The notes under the pieces are model-generated. The model saw only the letters and a program-made list of their open reading frames with translations. It did not search any database and was not told where the DNA came from. From the NCBI RefSeq assembly GCF_000420945.1, contig NZ_ATVX01000005.1:62001-126000 (forward strand): DNA of 64,000 nt. Direction: 5' to 3'. Positions 1 to 64,000 of this stretch are shown one piece after another (positions within the stretch are counted from its first letter, which is position 1; each line of letters starts with the position of its first letter). The stretch is from Butyrivibrio sp. VCB2006. Its GTDB lineage: Bacteria > Bacillota > Clostridia > Lachnospirales > Lachnospiraceae. The translations under genes were made by a program, and so were the position numbers.

Positions 1-276
1 ACTTATATGAAGAATGCAGCCCTTCGCCTTGCGAAGTTTGGTGCAACCTCCAACAGTATTTCTGCAGGAGGGGTGTATACTCCGCTAAATGCCCACATCA
101 TGGATGATCCAAATCTCATGGAGCAGTGCCTTGATGAGACTCTTCTTCACAGATGGGCGCAGGCCGAGGAAATTGCGGACTTCACATATTTTTTGACCAA
201 TGTTAATAAGAGTATGACGGGACAGGACCTGCTCATAGATAACGGTGAGCAGCTAAGATCCAAATTTATATGGTAA
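1..276 (+). CDS. SDR family oxidoreductase, C-terminal fragment
   Basis: This is the 3' end of a short-chain dehydrogenase/reductase; the frame is open to the left edge, so the start lies outside the window. The visible 91 residues hold the end of the SDR core: a Lys followed by NAAL at the place where the YxxxK catalytic motif normally continues into an alanine-rich helix, then SISAGGVYTP, which matches the family's N-x-(I/V)-x-P-G-x-x-x-T-P segment with Ala in place of Pro, and a C-terminal end in the style TGQDLLIDNGE, which corresponds to the usual TGQ-x-(L/I)-x-(V/I)-D-G-G end. The catalytic Tyr would sit just before base 1. The substrate cannot be judged from this fragment. It is followed directly by a strong terminator. 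Confidence 0.75.
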   Translation, partial: TYMKNAALRLAKFGATSNSISAGGVYTPLNAHIMDDPNLMEQCLDETLLHRWAQAEEIADFTYFLTNVNKSMTGQDLLIDNGEQLRSKFIW

Positions 277-281
277 AAGAA

Positions 282-318
282 AAATCTCCGATGCCAGGTG
301 ATATGGCACCGGAGATTT
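282..318. terminator. Bidirectional intrinsic terminator
   Basis: The arms AAATCTCCGATGCCA and TGGCACCGGAGATTT pair over about 15 bp with one mismatch. A T-rich stretch follows on the right and an A-rich stretch precedes the stem on the left, so the hairpin can end transcription both of the SDR gene and of the converging minus-strand transporter operon. Confidence 0.8.
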
Positions 319-332
319 ATTATTCCTAGCTA

Positions 333-920
333 TTAAGCAGCTTTCTTTTCTTCTTTATTTGAAGCTTCTGCCTTGGCAAAGTGTGTAAGTTCGTAAGGAA
401 GGTGCTTCATGCTGACTACAACAAGTACGATGGCGATGAACTTGTCGATGTAGTCTGTAACTGCCTGTGTAAGAAAGGCGCTTCCGAAGAGCTTTAATGC
501 TGTCTGTGAAAGAGCCTGGATAATAAAGGTAGTTACTACTGCGGAAGTGATTCCACCAAAGAGGAAGGTCTCGATGCATGCTGAAAGAGCTGATGCAGGA
601 AGTGTGATAAGAAGTGTTTTCCAGATGATTGAAACTGGCTTGTTCTTCTTGCCGTGCATGAGAAGTCCTGCAAGAACACCCATGAGAACTCCGCTAAGTG
701 AGAAGTAGATTGCATAGATATCGCCGAGGACGCCGTTTATAAGGCCGCCAACAAGAGCAGCGAGAGCGCCTGCTACAGGGCCAAGAGCGATACCTGCAAG
801 CATGGTTCCGATACTGTCAAGGAAGATTGGAAGGCTCAGTAAAAGAGCAAGCTTACTTCCTACAATGTTGATTGCTACCGCGATAGCAACAAAAGTCATT
901 TTCTTAATGTCGATTTTCAT
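333..920 (-). CDS. ECF transporter S component (possible queuine/queuosine uptake)
   Basis: A 195-residue, very hydrophobic protein with about six membrane segments and a short charged C-terminal tail ending KEEKKAA. Its N-terminal pattern (short charged start, a helix with an IVGSKL-type break, then LDSIGTMLAGIALGP followed by an Ala/Gly-rich helix) is typical of the substrate-binding S component of energy-coupling factor transporters, which share an A/A'/T module encoded elsewhere. The start at 920 is preferred because an AGGAG lies 7 bases upstream; the ATG at 926 is too close to it. It begins 14 bases after the nucleoside hydrolase stop, so the two genes are one operon. The substrate is not readable from the sequence. 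The preQ1-I-like leader and the hydrolase partner suggest a 7-deazaguanine compound; another nucleobase or vitamin remains possible. Confidence 0.8.
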   Translation of the reverse strand: MKIDIKKMTFVAIAVAINIVGSKLALLLSLPIFLDSIGTMLAGIALGPVAGALAALVGGLINGVLGDIYAIYFSLSGVLMGVLAGLLMHGKKNKPVSIIWKTLLITLPASALSACIETFLFGGITSAVVTTFIIQALSQTALKLFGSAFLTQAVTDYIDKFIAIVLVVVSMKHLPYELTHFAKAEASNKEEKKAA

Positions 921-934
921 TTTCATTCTCCTAA

Positions 935-1912
935 TCAGTATATGTATTTGGCAAAGATTTCTTTGCACTGCGCCAGTTCTATTTCAAGTATTCTAGTCAG
1001 AAACATTTCCCAGAAGGTAGTCTTATCCACATCGGTGTAGATAATTGCATTGCTTTCCTTGCGATAAAATCCCATTGAATCCACAACAGTCTGTCCAAGG
1101 CTGATTCCGCCGGTTTCTACCTGGGTAAAGGCCTCAAATCCGTTTAATATTGCAGGATTTAAGAACTGAGCAACTGCCAAAGGATCATTTATGACGCAGC
1201 CTCTTATGTGCTCCCACTCCCAGTGGAATTTAAAGTAGAACCAGGTAATCTTTTCAACAAAATCGCCCACCTTGGGATTAACTCTTTTCATCTCCTGAAG
1301 GATATCAGGAGTAAGGACGATTTCTCTTGTGACATCAAGACCTACCATTTCGATGCGGCCCTGGTGCTCATAGAGTGTGTCAAAGACAAGCCTTGCGCTG
1401 TCAGGATCTTCCCAGTAGTTGTATTCTGCAACAGGAGAGCAGTTTCCGTGGCTTCTGAAATTGCCGCCCATGGAAACCAGCCTCTTGATACTAAGAAAGG
1501 CATCAAGGTCTTCATCAATAAGTCTTGCCAGATTGGTAAGAGGTCCAAGGGCTATTACGGATACATCACCGGTTTTAAGTGTTTCCCTCATGAATGAAAC
1601 CGCAGACTTTTCGGGGATTTCCTGACCTTCTATATCAGGAAGGAAGCTCTCTCCAAGGCCATCTTCGCCGTGGGTATCAAGAGCATTTACATAATCTCTT
1701 ACTCTTGGTCTGTCTGCTCCTGCGTAAACAGGGACATCAAGTCTGTTCAAAAAGCTTAATACCTTTTTGGCATTCTTAAAGCCAAGCTCTACCGGTGAAT
1801 TACCTGCTACTATTGTGATTCCAACCACTTCGATCTCTGGGCTGTTTAAGGCAAGCATTATGGCCAGGGAATCGTCAATTCCGGGATCGCAATCAATAAT
1901 TACCTTATTCAT
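935..1912 (-). CDS. Nucleoside hydrolase, inosine-uridine hydrolase family (possible queuosine hydrolase)
   Basis: A 325-residue cytosolic N-ribohydrolase that should split a ribonucleoside into base and ribose. The family's calcium-binding motif DCDPGIDD is at residues 7-14, His81 sits in the THGEDG loop, and GNCSPVAEYN (Asn165) is the usual ribose-binding segment. The late HDP motif reads INDP (Asn242-Asp243), so the catalytic His of classical inosine-uridine hydrolases is replaced by Asn. The start at 1912 has GGAG 6 bases upstream. The gene lies behind a promoter, a preQ1-I-like aptamer and a terminator, and is followed by an ECF S component. This layout recalls the queuine salvage genes of Clostridioides difficile, in which a nucleoside hydrolase (QueK) frees queuine from queuosine. 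The family call is firm; the substrate is an inference from the leader and the neighbour. No tgt or queL is present in this window. Confidence 0.85.
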   Translation of the reverse strand: MNKVIIDCDPGIDDSLAIMLALNSPEIEVVGITIVAGNSPVELGFKNAKKVLSFLNRLDVPVYAGADRPRVRDYVNALDTHGEDGLGESFLPDIEGQEIPEKSAVSFMRETLKTGDVSVIALGPLTNLARLIDEDLDAFLSIKRLVSMGGNFRSHGNCSPVAEYNYWEDPDSARLVFDTLYEHQGRIEMVGLDVTREIVLTPDILQEMKRVNPKVGDFVEKITWFYFKFHWEWEHIRGCVINDPLAVAQFLNPAILNGFEAFTQVETGGISLGQTVVDSMGFYRKESNAIIYTDVDKTTFWEMFLTRILEIELAQCKEIFAKYIY

Positions 1913-1937
1913 TAAAAACTCCATCTGCAAAATTGCA

Positions 1938-1965
1938 TAAAAAAAGCTCTGCGAAAACGCAGAGC
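1938..1965 (-). terminator. Leader terminator of the riboswitch expression platform
   Basis: On the minus strand GCTCTGCG-TTTT-CGCAGAGC forms a perfect 8 bp stem followed at once by a run of seven or more T. It lies between the aptamer and the nucleoside hydrolase start at 1912, where a termination-type riboswitch keeps its switch hairpin. Confidence 0.85.
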
Positions 1966-1998
1966 CACACAAAAAAATCATAATAATTCCTATGCAGT

Positions 1999-2040
1999 CC
2001 TGGTTTTGTTTAGCGACAGGAAGGTACAAATGAACTGTCG
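1999..2040 (-). promoter_or_regulatory. preQ1-I-like riboswitch aptamer
   Basis: Reading the minus strand from 2040, CGACAG pairs with CTGTCG in a perfect 6 bp stem. Its loop begins TTC, followed after six bases by ACC, as in the preQ1-I consensus. Downstream of the stem is the A-rich tail CTAAACAAAACCAGG, very close to the tail of the Thermoanaerobacter tengcongensis preQ1-I aptamer. The tail's AGG can pair with the loop's CCT to form the expected H-type pseudoknot. The element starts about 10 bases after the predicted transcription start and is followed by a terminator and a nucleoside hydrolase gene. The class assignment was made by eye from the consensus and has not been tested with a covariance model. 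Confidence 0.65.
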
Positions 2041-2056
2041 TTTATAGCGCTTAGGA

Positions 2057-2085
2057 ATTATACAATGAGTTTTTTGATAATGCAA
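2057..2085 (-). promoter_or_regulatory. Sigma-A type promoter of the nucleoside hydrolase operon
   Basis: On the minus strand TTGCAT (2085-2080), a 17-base spacer and a perfect TATAAT (2062-2057) form a strong housekeeping promoter. Transcription should start near 2050, just before the riboswitch. Confidence 0.8.
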
Positions 2086-2175
2086 CTTTTTTTAAATTAT
2101 GTAATCATTATTGTTGATAAAATGATAGAATATAAAATATAAGTAAGACTAAACTAACCGGGAGAGGGGAAGGAC

Positions 2176-2499
2176 ATGTTTGAACGCAGAACGATCAATC
2201 GAGTAGAGTTTTTGGCAAACAGCGTAATTGTTGATAAGGAAACACTTAACAAGTATTATGGTCAGGTCAAGAATATCAGCCCTCTGGGCATAGCTATTAC
2301 TGTAGATAAGCGTATCCCGGATCTTGTTGGTAGGGATGTAATTATAGTTGCCGAGACAATGATCATGTATGCTGAGGGTGTCCGTGAAGATAAGGAAGAG
2401 GATGGCAAGAAGTCTGTAGCCTTCAAGGCCAGAAAGTTCACACCGGATGTTTTACAGTATCTCTTTGAGCACATCGGCCTTGATGAGGACGAGGGATAA
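2176..2499 (+). CDS. PilZ domain protein
   Basis: A 107-residue, single-domain cytosolic protein. It carries the c-di-GMP binding signature of PilZ domains: an Arg-rich start (RRTINR, residues 4-9) and an N-x-S-x-x-G motif (NISPLG, about residues 34-39), followed by the predicted beta strands of the barrel. Stand-alone PilZ proteins pass a cyclic-di-GMP signal to motility, surface or secretion machinery by protein contact. The target cannot be inferred here because the neighbours are unrelated. A purine-rich GGAGAGGGGAAGG stretch lies just before the ATG. The C-terminus is acidic (DEDEG). Confidence 0.75.
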   Translation: MFERRTINRVEFLANSVIVDKETLNKYYGQVKNISPLGIAITVDKRIPDLVGRDVIIVAETMIMYAEGVREDKEEDGKKSVAFKARKFTPDVLQYLFEHIGLDEDEG

Positions 2500-2515
2500 T
2501 TTTTATTAAAAAGTT

Positions 2516-2544
2516 TTGCCATAATTCTTTTGCGCTCGTATAAA
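2516..2544 (+). promoter_or_regulatory. Sigma-A type promoter of the 68-residue peptide gene
   Basis: TTGCCA (2516-2521), a 17-base spacer and TATAAA (2539-2544) lie between the PilZ gene and the small peptide gene. With the terminator at 2834-2868 this makes the peptide gene a separate transcription unit. Confidence 0.7.
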
Positions 2545-2600
2545 TAAGTGAGAAGAAAAATACAAACGCAATGGAATTATAAATTTTAGGAGGCACTTAT

Positions 2601-2807
2601 ATGGAAAAGAAATTATCAAGATTATTCGATTTTCAGAAGTTTGCAGAGAACAGTGATCTTGCAGATGTTATCGCAGATGTAGACTCGCGCTACCCAAAAG
2701 CACAGGTTCTTTCAGATGATGACCTTGGTATGGTTGCTGCGGCAGGAAAGGTTGATACACTTCAGAAGGATAAGACCAATCCTGAAGGTAAGAGCTTTAG
2801 CTTCTAA
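2601..2807 (+). CDS. Small protein with a RiPP-leader-like sequence
   Basis: A 68-residue protein with AGGAGG placed well before its ATG, its own promoter and a strong terminator, so it is almost certainly expressed. Residues 1-35 are amphipathic and acidic. Around residues 39-50 comes LSDDDLGMVAAAG, which resembles the LSxxELxxVxGG type of cleavage motif that ends the leaders of many ribosomally made, modified peptides. The 18-19 residues after it are polar (Lys, Asp, Asn, Ser) and have no Cys, so a lanthipeptide or thioether product is unlikely. No modification enzyme, peptidase-ABC exporter or immunity gene lies near it. It could be a family-specific small regulatory protein whose similarity to leaders is only superficial. 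Function unknown. Confidence 0.65.
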   Translation: MEKKLSRLFDFQKFAENSDLADVIADVDSRYPKAQVLSDDDLGMVAAAGKVDTLQKDKTNPEGKSFSF

Positions 2808-2833
2808 ATTAAAAGAATAATAAGAATAATGAT

Positions 2834-2868
2834 AAAAAAGGAACTCAATCATTTTTGAGTTCCTTTTT
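2834..2868 (+). terminator. Intrinsic terminator after the small protein
   Basis: AAGGAACTCAA and TTGAGTTCCTT form a perfect 11 bp stem, flanked by A on the left and T on the right, and so may act in both directions. A TATAAT at 2875-2880 just beyond it may be the -10 element of the aminotransferase gene, but no good -35 is visible. Confidence 0.85.
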
Positions 2869-2915
2869 CTATGCTATAATAATCGGCAAATATAAAAGGG
2901 TAATGGAGGAGAGGT

Positions 2916-4103
2916 ATGATCAACGAAAGCTACAAAAAGATGTTAGGCGCTAAGTCGGTTATCCGTGAGCTGTCAGAATACGCTACAGCAAGGGGAAAAG
3001 AAATCGGCTATGAAAATGTTTTTGATTTTAGTCTTGGAAATCCAAGTGTTGCTGTTCCTAAGGAGTTTACCGATGAGATGATAAGACTTCTTGAGAACGA
3101 GGATACAATGACTCTTCACGGATATACACCAAGTCTTGGTAATCCGCTCTACAAGGAAGAGATTGCAAAGTCTCTGAATGAGCGCTTTGGAATGAACTAT
3201 GGTCCTGAGCATATTTTCCCAACAACCGGTGCCGCTGGTGCGATAGCTCATGCTGTTCGTGCTGTTACAGAGCCGGGAGATGAGGTTCTTGCCTTTGCTC
3301 CATATTTCCCTGAGTACGGTCCATACATCACAGGTGCAGGACTTAAGCTTAGCGTGGTTCCTGCTGATACTGAGAGTTTCCAGATCAACTTTGATAAGTT
3401 TCTGGAGATGATGAACGAGAAGGTTATGGCAGTTCTCGTTAATACTCCAAACAATCCATCAGGTGTTGCTTATTCCACACAGACACTCACAAGACTTGCT
3501 CAGATACTTACTGATAAGTCCAAGGAGTATGGCCATACGATTTATCTTTTGTCTGATGAACCATACAGAGAGATTGTCTTCAAGGGAGCAGACGCGCCTT
3601 ATGTTTCCAAGTTCTACGACAATACACTTAGCTGTTATTCTTTTTCCAAGTCCTTATCACTTCCCGGAGAAAGAATTGGTTATGTTGCGGTTAATCCTGC
3701 CTGCGACGGCGCAGAGTACATTGTTCCTATGTGCGGACAGATTTCAAGAGGAACAGGACACAACTGTCCACCTTCTATTATTCAGCAGGCGGTTGCCAAG
3801 GTTTGCGGCATGACAGCAGATCTTTCTGTATATGAAACCAATATGAACATTATCTACGATACACTGGTTGACCTTGGATTTACTGTGGTTAAGCCAGGCG
3901 GAACTTTCTATATTATGCCTAAGGCTCTTGAGGAGAGCTCAATCGAATTCTGCAAAAAGGCCAAGGACTACGACCTGATCTTCGTTCCTACAGACGGTTT
4001 TGGAGCTCCGGGCTTCTTTAGAATGGCTTATTGCATAGATACAGAAAAGGTAGAGCGCGCAATGGTCAGATTAAGGCAGTTTGTAAATGAGGTGTACAGA
4101 TAA
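2916..4103 (+). CDS. PLP-dependent aminotransferase, class I/II
   Basis: A 395-residue fold-type I aminotransferase that should move an amino group between an amino acid and a 2-oxo acid in the cytosol. Visible family features are the NTPNNPSG segment that contacts the cofactor, SDEPYREI with the Asp that holds the pyridine nitrogen, and SFSKSLSLPGERIGY with Lys245 as the expected Schiff-base lysine. Length and motifs fit the aspartate/alanine/aromatic aminotransferase group, but the substrate cannot be set from motifs alone. GGAGGAG lies before the ATG. The gene stands alone between terminators and has no biosynthetic partner beside it. Confidence 0.85.
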   Translation: MINESYKKMLGAKSVIRELSEYATARGKEIGYENVFDFSLGNPSVAVPKEFTDEMIRLLENEDTMTLHGYTPSLGNPLYKEEIAKSLNERFGMNYGPEHIFPTTGAAGAIAHAVRAVTEPGDEVLAFAPYFPEYGPYITGAGLKLSVVPADTESFQINFDKFLEMMNEKVMAVLVNTPNNPSGVAYSTQTLTRLAQILTDKSKEYGHTIYLLSDEPYREIVFKGADAPYVSKFYDNTLSCYSFSKSLSLPGERIGYVAVNPACDGAEYIVPMCGQISRGTGHNCPPSIIQQAVAKVCGMTADLSVYETNMNIIYDTLVDLGFTVVKPGGTFYIMPKALEESSIEFCKKAKDYDLIFVPTDGFGAPGFFRMAYCIDTEKVERAMVRLRQFVNEVYR

Positions 4104-4149
4104 TCCGCATTATAACTGAATCAAGCTTCTCTTTTTGCACGTGAATGCG

Positions 4150-4178
4150 TTGACAATGCGGATTAAGAGGTGTAAACT
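4150..4178 (+). promoter_or_regulatory. Promoter of the DUF6465 gene
   Basis: A perfect TTGACA (4150-4155), a 17-base spacer and TAAACT (4173-4178, four of six consensus bases) lie about 80 bases before the gene. A 9 bp inverted repeat, ATCCGCATT (4102-4110) and AATGCGGAT (4155-4163), touches the -35 box and could place the promoter in a weak hairpin at the end of the preceding gene. Confidence 0.6.
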
Positions 4179-4256
4179 CTATTTCGTAAACCACTTTATT
4201 GTTTTAACGAGCTACATAAATCATTATGATTTTTTTTCTGAGGAGGAGAAAATAAG

Positions 4257-4730
4257 ATGGCTGAAGCTAAGAAGACAGCAGCAGTTAAGCCTGTTGCAGC
4301 AATTAAGACACCAGTAGTTACAGAAACAAAGAATGTTGAAGTTAAGAAGGTTGCTGAGCCTGTAAAGAAGCCTGCAGTTAAGAAGGCACCTGCTAAGGTT
4401 GCTAAGAAGCCTGCAGTTAAGAAGGCTGAGCCTAAGAAAGCAGCACCTGCCAAGAAAGAAGCAGCTAAGAAACCAGCAGCTAAGAAGGCACCTGCTAAGA
4501 AGGCAGCTACAAAGGCAGCTACAGAAGCTATTAAGACCAACATTGTACTTCAGTATGCTGACAAGAACGTTACATTCGATACTCTTAAAGAGAATGCTGA
4601 GAACGTTTATCAGTTTGATATGGGCAAGAATGTTGCAGATATCAAGAAGTTGGATCTTTATGTTAAACCTGAAGAGAACACAGTTTACTTCGTTGTTAAC
4701 GACAAGGAACTTGGAAACTACGGTTTATAA
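4257..4730 (+). CDS. DUF6465 family protein with a histone-H1-like Lys/Ala/Pro tail
   Basis: A 157-residue two-part protein. Roughly residues 1-90 are a low-complexity, strongly basic stretch of repeated KKPA, AKKA and KKAEPKKA units, like the tails of histone H1 and bacterial histone-like proteins, and so probably bind nucleic acid. Residues 93-157 form a compact mixed alpha/beta domain of the DUF6465 type known from Lachnospiraceae, rich in Asp, Val and Tyr and ending in DKELGNYGL. The biochemical role of DUF6465 is not known. A DNA- or RNA-binding nucleoid protein is the likeliest guess. The gene has its own promoter, a GAGGAGG ribosome binding site and a terminator. Confidence 0.7.
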   Translation: MAEAKKTAAVKPVAAIKTPVVTETKNVEVKKVAEPVKKPAVKKAPAKVAKKPAVKKAEPKKAAPAKKEAAKKPAAKKAPAKKAATKAATEAIKTNIVLQYADKNVTFDTLKENAENVYQFDMGKNVADIKKLDLYVKPEENTVYFVVNDKELGNYGL

Positions 4731-4749
4731 TAATTTTTTTAGAGATATT

Positions 4750-4795
4750 GCCTCGGATGGCTGCTCAGCAACTATCCGAGGCTTTCTTATTTCTT
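4750..4795 (+). terminator. Intrinsic terminator after the DUF6465 gene
   Basis: GCCTCGGATGG (4750-4760) pairs with CTATCCGAGGC (4772-4782) with one mismatch, and a T-rich tail (TTTCTTATTTCTT) follows. Confidence 0.85.
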
Positions 4796-4851
4796 ATAGG
4801 AAACTATAACTTTTTTTCTTTAGATTTTATTTATAATTTGTTAATATTTTC

Positions 4852-5045
4852 TTGACTAAAATTAATATCGAATTTACACTAGATATACAGTAGACAGATT
4901 AATAAATGTCTATTTTTTTTACCCTAAATACTTTAGCGATTAAAAGCGTTAATGGGGCGGCGCTTTAAACCGAATTAGTTTTGTCAGACTATTACGTAAA
5001 GCTGATAAAATGTGCCTTTTTAAAAGCACTTTTTATAAATATTAA
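4852..5045 (+). promoter_or_regulatory. Promoter and structured leader of the secreted subtilase
   Basis: The 330 bases between the DUF6465 and subtilase genes hold a promoter, TTGACT (4852-4857), 17 bases, TACACT (4875-4880), then a leader of about 170 bases. The leader has a GCG/CGC hairpin (4940-4948 with 4961-4968), a second stem TTTTGTCAG/CTGATAAAA (4979-4987 with 5002-5010, one G-U pair), and a short GTGC/GCAC hairpin followed by TTTTT (5012-5034) just ahead of the ribosome binding site. The layout could be an attenuator. It did not match any riboswitch consensus I could check by eye. Confidence 0.5.
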
Positions 5046-5060
5046 GTGGAGGAAATGTGT

Positions 5061-8000
5061 ATGAAAAGAAAAGTTGGACCCGCAAGGGTGCTGTCAGTGA
5101 TTCTTAGTGCAACTTTTGCACTGACGAATGTAGTCACTGCATCAGCTACTGCTGGGGATGACGCAGTTCTTTCCGTAAGCGAAGAAGAAGTCGTATTTTT
5201 TGGCGACGACGCTGAAACCGCTGAGGAAGAAGAAGCTACAGAATCTTCTGAAGAAGCTTCTGTAAGTGAAGATGCTGAGTCAGAAGTGGCTGAAGAAGCT
5301 GAAGAATCAGAAGCTCCTTTATTCGAGGAGGTTGATCCTGTAGAGGAAGGACTTGGAGAACTGGTTGATTCTCTTGCTGGAGAAGAGACAGATATTCCTG
5401 TAGAGGAAAAGGATCCAGATGAGCAGACTCGTGTCATCATCGTAATGGAAGGCGATGCTGTCCTTGATAAGGGCTTTGACACAGAGAATCTTGCAGAGAA
5501 CGATGCTGCTATGAACCTTTCTGAGAGCATTATTGCTGAGCAGGAAGAGACAATCGAGAAGATTGAAGAGGAAGTTCTTGATGGTGAAGAACTTGACGTT
5601 AACTACAATCTTTCAATCATTACAAACGCTGTATCAGCAGACGTTGCTTACAAAGATATTGATAATATCGTAGATGTTGAGGGTGTTGCTGCTGTATATG
5701 TTGCTCAGAAGTATGATCCACAGACAACTGCAGAGCCAATGACCATCACATCAGGTGATATGGTTGGAAGCTATACTGCTTGGGCTGCAGGATATACAGG
5801 AGCAGGCACAAGAATTGCTATCATCGATACAGGTATCGATTCAGATCACCCATCATTTGATGCAGGTGCCTTTGAGACTCACCTTGAGGAGACTGCAGAG
5901 GCAGCAGGCAAGAGTGTTGCAGATTACAATCTTCTTTCAGCAGAAGAAATCGCAGCAGTTCTTCCTAATCTTAATGTTGCACAGAGAAGCGAAGGCGTTT
6001 CAGCCGATGAGCTTTATATCAATGAGAAGATTCCTTTCGCATTTAACTATGTAGACAAGAATCTTGACGTAACACATGACAATGACGAAGAGGGCGACCA
6101 TGGTACACACGTATCTGGTATCTCAACAGCTAACTACTATGTTCCTAATGCTTCTTCTGAGACAGGCTACTCAAGACAGGAAGTTGGCGTAGTTGGTATC
6201 GCTCCAGACGCACAGCTCATTACCATGAAGGTATTTGGTACAAATGGCGGTGCATACAGTGATGACTATATGGCAGCTATCGAGGATGCTCTTCTTCTTA
6301 AGGCTGACGTAGTTAACCTTTCACTTGGTTCAAGTGCAGCCGGTTATTCTTCAGATTCTGAAGAGTATATCAACGAGATATTCAAAAAGCTCGAGGGTAC
6401 AAGCACCGTAGTATCTATCTCAGCAGGTAACTCAGGACGTTGGGCTGATGATACAACATACGGCGTAAACCTTAGCAAGGATGTTAACCAGGATACAGTA
6501 GGATCTCCGGGATCTTATACAAACGCTCTTACTGTAGCAAGTGCTGTTAACAGCGGACTTGTTGGTAACTACTTCGCAACAGCAGATGGCAAGGCTATCT
6601 TCTACAGCGATGGTAATGAAACACTTGCTCCTAAGTTCGAGACTCTTGATGTAAACGGCGATGGAACAGAGTATCCATTCGTTCTTCTTGCAGCAAAGGG
6701 TGAGCCTGAGGACTACGAGGGTGTTGATGTTACAGATAAGATCGTATTTGTTCAGCGTGGTGCTATCACATTCGGTCAGAAACAGATGAATGCAGAAGCT
6801 GCAGGCGCTAAGGCAGTTGTTATCTACAACAACCAGCCTGGTACAATCAGCATGACACTTCAGGGAAGCACAGCTGTTATCCCTTGTGTATCAATCACAC
6901 TTGCTGATGCTGAGCTCATTGCTTCAGGTGCAGAGCAGATTTCTGATACAGCATTTGCTGGAACAATCACAGTAACATCAAAGATCGGTGTTAAGACTGA
7001 TACAGCTGATGGTTACACAATGAGTGATTTCTCATCATACGGTGTTCCAGGAACTCTTGATCTTAAGCCTGAGATTACAGCACCTGGTGGAAATATCTAC
7101 TCAACAAGAGACAATGGTACTTATGGCCTCATGAGTGGTACTTCAATGGCTGCTCCTTCTATTTCAGGTCAGAGTGCTCTTGTAGAGCAGTACATTCGTG
7201 AGAATGGTCTTGCAGATAAGACAGGTCTTTCTGTTCGTACTCTTGCTCAGTCACTTATGATGGCTACAGCTATTCCTCTTCACGAGGATAATGATCCTGA
7301 GGCTCCTGAGTTCTCACCAAGATCACAGGGCGCAGGTCTTGCAAATGTATATAATGCGGTAACCACTCCTGTTTATGCTCTTGTTGGTGACAAGGAAGGC
7401 AATGACGGTAAGGTTAAGGCAGTTCTTGGGGATGACCCGGCAAAGAATGGCAATTACAATTTCTCTTTTGACCTTTACAACCTGACAGATGATGTTCAGT
7501 ACTATGTTCTTGATTCTTCAGTTCTTACTGAGGAGCTCTATGAGCAGAGTGGTGTAACATTCTTCGCAGGAACATCACATGTGCTTAACCCTGTAGTATC
7601 ACTTACTGCAGATGACACAGCACTTGTATATGACTTCAACGGAGACGGAAGAGTTAATAAGACAGATAAGAAGATCTTCCTTATGGCAGTTAACGGATCT
7701 GTAGAGGATCCTGTTCTTGAGCTTTATCAGGATTACTTCGACCTTAACCAGGACGGAGTTGTTAATACCAAGGACGTATATCTCTTTGGTAAGGTACTTA
7801 AGGGCAAGTCAGATGTTGCAGATCTTGGTCTTGAGGTTGTTCGTGTAGATGACAGCACAAAGATTGATGTTCAGATCTCACTTTCAGACGCAGACAGAGA
7901 GTATCTTGCAGGATTTGAAAATGGTATCTATGTAGACGGTTTCGTTTATGTAAATGGTAACGTTGATCTTTCAGTTCCTTTTCTTGCTTTCTACGGAGAC

Positions 8001-9326
8001 TGGGGCGATTCACCAATGTTTGAGGACTATGACTTCGAGGAGTATGTACACAACCCTGATTACGACCCTCAGACATACACAGGAGTCAGCAAGACAAACT
8101 TCCTGTCAATCTTCCCATACGGCGGAAGCAACGAGATGTACTATGTTCCTAACCTCTTTGCAGATGATGCTGCATATGTAGCAGACAGAAATGCTATCAG
8201 CTCAGAGAACGGAACAATGATCGGAAGTCAGTATTACTCACTTATCAGAAATGCTAACAGAGTAATCATGACAATTACAGATAAGAGTACCGGAGAAGTT
8301 TACTTCAAGAATACTGAGTATGAGAACTACGCAGCATTCTCATACAACGGACAGTGGCAGAACTACATTCAGTGGCAGGATCTTATGTGGGCCGGCACTG
8401 ACTTAGAGGGTAACCCTCTTGAGGATGGCACTGAGGTTGATATCACAATCCAGGCAGTTCCAAGCTACTTCGATAACGTAGAAGATCCAAGCACACTTAA
8501 GAATGCCGGAATGTACCTTTCAACACCAATGGCTATCGATAACACCAAGCCAGTTCTTACAGATGCTGTTAAGACAGAAGACGGTAACTACGAGCTTACA
8601 GTTTACGATAACAGATACACAGCAGCAGCTCTTATTCTTGACAGAGAAGGCGAGATCATCGGCAGATATGCAGTTGATCAGCTTGAGAAGGATACAGATG
8701 CAGTTGTAACAATCAAGGCTCCAGAAGATGTATTCTATGTAGAGCTCTTTGACTACGCTTGCAACGGAACTGTATACCGCTTCAACAACACAGGACATGC
8801 TGATACCAAGTACGTAACAGATATTACTCTTAGCGCTGATGAAGTTACTCTTAAGCAGAACTATCAGGTACAGGTTAAGGCAACAGTTGGTCCTAAGTGG
8901 CTTGCTGAAGGTTATGATGCTGTAGTTTGGTCATCTTCAGATGAAGATGTTGCAGTAGTTGACGAGGATGGTTACATCCTTGCAGTTAAGGTAGGAACAG
9001 CTACAGTAACAGCTACAACACTTGCTACTGACAAGAAGGGCAACCACCTTTCAGCTGATGTTAAGGTAACTGTTATTCCATTGAACAGTAAAAACGACGC
9101 TGCAGATGAAGATGCAAGCGCAGTAGATGCATCTGATGATGCTGCAGATGAAGCAGTTGAAGAAGCTTCTGATGATGAGGCAGGTGAAGTATTCTTTGAC
9201 ATTACTGACAAGGTAAAGACAGCTTCTGTAGAGGAAGCAAGTTTAGAAACTAGTGTAGAGGATTCAGAGGCATCTGTAGAGGCAGCTTCAGAAGAGACTA
9301 CAGAAGGAGGAGAGAATGATGATTAA
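5061..9326 (+). CDS. Secreted S8 subtilisin-like protease with PA, dockerin and Ig-like domains
   Basis: A 1421-residue exported serine protease. The ATG at 5061 is chosen because GGAGG lies 8 bases upstream; a GTG at 5046 overlaps that site. In order: signal peptide (about 1-30), acidic Glu/Ser-rich linker (30-110), a region that may act as propeptide (to about 225), then the S8 domain with the catalytic triad Asp256 (IIDTGID), His347 (DHGTHVSG) and Ser695 (SGTSMAAPS). A PA-type insert lies between His and Ser, as in C5a peptidase and lactocepin. Near residues 855-915 two calcium loops, DFNGDGRVNKTD and DLNQDGVVNTKD, form a dockerin type I pair. A Big_2 Ig-like domain lies near 1250-1330, and the tail is rich in Ala, Ser, Asp and Glu with no LPXTG or membrane anchor. 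It overlaps the cohesin-like gene by 11 bases, which suggests the two products act together. The peptide substrates are unknown. Confidence 0.9.
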   Translation: MKRKVGPARVLSVILSATFALTNVVTASATAGDDAVLSVSEEEVVFFGDDAETAEEEEATESSEEASVSEDAESEVAEEAEESEAPLFEEVDPVEEGLGELVDSLAGEETDIPVEEKDPDEQTRVIIVMEGDAVLDKGFDTENLAENDAAMNLSESIIAEQEETIEKIEEEVLDGEELDVNYNLSIITNAVSADVAYKDIDNIVDVEGVAAVYVAQKYDPQTTAEPMTITSGDMVGSYTAWAAGYTGAGTRIAIIDTGIDSDHPSFDAGAFETHLEETAEAAGKSVADYNLLSAEEIAAVLPNLNVAQRSEGVSADELYINEKIPFAFNYVDKNLDVTHDNDEEGDHGTHVSGISTANYYVPNASSETGYSRQEVGVVGIAPDAQLITMKVFGTNGGAYSDDYMAAIEDALLLKADVVNLSLGSSAAGYSSDSEEYINEIFKKLEGTSTVVSISAGNSGRWADDTTYGVNLSKDVNQDTVGSPGSYTNALTVASAVNSGLVGNYFATADGKAIFYSDGNETLAPKFETLDVNGDGTEYPFVLLAAKGEPEDYEGVDVTDKIVFVQRGAITFGQKQMNAEAAGAKAVVIYNNQPGTISMTLQGSTAVIPCVSITLADAELIASGAEQISDTAFAGTITVTSKIGVKTDTADGYTMSDFSSYGVPGTLDLKPEITAPGGNIYSTRDNGTYGLMSGTSMAAPSISGQSALVEQYIRENGLADKTGLSVRTLAQSLMMATAIPLHEDNDPEAPEFSPRSQGAGLANVYNAVTTPVYALVGDKEGNDGKVKAVLGDDPAKNGNYNFSFDLYNLTDDVQYYVLDSSVLTEELYEQSGVTFFAGTSHVLNPVVSLTADDTALVYDFNGDGRVNKTDKKIFLMAVNGSVEDPVLELYQDYFDLNQDGVVNTKDVYLFGKVLKGKSDVADLGLEVVRVDDSTKIDVQISLSDADREYLAGFENGIYVDGFVYVNGNVDLSVPFLAFYGDWGDSPMFEDYDFEEYVHNPDYDPQTYTGVSKTNFLSIFPYGGSNEMYYVPNLFADDAAYVADRNAISSENGTMIGSQYYSLIRNANRVIMTITDKSTGEVYFKNTEYENYAAFSYNGQWQNYIQWQDLMWAGTDLEGNPLEDGTEVDITIQAVPSYFDNVEDPSTLKNAGMYLSTPMAIDNTKPVLTDAVKTEDGNYELTVYDNRYTAAALILDREGEIIGRYAVDQLEKDTDAVVTIKAPEDVFYVELFDYACNGTVYRFNNTGHADTKYVTDITLSADEVTLKQNYQVQVKATVGPKWLAEGYDAVVWSSSDEDVAVVDEDGYILAVKVGTATVTATTLATDKKGNHLSADVKVTVIPLNSKNDAADEDASAVDASDDAADEAVEEASDDEAGEVFFDITDKVKTASVEEASLETSVEDSEASVEAASEETTEGGENDD

Positions 9327-10116
9327 GAACATTAAAAGAGCATTCGTTCTCGGAATGACCTCACTTATTCTTTTTACTGGACTGCCTGCAACAACAGTAC
9401 ATGCTGCTGACAGTGCACCGGTACATACAAAGGCAAGTGTATCAGGCAAGGCAACAAATCAGACTGTTACCTACAAGCTTGATCTTAATAAAGTAAAGGT
9501 TTCCGATGGTAGAGTTGCAGTAACTTTTGATCCTGAGGTACTTACACTTGTTAAGGCTAAGGGAGATGTACGTTTCGACGAAAAGGATTTCAATGAGGAA
9601 TATGTAGCTGGTGAGGAAGAGGGCGTTTCATATGCTTTCGTAAATGAGTCAGCTAAAAATGTTAAGGGATCTCTTTTATCTCTTACATTCAAGGTAAATG
9701 CAGGTGTTGAGAATCAGGATACAGTTGTTAAGACTAAGGTATTCACTCTTGATAATGAAGAGACAGAGATTCTTGCAGATGTAGTACTTGAGGATACAGT
9801 AAATGTTGGTAGACCTAAGCCTGTTACACCACAGAACGTAACTGCTTCTCAGACACTTCTTGGTGTAAATGTTCAGTGGAAGAAGGATGCAAATGCAGAC
9901 GGATACGTTGTATATCGTTCAACATCCAAGAATGGTAAGTACAGCGCAGTTGCTACAACAACAGGTACATACTATCTGGATCTTACATTAAGAAACAACA
10001 CAACTTACTACTACAAGGTTCAGGCATACCAGAAGCAGGGCAAGGACAAGATCTATTCAGACTTCTCTAACCCGGTTTCAATCAAAGTTAAAAAGTTCTT
10101 TGGAATTTTTGGCTAA
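9316..10116 (+). CDS. Secreted protein with cohesin-like and fibronectin type III domains
   Basis: A 266-residue protein with a clear signal peptide ending near HAADSA (about residue 31). Residues 37-170 look like a cohesin: paired strands around VTYKLDLNKV, the VAVTFDPEVLTLVKAK segment typical of cohesins (FxxxYDPxxLxxxxV), then YAFVNESAKNVKGSLLSLTFKV. Residues 175-260 form an Fn3 domain (PQNVTASQT, VQWKKDANADGYVVYRS, TTYYYKVQAY). There is no sortase motif, S-layer domain or C-terminal membrane helix. Two ATGs stand together at 9316 and 9319; GGAGGAG precedes both. The gene starts inside the end of the dockerin-bearing protease gene, so translation is probably coupled and the protein may hold or present the protease through cohesin-dockerin binding. 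That pairing is an inference. Confidence 0.8.
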   Translation: MMIKNIKRAFVLGMTSLILFTGLPATTVHAADSAPVHTKASVSGKATNQTVTYKLDLNKVKVSDGRVAVTFDPEVLTLVKAKGDVRFDEKDFNEEYVAGEEEGVSYAFVNESAKNVKGSLLSLTFKVNAGVENQDTVVKTKVFTLDNEETEILADVVLEDTVNVGRPKPVTPQNVTASQTLLGVNVQWKKDANADGYVVYRSTSKNGKYSAVATTTGTYYLDLTLRNNTTYYYKVQAYQKQGKDKIYSDFSNPVSIKVKKFFGIFG

Positions 10117-10138
10117 TAATAATTAAGTAATAAAGGAT

Positions 10139-10169
10139 AGGGGTCTGCATCTGCAGGCCTCTTTTTTTT
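10139..10169 (+). terminator. Intrinsic terminator after the protease-cohesin operon
   Basis: AGGGGTCTGCA pairs with TGCAGGCCTCT over 11 positions including two G-U pairs, followed by eight T. Confidence 0.85.
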
Positions 10170-10208
10170 CGTGTAAAACCAATTCACATATATTTTATAA
10201 ATGTATGG

Positions 10209-10237
10209 TTGACATGGGGGCTTACGAGTGATAACTT
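10209..10237 (+). promoter_or_regulatory. Promoter of the heat-shock operon
   Basis: A perfect TTGACA (10209-10214) is followed 17 bases later by a weak TAACTT (10232-10237). The CIRCE operator begins 15 bases downstream, the usual position for HrcA control. The -10 choice is uncertain; TATGAT at 10237-10242 is an alternative. Confidence 0.6.
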
Positions 10238-10252
10238 ATGATACAGAAGATG

Positions 10253-10279
10253 TTAGCACTCGAATAGAGTGAGTGCTAA
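10253..10279 (+). promoter_or_regulatory. CIRCE operator
   Basis: TTAGCACTC (10253-10261), nine bases, GAGTGCTAA (10271-10279): a perfect copy of the CIRCE inverted repeat bound by HrcA. It places hrcA-grpE-dnaK-dnaJ under classical heat-shock repression. Confidence 0.97.
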
Positions 10280-10337
10280 CACTCCAAAAAATATACCATT
10301 CCAATGAATTTTACCGGTGAATGCAGAGGAAGGGCTT

Positions 10338-11369
10338 ATGGAATTAGACGCTAGAAAAAGAAAAATACTTCATGCCATAGTTAAGAATTATTTGGAAACA
10401 GGCGAGCCTGTAGGCAGCAGAACTATTTCCAAATATACTGACCTTAATCTTAGCTCAGCTACCATTCGTAATGAGATGGCAGACCTGGAAGAGATGGGGC
10501 TTATTCTTCAGCCACATACTTCAGCCGGACGTATTCCTTCGGATCAGGGCTACAGAGTATATGTAGATGAGATGCTAAGGGACAAGGAACAGGAAGTTGA
10601 GAACATGAAGGAAATGCTTCTTGATAAGGAGGAGAAACTTGAGAACCTCCTCAAGCAGGTAGCCAAGACCCTGGCAATTGATACCAATTATGCCACTATG
10701 ATCTCAGCACCTCAGATCAGGAAGAACAAACTTAAATTCATACAGATTTCTAAGGTTGATGATGAGCATCTTCTGGCAACCATTGTTATAGAAGGTAATG
10801 TTATCAAGAACAAGATTATTCCGGTTGATGAAGTCCTTGATGATGCTACAATGCTCAAGCTTAACATCCTGATGAATACCAGACTGGATGGGCTTGCAGT
10901 TGAGGATATCAACTTGGGACTTATCGCTGCAGTCAAACAGGAAGCCGGAATTCACAGCGAGATTATCGGAAATGTTATCGATGCAGCTGCTGAGTCAATT
11001 ACAGCAGACGAGGATCTTCAGATCTATACAAGCGGCACAATGAACATTTTCAAGTATCCCGAGCTTACGGATTCTACCAAGGCTAGCGAGCTGATCAGTA
11101 CCTTTGAGGATACCAAGGATTTGTCCAGTATCGTAGAGGGAACTCTTTCAGCTGATTGTGAAGAGACAGGTATTCAGGTTTATATAGGAAATGAGACTCC
11201 GGTTCAGGCCATGAAGGATTGTAGCGTTGTTACGGCAACCTACGAGCTTGGAGATGGTATGAAGGGTACAGTCGGAATCATCGGACCTAAGAGAATGGAT
11301 TACGATAAGGTAATCTCCACACTTAAGAATATGAGGCATGCGCTTGACGACCTGTACAAAAAGAACTAG
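10338..11369 (+). CDS. hrcA: Heat-inducible transcription repressor HrcA
   Basis: A 343-residue repressor that binds CIRCE and so controls its own operon; its activity depends on the GroE chaperonin. The N-terminal winged helix reads MELDARKRKILHAIVKNYLETGEPVGSRT and continues through SSATIRNEMADLEEMGLI, both hallmarks of HrcA. A dimerisation and insert region fills the rest, with the conserved late segment GTVGIIGPKRMDYDKVI near the end. The ATG at 10338 fits HrcA alignments and has AGAGGAAGG a few bases upstream; an in-frame GTG at 10317 is less likely. It is the first gene of the dnaK operon, the common order in Firmicutes. Confidence 0.97.
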   Translation: MELDARKRKILHAIVKNYLETGEPVGSRTISKYTDLNLSSATIRNEMADLEEMGLILQPHTSAGRIPSDQGYRVYVDEMLRDKEQEVENMKEMLLDKEEKLENLLKQVAKTLAIDTNYATMISAPQIRKNKLKFIQISKVDDEHLLATIVIEGNVIKNKIIPVDEVLDDATMLKLNILMNTRLDGLAVEDINLGLIAAVKQEAGIHSEIIGNVIDAAAESITADEDLQIYTSGTMNIFKYPELTDSTKASELISTFEDTKDLSSIVEGTLSADCEETGIQVYIGNETPVQAMKDCSVVTATYELGDGMKGTVGIIGPKRMDYDKVISTLKNMRHALDDLYKKN

Positions 11370-11414
11370 AGTCAGCGCGTTTTGATATAGAAAGATTTTT
11401 AGGAGGCAGTTAAT

Positions 11415-12107
11415 TTGAGTAACACAGATAACAAGAAACCTGTTAGCCAGCAGGAAGAAGAGGTTCTTGAAAATATCATGGAAGAGCTTGAGGCTGAGGC
11501 TAAAGAGAAGGCTGAGAGTAAGGACCCTGAAGAGAAGGCAGCAGATGCCAAGGAACCTGAGGCTGATGTACAGGAGGCAGAATCAGAGGAAGTAGAGGCT
11601 CCTGAAGAGGCTGCTGAGGGCAAGGATGAGAAGAAGAAAAAGAATCCTTTTGCCAAGAAAGAAAAGAAAGATCCATTAAAGGAAAAAGTTGACGAACTCA
11701 ACGACAAAGTTATGAGACAGATGGCTGAGTTCGATAACTTCAGGAAGAGAACAGAAAAGGAAAAGGCTCAGATGTTTGAACAGGGCCAGGGTAATGTCCT
11801 TGAGAAGCTTCTTCCTATCATAGACAATTTTGAGAGAGGTCTTGCGGCAGTTCCTGAAGCTGAAAAGGACGGAGCTTTCGCAGATGGTATGAACAAGATA
11901 TACAAGCAGCTTATGAAACAGCTTGAGGATCTTGGAGTAACCCCTATTGAAGCTGTGGGTAAGGAGTTTGATCCTAATCTTCACAACGCAGTAATGCAGG
12001 TTCAGAGTGATGAGTATGAATCAGGAATAGTTGCACAGGAACTTCAAAAGGGATATATGTTCCACGACACCGTGCTCAGACATAGCATGGTTGGTGTTAC
12101 ACCATGA
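11415..12107 (+). CDS. grpE: Nucleotide exchange factor GrpE
   Basis: A 230-residue co-chaperone that releases ADP from DnaK. The first 95 residues or so are an unusually long acidic and Lys-rich low-complexity tail (AEAKEKAESKDPEEKAAD, KKKKNPFAKKEKKD). The GrpE core follows: a long coiled coil through QMAEFDNFRKRTEKEKA, then the beta domain with FDPNLHNAVMQV and a final VVQELQKGY-like segment (VAQELQKGYMFHDTVLRHSMV). The start is TTG at 11415 with AGGAGG 8 bases upstream. It lies between hrcA and dnaK as expected. Confidence 0.96.
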   Translation: MSNTDNKKPVSQQEEEVLENIMEELEAEAKEKAESKDPEEKAADAKEPEADVQEAESEEVEAPEEAAEGKDEKKKKNPFAKKEKKDPLKEKVDELNDKVMRQMAEFDNFRKRTEKEKAQMFEQGQGNVLEKLLPIIDNFERGLAAVPEAEKDGAFADGMNKIYKQLMKQLEDLGVTPIEAVGKEFDPNLHNAVMQVQSDEYESGIVAQELQKGYMFHDTVLRHSMVGVTP

Positions 12108-12119
12108 GTGATATAAGGA

Positions 12120-12169
12120 TTCAAAGTTTCAAATATACATGCTTGCATGGATATATTTGAAACCTTGAA
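12120..12169 (+). repeat. Long hairpin between grpE and dnaK
   Basis: A left arm of about 23 bases (12120-12142, containing GTTTCAAATATA and ending CATGC) pairs with a right arm of 25 bases (12145-12169, starting GCATG), with one mismatch and a two-base bulge; only TT lies between the arms. No T run follows, so it does not look like an intrinsic terminator. In the transcript it would form a stable rod 130 bases before dnaK, and could be an RNA processing or stability element. Confidence 0.75.
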
Positions 12170-12223
12170 GACTGAACAGACATGAGGAAGTAGGCAGATA
12201 TGCCGGATTCCGAATGGATGTAG

Positions 12224-14182
<1,959 letters not shown>

Positions 14183-14188
14183 TCCTAA

Positions 14189-15367
14189 ATGGCAGAACAG
14201 AAGCGAGATTATTATGAAGTCCTTGGCGTCGCAAAGGGCGCCAGCGAGGACGAGATTAAAAAGGCATATAGAGTGCTTGCCAAGAAGTACCACCCGGATA
14301 TGAATCCGGGCGATGCTTCTGCAGCAGAGAAATTCAAAGAGGCATCAGAAGCCTATGCTGTTCTCAGCGACCCTGAGAAGAGACGTCAGTATGATCAGTT
14401 TGGTCATGCAGCCTTTGATGGTGGCCAGGGCGGATTCGGTGGCTTTGATTTCAATGGCGCTGATTTCGGCGATATTTTTGGCGATATCTTTGGAGATTTC
14501 TTTGGCGGTGGCAGATCAAGAGGCGGAGCAAGAACAGGCCCTTCCAAGGGTGCTAATTTGCGTGCAAGCGTACGTATAACATTCCTTGAGGCAGTATTTG
14601 GCTGCGAGAAAGAGCTTGAGCTTACTATCAAGGATCCATGCCCAACTTGTCATGGTACCGGAGCTAAGCCGGGAACTTCTGCTCAGACATGTTCAAAGTG
14701 CGGTGGTAAAGGACAGATTGTTTATACACAGCAGTCTTTCTTTGGCACAGTAAGGAATGTTCAGACATGTCCTGAATGTGGCGGTACCGGTAAGGTAATC
14801 AAGGATAAGTGTACTGATTGCCACGGATCAGGATATATCGCAAGCAGGAAGAAAATCAAAGTTACAATTCCTGCAGGTATAGATAATGGCCAGAGCGTAA
14901 GGATCAGAGAAAAAGGTGAGCCCGGTGTAAACGGCGGACCTAGAGGAGATCTTTTAGTTGAGGTCGTTGTATCAGATCATCCTATTTTCCAGAGAGAGGG
15001 TTATGACATCTATTCAGTAGTACCTATGTCATTTGCCATTGCTACTCTCGGCGGCACAGTTATCATCGATACTGTTGATGGTAAGGTTGCTTATGATGTT
15101 AAGCCCGGTACACAGACAGATACAAGGGTAAGACTTCGTGGAAAGGGTGTTCCTTCACTTAGAGATAAGGATACAAGAGGCGATCACTATGTAACTCTTG
15201 TAGTTCAGATACCTGAGAAAATTTCCAAGGAAGCCAAGGATCTTCTTAAGCAGTTCGATGAGAAGACAGGAGATAGCCTTGGAGCAGCTGACCGCGTAAT
15301 GGGTTCCGGTGATAAGGGCCCTGACAATGGCGGTGGCGGCAAGAAGAAAAAAGGACTTTTTAAGTAA
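14189..15367 (+). CDS. dnaJ: Chaperone protein DnaJ (Hsp40)
   Basis: A 392-residue type I J-protein that brings substrates to DnaK and stimulates its ATPase. The J domain (about 5-72) has the HPD motif in KYHPDMNPG, then a Gly/Phe-rich linker with repeated GDIFG units, then a zinc domain with four CxxCxGxG repeats ([32 protein letters not shown]), then the C-terminal substrate domains. The end is a Gly/Lys tail. It starts 6 bases after dnaK, so the two are co-transcribed and probably translated in step. Confidence 0.98.
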
Positions 15368-15396
15368 AAAGTTCATAAATATTTGACAGATATGTT

Positions 15397-15440
15397 ATAC
15401 TTCCGTAGTTAAAGTAGTGTATATTTAACTACGGAAGTAT
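15397..15440. repeat. Perfect 17 bp inverted repeat after dnaJ
   Basis: ATACTTCCGTAGTTAAA (15397-15413) and TTTAACTACGGAAGTAT (15424-15440) are exact reverse complements with a 10-base loop. The tail TTGCGCG is not a T run, so a classical terminator is not obvious, although the hairpin may still end or protect the heat-shock transcript. A TTGACA at 15383 has no good -10 at the right distance. The repeat could also be an operator for the next operon. Confidence 0.8.
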
Positions 15441-15473
15441 TTGCGCGTTTATAAGAAATGGAGCAAGACAGCT

Positions 15474-16511
15474 ATGAAATGGATGAGATTCAGGGTTAGA
15501 ACCAATGAAGAGTCTGAAGATATTATTATAAGTTATCTCGAGGAGATAGGCCTTGAGGGAGCACAGATAGAAGATAATGCTCCTCTTTCAGCTGCTGACA
15601 AGGAGCAGATGTTTATCGATGCTCCTGAGCTTGAGCCTGATGAGAAGGACAGCGGTATCGAGAGTGGTATTGCCTACCTCAATTTCTTTTTGGAGATTGA
15701 TGATGAAAATGTGCTGACAGTTGAGCTGCCTAATGACGAGGGAGAGTATGTTAAGGAAAAGAGAACTCCCGAACAGATGCAGGCTGCCATCAGAGAAAAG
15801 CTTGATGAACTTAAGAGCTTTTCGGATATCGGTGACGGCACTATTTCTGTGGATGTCACAGAGGATATCGACTGGATCAACAACTGGAAGCAGTATTTCC
15901 ATAAGTTTTTTATAGATGACATTCTTGTAATTCCTTCCTGGGAAAAGGAGTCTTCTGAAGATCAGGATAAGGCTTCAATGGTGCTTCACATTGACCCTGG
16001 TACAGCATTTGGTACCGGAATGCATGAGACAACTCAGCTCTGCATCAGAATGCTCAAAAAGTACGTTACTCCTGAGACTGAGCTTTTGGATGTGGGAACA
16101 GGAAGCGGTGTTTTATCAATCCTTGCTCTTATGTTTGGCGCTAAGCACGCTGTTGGAACAGACCTTGATAAGTGTGCAGTTCCTGCGGTTAAAGAGAACA
16201 TGGAGAACAACGGCATTGCAGCTGACAAGTTCGACATGATGATCGGTAATATAATTGATGACAAGCAGGTTCAGGACACTGTGGGATATGATAAATACGA
16301 TATTGTAGTTGCAAACATTCTCGCCAACGTTCTGGTTCCGCTTACTCCGGTTATTATGAATCAGCTCAAGAAGGGCGGAATTTACATAACATCTGGTATT
16401 ATAAATACCAAAGAGGAAGAGGTTAAAAAGGCACATCTTGATGCTGGTCTTGAGATCCTGGAGATCCACCATCAGGGCGACTGGGTTTCAATTACTTCGA
16501 GGAAAAACTGA
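15474..16511 (+). CDS. prmA: Ribosomal protein L11 methyltransferase PrmA
   Basis: A 345-residue SAM-dependent enzyme that methylates lysines and the N-terminus of ribosomal protein L11. The N-terminal recognition domain is followed by HIDPGTAFGTGMHETTQLC, the signature of PrmA, then the SAM-binding loop LLDVGTGSGVLSI and NILANVLVPL (N-I-L-A motif). The start at 15474 is chosen from alignment, with GGAG 10 bases upstream. The stop codon shares one base with the start of rsmE, so the two are translationally coupled, as in many Firmicutes in which this pair follows dnaJ. Confidence 0.95.
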   Translation: MKWMRFRVRTNEESEDIIISYLEEIGLEGAQIEDNAPLSAADKEQMFIDAPELEPDEKDSGIESGIAYLNFFLEIDDENVLTVELPNDEGEYVKEKRTPEQMQAAIREKLDELKSFSDIGDGTISVDVTEDIDWINNWKQYFHKFFIDDILVIPSWEKESSEDQDKASMVLHIDPGTAFGTGMHETTQLCIRMLKKYVTPETELLDVGTGSGVLSILALMFGAKHAVGTDLDKCAVPAVKENMENNGIAADKFDMMIGNIIDDKQVQDTVGYDKYDIVVANILANVLVPLTPVIMNQLKKGGIYITSGIINTKEEEVKKAHLDAGLEILEIHHQGDWVSITSRKN

Positions 16512-17263
16512 TGTATCACTTTTTTGTTGAGAATTCTCAGCTGGCATCTGACTATAGCAGTGTTGAGATTACAGGAAATGACTTTAATCATATAGCCAAT
16601 GTTCTTCGTATGCAGAAGGGAGAGCAGTTTTCTGTAAGCATTAGGGATGATGATTCAGGCAAAGAGATTTTTTACGAGATAGATGAAATTACTGATTCAA
16701 GCGTTATTGGTAAGCTTTGTTTTATAGAGGAGGCCGGAAACGAGCTTCCCTCCAAGATATATCTTTTCCAGGGACTTCCCAAGGTGGATAAGATGGAGCT
16801 GATCATTCAGAAGGCAGTAGAACTTGGGGCATTTCAGATTGTTCCCATGGCTACCAAGAGATGTGTGGTCAAGCTTGATGAAAAGAAGGCAGCAAGTAAG
16901 ATCAAGAGATGGCAGGCTATTTCCGAGGCTGCGGCCAAGCAGAGTAAGAGAGCTGTGATCCCTGAAGTTACCATGCCTATGACAATGAAGCAGGCTGTAG
17001 AGTTTACCAAGGGCATGGATGTTAAGCTTATTCCTTACGAGAACGCCAAGGGAATAGAGGAGACAAAGCGTATTATTGATGCTATTGAGCCGGGGCAGAG
17101 TATTGCTATTTTCATTGGGCCTGAAGGGGGCTTCTCCGAGCAGGAGATTGACCTTTGCAGAGAAAATGATATAATGCCAATTACGCTCGGAAAGAGAATA
17201 TTACGTACAGAGACAGCGGGATTTACGATTATCTCCTGGCTTATGTACCATCTTGAAAATTGA
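16511..17263 (+). CDS. rsmE: 16S rRNA (uracil-1498-N3)-methyltransferase RsmE
   Basis: A 250-residue SPOUT-class methyltransferase that methylates U1498 in helix 44 of 16S rRNA. The N-terminal PUA-like part includes DFNHIANVLRMQKG, which matches the family's H-x-x-x-V-L-R-x-x-x-G. The C-terminal knotted SAM domain carries FIGPEGGFSEQEIDL and LGKRILRTETA, both diagnostic of RsmE. It overlaps prmA by one base and is followed 21 bases later by the cysteine desulfurase. Confidence 0.95.
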   Translation: MYHFFVENSQLASDYSSVEITGNDFNHIANVLRMQKGEQFSVSIRDDDSGKEIFYEIDEITDSSVIGKLCFIEEAGNELPSKIYLFQGLPKVDKMELIIQKAVELGAFQIVPMATKRCVVKLDEKKAASKIKRWQAISEAAAKQSKRAVIPEVTMPMTMKQAVEFTKGMDVKLIPYENAKGIEETKRIIDAIEPGQSIAIFIGPEGGFSEQEIDLCRENDIMPITLGKRILRTETAGFTIISWLMYHLEN

Positions 17264-17284
17264 TTAGATTTGGTGATTTAGAAA

Positions 17285-18442
17285 ATGGAAGCATATTTGG
17301 ATAATTCAGCTACGACCAGAGCTTTTGATGAAGTAGCTCAGGCTGTGGTCAAGGCAATGACAGAAGAATACGGCAATGCCTCAAGTGTTCATCACATGGG
17401 CACTGTGGCAGGGGACAGAGTAGCCCAGGCTAGAGAGACAATTGCAGCAACACTTAAGGTTGACCCACAGGAGATTCTTTTTACCTCCGGTGGAACAGAG
17501 TCAGATAACCTGGCACTTATCGGCGTGGCAAGAGCCAACAAATGGCGCGGCAAGCACATTATTACTACTTCTATAGAGCATCCTGCAATTCAGGAGACCT
17601 GCACATTCCTGGAAAAAGAGGGCTTTGAGACGACTTATCTTCCTGTTGGTCCTGACGGTGTTGTGGACCTGGAGGTCCTTAGAGCAGCTATCAGACCGGA
17701 TACAATCCTGGTATCCATGATGTTTGTTAATAATGAGATCGGTGCTATCGAGCCTATCGAGGATGCCGGCAAGCTTATTAAGTCTATTAACCCTGACATC
17801 TATTTCCATGTGGATGCAGTTCAGGCTTATGGTAAGGTTTTGATAAGACCAAGATCCATGAATATAGATCTTTTATCTGTAAGTGGGCACAAGATCCACG
17901 GCCCTAAAGGAATTGGATTTTTATATATCAAAAAAGGCACCAAGATAGTTAATATCTGCTATGGCGGGGGACAGCAGAAGGGAATGCGTTCAGGAACAGA
18001 GAATGTTCCTGGAATCATGGGAATCGCCCTGGCAGCCAAGATGTGCTATACAGACTTTGATGAGCACATCAAAAAGCTCTATGAATTAAAGCAGTATCTG
18101 GTGGATTCTCTTAACGAGAGACTTTCGGATATTAAGATAAACGGACCTGAGGTTTCAAAGGGTGCGCCTCATATTGTGAGCGTTTCAATAAAGGGCCTTG
18201 CGGCAGAGACAGTTCTTAATATGCTCAGCAGCAAGGGAATCTACGTTTCTGCAGGAAGTGCATGTACATCGAACAACCCTCATGTCTCAGATACACTGAA
18301 GGCTATTGGCCTTGATAAGAATCTTCTTGAGTCAACAATACGTATCAGTATGTCGGTTATGACAACCAAAGAAGAAATAGATTATTTATTGGATACACTA
18401 TGTTCACAGGTAGATACCATGAGGAAATTCTACCGTCACTAA
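17285..18442 (+). CDS. Cysteine desulfurase, NifS/IscS-like
   Basis: A 385-residue PLP enzyme that takes sulfur from cysteine as a persulfide and passes it to acceptors. The N-terminus (YLDNSATTRAFDEV) is typical; the Schiff-base Lys203 is in SVSGHKIHGPKG and the catalytic Cys327 in SAGSACTSNN. It is followed immediately by thiI, and in bacteria that carry this pair the desulfurase is a dedicated sulfur donor for 4-thiouridine in tRNA (NifZ-type in B. subtilis). No iscU or iscR is nearby, which supports a tRNA role over iron-sulfur assembly. The ribosome binding site is weak (TGGTGA). Confidence 0.92.
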   Translation: MEAYLDNSATTRAFDEVAQAVVKAMTEEYGNASSVHHMGTVAGDRVAQARETIAATLKVDPQEILFTSGGTESDNLALIGVARANKWRGKHIITTSIEHPAIQETCTFLEKEGFETTYLPVGPDGVVDLEVLRAAIRPDTILVSMMFVNNEIGAIEPIEDAGKLIKSINPDIYFHVDAVQAYGKVLIRPRSMNIDLLSVSGHKIHGPKGIGFLYIKKGTKIVNICYGGGQQKGMRSGTENVPGIMGIALAAKMCYTDFDEHIKKLYELKQYLVDSLNERLSDIKINGPEVSKGAPHIVSVSIKGLAAETVLNMLSSKGIYVSAGSACTSNNPHVSDTLKAIGLDKNLLESTIRISMSVMTTKEEIDYLLDTLCSQVDTMRKFYRH

Positions 18443-18462
18443 TTATTAGGAAGGATATTTTT

Positions 18463-19665
18463 ATGCAGTACCATGCTTTTATAATCAAGTATGCAGAGAT
18501 CGGAGTAAAGGGTAAGAACAGATATATTTTCGAAGAAGCCCTTGTTAAACAGATCCAAAGAGTTCTTGCAAAGTGCGACGGATCATTTAGCGTTTCAAGA
18601 GTTGCAGGAAGAATCTACATCGAGGCTGAAGGCTTTGATTTCAACGAGGTTGTAGACCAGCTTGGAACAGTTTTTGGTGTAACAGGAATCTGCCCGGCTG
18701 TAACAATTAACAGAGATGGAGAAAATCACCTTCCTGATATCGATGGCGTTTCCAAGGCAGTTATGGATTTCATTGACGGAGTATATTCTGACAAGCACAA
18801 GACCTTTAAGGTTAAGGTTCGCCGTGTTGATAAGAGCTATCCTATGGATTCCATGGAGATGGGCGCTGAGCTTGGTGCAAGAATCCTTGATACCTTCCCT
18901 GAGATGAAGGTTGATGTTCATAACCCGGAGATCCTTCTGAATGTAGAACTTAGAGAGAAGCTTAATATCTTTTCCGAGATTATTCCAGGACCCGGCGGAA
19001 TGCCAATCGGTACTGCAGGTAAGGCGATGCTTCTTTTGTCAGGTGGTATTGATTCGCCTGTTGCCGGTTACATGGTTGCCAAGAGAGGTGTTGATATTGA
19101 GGCAATTTACTTCAATGCTCCGCCATATACAAGTGAGAAGGCTAAGCAGAAGGTAATTGATCTTGCCGGAGTTGTAGCCAAGTACACAGGTAAGGTAAGA
19201 CTTCATGTCATCAACTTTACTGATATTCAGATGTATATTTACGAGAAGTGTCCACATGATGAGCTTACTATCATCATGAGAAGATATATGATGAAGATTG
19301 CTGACATTATCGCAGGCCAGACAGGCTGTATGGGACTTATCACAGGTGAGAGTATCGGACAGGTAGCTTCACAGACTATGCAGAGTCTTATGTGCACAGG
19401 CGAGGTTGTAACAGATATGCCTGTTTACAGACCTCTTATAGCTTTTGACAAGCAGGATATCGTTGATATTTCTGTTAAGATTGATGCTTACGAGACTTCA
19501 ATTCTTCCTTACGAAGATTGCTGCACAATATTTGTAGCTAAGCATCCTGTAACAAAGCCAAGACTTGATATTATCAAGAAGCACGAGGAGAATCTCGTAG
19601 AGAAGATCGATGAGCTTGTAAAAGTGGCTCTTGAGACTGATGAGATTATCACAATCGAGAAGTGA
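18463..19665 (+). CDS. thiI: tRNA 4-thiouridine synthase ThiI
   Basis: A 400-residue enzyme that activates U8 of tRNA with ATP and inserts sulfur. It has an N-terminal ferredoxin-like and THUMP region (to about 165) and an ATP-pyrophosphatase domain with the PP-loop SGGIDS at residues 193-198. The C-terminal rhodanese domain of the E. coli protein is absent, as in B. subtilis ThiI of about 400 residues. The start at 18463 has AGGAAGGA 6 bases upstream; an upstream in-frame ATG inside the desulfurase gene is unlikely. It pairs with the preceding desulfurase. Confidence 0.95.
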   Translation: MQYHAFIIKYAEIGVKGKNRYIFEEALVKQIQRVLAKCDGSFSVSRVAGRIYIEAEGFDFNEVVDQLGTVFGVTGICPAVTINRDGENHLPDIDGVSKAVMDFIDGVYSDKHKTFKVKVRRVDKSYPMDSMEMGAELGARILDTFPEMKVDVHNPEILLNVELREKLNIFSEIIPGPGGMPIGTAGKAMLLLSGGIDSPVAGYMVAKRGVDIEAIYFNAPPYTSEKAKQKVIDLAGVVAKYTGKVRLHVINFTDIQMYIYEKCPHDELTIIMRRYMMKIADIIAGQTGCMGLITGESIGQVASQTMQSLMCTGEVVTDMPVYRPLIAFDKQDIVDISVKIDAYETSILPYEDCCTIFVAKHPVTKPRLDIIKKHEENLVEKIDELVKVALETDEIITIEK

Positions 19666-19676
19666 TCAGAATGGAT

Positions 19677-19724
19677 ACTTCTGCTGTACTAAGCTCGATA
19701 GTACCTCGCTAAGTACACAGAAGT
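19677..19724. repeat. Imperfect inverted repeat downstream of thiI
   Basis: ACTTCTGCTGTACTAAGC and GCTAAGTACACAGAAGT can pair with a bulged C and one mismatch. Inside it a second palindrome, GTACTA...TAGTAC, offers another fold. The intergenic stretch 19666-19772 has no open frame with a ribosome binding site. It may be a dispersed non-coding repeat or part of the 3' untranslated region. Confidence 0.5.
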
Positions 19725-19772
19725 GGTTCGCACTAGATTCGTGAAATACCTCATCAAGTGCTCTACACAAAA

Positions 19773-19817
19773 AGACCATCTTAAACCGAGGTTTAGGATG
19801 GTCTGTAATAATCTTTT
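19773..19817. terminator. Bidirectional terminator between thiI and the HPr-like gene
   Basis: AGACCATCTTAAACC pairs with GGTTTAGGATGGTCT (15 positions, one G-U). A run of seven T follows slightly downstream on the plus strand, and TTTTTGTG follows directly on the minus strand, so it serves both converging genes. Confidence 0.85.
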
Positions 19818-19840
19818 TTTAGAGGATCTAATCCTTAAGA

Positions 19841-20071
19841 TTAGATCATGTAAGGCTTGAGAATCTCAAGAACCTCATCTGCGCCGTCTTCTGCATGGAT
19901 ATTGAGATCGATTGGCTTAGAAAGATCCAATGAGAAAATACCCATAATAGACTTTGCGTCGATAACGTATCTTCCTGAAACGAGATCGAAATCATAATCA
20001 AACTTCGTAATATCGTTTACAAAAGATTTAACCTTATCGATAGAATTTAAAGAAATTTTAATGGTCTTCAT
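19841..20071 (-). CDS. HPr-like protein lacking the phosphorylatable histidine
   Basis: A 76-residue single-domain protein of the HPr fold. It keeps the region around the regulatory serine (DAKSIMGIFSLDLSKPIDL, matching the KSIMGVMSL segment of HPr) and the last helix (ADEVLEILKPYM). The active-site GIHARPA segment of true HPr is replaced by a sequence without His (FVNDITKFDYDFDLVSG). It therefore cannot carry phosphate in the PTS, but could still be a target of HPr kinase, like B. subtilis Crh, which has Gln at that place. A regular HPr is encoded at 56921. It has its own promoter and a GGAGGT ribosome binding site. Confidence 0.8.
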   Translation of the reverse strand: MKTIKISLNSIDKVKSFVNDITKFDYDFDLVSGRYVIDAKSIMGIFSLDLSKPIDLNIHAEDGADEVLEILKPYMI

Positions 20072-20098
20072 CGAGCAAATACCTCCTTCTTTTACTTT

Positions 20099-20127
20099 AT
20101 AGTAAACGTAGAAAAGATAAAAGTCAA
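20099..20127 (-). promoter_or_regulatory. Promoter of the HPr-like gene
   Basis: On the minus strand TTGACT (20127-20122), 17 bases, TACTAT (20104-20099). It lies about 28 bases before the start codon. Confidence 0.65.
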
Positions 20128-20184
20128 TGACCTAGGCCTTAAAAAGATATGAGTTTTTGATAAAACTGCGAAAGATCGGAGAAA

Positions 20185-21549
20185 ATGTTGAACAATACAC
20201 CAAATACCGTAAATGGAATGAAGGTTGCCATGCACAACCTTGGATGCAAAGTTAATAGCTATGAGATGGATGTCATGGCAATCAGGCTTCGCGAGGCCGG
20301 TTGCGAAATAGTCCAGTTTACTGACAAGGCAGACATCTATATTATCAACACCTGTACTGTTACAAACATCGCAGACAGGAAGTCCAGGCAGATGCTTCAC
20401 AAAGCCAAGAAGGAGAACCCTGATTCTATCGTGGTTGCTGTAGGCTGCTACGTGGAAACAGGCATAGATGGTGTTAAAAAGGACGAGTGCATCGATCTGG
20501 CGGTTGGAAATAATAAAAAGTCTGAAATTGTCGAAATATTGAACAGCTTCCTGGAAGCTAAGGGGGATTTTGAGGATAAAACCCTTGGCGGAACCTCAAT
20601 TATCGATATTAATCATACAAATGTGTACGAAGAAATGACTCTTTCAGAGATGCCAGAGCACACAAGGGCTTACATCAAGATTCAGGACGGATGTAACCAG
20701 TTCTGCTCATACTGCGTTATTCCATATGCAAGAGGAAGAGTCCGCAGCAGAGAGATGGAGGAAGTTCTTGCTGAGATTAAGGGACTTGTCCGGAAGGGCT
20801 GTAAAGAGGTTGTTCTCACCGGAATCCATATTGGCTCCTATGGAGTTGATAAGGGGCAGCCGATGCTGGTGGATCTTGTTGAGAAGATTGCAGATATAGA
20901 CGGCATTGAGAGAATCAGACTTGGATCTGTTGAACCGAGGCTAGTATCACCGGAAAATACCAAGAGACTTGCTGCTATTGATAAGCTTTGTCCTCATTTT
21001 CATCTGTCACTTCAGAGCGGATGTGATTCTGTTCTTAAGAGAATGAACAGACATTATACAGCTGCAGAGTTTGAAGAGAGCGTAAGACTCCTTAGAGAGG
21101 CCTTTGACAGACCGGCTATTACAACTGATGTTATTGTCGGATTCCCCGGAGAAACAGAGGAGGAATTTGAGGAATGCAGAGCTTTTGTGGAAGAAATCAA
21201 TTTCTACGAGATGCATGTCTTTAAGTATTCACCAAGAAAAGGAACTGTTGCTGCCGGCATGAAGGAGCAGCTTACAGACAGAGAAAAGACTGCAAGAAGT
21301 GAAGTGCTTCTTAAGATGACTAAAGAGCAGTCCGAGAAATACAGAAGCTCTTTTATCGGAGAGACTGTAGGTGTTCTGTGGGAAGACTGCGAGGAAATAA
21401 AAGGGAAAAACTATATTATCGGACATACTGACAGATATGTCAGAGTTGCTGCTTCAGAGGATAGCCCACGATTTAAGGCTACTGTGTCCGGAGAAATCAC
21501 AATGGAAACTATTTCAGGCTTCCTTAATCCGGAGACGCTTCTTGTGTGA
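20185..21549 (+). CDS. mtaB: tRNA methylthiotransferase MtaB
   Basis: A 454-residue radical-SAM enzyme that adds a methylthio group to N6-threonylcarbamoyladenosine at position 37 of tRNAs. The N-terminal UPF0004 domain begins MHNLGCKVNSYEMD and has the cluster cysteines in NTCTVTNIADRKSRQ and VGCYVE. The radical-SAM core has CNQFCSYCVIPYARGRVRSR (CxxxCxxC). A TRAM-like domain closes the protein. The IADRKSRQ form and overall alignment favour MtaB over MiaB or RimO. The ATG at 20185 has GGAG only 3 bases away; a later ATG at 20218 has no better site. Confidence 0.92.
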   Translation: MLNNTPNTVNGMKVAMHNLGCKVNSYEMDVMAIRLREAGCEIVQFTDKADIYIINTCTVTNIADRKSRQMLHKAKKENPDSIVVAVGCYVETGIDGVKKDECIDLAVGNNKKSEIVEILNSFLEAKGDFEDKTLGGTSIIDINHTNVYEEMTLSEMPEHTRAYIKIQDGCNQFCSYCVIPYARGRVRSREMEEVLAEIKGLVRKGCKEVVLTGIHIGSYGVDKGQPMLVDLVEKIADIDGIERIRLGSVEPRLVSPENTKRLAAIDKLCPHFHLSLQSGCDSVLKRMNRHYTAAEFEESVRLLREAFDRPAITTDVIVGFPGETEEEFEECRAFVEEINFYEMHVFKYSPRKGTVAAGMKEQLTDREKTARSEVLLKMTKEQSEKYRSSFIGETVGVLWEDCEEIKGKNYIIGHTDRYVRVAASEDSPRFKATVSGEITMETISGFLNPETLLV

Positions 21550-21563
21550 GAATTTGCGGTACG

Positions 21564-21592
21564 TTGCTTATTTAAATCGGTTAGTGTAATAT
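21564..21592 (+). promoter_or_regulatory. Promoter of the ireB-ruvX operon
   Basis: TTGCTT (21564-21569), 17 bases, TAATAT (21587-21592). About 80 bases of leader precede ireB. Confidence 0.6.
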
Positions 21593-21670
21593 TAATATGT
21601 ATATGCATTTGGATTTTAAGAGAGCAGATGCGAAGACTCTCTGAAAATATTACATGAATGGAGAATGAAT

Positions 21671-21946
21671 ATGGCAGATCAGGATTTAGGAAATACCCAA
21701 TATTTCAAGGTTGAGGTTGAGCCGGAAACTGGTGTTAAGAAGGTTCTCTCTGTTGTTTATGATGCACTTTTAGAGAAAGGTTACAACCCGGTTAACCAGA
21801 TTGTTGGATATATTATGTCCGGTGACCCAACATATATCACAAGTCACCAGGGCGCAAGAAGCCTTATCATGAAGGTTGAGCGTGATGAACTTGTTGAGGA
21901 GATGCTCACAGAGTACATCAAGAGCAATGACTGGGCAAGGAAATAA
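21671..21946 (+). CDS. ireB: IreB family regulatory phosphoprotein (UPF0297)
   Basis: A 91-residue cytosolic protein. It is colinear with the IreB/YrzL family: N-terminal acidic segment with a Thr near the start (LGNTQYF), then [39 protein letters not shown], the family's most conserved stretch. In Enterococcus IreB is phosphorylated by the PASTA kinase IreK and affects cephalosporin resistance. The start at 21671 has GGAG 7 bases upstream; the ATG at 21665 is too close. It is the first gene of the ireB-ruvX-DUF1292 trio found across Firmicutes. Confidence 0.93.
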
Positions 21947-21951
21947 GATTT

Positions 21952-22383
21952 ATGCGTATTATGGGTCTTGACTACGGCTCTAAGACTGTTGGAGTTGCTA
22001 TTAGTGATGAGCTTCTTTTGACTGCTCAGGGTAAAGAGATTGTCCGTAGGAAAGAGGAGAATAAGTTAAGAAAAACATTAGCGCGCATTGAGGAGCTGAT
22101 TGGAGAGTATGGGGTTACTAAGATTGTTTTGGGACTTCCACTCAATATGGACCAGACCCCCTCTGAGCGCTCACAGTTGTGCCTGGAATTCAAAGACAAG
22201 ATCGAGAGAAGGACAGGTATTCCGGTTATTATGTGGGATGAACGCCTTACAACTGTAGAGGCGGATGAGATCATGGACGAGGCCGGAATCAGAGGACGAG
22301 ACAGAAAAGAATATGTGGATATGATAGCTGCGCAGATAATACTTCAGGATTATCTTGATAATTCCAAGGATAAGGCAGAGTAA
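21952..22383 (+). CDS. ruvX: Putative pre-16S rRNA nuclease / Holliday junction resolvase YqgF (RuvX)
   Basis: A 143-residue RNase H-fold nuclease of the YqgF family. Conserved acidic positions are visible in MGLDYGSKTVGVAISD (first Asp), LGLPLNMD, VIMWDERLTTVEAD (Asp-Glu-Arg-Leu-(S/T)-T, the family signature) and DMIAAQIILQDYL at the end. In E. coli this protein matures the 5' end of 16S rRNA; a role in Holliday junction cleavage was proposed from the fold. It starts 5 bases after ireB. Confidence 0.93.
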   Translation: MRIMGLDYGSKTVGVAISDELLLTAQGKEIVRRKEENKLRKTLARIEELIGEYGVTKIVLGLPLNMDQTPSERSQLCLEFKDKIERRTGIPVIMWDERLTTVEADEIMDEAGIRGRDRKEYVDMIAAQIILQDYLDNSKDKAE

Positions 22384-22414
22384 GCTATCTACAGTAATTG
22401 AACGGAGATTTATT

Positions 22415-22678
22415 TTGGAAAAGATTATTTTTAGCCCGGACGGAGAAGAGCCGGTAGAATTCTATTGTTTGGAACAGACTGTTATTGGTGCCAAGACTTA
22501 CCTTCTTGTCACAGATGAAGAAGATGGTGACGGAGAGGCGCTTATTTTGCGCGACGACTCCGATATTAAAGATGAGCAGGCGCTTTATGCGATCGTTGAC
22601 GATGATCTGGAACTGGAAGCAGTTGCAGGTGTATTTCGCAAGCTCCTTGCTGAGGATGATATAGATCTGGATATTTAA
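22415..22678 (+). CDS. DUF1292 domain protein
   Basis: An 87-residue acidic protein of the DUF1292 (YrzB) family. It shows the family pattern: a short strand, PVEFYCLEQTVIGAKTYLLVTDEED, then EALILRDD and a final acidic helix. The start is TTG at 22415 with GGAG 7 bases upstream. It is the third member of the conserved ireB-ruvX-DUF1292 cluster (yrzL-yrrK-yrzB in B. subtilis). Its biochemical role is not known. Confidence 0.85.
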   Translation: MEKIIFSPDGEEPVEFYCLEQTVIGAKTYLLVTDEEDGDGEALILRDDSDIKDEQALYAIVDDDLELEAVAGVFRKLLAEDDIDLDI

Positions 22679-22738
22679 CGGGGACTTTGGTTTATATCTA
22701 TTTCTGTATCTCCGCCTATAAATTATGGAGGAAATAAT

Positions 22739-24418
22739 TTGAGCAAAAAGAAAATTGAAAATACCTCCAAGCTGCAGGTCATCCCGTTAGGTGGCCTTGA
22801 GCAGATTGGAATGAACATCACTGCCTTCAGATATGAGGACAGTATTATTGTGGTGGATTGCGGTTTGTCTTTTCCTGATGACGACATGCTTGGAATCGAC
22901 CTTGTTATTCCTGACATCACATATTTGCAGGAAAATATTGATAAAGTTAAGGGGTTTGTTATTACCCACGGACATGAAGATCATATCGGAGCGCTTCCAT
23001 ATGTCCTTCATGAGCTTAATGTTCCTGTTTATGCCACAAGACTTACAATGGGCATCATTGAGCACAAACTGGAGGAGCACAACCTTCTGAAGAACACCAG
23101 AAGAAAGGTTGTTAAGTTTGGACAGTCTATTAACCTTGGACAGTTCAGAGTTGAGTTCATCAGAACCAACCACTCCATCGTAGATGCAGCAGCGCTGGCT
23201 ATTTATTCACCGGCGGGAATTGTTGTGCACACAGGTGACTTTAAGGTTGACTACACACCGGTTTACGGCGATCCTATCGATCTTCAGAGATTTGCCGAGA
23301 TTGGTAAAAAGGGCGTTCTGGCTCTTATGTGCGATTCAACAAATGCTGAGAGACCGGGATTTACTGCATCTGAGAAGACTGTAGGAAGGGCACTTGCATC
23401 TCTTTTTGATGAGCATGAGAATAACAGAATTATTGTTGCTACCTTTGCATCCAATGTAGACCGTGTTCAGCAGATCATTAACACTGCCCATAAGTGCGGC
23501 AGAAAGGTTGTGGTAGAAGGCCGCAGCATGGTCAGCATTATTGATATAGCTCAGAAGCTTGAGTGTATCCACATTCCGGAGAACACTCTTATTGATATCG
23601 AACATCTCAAGGATTATCCGGAGAATAAGACGGTCATCATCACCACCGGAAGCCAGGGAGAAAGTATGGCGGCTCTTAGCAGAATGGCTAACGGCCAGCA
23701 CAGAAAGCTTTCTATCGGAGCCGGAGATACAGTTATTTTCTCTTCTCACCCTATTCCGGGTAATGAGAAGGCTGTTACAAACATCATCAATGAGCTTCAG
23801 ATGAAGGGTGCAGACGTTATTTTCCAGGATGTTCATGTATCAGGACATGCGTGCCAGGAGGATATCAAGCTTATCTATACTCTGGTTAAGCCTAAATATT
23901 CAATTCCTGTTCATGGTGAGTACAGACATCTTATAGCTCAGGCTAATATTGCAAGAGATCTTGGAATTGCCAAGGAGAATATCTTTATCCTTCATTCCGG
24001 AGAGGTTCTGGAGATGGATGATGAGAGCGCCAAGGTTAAGGGTAAGGTTCCGTTCGGAGCAATCCTTGTTGATGGTCTCGGCGTGGGCGATGTAGGTAAT
24101 GTTGTCCTTAGAGATAGACAACATTTGGCTGAAGATGGTATTGTAATAGTTGTATTTGGAATAGATAAAGAGAGCGGACAGCTCGTATCCGGGCCAAGTA
24201 TAGTTTCAAGAGGCTTTGTATATGTAAGAGAATCAGACAAGCTGATAGATGATGCTACGGATCTTGTTCTTGATGATGTTACGGAAGCTCTTGATAAGGG
24301 TGTTACTGACTGGGGTAAGCTCAAGGGTATTGTTAAGGATGCTCTTAGCGATTATATCTGGAAGAAGACAAAGAGAAGACCAATGATCATGCCTATCATT
24401 ATGGATACTAATTTCTGA
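22739..24418 (+). CDS. rnj: Ribonuclease J
   Basis: A 559-residue metallo-beta-lactamase/beta-CASP ribonuclease with 5'-3' exonuclease and endonuclease activity in mRNA decay and rRNA maturation. The zinc motif is HGHEDH at residues 77-82. Further metal and CASP motifs are seen in HSIVDAAALAI, HTGDFKVD, ALMCDSTNAERPG and TTGSQGE, and GEYRHL in the late part. TTG start at 22739 with GGAGG 7 bases upstream. It lies apart from rnpA or other RNA decay genes. Confidence 0.95.
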   Translation: MSKKKIENTSKLQVIPLGGLEQIGMNITAFRYEDSIIVVDCGLSFPDDDMLGIDLVIPDITYLQENIDKVKGFVITHGHEDHIGALPYVLHELNVPVYATRLTMGIIEHKLEEHNLLKNTRRKVVKFGQSINLGQFRVEFIRTNHSIVDAAALAIYSPAGIVVHTGDFKVDYTPVYGDPIDLQRFAEIGKKGVLALMCDSTNAERPGFTASEKTVGRALASLFDEHENNRIIVATFASNVDRVQQIINTAHKCGRKVVVEGRSMVSIIDIAQKLECIHIPENTLIDIEHLKDYPENKTVIITTGSQGESMAALSRMANGQHRKLSIGAGDTVIFSSHPIPGNEKAVTNIINELQMKGADVIFQDVHVSGHACQEDIKLIYTLVKPKYSIPVHGEYRHLIAQANIARDLGIAKENIFILHSGEVLEMDDESAKVKGKVPFGAILVDGLGVGDVGNVVLRDRQHLAEDGIVIVVFGIDKESGQLVSGPSIVSRGFVYVRESDKLIDDATDLVLDDVTEALDKGVTDWGKLKGIVKDALSDYIWKKTKRRPMIMPIIMDTNF

Positions 24419-24447
24419 TAGGAAGGTTAGTGGCCTGGGAGAGACCA

Positions 24448-24918
24448 ATGAACGTTAGAAAGCTGGTGCTTGGTCTGCTGGATGCAGCGGTTAAAATTGC
24501 ATTTGTTATTATTGTAATCATGCTGATAAGCAGATATTCCAAGCTTGCCTACGAGTATGGATATCACATTTTTAATCAGGTTCCTGTTTCTTCGGGAACA
24601 GGCAGAACTGTTACTGTGACAATAGCAAGCGGTGATTCTGCTAATACAATAGCGGATAAACTTGCAAGCGTAGGCCTTATTACAGACAAAAACTTATTTA
24701 AGCTTCAGGAAAAGTTCTCGGATTACCATGGATTAGAAGCTCCGGGTACCTACGAACTTAGCACATCTATGACTCCTGAGGAGATGCTTCAGATTATGGC
24801 GGCAGGTGCTACCACTAATTCGGAGGGCAGCAGTCAGTCAGAGTCGGGAACAGAGGATTCTGTTGAAGAGACAGTGGAGCCACAGCCTGAAGTACAAGAG
24901 GAAACAAACGGTGGTTGA
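24448..24918 (+). CDS. MltG-like protein with LysM-like domain but no catalytic domain
   Basis: A 156-residue membrane protein: short cytosolic start, one membrane helix (about 12-32), then an extracytoplasmic domain resembling the N-terminal LysM-like part of the endolytic transglycosylase MltG (VTIASGDSANTIADKLASVGLI, FKLQEKFSDYHGLEAPGTYEL, MTPEEMLQIM). The large catalytic part of MltG is missing; the protein ends in an acidic Ser/Glu/Gln tail. It may bind or position at peptidoglycan without cutting it. The ATG at 24448 has GGGAG 6 bases upstream; a GTG at 24430 is the alternative. The next gene starts within its last codons. Confidence 0.65.
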   Translation: MNVRKLVLGLLDAAVKIAFVIIVIMLISRYSKLAYEYGYHIFNQVPVSSGTGRTVTVTIASGDSANTIADKLASVGLITDKNLFKLQEKFSDYHGLEAPGTYELSTSMTPEEMLQIMAAGATTNSEGSSQSESGTEDSVEETVEPQPEVQEETNGG

Positions 24919-25552
24919 ACAGGACAGAATGACGGCCTTTATCAATTCACTTGATCCGGGAAATGCTCCCTATCTTGATGAATTGGAGAAAAGAGCCAAA
25001 GAGACTGATGTTCCTATAATTCGTAAGGATACACAGGCGCTACTTAAATTCTTAATGGCACAGTCAAGACCCAAGAATATTCTGGAGGTTGGCTGTGCTG
25101 TAGGTTTTTCTGCTCTACTGATGGCAGAATACAGTGATATTGATACCAAGATCACAACCATAGAGAAATTTGAAAAGCGCATACCTATAGCAAGACAGAA
25201 CTTTATACAGTACGACACTCATAATAAAATCACACTCCTAGAAGGTGATGCGACAGAAATTCTCAAAACGCTCTCTCCGGGGTATGATTTTATTTTTATG
25301 GATGCAGCTAAGGGCCAGTATATTAATTTTTTACCGGATTGTCTTAGAATCCTTAATAAGGGAGGCCTTCTGGTATCAGACAATGTCCTTCAGGACGGGG
25401 ATGTTATAGAATCCCGATTTGCTGTTACAAGGAGAGACAGAACGATTCATGCAAGAATGAGGGAATATCTGTATGAGCTCAAGCACAATGAGGCTCTGAA
25501 TACGGTTATTCTTACAGTTGGCGACGGAATGACCCTTTCGGTAAGGCTATAA
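24911..25552 (+). CDS. trmR: O-methyltransferase, TrmR-like (tRNA 5-hydroxyuridine methyltransferase)
   Basis: A 213-residue class I methyltransferase of the O-methyltransferase 3 family. The SAM loop is ILEVGCAVGFSALLMAEY, followed by ITTIEKFEKRIPIARQNF, the metal-binding FIFMDAAKGQY and LVSDNVLQDGDV. Alignment with B. subtilis YrrM/TrmR supports a start at GTG 24911 (GAGG nine bases upstream); an ATG at 24929 would shorten it by six residues. TrmR methylates 5-hydroxyuridine at the wobble position to 5-methoxyuridine. The next gene is a U32 protein of the TrhP type that makes this hydroxyuridine, so the two steps lie side by side, as in yrrMNO of B. subtilis. Confidence 0.85.
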   Translation: MVEQDRMTAFINSLDPGNAPYLDELEKRAKETDVPIIRKDTQALLKFLMAQSRPKNILEVGCAVGFSALLMAEYSDIDTKITTIEKFEKRIPIARQNFIQYDTHNKITLLEGDATEILKTLSPGYDFIFMDAAKGQYINFLPDCLRILNKGGLLVSDNVLQDGDVIESRFAVTRRDRTIHARMREYLYELKHNEALNTVILTVGDGMTLSVRL

Positions 25553-25603
25553 GATAGATATTTATAGATGTATTAATTTGTTTTTAGAAATATGGAGAAA
25601 TCA

Positions 25604-26869
25604 ATGAAAAAACCTGAGTTACTGATTCCGGCAAGTAGTTTGGAAGTATTAAAAACAGCTGTTATGTTTGGCGCAGATGCTGTTTTCATCGGAGGAGATG
25701 CCTTTGGACTGCGTGCTAAGGCCAAGAATTTCAGCCCGGAGGAAATGAAAGAGGGTATTGAGTTTGCGCATGCTCACGGAGTTAAGGTGCATGTAACAGT
25801 TAATATCCTTGCCCATAACTATGACCTTGACGGAGTGGAGAAATATCTTCATGAACTTAAGGAACTTAAACCGGATGCGCTTATTATTGCGGATCCCGGA
25901 ATATTTATGAAGGCCAGAAGAATTTGCCCTGAAATAGACATTCATGTATCAACTCAGGCTAACAATACTAACTATGAGACCTACAATTTCTGGTATGAAC
26001 TTGGCGCTAAAAGAGTAGTTGCCGCCAGAGAATTATCTCTTCGTGAGATTAAGGAGATTACTTCAAAGATTCCGGATGATCTGGAAATGGAGTGCTTTAT
26101 TCATGGTGCTATGTGTATTTCCTATTCCGGAAGATGTCTTCTATCCAACTACTTCACCGGAAGAGATGCCAACAAGGGCGCTTGTACACACCCTTGCAGA
26201 TGGAAATACGCTGTTGTGGAAGAAAAAAGACCCGGAGAGTACCTTCCTGTCTATGAGAATGAGAGAGGAACTTATATCTTTAACTCCAAGGATCTGTGCA
26301 TGATCGAGCATATTCCTGAGATGGTGGATGCTGATATCGACAGCTTCAAGATCGAAGGCAGAATGAAGACAGCTCTTTATGTTGCTACAGTTGCCAGAAC
26401 TTATAGAAAAGCTATTGATGACTATTTTGAATCTGAGGACAAGTACAGGGAGAATATGCCCTGGTATCTTGATCAGATTTCCAAGTGCACATATCGTCAG
26501 TTCACTACAGGCTTCTACTTTGGCAAACCAAGTGACGAGACTCAGATCTATGACAACAATACCTATGTAAACGAGTACATTTACCTTGGTATTGTAGGCG
26601 ATATTGACGAGAGAGGATGCGCTAAGTTCGAGCAGAGAAATAAATTCTCTGTTGGTGATGAAATCGAGATCATGAAGCCTGACGGAACCGATGTTAAGGT
26701 TAAGGTAGAGGCTATGTACGCAGAGGATGGAACTCCTGTGGAGTCCTGCCCTCATTCCAAGCAGACTCTTTTTGTAAAGTTATCCGAGACTCCTGAGAGG
26801 TACGATGTTCTCAGAGTGAAGGCAAAAGAAGCTACTGAAGAAATTAATACACCGGATTGCGGTATTTAA
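25604..26869 (+). CDS. Peptidase U32 family protein, TrhP-like tRNA hydroxylation enzyme
   Basis: A 421-residue protein of the U32 family. It shows the family pattern: ELLIPASSLEVLKTAVMFGADAVFIGG at the start, HVSTQANNTN, ELSLREIKEI, then the signature MECFIHGAMCISYSGRCLLSNYFTGRDANKGACTHPCRW split around its cysteines (likely iron-sulfur ligands), and FKIEGRMKT. Such proteins (TrhP, formerly annotated as collagenase-like peptidases) hydroxylate U34 of tRNA using prephenate. The adjacent TrmR-like gene supports this over a peptidase role. The start at 25604 has GGAG 6 bases upstream; the ATG at 25592 overlaps that site. Confidence 0.85.
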   Translation: MKKPELLIPASSLEVLKTAVMFGADAVFIGGDAFGLRAKAKNFSPEEMKEGIEFAHAHGVKVHVTVNILAHNYDLDGVEKYLHELKELKPDALIIADPGIFMKARRICPEIDIHVSTQANNTNYETYNFWYELGAKRVVAARELSLREIKEITSKIPDDLEMECFIHGAMCISYSGRCLLSNYFTGRDANKGACTHPCRWKYAVVEEKRPGEYLPVYENERGTYIFNSKDLCMIEHIPEMVDADIDSFKIEGRMKTALYVATVARTYRKAIDDYFESEDKYRENMPWYLDQISKCTYRQFTTGFYFGKPSDETQIYDNNTYVNEYIYLGIVGDIDERGCAKFEQRNKFSVGDEIEIMKPDGTDVKVKVEAMYAEDGTPVESCPHSKQTLFVKLSETPERYDVLRVKAKEATEEINTPDCGI

Positions 26870-26876
26870 CAGCTGA

Positions 26877-26910
26877 TCAGATGTTGCTATATGGTGACAT
26901 CTGATTTCTG
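26877..26910 (+). terminator. Weak terminator-like hairpin after the U32 gene
   Basis: ATCAGATGT (26877-26885) and ACATCTGAT (26897-26905) form a 9 bp stem followed by TTTCTG. The T tract is short. Confidence 0.5.
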
Positions 26911-27021
26911 CTATAAAAAATACTTTGCGATTTCCATATCTTGTTGTAAGATGTATTTGTTTTTATGCATTTTTCTGCGGTTATCGATTGAATAAATTGT
27001 GCGAAAGGAATGTGGAATTAC

Positions 27022-29133
27022 ATGGGTAACAATGTAAATGTAGAAGAGATTTTCGGACAGAACGTCTTTACTCTTGCCAAGATGAGAGAGCGTCTTCCCA
27101 AGAATGTTTACAAGGATGTTGTAAACGTTACTGAGCATGGCGGAGAATTGTCCAAGGAGTCAGCTGATGTTGTAGCTAACGCAATGAAGGAGTGGGCAGT
27201 AGAGCACGGCGCTACTCACTATACTCATTGGTTCCAGCCACTTACAGGTATTACTGCTGAGAAGCATGATTCTTTTGTTGGCAGCGCTGACAAGGATGGA
27301 AGAATGATCACCTCTTTCTCTGGAAAAGAACTTATTAAGGGCGAGCCTGATGCTTCATCATTCCCTTCAGGAGGTCTTCGTGCCACATTCGAGGCAAGAG
27401 GCTATACAACCTGGGACATCACATCACCTGCTTTCCTCAAGGAATCAGGCGCGGGCGTTACACTTTGCATTCCTACCGCTTTCTGTTCATATACAGGAGA
27501 GGCTCTCGATAAGAAGACTCCACTTCTTCGTTCCATGGAGGCTATTAACAGAGAGGCTCTTAGAATTGTAAGACTATTTGGTAATACTACTGCTACTAAG
27601 GTTAACGTTTCCGTAGGACCTGAGCAGGAATATTTCCTTGTGGACTGGGATAAGTCCATGAAACGTGAAGACCTTATTTTTACAGGAAGAACTCTTTTCG
27701 GTGCTCAGCCACCTAAGGGACAGGAGATGGAGGACCACTACTTTGGTGTAATCCGTGAGAGAGTCGGAGAGTTCATGAAGGATCTCAATGTAGAGCTTTG
27801 GAAGCTTGGAGTTCCTGATAAGACACAGCACAACGAGGTTGCTCCTGGACAGCACGAGCTTGCTCCTGTTTATGAGACAGCCAACATTGCTGTAGATCAC
27901 AACCAGATCATAATGGAGACCATGAAGCGTGTTGCTGAGCATCACCACATGAGATGCCTTCTTCACGAGAAGCCATTTGCAGGTGTAAATGGTTCTGGTA
28001 AGCATGATAACTGGTCACTTTGCACAGATGACGGAGTTAACCTTCTTGATCCAGGTGATACTCCTAATAAGAATATTCAGTTCCTTTTTGTACTGGCTTG
28101 TATCCTCAAGGCAGTTGATACTCACGCAGATCTTCTCAGACAGAGTGCATCAGATGTTGGTAATGACCACAGACTTGGCGCTAACGAGGCTCCTCCAGCT
28201 ATTATTTCTGTATTCCTTGGAGAACAGCTTGAGGATGTAGTAAGACAGCTTATTGAGACAGGTGTTGCCAAGTCCAGTAAGAGAGGTGGCAAGCTCAAGA
28301 CTGGTGTTTCTACACTTCCTGAGTTTGAAAAAGACGCTACTGACAGAAACAGAACATCACCATTTGCTTTCACAGGTAATAAGTTTGAGTTCAGAATGGT
28401 TGGCTCATCTGATTCTATGGCCAGCTCCAACACAACTCTCAACACTATTGTTGCTGAGGCTTTCTGTGAGGCTGCTGATAAGCTTGAAAAGGCCAAGAAT
28501 TTTGATGAGGCAGTACATGATCTGATCAAGGAATACCTTACAGATCATCAGAGAATTATTTTCAACGGCGATGGATATTCAGATGCATGGGTAGAAGAGG
28601 CTAAGAGACGTGGACTTCCTAACATCGCATCTACTATTGAAGCTGCTGATACACTTACTACCAAGAAGGCTATTGAGCTCTTTGAGAGCTTTGGTGTATA
28701 TACCAAGACAGAGCTTGAGTCAAGAAAAGAGATTATTTTTGAATCTTATGCCAAGACTATCAATATTGAAGCACTTACCATGATAGACATGGCATCCAAG
28801 CAGATCATTCCTGCTGTTATGAAGTATGCTGGAAGACTTGCTGGCGATGTTAATGCTATCAAGGCTGCTGGAGTTGATGCTTCAGTTCAGACTGATGAGC
28901 TTAAGGAAATTCAGAGTAACCTTAGCAAGATGAAGAAGGCTCTTGATGATCTCAAGAAGCTTGAGGCTAAGGCTGGTAAGATTTCAAATCAGAGAGAACT
29001 TGCTTTCTTCTATAAGGATAAGGTTAGACCTGTAATGACAGCACTCAGAGAGCCTGCTGATGCTCTTGAGATGCTTGTAGATAAAAAAGATTGGCCATTC
29101 CCAACATACGCTGATCTTTTATTTGAAGGCTGA
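27022..29133 (+). CDS. glnN: Glutamine synthetase type III
   Basis: A 703-residue ATP-dependent ammonia-assimilating enzyme making glutamine from glutamate. The length and segments [59 protein letters not shown] and [14 protein letters not shown] match GSIII, the large form common in Bacteroides and Clostridia. The start is uncertain: the ATG at 27010 follows AAGGA with no spacer, so the ATG at 27022 (about 11 bases from AAAGGAA) is preferred. It stands alone, without glutamate synthase or a GlnR-type gene nearby. Confidence 0.95.
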
Positions 29134-29137
29134 TATT

Positions 29138-29180
29138 TACTGCCATTCGCGTTATTTCAAATGCGAATGGCAGTATTGAT
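29138..29180 (+). terminator. Hairpin after glnN, probable terminator
   Basis: TACTGCCATTCGC (29138-29150) and GCGAATGGCAGTA (29163-29175) form a perfect 13 bp stem. The following bases (TTGATATT) are only partly T-rich. Confidence 0.65.
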
Positions 29181-29223
29181 ATTAATCGTTATAACGATTT
29201 TTATAAAAATTTTAAAAAAGTGC

Positions 29224-29252
29224 TTGCATTTTATTATTTACCTGCGTATAAT
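29224..29252 (+). promoter_or_regulatory. Promoter of the tRNA-Gln gene
   Basis: TTGCAT (29224-29229), 17 bases, and a perfect TATAAT (29247-29252), placing transcription start about 7 bases before the tRNA. Confidence 0.8.
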
Positions 29253-29265
29253 TACTTCTTGTCGA

Positions 29266-29338
29266 TGGGCTATCGCCAAGCGGTAAGGCAACGGACTCTG
29301 ACTCCGTCATTACGTAGGTTCGAATCCTACTAGCCCAG
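29266..29338 (+). tRNA. tRNA-Gln (anticodon CUG)
   Basis: A full cloverleaf: acceptor stem TGGGCTA/TAGCCCA, D arm, anticodon stem ACGGA/TCCGT around the loop CTCTGAC (anticodon CTG, reading CAG), and T arm GTAGG-TTCGAAT-CCTAC. The discriminator base is G; CCA is not encoded. It has its own promoter and terminator. Confidence 0.95.
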
Positions 29339-29345
29339 CTTTCAA

Positions 29346-29379
29346 AACGAGATTGGCTTTTCCAATCTCGTTTTTTTTA
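29346..29379 (+). terminator. Intrinsic terminator after tRNA-Gln
   Basis: AACGAGATTGG and CCAATCTCGTT form a perfect 11 bp stem with a five-base loop and a run of eight T. Confidence 0.9.
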
Positions 29380-29430
29380 TATCATGATATACTGTTAGCA
29401 AAACTATTTTAGCCTATGTAGGAGGCCCAT

Positions 29431-30156
29431 ATGTACAGCTTTGATTCCCGGATCAGATACAGTGAAGTAGATAGTAGTGCAGTATTGACCATAGAGTCTT
29501 TAATTGATTATTTCCAGGATTGTTCCACCTTCCAGACTCAGGATGGCCCTGCCACTATGGAGTATCTTAGAGAAAAAGGGATTGCCTGGGTACTTAACTC
29601 CTGGCAGATAGAGATAAAAAGACTCCCCAAGCTCTGCGAAGAGGTTACGATTGGTACAATTCCTTACACCTTAAAGGGACCTATGGGACTTCGTAATTTC
29701 TTTATGAAGACCAGGGATGGGGAAATGCTGGCAGTAGCCAATTCTGTTTGGACATTGTTTGATTTTGTGAAGGGTGTGCCTACAAGAGTTACGCCGGAGA
29801 TTATAGATGCCTATCCTATTGAGGATAAGATGGAAATGGACTACAAGGATAGGAAAATTGCCATTCCAGAGGGAAATTCCAGGGTAGCAGAGGAAATAGT
29901 TGTAAGGAAGCACCATTTGGACACCAATAACCATGTTAATAACGGACAGTACATCAGAATGGCTATGGAAAGCCTTTCCGACAAGGACAAGAATATTGTT
30001 TCTTTGAGAGCTGAGTACAAGAAACAGGCTCTTTTAGGGGATGTATTATATCCGGTTGTGGTTAAGAGTATTATGGGTGATAATATTATTTATACAGTTA
30101 GTCTGAATGACAAGAACGAGGAAAGCGTATGCGTTGTTCAGTTTGAAACTAATTAA
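29431..30156 (+). CDS. Acyl-ACP thioesterase
   Basis: A 241-residue double hot-dog thioesterase of the FatA/FatB-like bacterial family, which releases fatty acids from acyl carrier protein. The first hot-dog has SEVDSSAVLTIESLIDYFQDCSTFQT and the segment GIAWVLNSWQIEIKRLP; the second has LDTNNHVNNGQYIRMA, the family's catalytic Asp/Asn/His region. AGGAGG precedes the ATG. It is likely cytosolic and monocistronic or followed by the CvfB-like gene; no other fatty acid gene lies nearby. Confidence 0.9.
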   Translation: MYSFDSRIRYSEVDSSAVLTIESLIDYFQDCSTFQTQDGPATMEYLREKGIAWVLNSWQIEIKRLPKLCEEVTIGTIPYTLKGPMGLRNFFMKTRDGEMLAVANSVWTLFDFVKGVPTRVTPEIIDAYPIEDKMEMDYKDRKIAIPEGNSRVAEEIVVRKHHLDTNNHVNNGQYIRMAMESLSDKDKNIVSLRAEYKKQALLGDVLYPVVVKSIMGDNIIYTVSLNDKNEESVCVVQFETN

Positions 30157-30215
30157 GATCATGCAGTAGTGTTTAGCATGTTGATGGCATGCCAAAAGAA
30201 AGGACGGAAGACATT

Positions 30216-31046
30216 ATGATTAAACTTGGAGAGAAGCAGAAGCTTACAGTTGTTAAGAAGGTAGACTTTGGTGTATACCTTGCAGAGGAAGGCGCGGAGG
30301 ATAAAGTTCTTTTACCTATCAAGCAGGTTCCTGCAGGTACAGAGGTTGGTTCCGAGATCGAGGTGTTCATCTACAAGGATTCGGATGACAGACTTATTGC
30401 TACAACCAAAGAGCCCAAGATAATGCTGGGAGATGTAAGAGTTCTCAAGGTAAAAGAAACCAGCAAAATCGGAGCATTTATGGATTGGGGCCTTGAAAAG
30501 GATGTACTGCTTCCATTCAGAGAGCAGACAAGAAAGGTTAAGGCCGGAGAGGAAGTTCTGTGTGCCCTTTATGTGGACAAGAGCAGCCGTCTTGCTGTGA
30601 CGATGAATGTTTATCCATATCTTAAGTGCAACAGCCCATACTCCAAGGATGACAAGGTAATCGGAACCGTTTATGAGCTCAGCGATAATTTCGGAGCTTT
30701 CGTTGCGGTTGATGATATTTATTCAGGACTTATTCCCAAGAAAGAGCTCTTTGGCAATGTGAAGATCGGAGACAGCGTTAACGCCAGAATCACCTCGGTC
30801 AAGGAAGATGGCAGACTTAATCTCAGTATCAGAGAAAAGGCTTATCTTCAGATGGACGAGGATGCTCAGAAGCTTATGGAGATGATTGAAAAAGGCGGCG
30901 GCAGGCTTCCATTTACGGACAAGGCTTCACCTGAACTTATCAGAGAAAAGACTCAGATGAGTAAGAACGAATTTAAGAGAGCCGTTGGACGACTTCTCAA
31001 GGAAGGTCGTATTACAATCGGCAAAGACAGCATAGATAAGATTTGA
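30216..31046 (+). CDS. CvfB-like S1 domain RNA-binding protein
   Basis: A 276-residue protein of the CvfB family. It starts with an S1-like repeat (KLTVVKKVDFGVYLAEE), has a second S1-like repeat (VLKVKETSKIGAFMDWGLEKDVLLPF) and a third (VIGTVYELSDNFGAFVAVDDIYSGLIPKKEL), and ends in a winged helix (MSKNEFKRAVGRLLKEGRITI). CvfB in Staphylococcus binds RNA and affects virulence gene expression. The start at 30216 fits the family; an in-frame ATG at 30189 lacks a better ribosome binding site. Confidence 0.85.
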   Translation: MIKLGEKQKLTVVKKVDFGVYLAEEGAEDKVLLPIKQVPAGTEVGSEIEVFIYKDSDDRLIATTKEPKIMLGDVRVLKVKETSKIGAFMDWGLEKDVLLPFREQTRKVKAGEEVLCALYVDKSSRLAVTMNVYPYLKCNSPYSKDDKVIGTVYELSDNFGAFVAVDDIYSGLIPKKELFGNVKIGDSVNARITSVKEDGRLNLSIREKAYLQMDEDAQKLMEMIEKGGGRLPFTDKASPELIREKTQMSKNEFKRAVGRLLKEGRITIGKDSIDKI

Positions 31047-31056
31047 GGTTGAGATT

Positions 31057-31983
31057 ATGGATTATAGGAGAGCAAACAGAACATATTTGTATATGATTTT
31101 GGCCACCCTTGGCCTGGTACTTGTTCTCTCTTTGTGGTATCTGAACGGTGGATCGGAAATATCTATTTTAGCCAACAATATACTAAGTGAGGCTGTTGTG
31201 CTGATACCGGCTATAGCAGCTGTTTTGTACAGCGGAGAGAAGTTTTCGGTACTTATACCATTTCGAAAAATAAAAGTGACTTCCGTAGTCCTTATTGTAG
31301 TTTATGTTATAACTCTTTTCCCGATGGTTGCATTTGTAAATTCCATATCAATGCTGTTTGTGGAAAATGCGGTGGCGGCTATTAGCGATGATGTTCTCAA
31401 GATGCCGATGTGGGTCATGTTCTTGTCCATCGGAATCCTTGGACCATTCGTGGAAGAGGTGATATTTAGAGGCGTTATCCTTCAGAGCTACCAGAGAACC
31501 GGAAGAATAATAGGATCTATTCTGTTGTCATCCATTCTTTTTGGAATGATGCATATGAACTTTAACCAGTTTGCCTATGGCGTTGCTATGGGAATCATGC
31601 TCGCTCTTTTGGTTGAGGCCACAGGTACAGTGCTGGCATCATTTATAGCTCATGCAGTATTTAACTCCATTGAAGTTGTGATGATGTATGTAAACAGTGA
31701 TGCCATTGATGAGGCGTCTGAGCTTGCAAGTGACTATATGGGACAGCTTGGAGGAACGGTTTCAACAATTATCTACCACGCATACCTTTTGGTGGCGGCA
31801 GTTCTTTTTACAACTCTTGCACTATTGATTGTAAGGAAGATATCAGAGAATGAGGGAAGAAAAGAGTTCCTTTTATCGATTCCACACTGCAGGAAGCAGG
31901 GCTATAAGCTTGTGACAATTCCGCTTATCATTGCCATGGTGATTGCTGTTGGATTTATGTTTTTTTCCATTGCGTACGTATAA
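31057..31983 (+). CDS. CPBP family intramembrane metalloprotease
   Basis: A 308-residue polytopic membrane protein with about eight helices. The active-site motifs of the CPBP (Abi/CAAX) family are present: EEVIFRG at residues 133-139 (EExxxR), FGMMHMNFNQF with the second metal ligand, and FIAHAVFNSIE with the third. Family members cut prenylated or membrane proteins, or act in bacteriocin immunity and signalling. No substrate can be inferred here. It starts 10 bases after the CvfB-like gene. Confidence 0.88.
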   Translation: MDYRRANRTYLYMILATLGLVLVLSLWYLNGGSEISILANNILSEAVVLIPAIAAVLYSGEKFSVLIPFRKIKVTSVVLIVVYVITLFPMVAFVNSISMLFVENAVAAISDDVLKMPMWVMFLSIGILGPFVEEVIFRGVILQSYQRTGRIIGSILLSSILFGMMHMNFNQFAYGVAMGIMLALLVEATGTVLASFIAHAVFNSIEVVMMYVNSDAIDEASELASDYMGQLGGTVSTIIYHAYLLVAAVLFTTLALLIVRKISENEGRKEFLLSIPHCRKQGYKLVTIPLIIAMVIAVGFMFFSIAYV

Positions 31984-31992
31984 CATGAAGAA

Positions 31993-32025
31993 CCCCATAA
32001 CCTTGCGGTTATGGGGCCTTTTGTT
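31993..32025 (+). terminator. Intrinsic terminator after the CPBP gene
   Basis: CCCCATAACC-TTGC-GGTTATGGGG is a perfect 10 bp stem followed by CCTTTTGTTT. It lies between two converging genes and may help both. Confidence 0.85.
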
Positions 32026-32027
32026 TC

Positions 32028-32216
32028 TCAGATCCTAATATCGAAATTGGCGCCGATATTGGGGTTTACAGATAATTCTGCTGCGGAGTCAATTGTTGAT
32101 ACTAGCGCTTCTCCAGCGCTCTCCATAGTATCGAGACTCTTAGCCAGTACCGCTACGCCAACGTCGTTTAGTACCTTGTTCTGAGATAGTGCCATTGATA
32201 AAGCGGGAATATCCAT
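32028..32216 (-). CDS. YjfB family putative motility protein
   Basis: A 62-residue protein that matches the YjfB family (PF14070), small motility-associated proteins: MDIPALSMALSQNKVLNDVGVAV at the start and SVNPNIGANFDI at the end are the two conserved ends of that family. The start at 32216 has AGGAGG 5 bases upstream; a GTG at 32222 overlaps it. A sigma-28-like promoter lies about 80 bases upstream, which fits flagellar regulation. The precise role is unknown. Confidence 0.75.
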   Translation of the reverse strand: MDIPALSMALSQNKVLNDVGVAVLAKSLDTMESAGEALVSTIDSAAELSVNPNIGANFDIRI

Positions 32217-32294
32217 AAGCACCTCCTGTGCAACTGCAATGTAACTTCAGATCCCATGGGGATCCGCGCACATATACACTTTATCCTATCTTTT

Positions 32295-32322
32295 ATATCG
32301 ACATTTTTTTCTATGAGCCTTA
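32295..32322 (-). promoter_or_regulatory. Sigma-28 (SigD)-like promoter of the YjfB gene
   Basis: On the minus strand TAAG (32322-32319), 16 bases, GTCGATAT (32302-32295) is close to the flagellar sigma consensus TAAA-N15-GCCGATAT. No good sigma-A promoter is visible for this gene. Confidence 0.5.
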
Positions 32323-32502
32323 GATTCCTAAAGGCTTTCTTCCACACAAAAAAAGAAGTCCGTTTTTGTAGATTTTGACGATGAAATCAAAAAAATGAAC
32401 AAAAAACAGCTATAATGAGGTAGATTTTTTTGTACATTTATATTAAAATGACAATAGTTTTTATTATCGCAGCGGTTTATCAGGTTGCAGAAAGAGTGAT
32501 AA

Positions 32503-33585
32503 ATGATTTCTAATCAAATTCTCCAGAATACAATTGATGGACTTAAGACTATCGCACACGTTGATCTCTGTGTGCTTGATATTGATGGCAAGGAGGTTGC
32601 ATCTACATCAAGTGATATAGGCAACGTATCTGTTCCTGCCAGAAATTTTGTGGATTCACCTGCAGATTCTCAGGAAATCCAGGGACACCAGTATTTTAAA
32701 ATTTATGATGAACAGCAACTTGAGTACATTCTGATTTGTACTGGTAGTGGAGAGAATACTTATATGCTGGGCAAGATGATTGCCTATCAGATACAGAGTC
32801 TTTTGGTTGCTTACAAAGAGAGATTCGACAAAGACAACTTTATCAAGAACCTTCTTCTTGATAATCTGCTTTTGGTTGATATTTACTCAAGGGCCAAGAA
32901 ACTCCATATTCAAACCGATGCCAAGAGAGTGGCTATGATCATCGAGTCTGTAAATGGCCGCGATAACAACGCTCTTGAGATTACAAGGACTCATTTCGGA
33001 AACGGAAATGACTTTGTTACTGAAGTTGATGAGGACAACGTTATTGTTGTCAAGGATGTGAGCGATATGCTCAAGCCATCCGAGATTTCCAAGGTTGCAG
33101 AGGAAATGCTGCAGACACTTGAAAAAGAGGGACTTAGCGGCGTAAGAGTTGCTTACGGTACTGTAGTGGGCGAGATCAAAGAGGTTTCCCGTTCCTACAA
33201 AGAGGCTAAGATGGCTCTGGATGTAGGCAAGATCTTCTTCGATGAGAGAAAGGTTATTTGCTACAGCGAGCTGGGAATCGGTCGACTTATTTACCAGCTT
33301 CCAATACCTCTTTGCAAGATGTTTATCAAGGAAATATTCGGGGGAAGAAATCCGGACGACTTCGATCAAGAAACCCTTACTACTATCGACAAGTTCTTTG
33401 AGAACAGTCTTAATGTTTCTGAGACATCAAGACAGCTCTTTATTCACAGAAATACTCTTGTGTACAGACTGGACAAGCTGCAGAAGAGTACAGGACTTGA
33501 TCTTAGAGTATTTGATGATGCGATCACCTTTAAGATTGCGCTGATGGTTGTAAGATACATGAAGTATATGGAGAAATTTACTTGA
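32503..33585 (+). CDS. PucR/CdaR-type helix-turn-helix regulator
   Basis: A 360-residue transcription regulator. The N-terminal 130 residues form a sensory region of the carbohydrate-diacid-regulator type (LCVLDIDGKEVASTSSD). The middle is a GGDEF-like degenerate domain (VRVAYGTVVGEIKEVSRSYKEAKMALDVG) typical of the PucR/CdaR group. The C-terminus is the PucR helix-turn-helix (LNVSETSRQLFIHRNTLVYRLDKLQ). The ligand is unknown. It is followed 69 bases later by ftsE, and whether it controls the ftsEX operon is not known. Confidence 0.82.
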   Translation: MISNQILQNTIDGLKTIAHVDLCVLDIDGKEVASTSSDIGNVSVPARNFVDSPADSQEIQGHQYFKIYDEQQLEYILICTGSGENTYMLGKMIAYQIQSLLVAYKERFDKDNFIKNLLLDNLLLVDIYSRAKKLHIQTDAKRVAMIIESVNGRDNNALEITRTHFGNGNDFVTEVDEDNVIVVKDVSDMLKPSEISKVAEEMLQTLEKEGLSGVRVAYGTVVGEIKEVSRSYKEAKMALDVGKIFFDERKVICYSELGIGRLIYQLPIPLCKMFIKEIFGGRNPDDFDQETLTTIDKFFENSLNVSETSRQLFIHRNTLVYRLDKLQKSTGLDLRVFDDAITFKIALMVVRYMKYMEKFT

Positions 33586-33654
33586 TAAAAGGGTTCAGAA
33601 ACATGGCACTGTAATTCGCCATGAGATAGTTACATTCGGATCCGGGGGAGATTT

Positions 33655-34395
33655 ATGGAAAGATCATACAAAAGAAAAAGAATAAACAGGCAGATTCCGG
33701 AGGATGAGGTTATCACGCTTGAAAACGTGACTAAATCTTATTCTACGGGTGCGCCGGCTTTAAACGGAGTCACCCTTCATATCAAGAGGGGTGAATTTGT
33801 TTTTATTGTGGGAGATAGTGGATCAGGTAAGTCTACGCTGATCAAGCTCCTCCTTCGTGAACTTGTGCCTACAGACGGTGAGATCACTGTTCTGGGCTAT
33901 AACCTTAGGAGAATCAAGCACAGCAAGATTCCTAAGTTCAGAAGAAATCTGGGAATTGTATTCCAGGATTTCCGTCTTCTCAAGGACAGAAACGTGTATG
34001 AGAACGTTGCTTTTGCGCAGAGAATTGTGCAGACTCCTACAAGAGAGATCAAGCGAAACGTTCCTTCAATACTTGCCACAGTTAACCTGGCCGGCAAGTA
34101 CAAGAGTAAGATAAATCAGTTGTCAGGTGGTGAGCAGCAGAGAGTTGCTCTTGCGAGAGCGCTGGTCAACAGACCTGCTATTTTGCTTGCGGACGAGCCT
34201 ACAGGAAACCTTGATCCTAACAATTCATGGGAAATTATGAAGCTCATGGAGCAGATTAATGAGAACGGTACAACTGTTATCGTGGTTACACATAACAGAG
34301 AAATCGTTAATGCCATGAAGAAACGAGTTATTACCATGAAAAAAGGCGTCATTATAGAAGACGAGGAAGAAGGTATGTACATCGATGAGGATTAA
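33655..34395 (+). CDS. ftsE: Cell division ATP-binding protein FtsE
   Basis: A 246-residue ABC ATPase that with FtsX controls peptidoglycan hydrolases at the septum. Walker A GDSGSGKST is at residues 53-61; the signature LSGGEQQRVALARAL and Walker B ILLADEPTGNLDP follow. IVFQDFRLLKDRNVYENVAFA matches the FtsE Q-loop. An unusual basic N-terminal stretch of about 20 residues precedes the domain. It overlaps ftsX by 11 bases. Confidence 0.95.
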   Translation: MERSYKRKRINRQIPEDEVITLENVTKSYSTGAPALNGVTLHIKRGEFVFIVGDSGSGKSTLIKLLLRELVPTDGEITVLGYNLRRIKHSKIPKFRRNLGIVFQDFRLLKDRNVYENVAFAQRIVQTPTREIKRNVPSILATVNLAGKYKSKINQLSGGEQQRVALARALVNRPAILLADEPTGNLDPNNSWEIMKLMEQINENGTTVIVVTHNREIVNAMKKRVITMKKGVIIEDEEEGMYIDED

Positions 34396-35281
34396 TAGTT
34401 TCTTTTACACTATTGGACAGGGCTTCAAAAACCTGGGCAGAAATAAGTGGTACACACTGGCTTCTGTAGCGACTATAAGCGCATGCTTATTCTTGTTCGG
34501 CATTTTCTATTCAATAATCACTAACTTCCAGCACGTTGTTAAGACTGCTGAGGAAGGCGTATCTGTAACAGTATTCTTCAATGAAGGTACCACAGAGGAC
34601 CAGATCCTTGCAGTTAAGAGTGATCTTGAGAAAAGAGCTGAAGTAAGAGAGATAGTATATGTTTCCGCAGATGAGGCCTGGGAAGGCTTCAAGCAGGAAT
34701 ACCTTGGAGAATATGCTGACGGCTTTACAGAGAATCCTCTTGCGGATTCTGCAAACCTTCAGATTTATCTTAATGATGTATCTTTGCAGCCCGCGCTTGT
34801 TACGTATGCAGAGTCCATAACGGTTGTCAGAGAGGTTAACAGATCAGAGGTTACAGCTACCACACTTAGCGGAGTCAATAAGCTTATTGCTTATGTATCC
34901 GGTGGTATTATCATTATTCTTTTGCTGGTATCAATATTCCTTATCAGCAACACAGTAACCATGGGTATTGCTGTCCGGAAGGATGAGATCAATATCATGA
35001 AGTATATCGGTGCTACAGACTTCTTTGTAAGAGCGCCTTTTGTGGTTGAGGGTATTCTCATCGGAATAATAGGATCAATAATACCGCTCGTTATTGTATA
35101 TTTTGTTTATACAAAGGCAATTGAATACGTTGCATCTAAGTTTACTATGCTCAGCTCCCTGCTGAACTTTTTGCCTGTAGATGTTGTTTACAATAAGCTA
35201 ATACCTATTTCTCTGGCTATAGGTATCGGTATTGGTTTCTTTGGAAGTTTCACCACAGTCAGAAAGCACTTGCATGTGTAA
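34385..35281 (+). CDS. ftsX: Cell division protein FtsX (permease-like)
   Basis: A 298-residue membrane protein with four helices and a large extracellular domain between helices 1 and 2. The start INSFFYTIGQGFKNLGRNKW and the TVTMGIAVRKDEINIMKYIGATDFFVRAPFVVEG segment are typical of FtsX. It passes the FtsE ATPase signal to an outside hydrolase, here likely the M23 protein encoded next. Its start lies within the end of ftsE. Confidence 0.94.
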   Translation: MRINSFFYTIGQGFKNLGRNKWYTLASVATISACLFLFGIFYSIITNFQHVVKTAEEGVSVTVFFNEGTTEDQILAVKSDLEKRAEVREIVYVSADEAWEGFKQEYLGEYADGFTENPLADSANLQIYLNDVSLQPALVTYAESITVVREVNRSEVTATTLSGVNKLIAYVSGGIIIILLLVSIFLISNTVTMGIAVRKDEINIMKYIGATDFFVRAPFVVEGILIGIIGSIIPLVIVYFVYTKAIEYVASKFTMLSSLLNFLPVDVVYNKLIPISLAIGIGIGFFGSFTTVRKHLHV

Positions 35282-35305
35282 TTCGGAAAGGGAAGTTTAT
35301 TTGGT

Positions 35306-36529
35306 TTGAGCAGATTAATAACAGGTAAGAAAAAGAGAATACTATACGCTTTACTGAGTATAGTTATGGTGGTATCTCTTTGGGGAAGTAATACTGTTGT
35401 TTCCCATGCCGATGTTACCGAAGAAAGCATCAAGGCCAAGGAACAGCAGATATCCAATGCGAAAAAAGAGCGCGACTCCCTCAAGAATGCCAAGACGAAC
35501 CTTGAAAAAGTAAAAAAAGATTTGGAGAGCAGTAAAACAAATCTTAACAACTATATCACCAAGATCGACGCTTCTCTTACCGATGTTCAGCAAAATATAG
35601 ATTCGCTGGAAGAACAGATTACAGTTAAAGAGGGGCAGATAGAGACAACAACCCAGGAACTGGCTGAGGCTGAGGAGATTCAGAAGAATCAGTACGAAGC
35701 CATGAAGAAGCGTATCAAGTTCATGTATGAGCGCGGAGGCGTTATTTACCTGGAACTTCTGATGGAATCCGGAAGCTTCGCCGATATGCTTAATAAGGCA
35801 GATTACATTGAGAGTTTGTCCGCATACGACAGGATGAAGCTCGATGAGTATATAGCAACAACAGAGCTGATCACTCTTACCAAAGAGGCTTTGGAGGAAG
35901 AAAAGGCAACTCTTGATGAGGCCAAGGAAACCAAAGAGGCGGAGCAGGCCAATCTTGAGAATCTTCTCAATCAGAAGAGTGCAGAGCTTAACAGTGTTCA
36001 GGCAAGTATTACCGACAAAGAGGCGGCTATCAAGGAGTACGAGGCTGAGATCAAGGCAGAAAATGCTGCTATCGCAGCTCTTGAAAAAGAGGTTGCGGCT
36101 GATAAAGAGGCACTTTATAGCAGATATACCTACGATGGCGGAATGTTCACCTGGCCATGCCCTAAATATACCAGAATATCCGATAACTATGGTATGAGAA
36201 TGCACCCTACTCTTGGAATCGAGAAGATGCATAACGGTATAGACCTTGCAGCACCGGGAGGATCACCTATTCTTGCGGCCTATGCTGGAACAGTTGTGGC
36301 AGCAGCCTACGAAAGCTCTATGGGTAATTATGTAATGATCAACCATGGAGGCGGATTATATACCGTTTATATGCACTGCTCAGCTCTTTATGTATCTAAG
36401 GGACAGGACGTTTCAGCCGGAACTAAGATTGCTGCAGTTGGATCTACCGGAAGATCCACGGGAAATCATCTCCATTTTGGTGTAAGATTAAATGGAGCAT
36501 ATGTTAGCCCATGGAATTATCTTAAATAA
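35306..36529 (+). CDS. Secreted coiled-coil M23 peptidoglycan hydrolase (EnvC/PcsB-like)
   Basis: A 407-residue exported protein. Signal peptide (about 1-35, ending SHAD), a long coiled coil (about 37-265, Lys/Glu/Gln-rich heptads with a central break), then a LytM/M23 endopeptidase domain with His300, HNGID (His309, Asp313) and HLHFG (His388, His390), the zinc and catalytic residues, so it should be active. Coiled-coil hydrolases of this form are driven by FtsEX, and this gene follows ftsX by 24 bases. TTG start at 35306 with GGGAAG about 10 bases upstream. Confidence 0.9.
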   Translation: MSRLITGKKKRILYALLSIVMVVSLWGSNTVVSHADVTEESIKAKEQQISNAKKERDSLKNAKTNLEKVKKDLESSKTNLNNYITKIDASLTDVQQNIDSLEEQITVKEGQIETTTQELAEAEEIQKNQYEAMKKRIKFMYERGGVIYLELLMESGSFADMLNKADYIESLSAYDRMKLDEYIATTELITLTKEALEEEKATLDEAKETKEAEQANLENLLNQKSAELNSVQASITDKEAAIKEYEAEIKAENAAIAALEKEVAADKEALYSRYTYDGGMFTWPCPKYTRISDNYGMRMHPTLGIEKMHNGIDLAAPGGSPILAAYAGTVVAAAYESSMGNYVMINHGGGLYTVYMHCSALYVSKGQDVSAGTKIAAVGSTGRSTGNHLHFGVRLNGAYVSPWNYLK

Positions 36530-36547
36530 AACATAGAGGTGAATTAA

Positions 36548-37873
36548 GTGGATAGTAATAATGGATTGAATCAGTCTACTGAACCGGTAATGGATTACAA
36601 TAATCAGGTAGTTACTGGTCCGGGCAGTGTGAACAATCAGGATGGAAAAGATACCAGACTTACCAAGAGGTTCATAGCCGGAATTCTTATTGGCTTCCTT
36701 GCTTCGGTTTTGGTGGTTTCCACAGTGGTTTTATATTTGCTTTTTGTGGGTAAGAGCGCTATTTCACCGGTTCTTGGACTCGGCGGAAGGAGCGAACTCA
36801 TAAGTGATGAGACCCTTAACAAGATTCAGGCCCTTGAAGATGTAATTGACACCTATTATTACAAGACTGATGTTGATAAGCAGGAGGAGGCCAACGGAAT
36901 CTACAAAGGTCTTATGGATTCTTTGGGAGATCCCTATTCTGTTTATTACACAGAAGAAGAGCTTGATGAAATGATGAACAGCACCAAAGGTGTGTATTAT
37001 GGCATCGGTGCTTATGTAAGTTTTGACAATACTTTGAATATGGCAAGAATATCAGGTGTTATGCCTGGAAGTCCTGCAGAAGCTGCAGAACTGTGTGTTG
37101 ACGATATCATTTACGAGATCAACAAGGAATCAACACAGGGACTTTCCCTTGAAGAGGTTGTGGGCCGCATCAAGGGTGAAGCAGGCACTACAGTTCATCT
37201 GACTTTGGTCAGAGAAGGTAGTGCAGACAATGTTGAGGTTGATGTAGAGCGTGCTCAGATTGAGGTTCCTACAGTCAGCACTGAGGTTTTCGATAATGGA
37301 ATCGGATATCTCAAGATCACAGAGTTTGATGAGGTAACTTACCAGCAGTTTGTTGAGGGAATGGCTGAGCTTCGTGCCGAGAATATAGAGGGACTTATTA
37401 TTGACCTTAGATCTAACCCTGGCGGAAACCTTGCTACTGTTTGTGATATAGCAAGACAGCTCCTTCCAAAGGGTATTATCGTTTATACCGAGGACAGGGA
37501 TGGCAACAGAGAAGATTATACCTGTGACGGCGAACATGAAATAGATATTCCGGTAGTTGTTCTGGTTAATCAGTATTCAGCCAGCGCCAGCGAGATTCTG
37601 TCAGGAGCCATCAAGGACTACGGAATCGGAACCCTGGTAGGTAAGACCACCTACGGTAAGGGGATTGTTCAGAGAATCTTTGATCTCAGAGACGGAACAG
37701 CTGTTAAGCTTACAGTAAGCAGCTATTTCACACCTAACGGAATCAATATCCATGGTGTCGGTATTGAACCTGATGTTGAGGTTGAATACGATGCAGAAGC
37801 CTATGCCAAGGACAAGACTGATACTCAGCTTGACAAGGCAAAAGAGGTTATGATGGAGCTTCTTGACAAATAA
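36548..37873 (+). CDS. S41 family carboxy-terminal processing protease (CtpA-like)
   Basis: A 441-residue exported serine protease with a cytosolic start, one membrane helix (about 42-65), a PDZ domain (about 140-220, YGIGAYVSFDN and GSPAEAAEL) and the S41 core. The catalytic Ser is in SASASE (probably Ser346), with the Lys in VGKTTYGKGIVQ. Length and order match CtpA/CtpB. GTG start at 36548 with AGAGGTGA upstream. It follows the M23 gene closely, so it is likely in the ftsEX operon, and could process an envelope hydrolase. Confidence 0.92.
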   Translation: MDSNNGLNQSTEPVMDYNNQVVTGPGSVNNQDGKDTRLTKRFIAGILIGFLASVLVVSTVVLYLLFVGKSAISPVLGLGGRSELISDETLNKIQALEDVIDTYYYKTDVDKQEEANGIYKGLMDSLGDPYSVYYTEEELDEMMNSTKGVYYGIGAYVSFDNTLNMARISGVMPGSPAEAAELCVDDIIYEINKESTQGLSLEEVVGRIKGEAGTTVHLTLVREGSADNVEVDVERAQIEVPTVSTEVFDNGIGYLKITEFDEVTYQQFVEGMAELRAENIEGLIIDLRSNPGGNLATVCDIARQLLPKGIIVYTEDRDGNREDYTCDGEHEIDIPVVVLVNQYSASASEILSGAIKDYGIGTLVGKTTYGKGIVQRIFDLRDGTAVKLTVSSYFTPNGINIHGVGIEPDVEVEYDAEAYAKDKTDTQLDKAKEVMMELLDK

Positions 37874-37893
37874 AAACATATTTAGTATTATTC

Positions 37894-37930
37894 ATGACTG
37901 TGTCTAATTCTTAGGCACAGTCATTTTTTT
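37894..37930 (+). terminator. Intrinsic terminator after the ftsEX-ctp operon
   Basis: ATGACTGTG and CACAGTCAT form a perfect 9 bp stem with a 12-base loop, followed by a run of seven T. A second small GCTC/GAGC hairpin with T run lies at about 37961-37982. Confidence 0.85.
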
Positions 37931-38022
37931 ATCGGTTGATTGGGAATTACCCATTCGAAAAGCTCAGATCGAGCATTTTTTCCGTTTTTTGTTTAGGCAA
38001 TGATTAGTAAGGAAAGGAAGTT

Positions 38023-38805
38023 ATGAAAGTAAAAGCATGTATTTGTACTGATGTAGGTACAACCAGAGAAATTAACCAGGACGCGGCACTTATAAAAGTT
38101 GCCAACACAAGAAATCATGGAAGAATATCTTTGATTGCTATCTGTGATGGGATGGGCGGCTTGTCCAAGGGAGAAGTGGCAAGCTGTAAGGCGATCAGAA
38201 CCCTTGAGTCCTGGTTCCATGAGGAATTGAGTCTTCTCCAGAATATGTCGGAAAACGAACTATGGGACGCTGTCGAGAGTTCTTTTGACAGGATGGTAAG
38301 GAGAATAAACGGCGACCTTAAAAGGTACGGAAAGCACAGAGGAGTGCAGCTGGGAACAACGCTGGCAGCCCTGATACAGATAGGAACCAGGTACATGACG
38401 GTAAATGTGGGAGATTCCAGGATCTATGCTGTAAGAGCCAAGGAAGTTGAGAGGCTTACTAAGGACCAGAGCGTTGTTCAGGATAAGCTGGACAAGGGAA
38501 TTATTTCCGAGAGTGAAGCTTTGGAAGATCAGGAGAAATCAGTTCTTTTGCAGTGCCTTGGCACATCCCATGCTCCGGAGCCGGAGGTAAGGAAGGGCCA
38601 GCTAAAAGGAAATACCACAATTGTGGCCTGCAGCGATGGCTTTTGGAGAACCCTTGATGGAGAACAGCTTAGAAAGAGGCTATGCCCGCAGATGTGTCTG
38701 ACTGATGAGGATATGCTGGGACAGTGTAAAAAAATGGTGGAAGCAGCCAAGGATAACAGGGAAGATGACAATATTTCCGTGGCTGCAATGTGCCTTGAAA
38801 TGTGA
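38023..38805 (+). CDS. PP2C family Ser/Thr protein phosphatase
   Basis: A 260-residue metal-dependent phosphatase. The family motifs are present: NQDA near residue 19, ICDGMGGLSKGEVAS (metal-binding Asp), GTTLAALI, VNVGDSRIYAV, and late DNREDDNISVA with the second Asp. It should reverse Ser/Thr kinase action, here probably that of the following kinase. Its stop lies 8 bases before the kinase start. In most Firmicutes this pair is linked to the ribosome maturation and PASTA-kinase genes; here it is not. Confidence 0.9.
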   Translation: MKVKACICTDVGTTREINQDAALIKVANTRNHGRISLIAICDGMGGLSKGEVASCKAIRTLESWFHEELSLLQNMSENELWDAVESSFDRMVRRINGDLKRYGKHRGVQLGTTLAALIQIGTRYMTVNVGDSRIYAVRAKEVERLTKDQSVVQDKLDKGIISESEALEDQEKSVLLQCLGTSHAPEPEVRKGQLKGNTTIVACSDGFWRTLDGEQLRKRLCPQMCLTDEDMLGQCKKMVEAAKDNREDDNISVAAMCLEM

Positions 38806-38812
38806 GGTGGCC

Positions 38813-39790
38813 ATGTTGAGATATAGGATAATCAGGCCCCTTGGAAGCGGCGGAAACTGCAATGCATTTCTGGAAAAAGATACCCGGTCGGGGCAGCTTG
38901 TCACTATAAAGCGCTGCAAACAGGCAGAGGGTAAAGCTGATGAGATAGAGAAAAAGAATATGGCCAGTGAAGCCAGAATTCTTAATATGATTGACCACGG
39001 AGCTGTGCCAAAGCTCTATGAAAAATCGGCGGAAGAAATCGTTTTGGAATATGTGCCGGGTAACAGTCTTGAGAAGGTTCTTTTGACAAGGGGTGTCTTT
39101 TCCGAAAAGGAGGCAGTGAGGATTGCCTACGAGCTTTCGGGGATAATGAGATATCTGCACGGCCTTAGGCAGCCCATAATTTACAGAGATTTAAAGCCTG
39201 CCAACGTGGTATTAAAGCCGGATGGCCATATTTGCCTCATTGATTTCGGGGCGGCGAGAGTCTTTGAAAGGGGCGAACTTGAGGATACTTTGAATCTGGG
39301 AACTCTGGGATTTGCGGCGCCGGAGCAGTTTGGGAACCTTGGTCAGACGGATCCAAGAACAGATATTTACTGTTTTGGCATGACTCTTTTGCAGCTCATA
39401 TCCGGTGTGGATACCAAGGATATGGATCAGGTGATGAGCTATAAAAAGAACGGAATAAAGGGAGTTTCAAGGGAAGTCCTTGGAATAATCGATAAGTGTA
39501 CACGGGCCGACAGAGAGGATAGATTTAAGTCCTTTGCGGAAATACAGAGTTCTCTTACAGAGCTTCCCAAAAAGAAGAGACTTCGCAGGATCCTGCAGGG
39601 AATTAAGCTTACGGCGGCAGCAGCTCTTTTCTCTGTTGTTATCTCAGGAGGAATCCTGAAAGCGGAGGAAATAAAGAGCCTGGCTGCCAATGATATGTCT
39701 GTTCGAATGCCGGTTGTGAGGCAGAGGTTTGGCTATGCCAGATCATGGATAGAGGAATTTGTAAGTAGAGAGGTATTAGAAAAAGAATGA
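38813..39790 (+). CDS. Ser/Thr protein kinase with one membrane helix, no PASTA domain
   Basis: A 325-residue kinase. Gly-rich loop GSGGNC at the start, catalytic loop YRDLKPANV (Tyr124-Arg125-Asp126; the usual His of HRD is Tyr), metal loop IDFGAAR (Asp144), APE-like AAPEQFG. After the kinase domain (to about 262) comes a basic stretch and one membrane helix (about 266-285), then a 40-residue outside tail. No PASTA repeats or other sensor domain follow. The start at 38813 has GAGG 5 bases upstream. The gene overlaps the next small gene by four bases, so phosphatase, kinase and small protein form one unit. Confidence 0.88.
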   Translation: MLRYRIIRPLGSGGNCNAFLEKDTRSGQLVTIKRCKQAEGKADEIEKKNMASEARILNMIDHGAVPKLYEKSAEEIVLEYVPGNSLEKVLLTRGVFSEKEAVRIAYELSGIMRYLHGLRQPIIYRDLKPANVVLKPDGHICLIDFGAARVFERGELEDTLNLGTLGFAAPEQFGNLGQTDPRTDIYCFGMTLLQLISGVDTKDMDQVMSYKKNGIKGVSREVLGIIDKCTRADREDRFKSFAEIQSSLTELPKKKRLRRILQGIKLTAAAALFSVVISGGILKAEEIKSLAANDMSVRMPVVRQRFGYARSWIEEFVSREVLEKE

Positions 39791-40029
39791 TGATTTTTGT
39801 ATATACTTTCATCAGTGTTTTGGTGGCATTGGTGGTTATATTGGGCGTTGGAAGCCTTCTCGGAGACGAGAAGGAGGAGCCGGTGAGGGCTGTGGAAGGT
39901 AAGGCTACAGCTGCTATGTGCACCACAAGGCTTCTGGAGACAGCGGATTACAGCGAGGATTTTGCGGAGGACGATTTTGTGATTGAACAGGATCTGGTAT
40001 ATACCTATGATTCGCTGAATCTTGCGTGA
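39787..40029 (+). CDS. Small membrane protein in the PP2C-kinase operon
   Basis: An 80-residue protein with one N-terminal membrane helix (about 3-25, rich in Val, Leu and Ile) and a 55-residue acidic tail (EDFAEDDFVIEQD). No domain is recognised. The ATG overlaps the kinase stop (ATGA), so it is translationally coupled to the kinase and may be a substrate, anchor or sensor for it. The function is unknown. Confidence 0.65.
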   Translation: MMIFVYTFISVLVALVVILGVGSLLGDEKEEPVRAVEGKATAAMCTTRLLETADYSEDFAEDDFVIEQDLVYTYDSLNLA

Positions 40030-40129
40030 ACATACGTTCTGGAAATATATGGACATTAGTTTTTATTGATGGTATACTTTCAGCATGAATTGAGTGCTTT
40101 AAATCATTTTTGAGAATGGGTGCGCATAT

Positions 40130-42121
40130 ATGGAGTTTAAGTTACATAGTGATTTTAAACCTACAGGTGATCAGCCTCGGGCTATCAAAGAGCTGGTGGA
40201 AGGTTTTAAGGCTGGAAATCAGTTTGAAACCCTCCTTGGAGTTACGGGTTCAGGTAAGACTTTTACCATGGCCAACGTTATCCAGGCTTTGCAGAAGCCT
40301 ACGCTGATCATTTCTCATAATAAGACCCTTGCAGGTCAGCTCTACGGCGAGATGAAGGAGTTCTTTCCTGAGAACGCGGTGGAATACTTTGTTTCCTACT
40401 ATGATTACTATCAGCCGGAGGCCTACGTTCCCCAGACAGATACATATATTGCCAAGGATTCTTCCATCAATGACGAGATTGATAAGCTTCGTCTTTCTGC
40501 TACGGCCTCTCTTGCGGAGCGCAAGGATGTAATTGTCGTGGCCAGCGTGTCCTGTATTTACGGTCTGGGTAGTCCTGAGGAATTTAAGGGAATGTCTATT
40601 TCTTTGAGGCCCGGAATGCGCAAGGACAGGGATGAGACCATCAAGGAACTGGTGGCTATCCAGTATAACCGCAATGACCTGGAGCTTAGCAGATGTAATT
40701 TCAGAGTTCGCGGTGATACAATCGAGATTTTCCCTGCCAATGCTGACGACTATCTTATCCGGGTGGAGTTCTTCGGGGATGAGATTGACAGAATCTGCGA
40801 GATTGAGCCGGTGACAGCCAAGGTCAGAAGCGAGCTGTCCCACGTGATGATATATCCTGCATCTCACTATGTTGTCCCTCAGGAAAAGATAAATATGGCC
40901 TGCGACAATATAGAAAAAGAGCTGGAGGAACAGATAAAGTTCTTTAAGGGCGAGGACAGGCTTATTGAGGCCCAGAGAATTTCCGAGAGAACGAACTTTG
41001 ATGTGGAAATGATGAGGGAAACGGGCTTTTGCTCCGGTATTGAGAACTATTCAAGGCATCTTAACTTTATGAAGCCGGGAGAGCCGCCGCTTACACTTTT
41101 AGACTTCTTTGACAGAGATTTCCTGATCATAGTGGACGAGTCCCACATGACGATTCCCCAGGTTGGCGCAATGTACCACGGGGACAGAAGCAGGAAATTA
41201 ACGCTTGTTGACTATGGCTTCAGACTTCCGTCTGCCCTGGATAACAGACCTCTTAATTTTGAGGAGTTTGAGTCTCATATTGACCAGATGCTGTTCTGCT
41301 CTGCAACTCCGGGCAAATACGAGGAGGAGCATGAGCTTCTACGTACAGAACAGGTTATCAGGCCGACAGGTCTTTTGGACCCTGAGATTTCGGTAAGGCC
41401 GGTAGAGGGGCAGATTGACGATCTGATTGGTGAAATCAGGACTGAAGTTGACAAAAAGAATAAGGTTCTTGTCACAACCCTGACTAAGAGAATGGCAGAG
41501 GACTTAACAGAGTACCTGGCAGAGTCCGGAATCAGAGTTAAGTACCTGCACTCAGATATAGATACCCTGGAGAGATCGGAGATTATCAGAGATATGCGAC
41601 TTGATGTCTTCGACGTACTGGTTGGTATCAACCTTCTAAGAGAAGGTCTGGACATTCCGGAGATTTCTCTGGTTGCTATTATTGATGCAGATAAAGAGGG
41701 CTTCCTGAGATCTGAGACATCGCTTATTCAGACTATTGGACGAGCAGCCAGAAATGCAGAAGGCAGAGTTATCATGTACGCTGATAACATGACCGACTCC
41801 ATGCAGAAGGCCATCGATGAGACCAAGAGACGTCGTGCTATTCAGGAGAAGTACAACGAGGAACACGGCATAACTCCTCAGACTATCAAGAAGGCTGTCA
41901 GAGATCTTATCGCCGTAACCAAGGCTATTGCCAAGGAAGAGATTAAGTTTGAGAAGGATCCTGAGTCTATGGATCAGGCTGAACTGGAGAAGCTGATCGG
42001 ACAGGTTCAGAAGAAGATGAAGAGAGCAGCTACAGAGCTGGACTTCGAGACTGCTGCATCCCTGCGTGATCAGATGATTGAACTTAAGAAGATACTTAAT
42101 GAACTGACTGAGGGAAAATAA
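40130..42121 (+). CDS. uvrB: Excinuclease ABC subunit B
   Basis: A 663-residue helicase-like subunit of nucleotide excision repair, which opens the DNA around damage and recruits UvrC. Walker [15 protein letters not shown], the beta-hairpin region [12 protein letters not shown], helicase motifs DESH ([11 protein letters not shown]), and QTIGRAARN near the end; a UVR motif ([23 protein letters not shown]) at the C-terminus. The ribosome binding site is weak. It is followed 36 bases later by uvrA. Confidence 0.97.
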
Positions 42122-42157
42122 TCGTTACCGCTATATGAGAATATATTGGAGTAAAGT

Positions 42158-45055
42158 ATGACAGTAGAAAACAGCAAGATGACCAAGAAAAACACCACCA
42201 CCAAGAGGATTTTGCCCTCTGATATCCATGACTATATCAGGGTTCGTGGTGCCAATGAACATAATCTTAAGAATGTAAGTGTGAAGATTCCAAGGGAGAC
42301 TTTGACAGTATTTACCGGCCTTTCCGGTTCAGGCAAGTCTTCACTGGCCTTCGACACTATTTTTGCTGAGGGCCAGAGGCGCTACATGGAGTCTTTGTCA
42401 TCCTATGCCAGAATGTTCCTGGGACAGATGGATAAGCCTAATGTAGAGCGAATCGAGGGATTGTCACCTACAATCTCTATTGATCAGAAGTCTACCAACA
42501 AGAACCCAAGATCTACAGTGGGAACCGTGACAGAGATCTATGATCACTTTAGACTTTTGTATGCGAGAATAGGTATTCCTCACTGTCCTAACTGCGGAAG
42601 AGAAATCCGCCGCCAGACTGTGGATGAAATGTGCGATCAGATCATGGCTCTTGGAGAAGATACCAAGATTCAGATCATGGCTCCCGTAGTGCGCGGCAAG
42701 AAGGGTGAACATGCCAAGACTCTGGACAGAGCAAGGCGCGCCGGTTATGTAAGAGCAAGGATTGACGGAAGCCAGTACGAGATTTCAGAAGAAGAAATCA
42801 AGCTGGACAAGAATATCAAGCATTCTATCGAGATTATTGTAGATAGAATTGTGGTTCACAAGGATAACGAGAATCTTAGGAGAAGACTTACCGATTCCGT
42901 AGAAAGTGCACTGGCACTGGCGGACGGACTTCTTTTAGTGGATGTTATAGATGGAAAAGAGCTTAGTTTTAGCCAGAACTTCGCCTGCCCTGACTGCGGC
43001 GTCAGCATTCCGGAGATTGAGCCAAGAAGCTTTTCTTTTAACAACCCATTTGGTGCCTGCCCTGACTGTTTTGGACTTGGCTACAAGATGGAGTTTGATG
43101 AGGATCTGATGATTCCTGACAAGAGTCTGTCTCTTAATGACGGATGTATCGTGGTTATGGGATGGCAGTCCTCCAATAAGGAAGGCAGCTTTACCAATGC
43201 TACCCTGAAGGCTCTTGCCAAGGCTTATAAGTTTAGTCTTGATACTCCTTATCAGGATCTTCCTGAGAATGTTCGCCATATGCTGATCCATGGCGCGGAC
43301 AAACAGGTTATGGTTCACTACGAAGGCAGCCGAGGTGTAGGGGATTATCCGGTTCTTTTTGATGGTCTTATCAAGAATGTTGAGCAGAGATATAAAGAGA
43401 CCTTCTCTGAGAATATGAAAGCAGAGTACGAGGAATATATGAGAATTACGCCTTGTCAGCTCTGCGGCGGACAAAGACTTAAAAAGGAGTCTCTTGCCGT
43501 AACAATTGATGACAAGAATATCTTTGAGATCACTTCCATGTCTATCGGTGAACTCCATGATTATCTCGAGAATCTTAATCTGTCTGAGCATCAGATGGTT
43601 ATCGGATCTCAGGTCCTCAAGGAGATCAGGGCGAGAGTGGGATTCCTTATCGATGTAGGACTGGATTATCTGTCTCTTTCAAGAGCCACCGGAACTCTTT
43701 CCGGAGGAGAGGCCCAGAGAATAAGACTGGCAACCCAGATCGGTTCGGGACTTTGCGGCGTTTGTTACATTCTGGATGAGCCAAGTATCGGCCTTCATCA
43801 GAGAGATAACGATAAGCTTCTTAATACCCTCAAGAACTTAAGAGACTTGGGCAACACTCTTATTGTGGTAGAGCATGATGAGGATACCATGAGGGCAGCA
43901 GATTACATCGTTGACGTTGGACCGGGAGCGGGTTCTCACGGAGGCAAGATTGTTGCTACCGGTACCGCAGAAGAGATCATGCAGGTAAAAGAGTCCATTA
44001 CAGGCCAGTATCTGTCAGGAAAGCTCAAGATCGAGGTTCCTGCGGACAGGAGAAAGCCCACAGGATTTATCAAGGTTATAGGAGCACAGGAGAATAACCT
44101 TAAGAATATTGATGTTGAGATTCCTCTTGGAGTTATGACCATAGTTACCGGTGTTTCCGGCTCAGGAAAGAGCTCTCTGGTTAATGAGATTTTGTATAAG
44201 CGTCTTGCAAGAGATCTTAACAGAGCAAGATGTATTCCCGGTAAGCACAAGGATATTCAAGGCCTTGACCAGGTGGACAAGGTTATTGCCATTGACCAGT
44301 CACCTATCGGACGTACCCCAAGATCTAACCCTGCAACCTACACAGGTGTGTTTGATATGATCAGAGACCTGTTTGCAGGAACGCCTGATGCCAAGGCAAG
44401 GGGCTACAAGAAAGGCAGATTTTCTTTTAACGTCAAGGGTGGACGATGCGAAGCCTGCGGCGGTGACGGAATCATCAAGATTGAGATGCATTTCCTTCCG
44501 GATGTTTATGTACCTTGCGAAGTTTGTAAGGGAATGAGATACAATCATGAGACTCTTGAAGTTAAGTATAAGGGCAAGAGTATCTATGATGTTCTTGATA
44601 TGACTGTGGAAGAGGCTCTCGGCTTCTTTGAGAATGTTAAGACCATTAAGCGTAAGATCCAGACACTGTACGATGTAGGTCTTGGCTATATTAAGCTTGG
44701 CCAGCCAAGTACAGAGTTGTCAGGTGGTGAGGCTCAGCGTATCAAGCTTGCAACAGAGCTTAGTAAGGTTGGAACAGGTAAGACTGTTTATATCCTTGAT
44801 GAGCCTACAACGGGACTTCATTTTGCGGATGTTCAAAAGCTGGTCAAGATCATGCACAAGCTTGTTGAGCAGGGCAATACTGTTGTGGTTATCGAGCATA
44901 ACCTGGATGTTATCAAGACAGGTGACTATATTATCGATATGGGACCGGAAGGAGGTTCCGGCGGCGGAACAGTAGTAGTATCCGGCACTCCAGAGCAGGT
45001 TGCCAAGTGCAAAAAATCCTACACAGGTGCGTACATAAAAAAGATGCTAAAGTAG
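42158..45055 (+). CDS. uvrA: Excinuclease ABC subunit A
   Basis: A 965-residue damage-recognition ATPase of the Uvr system. Two ABC modules: [30 protein letters not shown] in the first, [19 protein letters not shown] in the second, each with a LSGGEAQRI(R/K)LA signature (near residues 513 and 852). Zinc motifs [24 protein letters not shown] and CEVCKGMR are present. GGAG lies 5 bases before the ATG. Its length matches the usual 940-970 residues. It probably forms an operon with uvrB. Confidence 0.97.
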
Positions 45056-45199
45056 GGCCTTTAAGTTGCCGATATACTTACAGGAAAGGTGTGCCCCTTT
45101 TCAACGGTGCATTTTTGGTTTATAATCGTAATGATATTATGAGCTAATTGGCAAAACTAGTATGTTTTGCTTTACATTTGAAAGGGGTACTAAGGAAAT

Positions 45200-46192
45200 A
45201 TGCAGTACGCAGACATTGGAATTGATTTAGGAACAGCCTCTGTACTTGTTTACATCAGAGGTAAGGGTGTCGTTTTAAAAGAGCCATCAGTTGTGGCATA
45301 TGACAGAGATACAGAAGAGATCAAGGCTATCGGTGAGGATGCAAGACTTATGCTTGGTCGTACACCGGGTAACATTGTAGCTGTCAGACCACTTCGTCAG
45401 GGCGTTATTTCTAACTACAAGATCACAGAGCAGATGATGAGATATTTCATCAAGAAGGCTATCGGACGTAGAATCCATCGTAAGCCTTTCATCGCTGTAT
45501 GTGTTCCTAGTGGTGCTACTGAGGTTGAGAAGAAGGCCGTTGAAGATGCTACAAGACTTTGCGGCGCAAGAGATGTTAAGACAATCGAAGAGCCTATCGC
45601 TGCTGCTATCGGAGCAGGTATTGATATTACAAAGCCATGCGGAAATATGATCGTAGATATCGGTGGTGGTACATCTGATATCGCTGTTATTTCTCTTGGT
45701 GGTACAGTTGTAAGTACATCAGTTAAGGTTGCCGGAGATGACTTCGACGAAGCTATCGTTCGTTACATGAGAAAGAAGCACAATCTTCTTATCGGTGATC
45801 GTACTGCAGAAGATATTAAGATCAAGATTGGATCAGCTTACCCACGTGCTGAGGATGATTACATGGATGTCAGAGGTAGAAACCTTGTAACAGGTCTTCC
45901 TAAGACAGTAAGAGTATCATCTGAGGAAACAGAGGAAGCTCTCAGAGAACCTACATCACAGATTATCGAGGCTATCCACAGCGTTCTTGAGAATACACCA
46001 CCTGAGCTTGCTGCAGATATTGCAGACAGAGGAATTGTTCTTACCGGTGGTGGAGCTCTTCTTCGTGGACTTGAAGATCTTATCTATTCTAAGACAGGCA
46101 TCAACACAATGACTGCAGAGGATCCTATGACAGCAGTTGCTATCGGAACCGGTCGTTATGTAGAATTTATCGTTGGTTTCCACGAGGATTAA
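45200..46192 (+). CDS. mbl: Rod shape-determining protein, MreB family (Mbl)
   Basis: A 330-residue bacterial actin that forms membrane filaments guiding side-wall synthesis. The actin motifs are visible: phosphate-1 DIGIDLGTASVLVYI, phosphate-2 MIVDIGGGTSDIAVISLGG, and the adenosine motif GIVLTGGGALLRGLEDL. The choice of Mbl over MreB rests on the neighbourhood: it is followed by two flagellar rod/hook genes as in the mbl-flhO-flhP order of B. subtilis, and there is no mreC or mreD beside it. A TATAAT at 45120-45125 may be part of its promoter, but no good -35 was found. Confidence 0.9.
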   Translation: MQYADIGIDLGTASVLVYIRGKGVVLKEPSVVAYDRDTEEIKAIGEDARLMLGRTPGNIVAVRPLRQGVISNYKITEQMMRYFIKKAIGRRIHRKPFIAVCVPSGATEVEKKAVEDATRLCGARDVKTIEEPIAAAIGAGIDITKPCGNMIVDIGGGTSDIAVISLGGTVVSTSVKVAGDDFDEAIVRYMRKKHNLLIGDRTAEDIKIKIGSAYPRAEDDYMDVRGRNLVTGLPKTVRVSSEETEEALREPTSQIIEAIHSVLENTPPELAADIADRGIVLTGGGALLRGLEDLIYSKTGINTMTAEDPMTAVAIGTGRYVEFIVGFHED

Positions 46193-46248
46193 TACCCTGT
46201 TCATGGACTGAATGGGCGATAAGACCAGGATGGTATGAGGAAAATTGG

Positions 46249-47106
46249 ATGGTAAAGGGTCTTTACACTGCTTACACAGGTATGATCAACGAACAGCGCA
46301 GAATGGATGTGCTGACCAACAATCTTGCTAATGCCGACACCAATGGTTACAAAAAAGAAGGATTAACAGCGCGAGCTTTTAAGGATCAGCTTGCGCTGAA
46401 GATAAAGGATTATACTGATGCTCCCAACACTGCACGTGGACTGGGCATTATTAATCCTGGTGTAAAAATAGGGGAAAGCTACGTTGACTGGACCGAAGGA
46501 CCAATGAAGGAGACACAAAACACCTTCGACTTCGCTATAGCTGGACGTGGCTTTTTTGCTGTGGATTACACAAATAAGGCTATAAATATCGAAAGAGATA
46601 CCAAGGAACAACAGGATATCATGTACACCAGAGATGGCTGCTTTACTCTTAAGATCCTTGATCCTAAAAAGCCTGAGGAAGGTTATCTTACAACTCAGGA
46701 TGGAGATTTTGTTCTTGATAATAAGGGCAAGCGCATAAAGCTTGATACACAGATTCCTGTTCAGACAAATACTACAGGCGAACTTATTCAGGACGGCGAA
46801 GTTGTGGCTATACTTGGCGTTTACGACTTTGAGGCAACCGAATATCCTGATGGCCGCTATTCTTATGACAATCTTCTACACTATGGTGAAAACTTCTATA
46901 TTCCGGTTGATGAGAATGTTGAAGCTACAGCTTTGGAATTCCCTACAGTTTATCCGGGATTCCTTGAACAGTCCAATGTATCTGTTGTAGATGAAATGGT
47001 TAATATGATTGCTACCCAGAGAAATTATGACACCAACCAGAGAATGATCACTACTATAGATGGTACACTTGAAATTGCAGCTAATCAGATTGGAAGGATC
47101 GGTTAA
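46249..47106 (+). CDS. Flagellar basal-body rod/hook protein (FlgF/FlhO-like)
   Basis: A 285-residue axial protein. The N-terminus MVKGLYTAYTGMINEQRRMDVLTNNLANADTNGYKK split here at the family motif (NNLANA-x-T-x-G-Y-K) and the C-terminus VVDEMVNMIATQRNYDTNQRMI belong to the FlgBCEFG group. Between them is DFAIAGRGFFAVDY, the D1 domain start. Position directly after mbl matches FlhO of B. subtilis, a FlgF/G paralogue of the distal rod. GAGG lies 8 bases before the ATG. It is exported by the flagellar type III apparatus and so has no signal peptide. Confidence 0.92.
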   Translation: MVKGLYTAYTGMINEQRRMDVLTNNLANADTNGYKKEGLTARAFKDQLALKIKDYTDAPNTARGLGIINPGVKIGESYVDWTEGPMKETQNTFDFAIAGRGFFAVDYTNKAINIERDTKEQQDIMYTRDGCFTLKILDPKKPEEGYLTTQDGDFVLDNKGKRIKLDTQIPVQTNTTGELIQDGEVVAILGVYDFEATEYPDGRYSYDNLLHYGENFYIPVDENVEATALEFPTVYPGFLEQSNVSVVDEMVNMIATQRNYDTNQRMITTIDGTLEIAANQIGRIG

Positions 47107-47219
47107 AATTTAGAAAATTTTAATAAAGTAATCTGATGCTGAAACCGATATATAGATAGAACAAAGATTACCAGTCACGGAGGACGGTAATATGGCATTA
47201 TCGAAATCGGAGGTGGCTT

Positions 47220-48050
47220 ATGGTAAGAAGTTTATGGTCCGCTGCAACGGGTATGAATGCCCAGCAGACGAATGTTGATACTATATCTAATAACCTTGCC
47301 AACGTTAATACCGCAGGATATAAAGCGCAAGGCGCTCAGTTTAAATCTCTCCTTTATCAGGAACTTCAGACAGTTACAACTACAGCAAATGGTGCTCCCA
47401 AGCCAGTTACCTCTCAGGTAGGCTTAGGAACCAGAGTTGCGTCCATAAATCAGTTCTTTAAGCAGGGATCTTTTTTGACCAATGATAACCCTGCAGCTAT
47501 GGCTATCAGTGGAGATGGCTTCTTTAGCTACTTCGATAGTGATGGAACGACTCAGCTTTATACGAGAAATGGTAACTTCAGCTGGGCACTTTCTGAGGCA
47601 GGAGGAACATCACTGGTTCTGACTACTGCAGAGGGTAATAAAGTACTTGATACTACAGGAAAAGAGATCGTAGTAGACGGAAACAGAGTAGCAAGCCGTA
47701 TTACAATCGGTGGTGACGGAAAGGTTTATTATCCTGATGAGCAGGGCGTTCCACAGGAACTAGGATTCCAGGTTGGCTTGTGGCAGTTTCCTAACAGAGA
47801 AGGCCTTGAGAGAGTTGGAAGCGTAGCATTTAAGGAGACTCCTGCAAGTGGAAATGCTATTAACGAGTCAACAGCAGCAGGTGCTATTAAGCCAAGTGAA
47901 ATCGTTCAGGGATATCTTGAAGGCTCCAACGTAAACGTAGCAACAGAGATGGTTAACCTGATCGTAGCTCAGAGAGCATATGAAATGAACTCAACAGCGA
48001 TCCAGACAACTGATGAGATGATGCAGACAGCTAACGGACTTAAGAGATAA
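47220..48050 (+). CDS. Flagellar basal-body rod/hook protein (FlgG/FlhP-like)
   Basis: A 276-residue protein with MVRSLWSAATGMNAQQTNVD and SNNLANVNTAGYKAQ at the start, AISGDGFFSYF in the middle and VNVATEMVNLIVAQRAYEMNSTAIQTTDEMM at the end, the FlgG pattern. It is the likely distal rod protein, next to the FlgF-like gene, and matches FlhP of B. subtilis by position. GGAGG is 6 bases from the ATG. The 113 bases before it hold no other gene. Confidence 0.93.
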   Translation: MVRSLWSAATGMNAQQTNVDTISNNLANVNTAGYKAQGAQFKSLLYQELQTVTTTANGAPKPVTSQVGLGTRVASINQFFKQGSFLTNDNPAAMAISGDGFFSYFDSDGTTQLYTRNGNFSWALSEAGGTSLVLTTAEGNKVLDTTGKEIVVDGNRVASRITIGGDGKVYYPDEQGVPQELGFQVGLWQFPNREGLERVGSVAFKETPASGNAINESTAAGAIKPSEIVQGYLEGSNVNVATEMVNLIVAQRAYEMNSTAIQTTDEMMQTANGLKR

Positions 48051-48087
48051 TAGTAAAGCATAGATAATGCGATAGCGGGGGAAGACT

Positions 48088-48510
48088 ATGGCATCATTAG
48101 ATATTAAGGGGCTCAATGCCACTGCTTTAACTGAATTTGCACTAAGCGAAAGTAAGAATGCTTCTGCTGAACTTGTTAAGAACAAGGTAAGCAGTGTATC
48201 GGACAAGTCTTCAGACGATGAACTGTGGGCTGCTTGTAAAAGCTTTGAAGCATACTTCCTGGAGCAGATGTTTAAGGAAATGCAAAAGTCTGTAGATGCC
48301 ATCAAACCTGATGGGGGAGATAAATCCACACAGACTCTTGTGGATTATTTTAAAGGTGAAACACTTCAGGATATCTGCGGAAGCGCAGTAGAGACTCAAA
48401 GTAATGGTTTCGCCCAGATGTTATATGAAAATCTTAAACGAAATTATGATATTCCAACAGCTCCTGAAGCTGCTGCAAGTGCGGTAGAAACAGAGGATGT
48501 CGAAGAATAA
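48088..48510 (+). CDS. Rod-binding protein, FlgJ N-terminal domain
   Basis: A 140-residue protein that matches the rod-binding domain found at the N-terminus of FlgJ: DELWAACKSFEAYFLEQMFKEMQKSVD and LVDYFKGETLQDICGSAVETQSNGFAQMLYENL are the conserved stretches. The muramidase domain of enterobacterial FlgJ is missing, as is common in Clostridia. It probably caps the growing rod. It lies 37 bases after the FlgG-like gene and ends the flagellar group, followed by a terminator. Confidence 0.88.
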   Translation: MASLDIKGLNATALTEFALSESKNASAELVKNKVSSVSDKSSDDELWAACKSFEAYFLEQMFKEMQKSVDAIKPDGGDKSTQTLVDYFKGETLQDICGSAVETQSNGFAQMLYENLKRNYDIPTAPEAAASAVETEDVEE

Positions 48511-48526
48511 AATAAAAATGATTGAT

Positions 48527-48570
48527 AAAGCGCGTAATTCTTAAGAAATCTTAAGAATCATGCGCTTTTT
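48527..48570 (+). terminator. Intrinsic terminator after the flagellar group
   Basis: AAAGCGC...ATTCTTAAGA pairs with TCTTAAGAAT...GCGCTTT with two internal mismatches, then TTTTTATT. Confidence 0.85.
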
Positions 48571-48577
48571 ATTATGC

Positions 48578-48583
48578 TATAAT
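48578..48583 (+). promoter_or_regulatory. -10 box of recD2, possibly giving a leaderless transcript
   Basis: A perfect TATAAT lies 8-13 bases before the likely recD2 ATG at 48591, so transcription would begin at or next to the start codon. No clear -35 is seen, and there is no Shine-Dalgarno sequence between the box and the ATG. Confidence 0.5.
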
Positions 48584-48590
48584 GCCTATT

Positions 48591-50861
48591 ATGGAAAACG
48601 AGAACGAGATTATTAAAGGTTATATTGAGCATTTTATATACAAGAATGCTGAAAATGGATATGGGGTTGTTAACCTGGTTTCGGAGGATGAGGAGATAAT
48701 CTGCACAGGAACATTTAAGGATGCGGATGTGGGAGACTTTCTGGAGGTTGAGGGCTCTTTTGTCACCCATCCTGTGTATGGCGAGCAGCTTAAAGTGGTG
48801 AGGTTCAAGGTGATTGTCCCTGAGGATGCTGTATCTATGCAAAGGTACCTTGGCTCCGGCGCCATCAGGGGAGTTGGAGAGGCTCTGGCAGCCAGGATTG
48901 TCAAAATGTTTGGGGATGACACCTTTAGAATTATTGAGGATGAGCCTGAGCGTCTGGCAGAAGTTAAGGGAATCAGTGAGAAGAAGGCCATAGATATAGC
49001 GATTCAGATGGCTGAAAAAAGAGAAATGCGAGATGCAATGATCTTTTTACAGCAATATGGAATCAGCAATACGCTGGCTGTTAAGATATTCAACCAGTAC
49101 GGAAGCAGGATTTACGCGATCATCAAGGAAAATCCCTATCAGCTTGCGGATGATATCAGCGGTGTGGGCTTTAAGACAGCTGACGAGATTGCAGGGAAAG
49201 TCGGAATTGCAGTGGATTCCGAGTATCGAATCAAGTCTGGCATTTTGTATTGTCTTTTGCAGGCATCGCTTGATGGTAATACCTATCTGCCACTGGAGCA
49301 GCTTATAGACAGGACTGTGGAGATATTGTCCGGCGGACCACAGGAGGTAATTGACAGGGAGAGTGTCAAGGCTCAGATTGGAAACCTCATGATGGATAAA
49401 AAGCTGGTCAGCAAGAATGAGGACCAGATATATGCCGCCAGCTACTATTACGAGGAGCAGGGCTGTGCAGTTATGCTGGAGGGCCTTAACCTTGAGGAAA
49501 AGGTGACGGATTCTGAGAGGCAGCAGTGCCTGTCTAAGATAAAAGAGATTGAGGAAAGACGCGGAGTTTGCCTTGATGATCTGCAGAGAGAAGCAGTATT
49601 AAAAAGTATCTCCAACGGCATTGTCATAATCACTGGTGGACCGGGAACAGGTAAGACCACAACCATCAACACCATAATCAATTACTACGCCGGTGAGGGC
49701 CTGGATATTATGCTGGCGGCGCCTACAGGCAGAGCTGCCAAGAGAATGACCGAGGCTACAGGGTATGAGGCCAGAACAATACACAGACTTCTTGAGGTTT
49801 CAGGTCAGGTGAGCGATGATGATGACGGTCGCTCCGGGGGAGTTCATTTTGAGAAGAACAGGGATAATCCCCTTGAGGTGGATGCCATAATTATTGATGA
49901 GATGTCCATGGTGGATATTCATCTCTTTTACGCGCTTCTAAAGGCGCTGGTGCCGGGAACACATCTGATTTTGGTAGGAGACAGCTCACAGCTTCCAAGC
50001 GTAGGCCCCGGACAGGTCCTTAAGGATCTGATAAACAGCGGTAAGTTTTCCACAATAACGCTTCAGAAGATATTCAGGCAGGCGGAGGAGAGCGACATAG
50101 TTATGAATGCCCACAGGATTCATAACGGTGAGAAGCCTGTGATTGATAATAAGAGTAAGGATTTCTTTTTTCTGGAAAGAGATGACAGTAATGTCATTTA
50201 TAAGCACATGATACAGCTCATAAGGGACAAGCTCCCGGGCTATGTTGGGGCGGACTCCTATGATATACAGGTGCTGACACCAATGAGGAAGGGACCTCTA
50301 GGCGCGATTCAGCTTAATCTTGTGCTTCAGGAGTATTTGAATCCGCCGGATCCAAGTAAGAAGGAGCACACCTACGGCGACCAGATTATCCGCGAGGGTG
50401 ACAAGGTCATGCAGATCAGGAATAATTACCAGGCGCAGTGGGAGGTTATGGGCAAATACAACGTTGCTATAGATTCAGGCATGGGAATATTCAACGGAGA
50501 TATGGGCATTGTCAGGGAGATCAACGAGTATTCGCAGGAACTTGTGGTTGAATATGATGAGCACAGACGCGTGAGATATCCCTTCTCAGAGCTTGATGAG
50601 ATTGAGCTTTCATATGCCATAACCATCCATAAGTCACAGGGAAGCGAGTATCCGGCTGTTATCATGCCAATCTTGGGAGGCCCCAGGATGCTTCTCAACA
50701 GGAATCTATTATATACAGCTGTTACCAGGGCTAAGAGTACGGTGTGTATTTTGGGCAGCAGCCAGACGTTGTTCAGTATGGTTGACAATGAGCAGCAGCT
50801 GCGAAGATATACAGGACTGATGGATAGGATAGTAGAGATTTTTAATGCTTCAGAGTTATAA
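48591..50861 (+). CDS. recD2: ATP-dependent RecD2-like DNA helicase
   Basis: A 756-residue SF1B helicase. The N-terminal region with helix-hairpin-helix segments (LGSGAIRGVGEALAARIV, LADDISGVGFKTADEIAG) is typical of RecD2, absent from RecBCD RecD. Helicase motifs follow: ITGGPGTGKTTTINTI (Walker A), IIDEMSMVDIHL (Walker B), LVGDSSQLPSVGPG, and YAITIHKSQGSEYPAVI near the end. It acts 5'-3' on DNA ends and in repair. A start at 48582 is also in frame; neither ATG has a ribosome binding site. It overlaps comF by 17 bases. Confidence 0.93.
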   Translation: MENENEIIKGYIEHFIYKNAENGYGVVNLVSEDEEIICTGTFKDADVGDFLEVEGSFVTHPVYGEQLKVVRFKVIVPEDAVSMQRYLGSGAIRGVGEALAARIVKMFGDDTFRIIEDEPERLAEVKGISEKKAIDIAIQMAEKREMRDAMIFLQQYGISNTLAVKIFNQYGSRIYAIIKENPYQLADDISGVGFKTADEIAGKVGIAVDSEYRIKSGILYCLLQASLDGNTYLPLEQLIDRTVEILSGGPQEVIDRESVKAQIGNLMMDKKLVSKNEDQIYAASYYYEEQGCAVMLEGLNLEEKVTDSERQQCLSKIKEIEERRGVCLDDLQREAVLKSISNGIVIITGGPGTGKTTTINTIINYYAGEGLDIMLAAPTGRAAKRMTEATGYEARTIHRLLEVSGQVSDDDDGRSGGVHFEKNRDNPLEVDAIIIDEMSMVDIHLFYALLKALVPGTHLILVGDSSQLPSVGPGQVLKDLINSGKFSTITLQKIFRQAEESDIVMNAHRIHNGEKPVIDNKSKDFFFLERDDSNVIYKHMIQLIRDKLPGYVGADSYDIQVLTPMRKGPLGAIQLNLVLQEYLNPPDPSKKEHTYGDQIIREGDKVMQIRNNYQAQWEVMGKYNVAIDSGMGIFNGDMGIVREINEYSQELVVEYDEHRRVRYPFSELDEIELSYAITIHKSQGSEYPAVIMPILGGPRMLLNRNLLYTAVTRAKSTVCILGSSQTLFSMVDNEQQLRRYTGLMDRIVEIFNASEL

Positions 50862-51615
50862 AAATAATGTGCTTAGGCTTAAGGACAAGGTTCTGGATGT
50901 GGTATATCCGGGGCACTGCCCGATTTGCGATGAGCTTTTGCCTTACGTAGAGACTACGGATGGAAGCATTTCTTTTGGCAGAATGATACATAGGGACTGC
51001 GCAAAGAAAATCCGATATGTGAGGGGTAATACCTGCATGAAGTGCGGAAAACCTCTTCCGGGAAGCGAACAGGAGAGGGAGTACTGCAGGGACTGTGCCA
51101 AAACAAGACATGTATTTGACAGAGGCTTTTCTGTATTTGATTACAGAAGCATTTCGGGATCTATATATAAATTCAAGTACATGGGAAGGCAGGAGTATGC
51201 AAGGTTCTATGGAAAAGCTACCGGGAGGCTCCTTGGAAAAGAACTAAGGAGACTTGGAATAGATGCCATAATCCCGGTACCGATGTACAAGCCCAAGCAG
51301 ATAAAAAGAGGATACAACCAGGCGGATGTTTATGCTAAAAGCGTTGGAAGAGAGCTTGGAATTCCAGTTTATAAAAATGTTATAAAAAGGAATAAAAATA
51401 CGCTTCCAATGAAGAAATTAGACGCTCGCGGCCGCCGCAATAATTTGAAAAAGGCTTTTAATATAGCCCGAAATGATGTAAAATTTAAATGCATACTTAT
51501 TATCGATGACATCTATACAACTGGAAGTACTATTGATGAGATCGCCCACGAGTTTCGGATTGCAGGAGTTGAGAAAATCTATTTTCTGACATTGGCAATC
51601 GGGCAAACTACTTAA
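50845..51615 (+). CDS. comF: ComF family protein (amidophosphoribosyltransferase-like)
   Basis: A 256-residue protein linked to DNA uptake in competence. The zinc-ribbon part holds CPICDELLPY, CMKCGKPLPG and YCRDCAK; the phosphoribosyltransferase fold has IIPVPMYKPKQIKRGYNQAD and the PRPP motif ILIIDDIYTTGSTIDE. The order comF-yvyF matches the comFC-yvyF-flgM locus of B. subtilis. It starts inside recD2. Whether this organism is competent cannot be told from here. Confidence 0.9.
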   Translation: MLQSYKNNVLRLKDKVLDVVYPGHCPICDELLPYVETTDGSISFGRMIHRDCAKKIRYVRGNTCMKCGKPLPGSEQEREYCRDCAKTRHVFDRGFSVFDYRSISGSIYKFKYMGRQEYARFYGKATGRLLGKELRRLGIDAIIPVPMYKPKQIKRGYNQADVYAKSVGRELGIPVYKNVIKRNKNTLPMKKLDARGRRNNLKKAFNIARNDVKFKCILIIDDIYTTGSTIDEIAHEFRIAGVEKIYFLTLAIGQTT

Positions 51616-51634
51616 AATAAACGGAGGTCACTTT

Positions 51635-52042
51635 ATGAACTTACGGAATTGTGCAAGATGCGGTAAAATGTTTAACTACATCGGTGGTCAGCCTATTTGT
51701 GATCCATGCAAGAAGGCCATCGAGGAAGATTTCCAAAAGGTAAAGCAGTACATCGTCGATAATCCGCGTGCAGGACTTAAACAGATTGCTGATGACAATG
51801 GCGTAACTACCAAACAGATTCAGCAGTGGATTCGCGAAGAGCGTCTCATGTTTACAAGTGATTCTCCAATTCAGCTTCAGTGTGAGAACTGTGGAGAACT
51901 TATTCAGACAGGAAGATTTTGCGCAAAATGTAAAGGAACAATGGCTAATAATCTGAACCAGACTTTCGCAAAGCCGCAGCCTGCAGTTCAGCAGCCGGTT
52001 AAGAAGGAGCAGAAGGCTGGTATGCGCTTCCTGGATACATAA
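51635..52042 (+). CDS. YvyF-like flagellar operon zinc-ribbon protein (TIGR03826)
   Basis: A 135-residue protein with an N-terminal zinc ribbon (CARCGKMFNYIGG, CDPCKK), a helix-turn-helix-like segment (LKQIADDNGVTTKQIQQWIREERL) and a second zinc knuckle (CENCGELI, CAKCKG). This is the layout of the YvyF/TIGR03826 family, found beside comF and flagellar genes in Firmicutes. It may regulate flagellar or competence functions. The C-terminus is Gln/Pro/Lys-rich. GGAGG precedes the ATG. Confidence 0.85.
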   Translation: MNLRNCARCGKMFNYIGGQPICDPCKKAIEEDFQKVKQYIVDNPRAGLKQIADDNGVTTKQIQQWIREERLMFTSDSPIQLQCENCGELIQTGRFCAKCKGTMANNLNQTFAKPQPAVQQPVKKEQKAGMRFLDT

Positions 52043-52051
52043 GGAGCAGCA

Positions 52052-52447
52052 ATGTTAGATGAAGAAAAAGTCATTTTGATGACCAAAATGACTGCGTTCA
52101 TAGACCGTGAAGGCAAGAAAAACGATGCGATAAACACATATTTTAAGAGTGATTATGTGGGCTACAACATAATCAAATCCGTAATAAGTGCCACTATCGT
52201 GTACGCTATATGTCTTGGGACCTATGTTCTGTGTAAATTTGAGGAGGTTTTGTCTAACCTCTATAATACAGAGAATTTATTGTCAGTAGGCAGGAAGTGG
52301 TTGATATACTACCTCCTGCTTGTTGGCGTGTATTGTCTTGCAACATATGTCATTTATTCCGTTCGATATACCAAAATGCGAAAGAGTATGAAGGCATATT
52401 ATGGCAATTTAAAAAAACTAGCTAGAATGTACGAGAAAAAGGATTGA
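52052..52447 (+). CDS. Hypothetical two-helix membrane protein
   Basis: A 131-residue protein with a charged start (about 1-45), two membrane helices (about 46-67 and 83-106) joined by a short acidic loop, and a basic C-terminal stretch. No known domain is recognised. AAGGAG lies 5 bases before the ATG. It starts 9 bases after the yvyF-like gene and ends 4 bases before the next membrane gene, so the three are probably co-transcribed. Function unknown; a partner of the following membrane protein is plausible. Confidence 0.65.
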   Translation: MLDEEKVILMTKMTAFIDREGKKNDAINTYFKSDYVGYNIIKSVISATIVYAICLGTYVLCKFEEVLSNLYNTENLLSVGRKWLIYYLLLVGVYCLATYVIYSVRYTKMRKSMKAYYGNLKKLARMYEKKD

Positions 52448-52451
52448 TAAT

Positions 52452-53396
52452 ATGACTTCATTACTGGAACTTAAGCAATATATCAGCAAATTTTATATTA
52501 AGAACGAGACATATATCGCATACGTGTGGAAGTTTCTTCTGGCACTTATCACTATTGCAATGATCAACAATAAACTGGGATATATGCAGCCTCTCAATAA
52601 CATCGCTATTGTTTTGATGGCTTCACTTTTGTGCGCAATTTTGCCGGCGAACTTTATTGTGTTTATTGCAGCAGCTTTCATTCTGGGACATTTATACTCA
52701 GCAGCTGTTGAAAGTGCTCTTATTGTAGCCATCATTTTCCTTTTGATGTTTCTTCTGTATTTCAGATTTTCACCTAAGGATACTTTGGCAGTTCTTTTGA
52801 CACCACTGTTTTTCTTTATGCATATTCCGTATGTAATGCCACTGGCAATGGGACTTTTGGGACTTCCTACATCAGTAGTTTCAGTTTCCTTCGGCCTTGT
52901 GATTGCGTATATGATCAATTACTTTGCAGCAGGAAACAGCGTAGGCAAGATCGGAACAGATGTTGAAGAGACTTCTAACCAGTTCCAGTCAGTACTTAAA
53001 GGAATTCTTGGAGATAAGGCCATGCTTGTTATGATCATTGCTTTCGCAGTGGCTCTTATCGTTGTTTATATTATTCGCAGATCATCAATCGATCATTCCT
53101 GGAGAATCGCAATTGCTTCAGGAGCAATAAGCATTATCGTTTGTACATTGGTTGGAGATCTTGTGCTGGAGACACAGATTTCATTCTTTGGCGTAATTCT
53201 CGGCACAATCGTTTCAGCAGCGCTGATGATTGTGGTAGAGTTTTTTGCCTTTAATGTTGACTATAGCAGAACTGAGAAGGTTCAGTTTGAAGATGATGAA
53301 TACTACTATTATGTGAAGGCTGTGCCTAAGGTTACTGTTTCTGCTCCTGAGAGAAGGGTTAAGAGAATTAATCGTGCCAAGGAAAGGCGCAGATGA
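52452..53396 (+). CDS. Hypothetical polytopic membrane protein upstream of cdaA
   Basis: A 314-residue protein with about nine membrane helices grouped in two blocks (about 20-155 and 190-265), separated by a polar loop (about 160-187, GNSVGKIGTDVEETSNQFQ), and a charged tail with acidic and Tyr residues (EDDEYYYYVKAVPK) and a basic end (RRVKRINRAKERRR). It resembles proteins loosely annotated as permeases in Lachnospiraceae, but no diagnostic motif is visible. It lies 22 bases before cdaA. A part in transport or in regulation of the c-di-AMP cyclase is possible but unproved. Confidence 0.65.
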   Translation: MTSLLELKQYISKFYIKNETYIAYVWKFLLALITIAMINNKLGYMQPLNNIAIVLMASLLCAILPANFIVFIAAAFILGHLYSAAVESALIVAIIFLLMFLLYFRFSPKDTLAVLLTPLFFFMHIPYVMPLAMGLLGLPTSVVSVSFGLVIAYMINYFAAGNSVGKIGTDVEETSNQFQSVLKGILGDKAMLVMIIAFAVALIVVYIIRRSSIDHSWRIAIASGAISIIVCTLVGDLVLETQISFFGVILGTIVSAALMIVVEFFAFNVDYSRTEKVQFEDDEYYYYVKAVPKVTVSAPERRVKRINRAKERRR

Positions 53397-53418
53397 TATA
53401 AAGGAAATATAGTAGCAT

Positions 53419-54276
53419 ATGGATTTTCTTTTTGACTTTAACAGAACAACTTTACATATGCCTACGATCAGGTTCTTTGATATACTGGAAATCTTTATTA
53501 TCGCGTTTCTGGTATATCACATTCTGGTTTGGGCGAAGGATACCAGACTATGGTCCCTTTTAAAAGGGGTCATAGTTATTGTTGTGTTTATACTTATTGC
53601 AGCAATATTCAATATGTCCACCATTTTGTGGATTGTTGAGAAGGTAATCGGAATCGCTATTACAGCTATGGTAGTTATTTTGCAGCCTGAACTTAGAAAG
53701 GCTTTGGAAGAATTGGGGCGTAAAAACTTTTTTGCCAATCTGTTTGCTATCGGAGATGGCAGAACAGAGGAGAGATTCTCTGACAAGACTCTTAATGAGA
53801 TTACCAGAGCCTGTGTAGAAATGGGCAAGGTTAGAACAGGTGCGCTTATTGTTATCGAGCAGAATCATCCTCTTACTGAATTTGAACGTACAGGAATTGA
53901 CGTAGACGGCATAGTTACAAGCCAGCTGCTTATCAATATTTTCGAGCACAATACACCGCTTCATGACGGTGCAGTTATTATCAGAGGAAACCGTATCACT
54001 TCTGCAACTTGTTACCTTCCTTTGTCAGATAACATGGGAATCGGTAAGGAACTTGGTACCAGACATCGTGCCGGTATCGGTGTTTCAGAAGCGACAGATT
54101 CCCTTACAATCATTGTTTCCGAGGAGACTGGTAAGATAAGTGTTGCATATGAGGGAGAGCTTGAGAGAGCTGTAGACAGCGACAGACTTCGCGAGCGTCT
54201 GAGATTTATTCAGAACAAGCACAAGACTGAAGCTCCGGTCAAGCATTTTGCCAGAAAGGCCAGGGCTAAGAAATGA
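53419..54276 (+). CDS. cdaA: Diadenylate cyclase CdaA
   Basis: A 285-residue membrane enzyme that makes cyclic di-AMP from two ATP. Three N-terminal helices (about 15-80), then the DAC domain with the catalytic DGA (183-185, in HDGAVIIRGNRI) and RHR (215-217, in RHRAGIGVSE). Cyclic di-AMP controls potassium and osmolyte balance. It overlaps cdaR by four bases and is followed by glmM, the cdaA-cdaR-glmM operon of Firmicutes. Confidence 0.96.
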   Translation: MDFLFDFNRTTLHMPTIRFFDILEIFIIAFLVYHILVWAKDTRLWSLLKGVIVIVVFILIAAIFNMSTILWIVEKVIGIAITAMVVILQPELRKALEELGRKNFFANLFAIGDGRTEERFSDKTLNEITRACVEMGKVRTGALIVIEQNHPLTEFERTGIDVDGIVTSQLLINIFEHNTPLHDGAVIIRGNRITSATCYLPLSDNMGIGKELGTRHRAGIGVSEATDSLTIIVSEETGKISVAYEGELERAVDSDRLRERLRFIQNKHKTEAPVKHFARKARAKK

Positions 54277-55556
54277 AGAGAATAACAGCCAATTGGGGAT
54301 TGAAACTGGCTTCGCTTATATTTGCAGTAATTGTTTGGTTCCTGGTAACCAACATTAACGATCCGATTATTTCGGTCAGATACACAAATATCCCTGTAAC
54401 AATCAAAAATGGAAATGTTATAACGGATAAGGGACAGGTGTACACAGTACTTGATGGAAGTGACACTATCAGTTCCGTTACTATCTATGCGCCAAGAGCA
54501 GTTATAGACTCTCTTAGCCAGAGTAATATTGTGGCTACAGCCGACATAAGTAACTTATCAAGTCTTAATACTGTCAGCATTGATGTAGTTACCAACAAGT
54601 ATTACGACAAGATTGAAAAGATTATTCCAAGTTCTGATGTGGTGAAGTTAAACGTTGAGAGAAAAGCCAGCAAGAGCCTTGCTCTAACAGCGACAACCTC
54701 AGGAACTTTGTCTGACGGATATATTATTGGTGATGTGACAACAGAACAGAACATGGTCAGAATCAGCGGACCTGAGTCATTTATCAACAGTGTGTCCAAG
54801 GCTTCAGTAGATGTTGATGTTACAGGTTTTACTTCCAACATCGGAACAGATGCGGACATTGTATTGTATGATGCGGACGGTAATCCTCTTGATACTTCTC
54901 AGGCGGGAGTATCAATGAATATCAAGACTGTTCGTGTTAACATTCAGATTCTTGAAACCAAGTATATTCCGGTCAAGTATAATGTGACAGGTGAGCCGGC
55001 ATCAGGTTATGCTCTTACAGGTCAGATAGACAGTACACCGTCAGAGGTGCTGGTGGCAGGAAGAAGCAGTGTTATTTCAGGACTGAGTGTACTTACTGTA
55101 GATGATGACAGTCTGGATGTATCCGGATACACCGGAAACCTGACTACAACCATAGACCTTAGCAAGTCACTTCCTACAGGCGTTAGCTTTGGCGATAGTG
55201 ATTTTAACGGTACAGCATCAGTTGTTGTTTATATCGGAACAGTTGTTGAAGAAACCTTCGAGATCAGTGTGAACAATATTTCTGTTGAAGGTGAAGTTGA
55301 GGGATACGAAATATATGTGGATGACAGTGAGTACGATCAGGTTTCGCTGACACTCCAGGGACTTCGCAGTAATATAAATGCGATCAATCCGGAAAATATT
55401 ACGGGAACAACCAAAGTGAGTGATATTTTATCATTCAATGAGCTGACGGAGCTGACACCTGGCACATATACAGCACCTATTGCTTGGAATATACCGGATG
55501 GTGTATATTGTAAATCTGCTGTCAGCGTTTACGTTACAGTTAAAGAATTAGAGTAA
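54273..55556 (+). CDS. cdaR: YbbR domain protein CdaR, regulator of CdaA
   Basis: A 427-residue extracytoplasmic protein with one N-terminal membrane helix (about 8-28) and four YbbR-like repeats (about 35-115, 125-210, 215-300, 310-425), each of beta strands with conserved Gly and Asp. CdaR binds CdaA and modulates its cyclase activity. The ATG overlaps the cdaA stop (ATGA). It is 14 bases upstream of glmM. Confidence 0.92.
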   Translation: MKRITANWGLKLASLIFAVIVWFLVTNINDPIISVRYTNIPVTIKNGNVITDKGQVYTVLDGSDTISSVTIYAPRAVIDSLSQSNIVATADISNLSSLNTVSIDVVTNKYYDKIEKIIPSSDVVKLNVERKASKSLALTATTSGTLSDGYIIGDVTTEQNMVRISGPESFINSVSKASVDVDVTGFTSNIGTDADIVLYDADGNPLDTSQAGVSMNIKTVRVNIQILETKYIPVKYNVTGEPASGYALTGQIDSTPSEVLVAGRSSVISGLSVLTVDDDSLDVSGYTGNLTTTIDLSKSLPTGVSFGDSDFNGTASVVVYIGTVVEETFEISVNNISVEGEVEGYEIYVDDSEYDQVSLTLQGLRSNINAINPENITGTTKVSDILSFNELTELTPGTYTAPIAWNIPDGVYCKSAVSVYVTVKELE

Positions 55557-55569
55557 AGAGGTTTTTATT

Positions 55570-56919
55570 ATGAGTAGATTATTTGGTACAGACGGCGTAA
55601 GAGGAGTAGCTAATGATGAACTTACTCCACTCCTTGCTATGCAGCTTGGACAGGCAGGCGCGTATGTTCTTTCTAAAGAGGTAAATCACAGACCTACAAT
55701 TATGGTTGGCTGTGATACAAGACTTTCTGGTGACATGCTGGCAAGCGCTCTTATGGCAGGCGCATGTTCAGTAGGCGCTGATGTTGTTAATGTTGGTGTT
55801 ATTCCTACACCTGCAGTAGCATATCTTACCAGGCAGTACCGTGTTGATGCAGGAGTAGTTATTTCTGCTTCACATAATCCTATGGAGTTTAACGGAATCA
55901 AGTTCTTTGATAGCAATGGTTTCAAGCTTCCTGATGCAATGGAGGATGAAATCGAAGTGCTTATCCGTAACAATATGGAAGGCGTTAAGATGCCTACCGG
56001 AGCAGGCGTAGGTAGAATCAAGACTCGTACCGATGCCAGAGAAGAGTATATTAACCATAATCTTAAGACAGTAGATATCAGCCTTTCCGGCATGAAGATA
56101 GTTATGGACTGTGCTGAGGGAGCTTCACATTACACTTCCGTAGAAGCTATCAGACAGCTTGGCGCTGAAGTAATTGTAATACACAACAATCCTGATGGAG
56201 TTAATATCAATTCAAACTGCGGATCAACTCACATGGAAGAGCTCATGGGCAGAGTTGTGACAGAGAAGGCTAATATTGGCCTTGCATTTGACGGTGATGC
56301 AGATAGATTCCTTGCTGTTGACGAGAATGGTAAAATGGTTGACGGTGATGAGATCATGGCAATCATCGGCAAGTTTATGAAGGATAACGGTAAGCTTGCC
56401 AAGAATACAATAGTAGCAACTGTTATGAGTAACCTGGGCTTCTTCAAGATGGGCGAAAGAGAAGGAATTCAGATCGACAAGACCAAGGTTGGTGACAGAT
56501 ATGTTCTTGAGCACATGAAGGAAATCGGGGCTAATCTCGGTGGAGAGCAGTCAGGACATATTATCTTCCTTGATGACAATACTACAGGAGATGGTCTTTT
56601 ATCAGCACTGCACCTCTTAGAGGTAATGGTTAAGACCGGTAAGCCACTTTCAGAGCTTGCCAAGGTAATGGAGGTTATGCCTCAGGCGCTGGTTAATGCT
56701 CATGTTCCTACACACAAGAAGGATAAGTATATGGAGTATCCTGAGGTTGCAGGAGCAATCGCAAATCTTGAGAAAGAGTTTGCCGGAGACGGAAGAGTCC
56801 TTATCAGACCTTCAGGAACAGAGCCTCTCGTAAGAGTTATGATCGAGGGAAAAGACCAGAAAAAGATTGAAGACGAAGCCAAAAAACTTGCTAAGCTCAT
56901 TGAGGAGGTTATGCTGTAA
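55570..56919 (+). CDS. glmM: Phosphoglucosamine mutase GlmM
   Basis: A 449-residue enzyme that converts glucosamine-6-phosphate to glucosamine-1-phosphate for peptidoglycan. Active-site serine Ser101 in ISASHNP, metal loop DGDADR, sugar-binding GGEQSGH, phosphate-binding RPSGTEPLVRV, all typical. GlmM binds CdaA in Firmicutes and lowers its activity, which explains the operon. AGAGG precedes the ATG. Confidence 0.97.
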   Translation: MSRLFGTDGVRGVANDELTPLLAMQLGQAGAYVLSKEVNHRPTIMVGCDTRLSGDMLASALMAGACSVGADVVNVGVIPTPAVAYLTRQYRVDAGVVISASHNPMEFNGIKFFDSNGFKLPDAMEDEIEVLIRNNMEGVKMPTGAGVGRIKTRTDAREEYINHNLKTVDISLSGMKIVMDCAEGASHYTSVEAIRQLGAEVIVIHNNPDGVNINSNCGSTHMEELMGRVVTEKANIGLAFDGDADRFLAVDENGKMVDGDEIMAIIGKFMKDNGKLAKNTIVATVMSNLGFFKMGEREGIQIDKTKVGDRYVLEHMKEIGANLGGEQSGHIIFLDDNTTGDGLLSALHLLEVMVKTGKPLSELAKVMEVMPQALVNAHVPTHKKDKYMEYPEVAGAIANLEKEFAGDGRVLIRPSGTEPLVRVMIEGKDQKKIEDEAKKLAKLIEEVML

Positions 56920-56920
56920 T

Positions 56921-57184
56921 ATGGTTAGCCAGAAAGTAGTTATTACTAATCCTACAGGATTGCATTTAAGACCGGCAGGAAATCTGTGTAAGGTTGCAAT
57001 GAACTACAAATCACATATTACTTTTAGCTATGGTGAAAATACCGCCAATGCTAAAAGTGTTCTTAGTGTTCTTGGCGCTTGTATTAAATGCGGCGATGAG
57101 CTTGTATTCAAGTGTGAAGGGCCGGATGAACAGGAAGCTATGGATGCTCTCGTTGAAGCAATTGAGAGCGGACTTGGTGAGTAA
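56921..57184 (+). CDS. HPr family phosphocarrier protein
   Basis: An 87-residue protein with the HPr active site, His15 in GLHLRPAG, and Ser46 in NAKSVLSVLG, which can be phosphorylated by HPr kinase. It moves phosphate from enzyme I to sugar permeases in the PTS, or acts in catabolite control. GAGGAGG lies about 12 bases before the ATG, inside the end of glmM. It starts right after glmM (stop at 56919). This is a true HPr in contrast to the His-less protein at 19841. Confidence 0.9.
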   Translation: MVSQKVVITNPTGLHLRPAGNLCKVAMNYKSHITFSYGENTANAKSVLSVLGACIKCGDELVFKCEGPDEQEAMDALVEAIESGLGE

Positions 57185-57211
57185 TAAATAATAAAGGGGT
57201 AATTAGGTATT

Positions 57212-58408
57212 ATGAAAAGATTTAAGGCTTTAGTATTGGCAGGAATAACAGCTGCTATGCTAATTGGTTGCGGGAATTCTAGTGATGATGCTGTTGTTGG
57301 AATCAGTATTGAGAAGCTTGAGGATGTAGCTCCTGTAGTGGAGGCTAGCGTTGAGGCTTCCGTAGAGGAGTCCAATGAAGACATGCCACCTCAGGAAGGC
57401 ATGGTTAGAAGTTATTTTACTAATGAGTGGGTTGATGAATCTGTTAATACAAACAGACCACTTGCAGTTATGTATCCTATCAACAAGGAAGCTCAGCCAC
57501 AGTACGGGCTTAGCAATGTAGCAGTATTCTATGAAATCATGGAAGAGGGCAGCATGAGCCGTCAGATGGGTATTCTTGAGAACTGGGAAGGACTTGATAG
57601 AATCAGAAATATCAGAAGTATTCGTGACTACTTCATTTATGCAGCACTTGAGTATGATCCTGTTATCGTTCACTATGGCGGACCTGAGCTTTATGTAAGT
57701 GGTGTCCTTACAGGCAAGAACAGACCTGATGGTGTTGATGATGTAGAGAACCTTAACGGTGTAGGCGGTAAGGCAATGGGCTCTGATTATGGCGCGTTCT
57801 TCCGTGTTCCTGAGGGAAGTACTTCTGAGCACACTGCATTTACAGATGGCTCACATGTAGCATCTGCTATGGAGAAAGCCGGATACTCCAAGACACACAG
57901 AACTGAGTATTTCCAGGAAGGTTCACACTTTACTTTTACTGGTTATACAAATCCTAATACATTGGAAGATTATGCAGATGCTGTAGAGGCAACTGAGATT
58001 GATATGGCAGGATGCTATCCTGTAACCAAGTCAGCACTTAAGTATGATCCCGAGAAGGAAGTATATCTTAAGACTCTTTACGGTGATGCCCAGAAGGATG
58101 CTGTAACAGGCGAGCAGCTCGCATTTACTAATGTTATTATCCAGAGAACATACCATGAAGTTCGTGATGCTAACGGATACCTGGCTTATCAGATGCATGA
58201 TAAGACAAGGGATGGATATTACATCACAAAGGGCAAAATGATTCATATGACTTGGGAGAAGACAGCAGATTATGCTCCAACCAAGTATTATGATGATAAC
58301 GGCCAGGAAATCACATTTAATACAGGTAAGACAATGATCTTTGTTATTCAGGAAAAGGGTGGTTCATTCTCTAAGTTTGAGGTTAACGGAACTACTTACG
58401 AAGATTGA
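57212..58408 (+). CDS. DUF3048 domain lipoprotein (YerB-like)
   Basis: A 398-residue lipoprotein. The N-terminus is a lipoprotein signal with lipobox LIGC (Cys about residue 22), then a Glu/Ser/Val-rich linker, then DUF3048 (about 70-395) with AVMYPINKEAQPQYGLSNVAVFYEIMEEGSMSRQMGI, IRNIRSIRDYFIYAALEYDPVIVHYGG and the late SALKYDPEKEVYLKTLYGD. B. subtilis YerB is of this family; its biochemical role is unknown. It starts 27 bases after HPr. Confidence 0.85.
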   Translation: MKRFKALVLAGITAAMLIGCGNSSDDAVVGISIEKLEDVAPVVEASVEASVEESNEDMPPQEGMVRSYFTNEWVDESVNTNRPLAVMYPINKEAQPQYGLSNVAVFYEIMEEGSMSRQMGILENWEGLDRIRNIRSIRDYFIYAALEYDPVIVHYGGPELYVSGVLTGKNRPDGVDDVENLNGVGGKAMGSDYGAFFRVPEGSTSEHTAFTDGSHVASAMEKAGYSKTHRTEYFQEGSHFTFTGYTNPNTLEDYADAVEATEIDMAGCYPVTKSALKYDPEKEVYLKTLYGDAQKDAVTGEQLAFTNVIIQRTYHEVRDANGYLAYQMHDKTRDGYYITKGKMIHMTWEKTADYAPTKYYDDNGQEITFNTGKTMIFVIQEKGGSFSKFEVNGTTYED

Positions 58409-58428
58409 TGTTTATTAGGGAATATACT

Positions 58429-58456
58429 GCGGGCGGCAGAGATGCCGTCCGTTTAC
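58429..58456 (+). terminator. Weak terminator-like hairpin between the DUF3048 gene and rmlD
   Basis: GCGGGCGGCA-GAGA-TGCCGTCCGT forms a GC-rich 10 bp stem with two G-U pairs and a GNRA-type loop; the T tract is short (TTACATT), so it may only partly stop transcription. Confidence 0.55.
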
Positions 58457-58476
58457 ATTGAGAAAGGTAATTTTGC

Positions 58477-59346
58477 ATGGAAAAGATAATTGTAACAGGA
58501 TGCAATGGTCAGCTCGGTAGAGCAATTAACAAGGAACTGGCAGGTAAATACGAGCTTGTTAACACAGATGTTTTTGAAGGAGATGGCATTACTCCTCTTG
58601 ATATCACTAATGTAGATAATGTAGTGAAGCTTGCAAGAGAGGTTAAGCCTGCAGCAATTATCAACTGTGCTGCTTATACTGCGGTAGATAAGCAGGAATC
58701 AGATATTGATCTTTCATACAAGATCAATGCAATCGGACCTAGGAACCTCTCTATTGCAGCAACAGAGGTAGGTGCTAAGCTGGTTCATGTTTCTACAGAC
58801 TATGTGTTTGAGGGAAACGGAACTAGACCATACGTTGAGTTCGATAAAACAGGCCCTGTAAGTGTATATGGCAAGACAAAGCTTGCAGGTGAAGAGTTTG
58901 TTAAGCAGTTCGCAGATAGATTCTTTATTGTAAGAACAGCATGGCTTTACGGTGATGGCAAGAACTTTGTTAAGACTATGCTTGGTCTTTCAGAGAAGAT
59001 GGATGAGATCAGCGTTGTTATGGATCAGCAGGGAACTCCGACAAGTGCCAAGGAACTGGCTAAGGCAATTGCTTTCCTTTGCCCAACAGATAACTACGGT
59101 GTATTCCACGGAACATGTGAAGGATCAACAAACTGGGCTGATTTCACAGATGAGATCTTTAGAATTGCCGGAAAGACTACTAAGGTTAACCATGTTACTA
59201 CAGCACAGTATATTGAGAAAAATCCTCAGGCAGCTCCAAGACCAGCCTACAGTATTCTTGAGAATTATATGCTGAAACTTACTTCTGACTACATGTTTGC
59301 TGACTGGCATGATGCTATTGAGGAATATTTAAAAGAGCTTCTGTAA
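58477..59346 (+). CDS. rfbD: dTDP-4-dehydrorhamnose reductase (RmlD)
   Basis: A 289-residue NAD(P)H-dependent SDR-type enzyme, the last step of dTDP-L-rhamnose synthesis. Rossmann loop VTGCNGQLGRAINKEL, NCAAYTAVDKQE, HVSTDYVFEGNG, YGKTKLAGEEFV (catalytic Tyr and Lys), VRTAWLYGDGKNFVKTML: all RmlD motifs. No rmlA, B or C is in the window. The sugar feeds cell-wall polysaccharides. Confidence 0.93.
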   Translation: MEKIIVTGCNGQLGRAINKELAGKYELVNTDVFEGDGITPLDITNVDNVVKLAREVKPAAIINCAAYTAVDKQESDIDLSYKINAIGPRNLSIAATEVGAKLVHVSTDYVFEGNGTRPYVEFDKTGPVSVYGKTKLAGEEFVKQFADRFFIVRTAWLYGDGKNFVKTMLGLSEKMDEISVVMDQQGTPTSAKELAKAIAFLCPTDNYGVFHGTCEGSTNWADFTDEIFRIAGKTTKVNHVTTAQYIEKNPQAAPRPAYSILENYMLKLTSDYMFADWHDAIEEYLKELL

Positions 59347-59376
59347 TTTGTTTTTAGGAAGTATCGGAGATTTTGT

Positions 59377-59835
59377 ATGCAGTTTTTTAGTGATTTATTA
59401 AGTAATAAGATACTTGTGGCGTCATTTTTTGGATGGTTATCCGCACAGGTACTCAAGACAATTATCTACGTTCTGGTTAACAAGGAATTTAACCCGGAAA
59501 GACTTACCGGTGATGGTGGAATGCCAAGTTCACATTCTGCTACGGTAATGGCCCTTGTGACAAGCGCTTGCTACTATTATGGCGCAGGAAGCTTTGAATT
59601 TGCCATTGCCGGAGTAATGGCCCTTATTGTCATGCACGACGCTATGGGTGTAAGAAGAGAAACCGGTATTCAGGCCAAGGTAATCAACAATATGATGGAC
59701 TGGTTTCAGGAGCTTGACAGTGATATTCCTGCTGAGGAAAAGCTCAAGGAATTTGTAGGCCATACACCTCTTCAGGTTTTGTTTGGAGCTATTCTTGGCG
59801 TTATAGTCGGATTTATTGTGTGTAACCTTTACTAA
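59377..59835 (+). CDS. Divergent PAP2 family membrane protein (YuiD-like, DUF212)
   Basis: A 152-residue membrane protein with about four helices. The signature is GDGGMPSSHSATVMAL, the phosphatase-like motif of the divergent PAP2 family, with a His-Asp-Ala late motif (VMHDAMGVRRETGIQA). It resembles B. subtilis YuiD. It may dephosphorylate a lipid or isoprenoid carrier, but this is not shown. Confidence 0.85.
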   Translation: MQFFSDLLSNKILVASFFGWLSAQVLKTIIYVLVNKEFNPERLTGDGGMPSSHSATVMALVTSACYYYGAGSFEFAIAGVMALIVMHDAMGVRRETGIQAKVINNMMDWFQELDSDIPAEEKLKEFVGHTPLQVLFGAILGVIVGFIVCNLY

Positions 59836-59862
59836 ACAATAGTAAGCGGGGGTATATAGTAC

Positions 59863-61662
59863 GTGCTATCAGTTGTACTTATCTGGATATATGCAACAGC
59901 CACAACCTATTTGACAGGCTTTGCATTTCTTAAGTTCATAACCTCCCTGGAATGTATGCACTCCAAAAAGGGGAATGGTACATACAAGAAATATAATGCT
60001 CATTTTAGGGCCAGCTATATTATTGCCGGACTGGTTGTTAATACAGTATACGCAGAGATATATAGTTTATTTGGCGGGGTTGGGCTTGTAGCCAACATCC
60101 TGCTTGTTGCTGTTTGTGTAGTTATAGCGGTTTATTACAGAGATGAACTTTTCGGGGACTTAGTGGATGTACTTCGCCTTTTTGTTTCCGGAAGGAATGG
60201 ATATTATTATCTTTTGGTATTTCTTTTGATGGCTTATGGCACCTCACATGGAATCATGCACTATGATTCCGACCTTTATCATGCGCAGGCAATCCATTGG
60301 ATAGAAGACTACGGTGTGATAAAGGGGCTTGGTAATCTTCATGTGAGACTGGCCTACAATAGCGCATCTTTTGCGTTGTCTGCTTTATACAGTATGAGTT
60401 TTATAGCAGGCAGATCTTTTCATGTGATGGCAGGTTTCTGCGCTTTGATGCTTGCCTGGGAATGCCTTGATCTAAAGGATTTGTTAAGACGAGGCCAGCC
60501 AATATTATCTGATTTTGCCAGAGTGATGGCTATTTACTATCTTTTTACTATCTTCGATGAGATGGTAGCTCCGGCATCTGATTATTTCCTTTCTACTATT
60601 GTTTTTTATATTGTGATAAGGTGGCTTGATATGAACGTTAAGCATGAACGTTCATATGTGCCATATATTATGCTGTCTCTTTTAGGGGTGTTTGCTGTGA
60701 CCATCAAACTTTCAGCCGCTCCTATTATGATACTTGCCATTATTCCGATCTACAGACTCTTTTCCAGTAAGAATCCCAATAAACTTAAGGTATTTGGACT
60801 GTCTGTACTTACTGCTCTTATAATATCGGTGCCGTTTTTCATTAGAAACATCATCATTTCCGGATGGTTGGTATATCCTGTTACTTCCATCGATTTATTT
60901 AATGTTAGCTGGAAGATTCCTGAGGGACTTGCAGCTTACGATGCCAAGGAGATAAAGACCTACGGAAGAGGTTTTACCGACGTGGCAACCTATGGGGATA
61001 TGCCCTTTGATCAGTGGATAGGAAGCTGGTTTGAAGGAATACACGGTGTAAACAAGATTATGCTTGTGCTTGATATCCTTGCAGTGGCGGCCTACATTGT
61101 ATTTCTTATTTATTTCTTTGCTGTGGCTATCAATAAAAAGGCTAAGCTGGGGGATAATAAGATATTTAGTATCAGTGACAGAAGAATGGTTAATTTCGCG
61201 GATTTTTTGACCATAAGCGGCACTATGGTGGCTTGCCTTGTGTTCTGGCTCTTTACAGCGCCTCTTATCAGATATGGTGAGGTCTATGTCTGCCTTACAT
61301 TTGCAATTATATTCGGAAGATTGTTGATAAGACTGTTTAACCATATAGGTTATGAATCGGAAATTGCCAAAAGAGCTCTTCACATTGCGGTCATGATTTT
61401 GAGCTTGTGGCTTTTGTACAAGGGCATTAACCTTGTAAAGGCTGATATTCCATCCTTTAACCCAGTTAATCTGCTGGTTCAGGAAGATTATGGACAGTAT
61501 GAAGTGTCTGAATTTGAAATATCAGGTGTTACTTTTTACTATCCAAATGAAGGCGACAGGATAGGATATAGTTATTTCCCAGCGGCAACAAGGGATATGA
61601 CAAAAGAAATCAAGTTTATCGGATATGATATAACAAGCGGCTTTATGCCGATTGCTGAATAA
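59863..61662 (+). CDS. Large polytopic membrane protein, LIC_10190-like
   Basis: A 599-residue protein with about thirteen membrane helices, no signal peptide cleavage site and a C-terminal outside stretch of about 60 residues. The segment HYDSDLYHAQAIHWIEDYGVIKGLGNLHVRLAYNSASF, here described in pieces as DSDLYHAQAIHWI and GLGNLHVRLAYNSASF, resembles the LIC_10190 family of GT-C-like membrane proteins. A polyprenyl-linked sugar transfer role would fit the rmlD and gmd-fcl neighbours but is inference. GTG start at 59863 with GGGGG about 10 bases upstream. Confidence 0.6.
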   Translation: MLSVVLIWIYATATTYLTGFAFLKFITSLECMHSKKGNGTYKKYNAHFRASYIIAGLVVNTVYAEIYSLFGGVGLVANILLVAVCVVIAVYYRDELFGDLVDVLRLFVSGRNGYYYLLVFLLMAYGTSHGIMHYDSDLYHAQAIHWIEDYGVIKGLGNLHVRLAYNSASFALSALYSMSFIAGRSFHVMAGFCALMLAWECLDLKDLLRRGQPILSDFARVMAIYYLFTIFDEMVAPASDYFLSTIVFYIVIRWLDMNVKHERSYVPYIMLSLLGVFAVTIKLSAAPIMILAIIPIYRLFSSKNPNKLKVFGLSVLTALIISVPFFIRNIIISGWLVYPVTSIDLFNVSWKIPEGLAAYDAKEIKTYGRGFTDVATYGDMPFDQWIGSWFEGIHGVNKIMLVLDILAVAAYIVFLIYFFAVAINKKAKLGDNKIFSISDRRMVNFADFLTISGTMVACLVFWLFTAPLIRYGEVYVCLTFAIIFGRLLIRLFNHIGYESEIAKRALHIAVMILSLWLLYKGINLVKADIPSFNPVNLLVQEDYGQYEVSEFEISGVTFYYPNEGDRIGYSYFPAATRDMTKEIKFIGYDITSGFMPIAE

Positions 61663-61801
61663 TAAAAATATTATTAAGTGATTATAAAGCAAATATAAAA
61701 ATATATTAAATATCGCATACAAATGAACTGCGTACAGTTAAATGAAGTATCATAGTAGTAGATAAAAGGACGACCCGATGTGTTAGATAAGGGGGAGCTT
61801 T

Positions 61802-62239
61802 ATGAAGAAGGTTTTATTACTACTAATGACTTTTTTGATGGCGGCAATGTTCTTTGTTCCGGTTACAGCACAGGCATCAAACGAGGACGACGTTCTTACG
61901 ATGATGAATGCTGTCAGGGAATCAGCTGGATTAGAAGCTCTTACTATTGATGAGGATCTGCAGGATATTGCAGAGATCAGAGCGGTGGAGTGTTCCCAGA
62001 AATTCTCGCATATAAGGCCTAACGGTAAGGCCTGGTATACTGTATCCGACCTCACAAATGGTGAAAACCTGGCCCATGCTAGAAATTATAATCAGCAGAA
62101 GCCTGAAAATGTGGTCTATGCATGGACCCTTAGTTCTAAGCACTATGCTAATCTCGTAAGGAACTCTTTTACCTCGGTTGGAATAGCTTATTATGTGGGG
62201 GACAATGGAGATACCTATATAGCATGTGAGTTTCGCTGA
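61802..62239 (+). CDS. Secreted CAP (SCP/PR-1) domain protein
   Basis: A 145-residue exported protein. Signal peptide (about 1-26, ending AQAS), then a CAP domain: VLTMMNAVRESAGLEALTIDEDLQDIAEIRAVECSQKFSHIRPNGKAW split at its conserved His (FSHIRPNG), GENLAHA and the late YANLVRNSFTSVGIAYY. Bacterial CAP proteins are secreted and often cell-wall linked; their biochemical role is unclear. The 139 bases before it are AT-rich with no gene. GGGGGAG precedes the ATG. Confidence 0.88.
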   Translation: MKKVLLLLMTFLMAAMFFVPVTAQASNEDDVLTMMNAVRESAGLEALTIDEDLQDIAEIRAVECSQKFSHIRPNGKAWYTVSDLTNGENLAHARNYNQQKPENVVYAWTLSSKHYANLVRNSFTSVGIAYYVGDNGDTYIACEFR

Positions 62240-62271
62240 TGGATTTTAAATTGATATGTATGAATAAAAAG

Positions 62272-62310
62272 AACCCAGTCATTCGACTTTTGATCGAAGA
62301 CTGGGTTTTA
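62272..62310. terminator. Bidirectional terminator between the CAP gene and fcl
   Basis: AACCCAGTC...TTCGA pairs with TCGAA...GACTGGGTT, followed by TTATT on the plus strand; on the minus strand CTTTTTATTC follows the stem. It separates two converging genes. Confidence 0.85.
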
Positions 62311-62329
62311 TTATGTGTTGTTAAAAGAA

Positions 62330-63271
62330 TTATCTCTCGGCACGCATAGGATTGTTTAAGAAGTCCTCGTATGCGAGACGGATACCGTCATCAAGCTCTG
62401 TTGTGTATTTCCAGCCAAGCTTTTCAGCCTTGGAAACATCAAGAAGCTTACGAGGTGTGCCGTTTGGCTTAGTAGGATCCCAACGGATTTCTCCGGTGTA
62501 GCCTACAATAGCTGCAACCTTCTCGGTAAGTTCCTTGATAGTAAGCTCTTTTCCTGTTCCTGCATTGACTGTCTCGTCACCGCTGTAGTTGTTCATAAGG
62601 AATACACAGAGGTTAGCAAGGTCATCAACATAAAGGAACTCACGAAGTGGGCTTCCGTCTCCCCAACAGGTTACGTATGGAAGGTTCTGCTCCTTGGCTT
62701 CATGGAAGCGGCGGATAAGAGCCGGAAGTACGTGTGAATGTGTTGGGTGATAGTTATCGTTAGGACCATAAAGGTTAGTAGGCATAACTGAAATGTAGTC
62801 TGTGCCGTACTGTTTGTTAAGGTACTCGCAGTACTTAAGTCCGGAAATCTTAGCAAGAGCATAAGCCTCGTTGGTCTTCTCAAGCTCTGATGTAAGGAGA
62901 CAGTCCTCCTTCATTGGCTGAGGAGCCATTCTTGGATAGATGCAGGATGAACCAAGGAATTCAACCTTCTTACATCCATTTTTCCAAGCTGAGTGAATAA
63001 CATTCATCTCGAGAATCATGTTCTCATACATGAAGTCTGCAAGAGCCTCTGAGTTACCCATGATACCGCCAACCTTAGCAGCTGCAAGGAATACGTACTC
63101 AGGCTTTTCTTCCTCGAAAAACTTTTCAACCTGATCCTGTCTTGTGAGATCAAGTTCTTTATGTGTACGGGTAATGATGTTTGTATAACCCTGTTTATTA
63201 AGTTCTCTTACGATTGCAGAACCAACCATTCCTCTGTGGCCTGCAACATATATCTTAGCGTTCTTTTCCAC
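62330..63271 (-). CDS. fcl: GDP-L-fucose synthase
   Basis: A 313-residue epimerase-reductase that makes GDP-L-fucose from the Gmd product. Rossmann loop [38 protein letters not shown] (typical of Fcl), catalytic Tyr and Lys in [12 protein letters not shown], and [11 protein letters not shown], all match. The start is GTG at 63271 with AAAGG 8 bases upstream; a further upstream ATG at 63343 would overlap gmd and add an unlikely tail. It follows gmd on the minus strand. Confidence 0.93.
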
Positions 63272-63308
63272 TTTATTTGCCTTTCTGAAACAATTTCGCT
63301 TATAAGAA

Positions 63309-64000
63309 TTACTTGTCGATACCCTTTTCAAGGAACTCAGCAAGGTTGAATTTAACGTGCTCGTTGGCTCTTTCTACTGCAACCTTCTTCATATCATGCT
63401 CAACCATGATCTTAACAAGCTCTTCGAAGGAAGTTGTCTGTGGATTCCAGTGGAGCTTCTCTTTTGCCTTGGTAGGATCACCTAAAAGGTTAACAACGTC
63501 TGTAGGTCTGTAGAAATCAGGAGATACTTCAACAAGAACCTTACCTGTTTCCTTGTCATAACCCTTCTCATCAGCGCCTTCACCCTTGAACTCAAGCTCG
63601 ATACCTGCATAGTGGAATGCAAGCTGTGCAAATTCACGAACAGAGTGCTGAACACCTGTAGCGATAACGAAATCTTCAGGCTTATCGTTCTGAAGAATGA
63701 GCCACATACATTCTACATAATCCTTGGCATATCCCCAGTCACGAAGAGATGAAAGGTTACCAAGATAGAGCTTATCCTGCTTGCCCTGAGCAATTCTGCT
63801 GGCAGCAAGAGTAATCTTACGTGTTACGAAGGTCTCACCACGTCTCTCTGACTCGTGGTTGAAAAGGATGCCTGAGCAGCAGAACATGTTGTAAGCTTCT
63901 CGGTACTCTTTGATGATCCAGTAGCCATAGAGCTTAGCTACAGCATATGGGCTGTATGGATGGAAAGGAGTATTTTCACTCTGAGGAACTTCCTCAACCT
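63309..64000 (-). CDS. gmd: GDP-mannose 4,6-dehydratase, C-terminal part (cut at window edge)
   Basis: This is the 3' two thirds of gmd; the frame runs off the right edge, so the start is outside. The catalytic [13 protein letters not shown] (Tyr and Lys) is visible near the edge, then [42 protein letters not shown] and the end region [20 protein letters not shown], all diagnostic for GDP-mannose 4,6-dehydratase. It makes GDP-4-keto-6-deoxymannose, the substrate of Fcl encoded next, with 37 bases between the genes. Together they provide GDP-fucose for surface glycans. Confidence 0.93.

Follow-up and report, generated by a model that had tools for sequence, protein, structure and literature searches.

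A candidate long-loop preQ1-I riboswitch preceding a putative queuosine salvage operon in Butyrivibrio and queuosine genes in other Clostridia

What kind of RNA precedes the nucleoside hydrolase and ECF transporter genes of Butyrivibrio sp. VCB2006, and what might it control? The first-pass annotation of the window (the whole 64,000-nucleotide stretch of DNA analysed here) proposed a leader close to known preQ1-I aptamers with a queuosine salvage operon behind it. We consider it probable, at roughly 0.85, that the leader is a terminating riboswitch of the preQ1-I lineage, with a 15-nt loop and a longer P2 helix, that controls a QueK-type hydrolase and a QrtT-type importer. This reading follows from the conservation of the leader, its association with particular genes, the covariation of P1 and P2, the competition for a shared strand, the kinship of the operon with queK-qrtT-queL and the lack of above-cut-off matches for two preQ1 synthesis genes. 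The parts of the locus are as follows.

2057..2062, minus strand: -10 box TATAAT (direct reading; absent from the consensus scan list)
2014..2040, minus strand: P1 aptamer hairpin, CGACAG/CTGTCG with a 15-nt loop (direct reading; pairs covary over 135 sequences)
2023..2027, minus strand: P2 5' strand in the loop, G-Y-[R]-C-C (covariation with 2000-1997)
2003..2013, minus strand: A-rich L3, CTAAACAAAAC, whose last base is the C aligned with C31 of type I preQ1-I
1997..2000, minus strand: P2 3' strand GGAC, common to P2 and the antiterminator (covariation and fold)
1987..2002, minus strand: antiterminator 5' strand, with its partner at 1975-1960 (transcript folded without the terminator 3' arm)
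1945..1966, minus strand: intrinsic terminator hairpin with a U run immediately 3' (terminator scan and fold)
935..1912, minus strand: nucleoside hydrolase, QueK-type by operon context, 325 aa (PF01156, 292.7 bits; operon and clade)
333..920, minus strand: ECF S component, QrtT-type by operon position, 195 aa (PF12822)

The whole leader core occupies 2040-1996 of the minus strand. Its 6-bp P1 stem pairs 2040-2035 with 2019-2014 and encloses the loop TTCATTTGTACCTTC (2034-2020), and the A-rich tail CTAAACAAAACCAGGACT (2013-1996) follows. Stem, loop and tail could be read directly where the first-pass annotation had placed them, and the 27-nt stem-loop has a single copy in the window at up to three mismatches, with 0 of 100 shuffles yielding one. 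The terminator claimed behind it was also recovered, as the one hairpin with a U run in the scan against a mean of 0.2 in shuffled sequence. By eye, two related loci (L007 and L008) carry stretches rich in inverted repeats between the terminator and the hydrolase start. The description of the promoter as strong holds for the perfect TATAAT but not for the -35 hexamer, TTGCAT (2085-2080, minus strand), which lies a 17-nt spacer away and matches at three of six positions; the TTGCAT/TATAAT pair is absent from the output of the consensus promoter scan of the window. Hexamers resembling TTG...TATAAT were seen by eye at about the same place in relatives. On the plus strand, divergent from the riboswitch operon, lies a 107-aa open reading frame (2176-2499) that looks PilZ-like by eye and matches neither Pfam nor NCBIfam models at E ≤ 0.001. 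The same strand carries a 157-aa frame with AK/PAKKA repeats (4257-4730), histone-H1-like by eye, and a 1426-aa frame (5046-9326) whose translation alone, judged by eye, resembles a subtilisin-type protease that is secreted and carries a dockerin-like repeat (DFNGDGRVNKTDKK).

Does the Rfam PreQ1 model (RF00522) recognise this leader? It did not report the site at its gathering score and listed nothing there at E ≤ 10 in a 401-base stretch of the window, and in the whole genome the leader was not found among the 150 scored of 622 first-look candidates. The same model (Rfam 15) reached gathering in 0 of 40 long-form sources (the window and two sets of 19 and 20 loci) and listed nothing at E ≤ 10 in three short long-form loci. 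We considered this failure as proof of novelty and dropped the idea, because the model also misses, at gathering, 18 related loci with loops of 12-13 nt; the miss of the long form therefore partly reflects a strict model. Two 12-nt-loop copies score near 25 bits with it. Weak matches at the site to other Rfam families (L10 leader, GcvB and others) were likewise rejected, being far below gathering and resting largely on the terminator. The covariance search suggested for the leader thus returned no Rfam match, but the strong conservation expected of it in relatives was found, as described below. Elsewhere in the window, a Clostridiales-1 RNA (RF01699) lies at 12109-12260 (plus strand), with 102.8 bits where gathering is set at 48. 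A TwoAYGGAY RNA (RF01731, 104.1 bits) lies at L136:358-522, in a locus where a 12-nt-loop preQ1-I-like leader precedes queL-yhhQ homologues.

How widespread is the long-loop leader? A hydrolase search in 99 related genomes gave 19 loci, 15 of which have the same leader core upstream, 14 with the stem CGACAG and one (L021) with TGACAG. A DNA pattern search of 79 genomes of the genus added further copies, one of them (L031) upstream of queD-queE, together with a recurring variant, TTCGTTTGCACCATC, which precedes a YhhQ-type queuosine precursor transporter and then a radical SAM protein that matches the queuine lyase of PDB 6p78 at 7e-27. We then searched 397 genomes of the family with a covariance model, R1, built from 20 long-form sequences with P1 as its only structure: 238 had a match at E ≤ 0.1, about 40 of which could be chance. 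Among 90 of the best matches, the loop was of 15 nt in 72, of 12 nt in 17 and of 13 nt in one; two further matches were excluded by eye, one in L134 (a second, chance match of 15 nt) and one in L075 (11 nt). In all 18 short-loop loci a queuosine gene lies no more than 2.4 kb downstream, at 1.9 kb in L143 and behind another gene in four. A pattern scan of 84,980 species genomes yielded at least 120 stretches. Pooling under a strict regular expression gave at least 201 distinct 15-nt-loop leaders, from the hydrolase search (15), the pattern search (12), R1 (65) and the species scan (at least 109); five 15-nt-loop loci (L080, L121, L126, L128 and L129) fall outside that expression and belong neither to this set nor to the 135 elements used below. 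The 201 come mostly from Lachnospiraceae and Oscillospiraceae: 92 from the family genomes searched, 35 from Lachnospiraceae records, 32 from Oscillospiraceae and 12 from others, with 30 lacking a family name.

Queuosine genes (queDEC, queF, yhhQ, queT or a queL homologue) follow 177 of the 201, and the hydrolase-ECF pair follows 19. The first downstream gene of these 196 is queD in 124, yhhQ in 38, the hydrolase in 19, queC in nine, queT in four and queF in two, and its match starts less than 600 nt away in 193 and about 2 kb away in two (L090 and L240). The five leaders with no gene match have just 127-203 nt left before the sequence ends, and every one of the 192 with at least 400 nt downstream shows a match. 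We drew reference proteins from the loci themselves and checked their family names by HMM: those for QueC, QueD, QueE and QueF exceed the NCBIfam cut-offs, two of the three for YhhQ do so and all three have a Pfam match, and QueT was named by Pfam. Because 15 of the 19 hydrolase leaders entered through the hydrolase search, the others (L027, L043, L049 and L063) coming by DNA pattern or R1 alone, the figure of 19 is no free estimate. In eight loci from other genomes of the genus (L026, L029, L030, L040, L042, L044, L048 and L053), the long-loop leader stands before yhhQ and a queL homologue, an arrangement that by its sequence is an alternative salvage module to queK-qrtT under one switch form. 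Conservation of the leader in relatives, on which the original proposal depended, is therefore present, in that it precedes queuosine genes both there and in other Clostridia.

Is the pseudoknot characteristic of preQ1-I supported by these sequences? Structure statistics were computed on 135 distinct 45-nt long-form elements. In P1, four of the six pairs show double-sided changes. In P2, G13-Y14-(R15)-C16-C17 of the loop pairs with G34-G35-R36-C37 of the tail, and the two helices together have six pairs that change on both sides. Their cells are paired at 99.3%, compared with 92.0% (sd 0.4) after shuffling, none of 500 shuffles being as high, and slid registers pair just 34-42% of cells. Pair 14-36 is UA in 70 elements, CG in 40, UG in 25 and CA in none, and C16-G35 becomes UA once. 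Although the scan pattern and the regular expression required many other constant letters, they left Y free at position 14 and R free at 36; the absence of CA was therefore not built in by the selection. On a tree of QueD and QueE (115 rows), position 14 changed 14 times and position 36 changed 24 times; independent pairs changed in the same direction in 5.4 of 8 cases and never in the opposite one (median p 0.03), and the reverse test from position 36 gave 4.8 of 10, again never opposite (median p 0.06). Loop position 15 and tail position 32 are suggestive by counts (AC 75, AU 35, GC 25, GU 0), but this pairing found no support on the QueD and QueE tree, where the tree-based pairs are too few. 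We had also considered UUUGU/ACAAA as P2; it hardly varies and can hardly be tested, its tail part lying inside the constant A-rich L3, and the covarying helix GY[R]CC/GGRC replaces it. The L3 motif AAA.AAAAC is present in all 135 elements, nearly all of its letters having been demanded by the regular expression that selected them. Both helices of the preQ1-I H-type pseudoknot, P1 and P2, thus covary.

How would such a pseudoknot act on transcription? The 5' arm of the terminator pairs with 2002-1987, a strand that includes the 3' strand of P2, and a transcript folded without the terminator 3' arm forms the antiterminator (2002-1987 with 1975-1960). A terminator scan of the 201 leaders found one in 173 and none in 28. 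Across loci, the tail strand pairs with its own terminator arm at -9.8 kcal/mol, compared with -7.3 (sd 0.16) when arms are permuted between loci, the lowest mean in 200 permutations being -7.8 kcal/mol; this pairing involves two or more of the four P2 bases in 160 of the 173. Since P2 and the antiterminator exclude each other, the ligand is predicted to switch the operon off. When preQ1 is plentiful, it would bind at the junction of P1 and P2, and P2 would form, taking its 3' strand from the antiterminator, so that the terminator would fold and transcription would stop; when preQ1 is scarce, the antiterminator would form and the operon would be transcribed. Blocking the P2 strands left the whole-leader minimum free energy of the window leader unchanged, and in this simple model the competition would therefore act during transcription. 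Both the ligand, preQ1, and the direction of control are what we infer from sequence.

To which of the known preQ1-I types does the long form belong? According to the portion of PMC11625349 available, type I is marked by UU after the P1 5' strand, UC before the P1 3' strand and a conserved tail C. The window leader and each of the 135 elements carry all three, most of these letters having been demanded by the search patterns. As given in the available part of PMC8752633, C17 and C31 of type I read two stacked ligands, and counterparts of both are present. We therefore read the long form as a homologue of type I whose loop is longer and whose P2 has been re-made, and as a member of no listed subtype. 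It shares with type I (RF00522; Can structure, PMC8752633) the H-type pseudoknot, a P1 of 5-6 bp, the A-rich L3 and the queuosine genes. It differs in its loop (15 rather than 12 nt), in its longer P2, G-Y-[R]-C-C/G-G-R-C, with a bulged purine, in tail position 32 (C in 100 of 135 and in the window, U in 35, whereas the canonical copies seen have a CUA tail) and in going unreported by RF00522 at gathering. Type III, as described in the accessible portion of PMC10622847, likewise pairs two C of the loop with two G of the tail at the base of P2, but its loop is shorter, AC precedes its P1 3' strand, and it is nearly confined to Pseudomonadota. Many relatives with a 12-nt loop have UUCGUGACCAUC in place of the long-form UUCGUUUGYACCAUC, with nearly identical stems and tails; R1, built on long forms only, scores 12-nt-loop copies at 26-49 bits, and RF00522 gives one of them 25 bits. 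The same genome has a second preQ1-I-like leader, with a 12-nt loop (L001:1501-1548, C2; RF00522, 25.3 bits), before queT (1559-2101; PF06177), with an AAAGGAG motif directly after its tail. The first impression of closeness to known preQ1-I aptamers was therefore right as to lineage but not as to form, the 15-nt loop being no standard preQ1-I, and the best label is that of a further, apparently unlisted preQ1-I loop form controlling queK-qrtT.

The alternative that survives best is that this loop already lies inside the published type I alignment (McCown 2014), so that just an extra operon is new. The retention of all three type I hallmarks speaks for it, with the same reservation about the required letters, as do a locus with an intermediate 13-nt loop (L143) and the frequency of type I in Clostridia stated in the available portion of PMC10622847. 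The silence of RF00522 in all 40 long-form sources points the other way, and the available portions of PMC11625349, PMC8752633, PMC11477304 and PMC10622847 speak of three subtypes without mentioning a longer loop. Nor is a long-loop form described in the parts available of the open-licence literature on preQ1 riboswitches (Butyrivibrio, Lachnospiraceae, Clostridia variants, CD3073). We regard this alternative as a serious one, though less likely than not.

What do the two genes do? The pairing of a hydrolase with an ECF S component 14 bases past its reading frame was reproduced, with PF01156 and PF12822 both above cut-off (39.9 bits against 30.7 for the latter); the S component reaches 89.5 bits with the CD3073 family NF045596, below its cut-off of 180, and has no match among solved structures. 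The hydrolase is found at E ≤ 1e-55 in 30 of the 397 family genomes. We collected 28 operon loci from other genera of the family (L281-L308, L281 being the same place as L063). In every one the S component follows the hydrolase, and in 20 it stands between the hydrolase and a QueL homologue, one of which, tested against the queuine lyase of PDB 6p78, gave 7.5e-77; the window operon has no queL. By regular expression, the leader is a 12-nt-loop preQ1-I at 20 of these loci, the long form at one (L281) and neither at seven, and 19 of the 20 tested (L282-L301) reached RF00522 gathering. In C. difficile, as far as the available portion of PMC11477304 goes, a preQ1-I riboswitch lies upstream of queK, qrtT and queL, which encode a queuosine hydrolase, an S component for the uptake of preQ1, queuosine (Q) and queuine (q), and a lyase that makes preQ1 from q. 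Compared with this description, the operon in the window has the same order of hydrolase and S component, a preQ1-type leader and a host that seems to lack preQ1 synthesis, but its leader is long-looped and a search of the genome returned no queL.

The hydrolases of the loci collected here were placed on a quick tree of 50 rows, with SH-aLRT as branch support and nine of 47 inner branches starred. The long-leader operons nest together in 20 rows (support 88; L010 has no leader), 19 of them with support 99. Around them lies a group of 25 rows (support 90) in which no queL was seen immediately after the S component, and this group in turn falls inside the wider family set. Judged from these sequences, the operon seems to have switched leader forms within the family, and no other observation argues more strongly for preQ1 having remained the ligand. 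One locus (L013, G008:C69) has a hydrolase open frame with one internal TGA. In the hydrolase motif GCVINDPLAV, Asn-Asp occurs in 22 of 23 loci and in 27 of the 28 family loci, and alignments place His-Asp there in five solved relatives. Since a 7-deaza base offers no N7 for protonation, loss of the usual acid (His to Asn) would fit such a substrate. Together, the hydrolase and the ECF importer would import 7-deazaguanine nucleosides or bases of the queuosine type and release the base, these substrates being what we infer for both proteins from their sequences and setting.

Is the organism itself a salvager? The suggested genome search for tgt, queF and the ECF module bore out the idea: tgt is present, QueA lies above cut-off, QueC and QueF have no match above cut-off, and four EcfT-type proteins (PF02361) do. 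Among 79 genomes of the genus, QueC and QueF are above cut-off in two each and QueA in 74, with a QueC piece below cut-off in a third genome (G058). With tgt and QueA present and QueC and QueF without a match above cut-off, as expected of a salvager, the organism most likely salvages. QueL, sought by sequence and by profile (E ≤ 1e-30 and E ≤ 1e-12, respectively), was found in 20 of the 79 genomes but not in this one, nor in any of the 18 that have a long-leader hydrolase operon (Fisher p 0.004, not corrected for the tree). Queuine freed by QueK could therefore not obviously become preQ1. The salvage reading thus keeps its support from operon kinship and queuosine gene association, but the third gene of the known operon was not found in this genome.

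This gap leads to another proposal, namely that the hydrolase of the genus frees preQ1 from a preQ1 nucleoside rather than queuine, with TGT and QueA using preQ1 and QueL missing. The distribution of QueL just described fits it, as does the absence of queL right behind several of the nearest relatives outside the genus; so does the TGT of this organism, which reads FDECP and GGLAVGE, residues that we take to be of the preQ1 type. An unrelated lyase or a relaxed TGT could nevertheless stand in for QueL, and QrtT may simply import preQ1. Moreover, Q is the main form in tRNA, and this too counts against a preQ1 nucleoside as the source. We find the proposal rather unlikely.

If the riboswitch belongs to the preQ1-I lineage, might the long form nevertheless sense another 7-deazaguanine, such as queuine, queuosine or preQ0? 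Its loop length, position 32 and P2 are unlike those of known types, and some copies precede genes that salvage other forms (the hydrolase, or yhhQ together with a queL homologue). But 124 of the 196 gene contexts start with queD, which belongs to the pathway that makes preQ1; the positions with which type I reads its ligand have constant counterparts, in part through our selection; and the long form replaces a standard preQ1-I in a related operon. A change of ligand is accordingly improbable in our view. The idea that an ordinary pyrimidine or purine nucleosidase and the S component of a vitamin importer share this leader by chance, to which RihC and RihA lend something as the best NCBIfam models though far below cut-off (210.5 against 382 and 205.1 against 433), is very hard to reconcile with the S component behind the hydrolase at all 28 family loci, the QueL homologues at 20, the RF00522 matches at 19 of the 20 tested and the Asn-Asp where five solved relatives show His-Asp. 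The first-pass reading of the hydrolase gains support, as far as operon context goes, from this family-wide operon, with its frequent QueL homologue and its mostly standard preQ1-I leaders.

Returning to the terminating preQ1-I-lineage riboswitch as our preferred reading, we see the chances as evenly poised for a broader proposal. The long form would be an undocumented fourth preQ1-I subtype, widespread in Clostridia and mainly terminating, with a 15-nt loop and a longer, covarying P2 whose bulged purine perhaps reaches tail position 32. In Butyrivibrio, a queK-qrtT operon lacking queL would have exchanged its standard preQ1-I for this form, and these bacteria would make usable preQ1 from a 7-deazaguanine nucleoside, bypassing the known queuine lyase.

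What appears to be new here is a widespread long-loop form that Rfam 15 leaves unreported at gathering in all 40 sources. It raises a metabolic question, namely how bacteria that have a QueK-type hydrolase together with TGT and QueA, yet no detectable QueL, would use salvaged queuosine. In many Clostridia, rumen and gut species included, queuosine operons would be controlled by a riboswitch that goes unreported in current RNA annotation. The related operons with two loop forms would constitute a natural experiment in aptamer evolution, in which P2 and the ligand pocket may be compared side by side.
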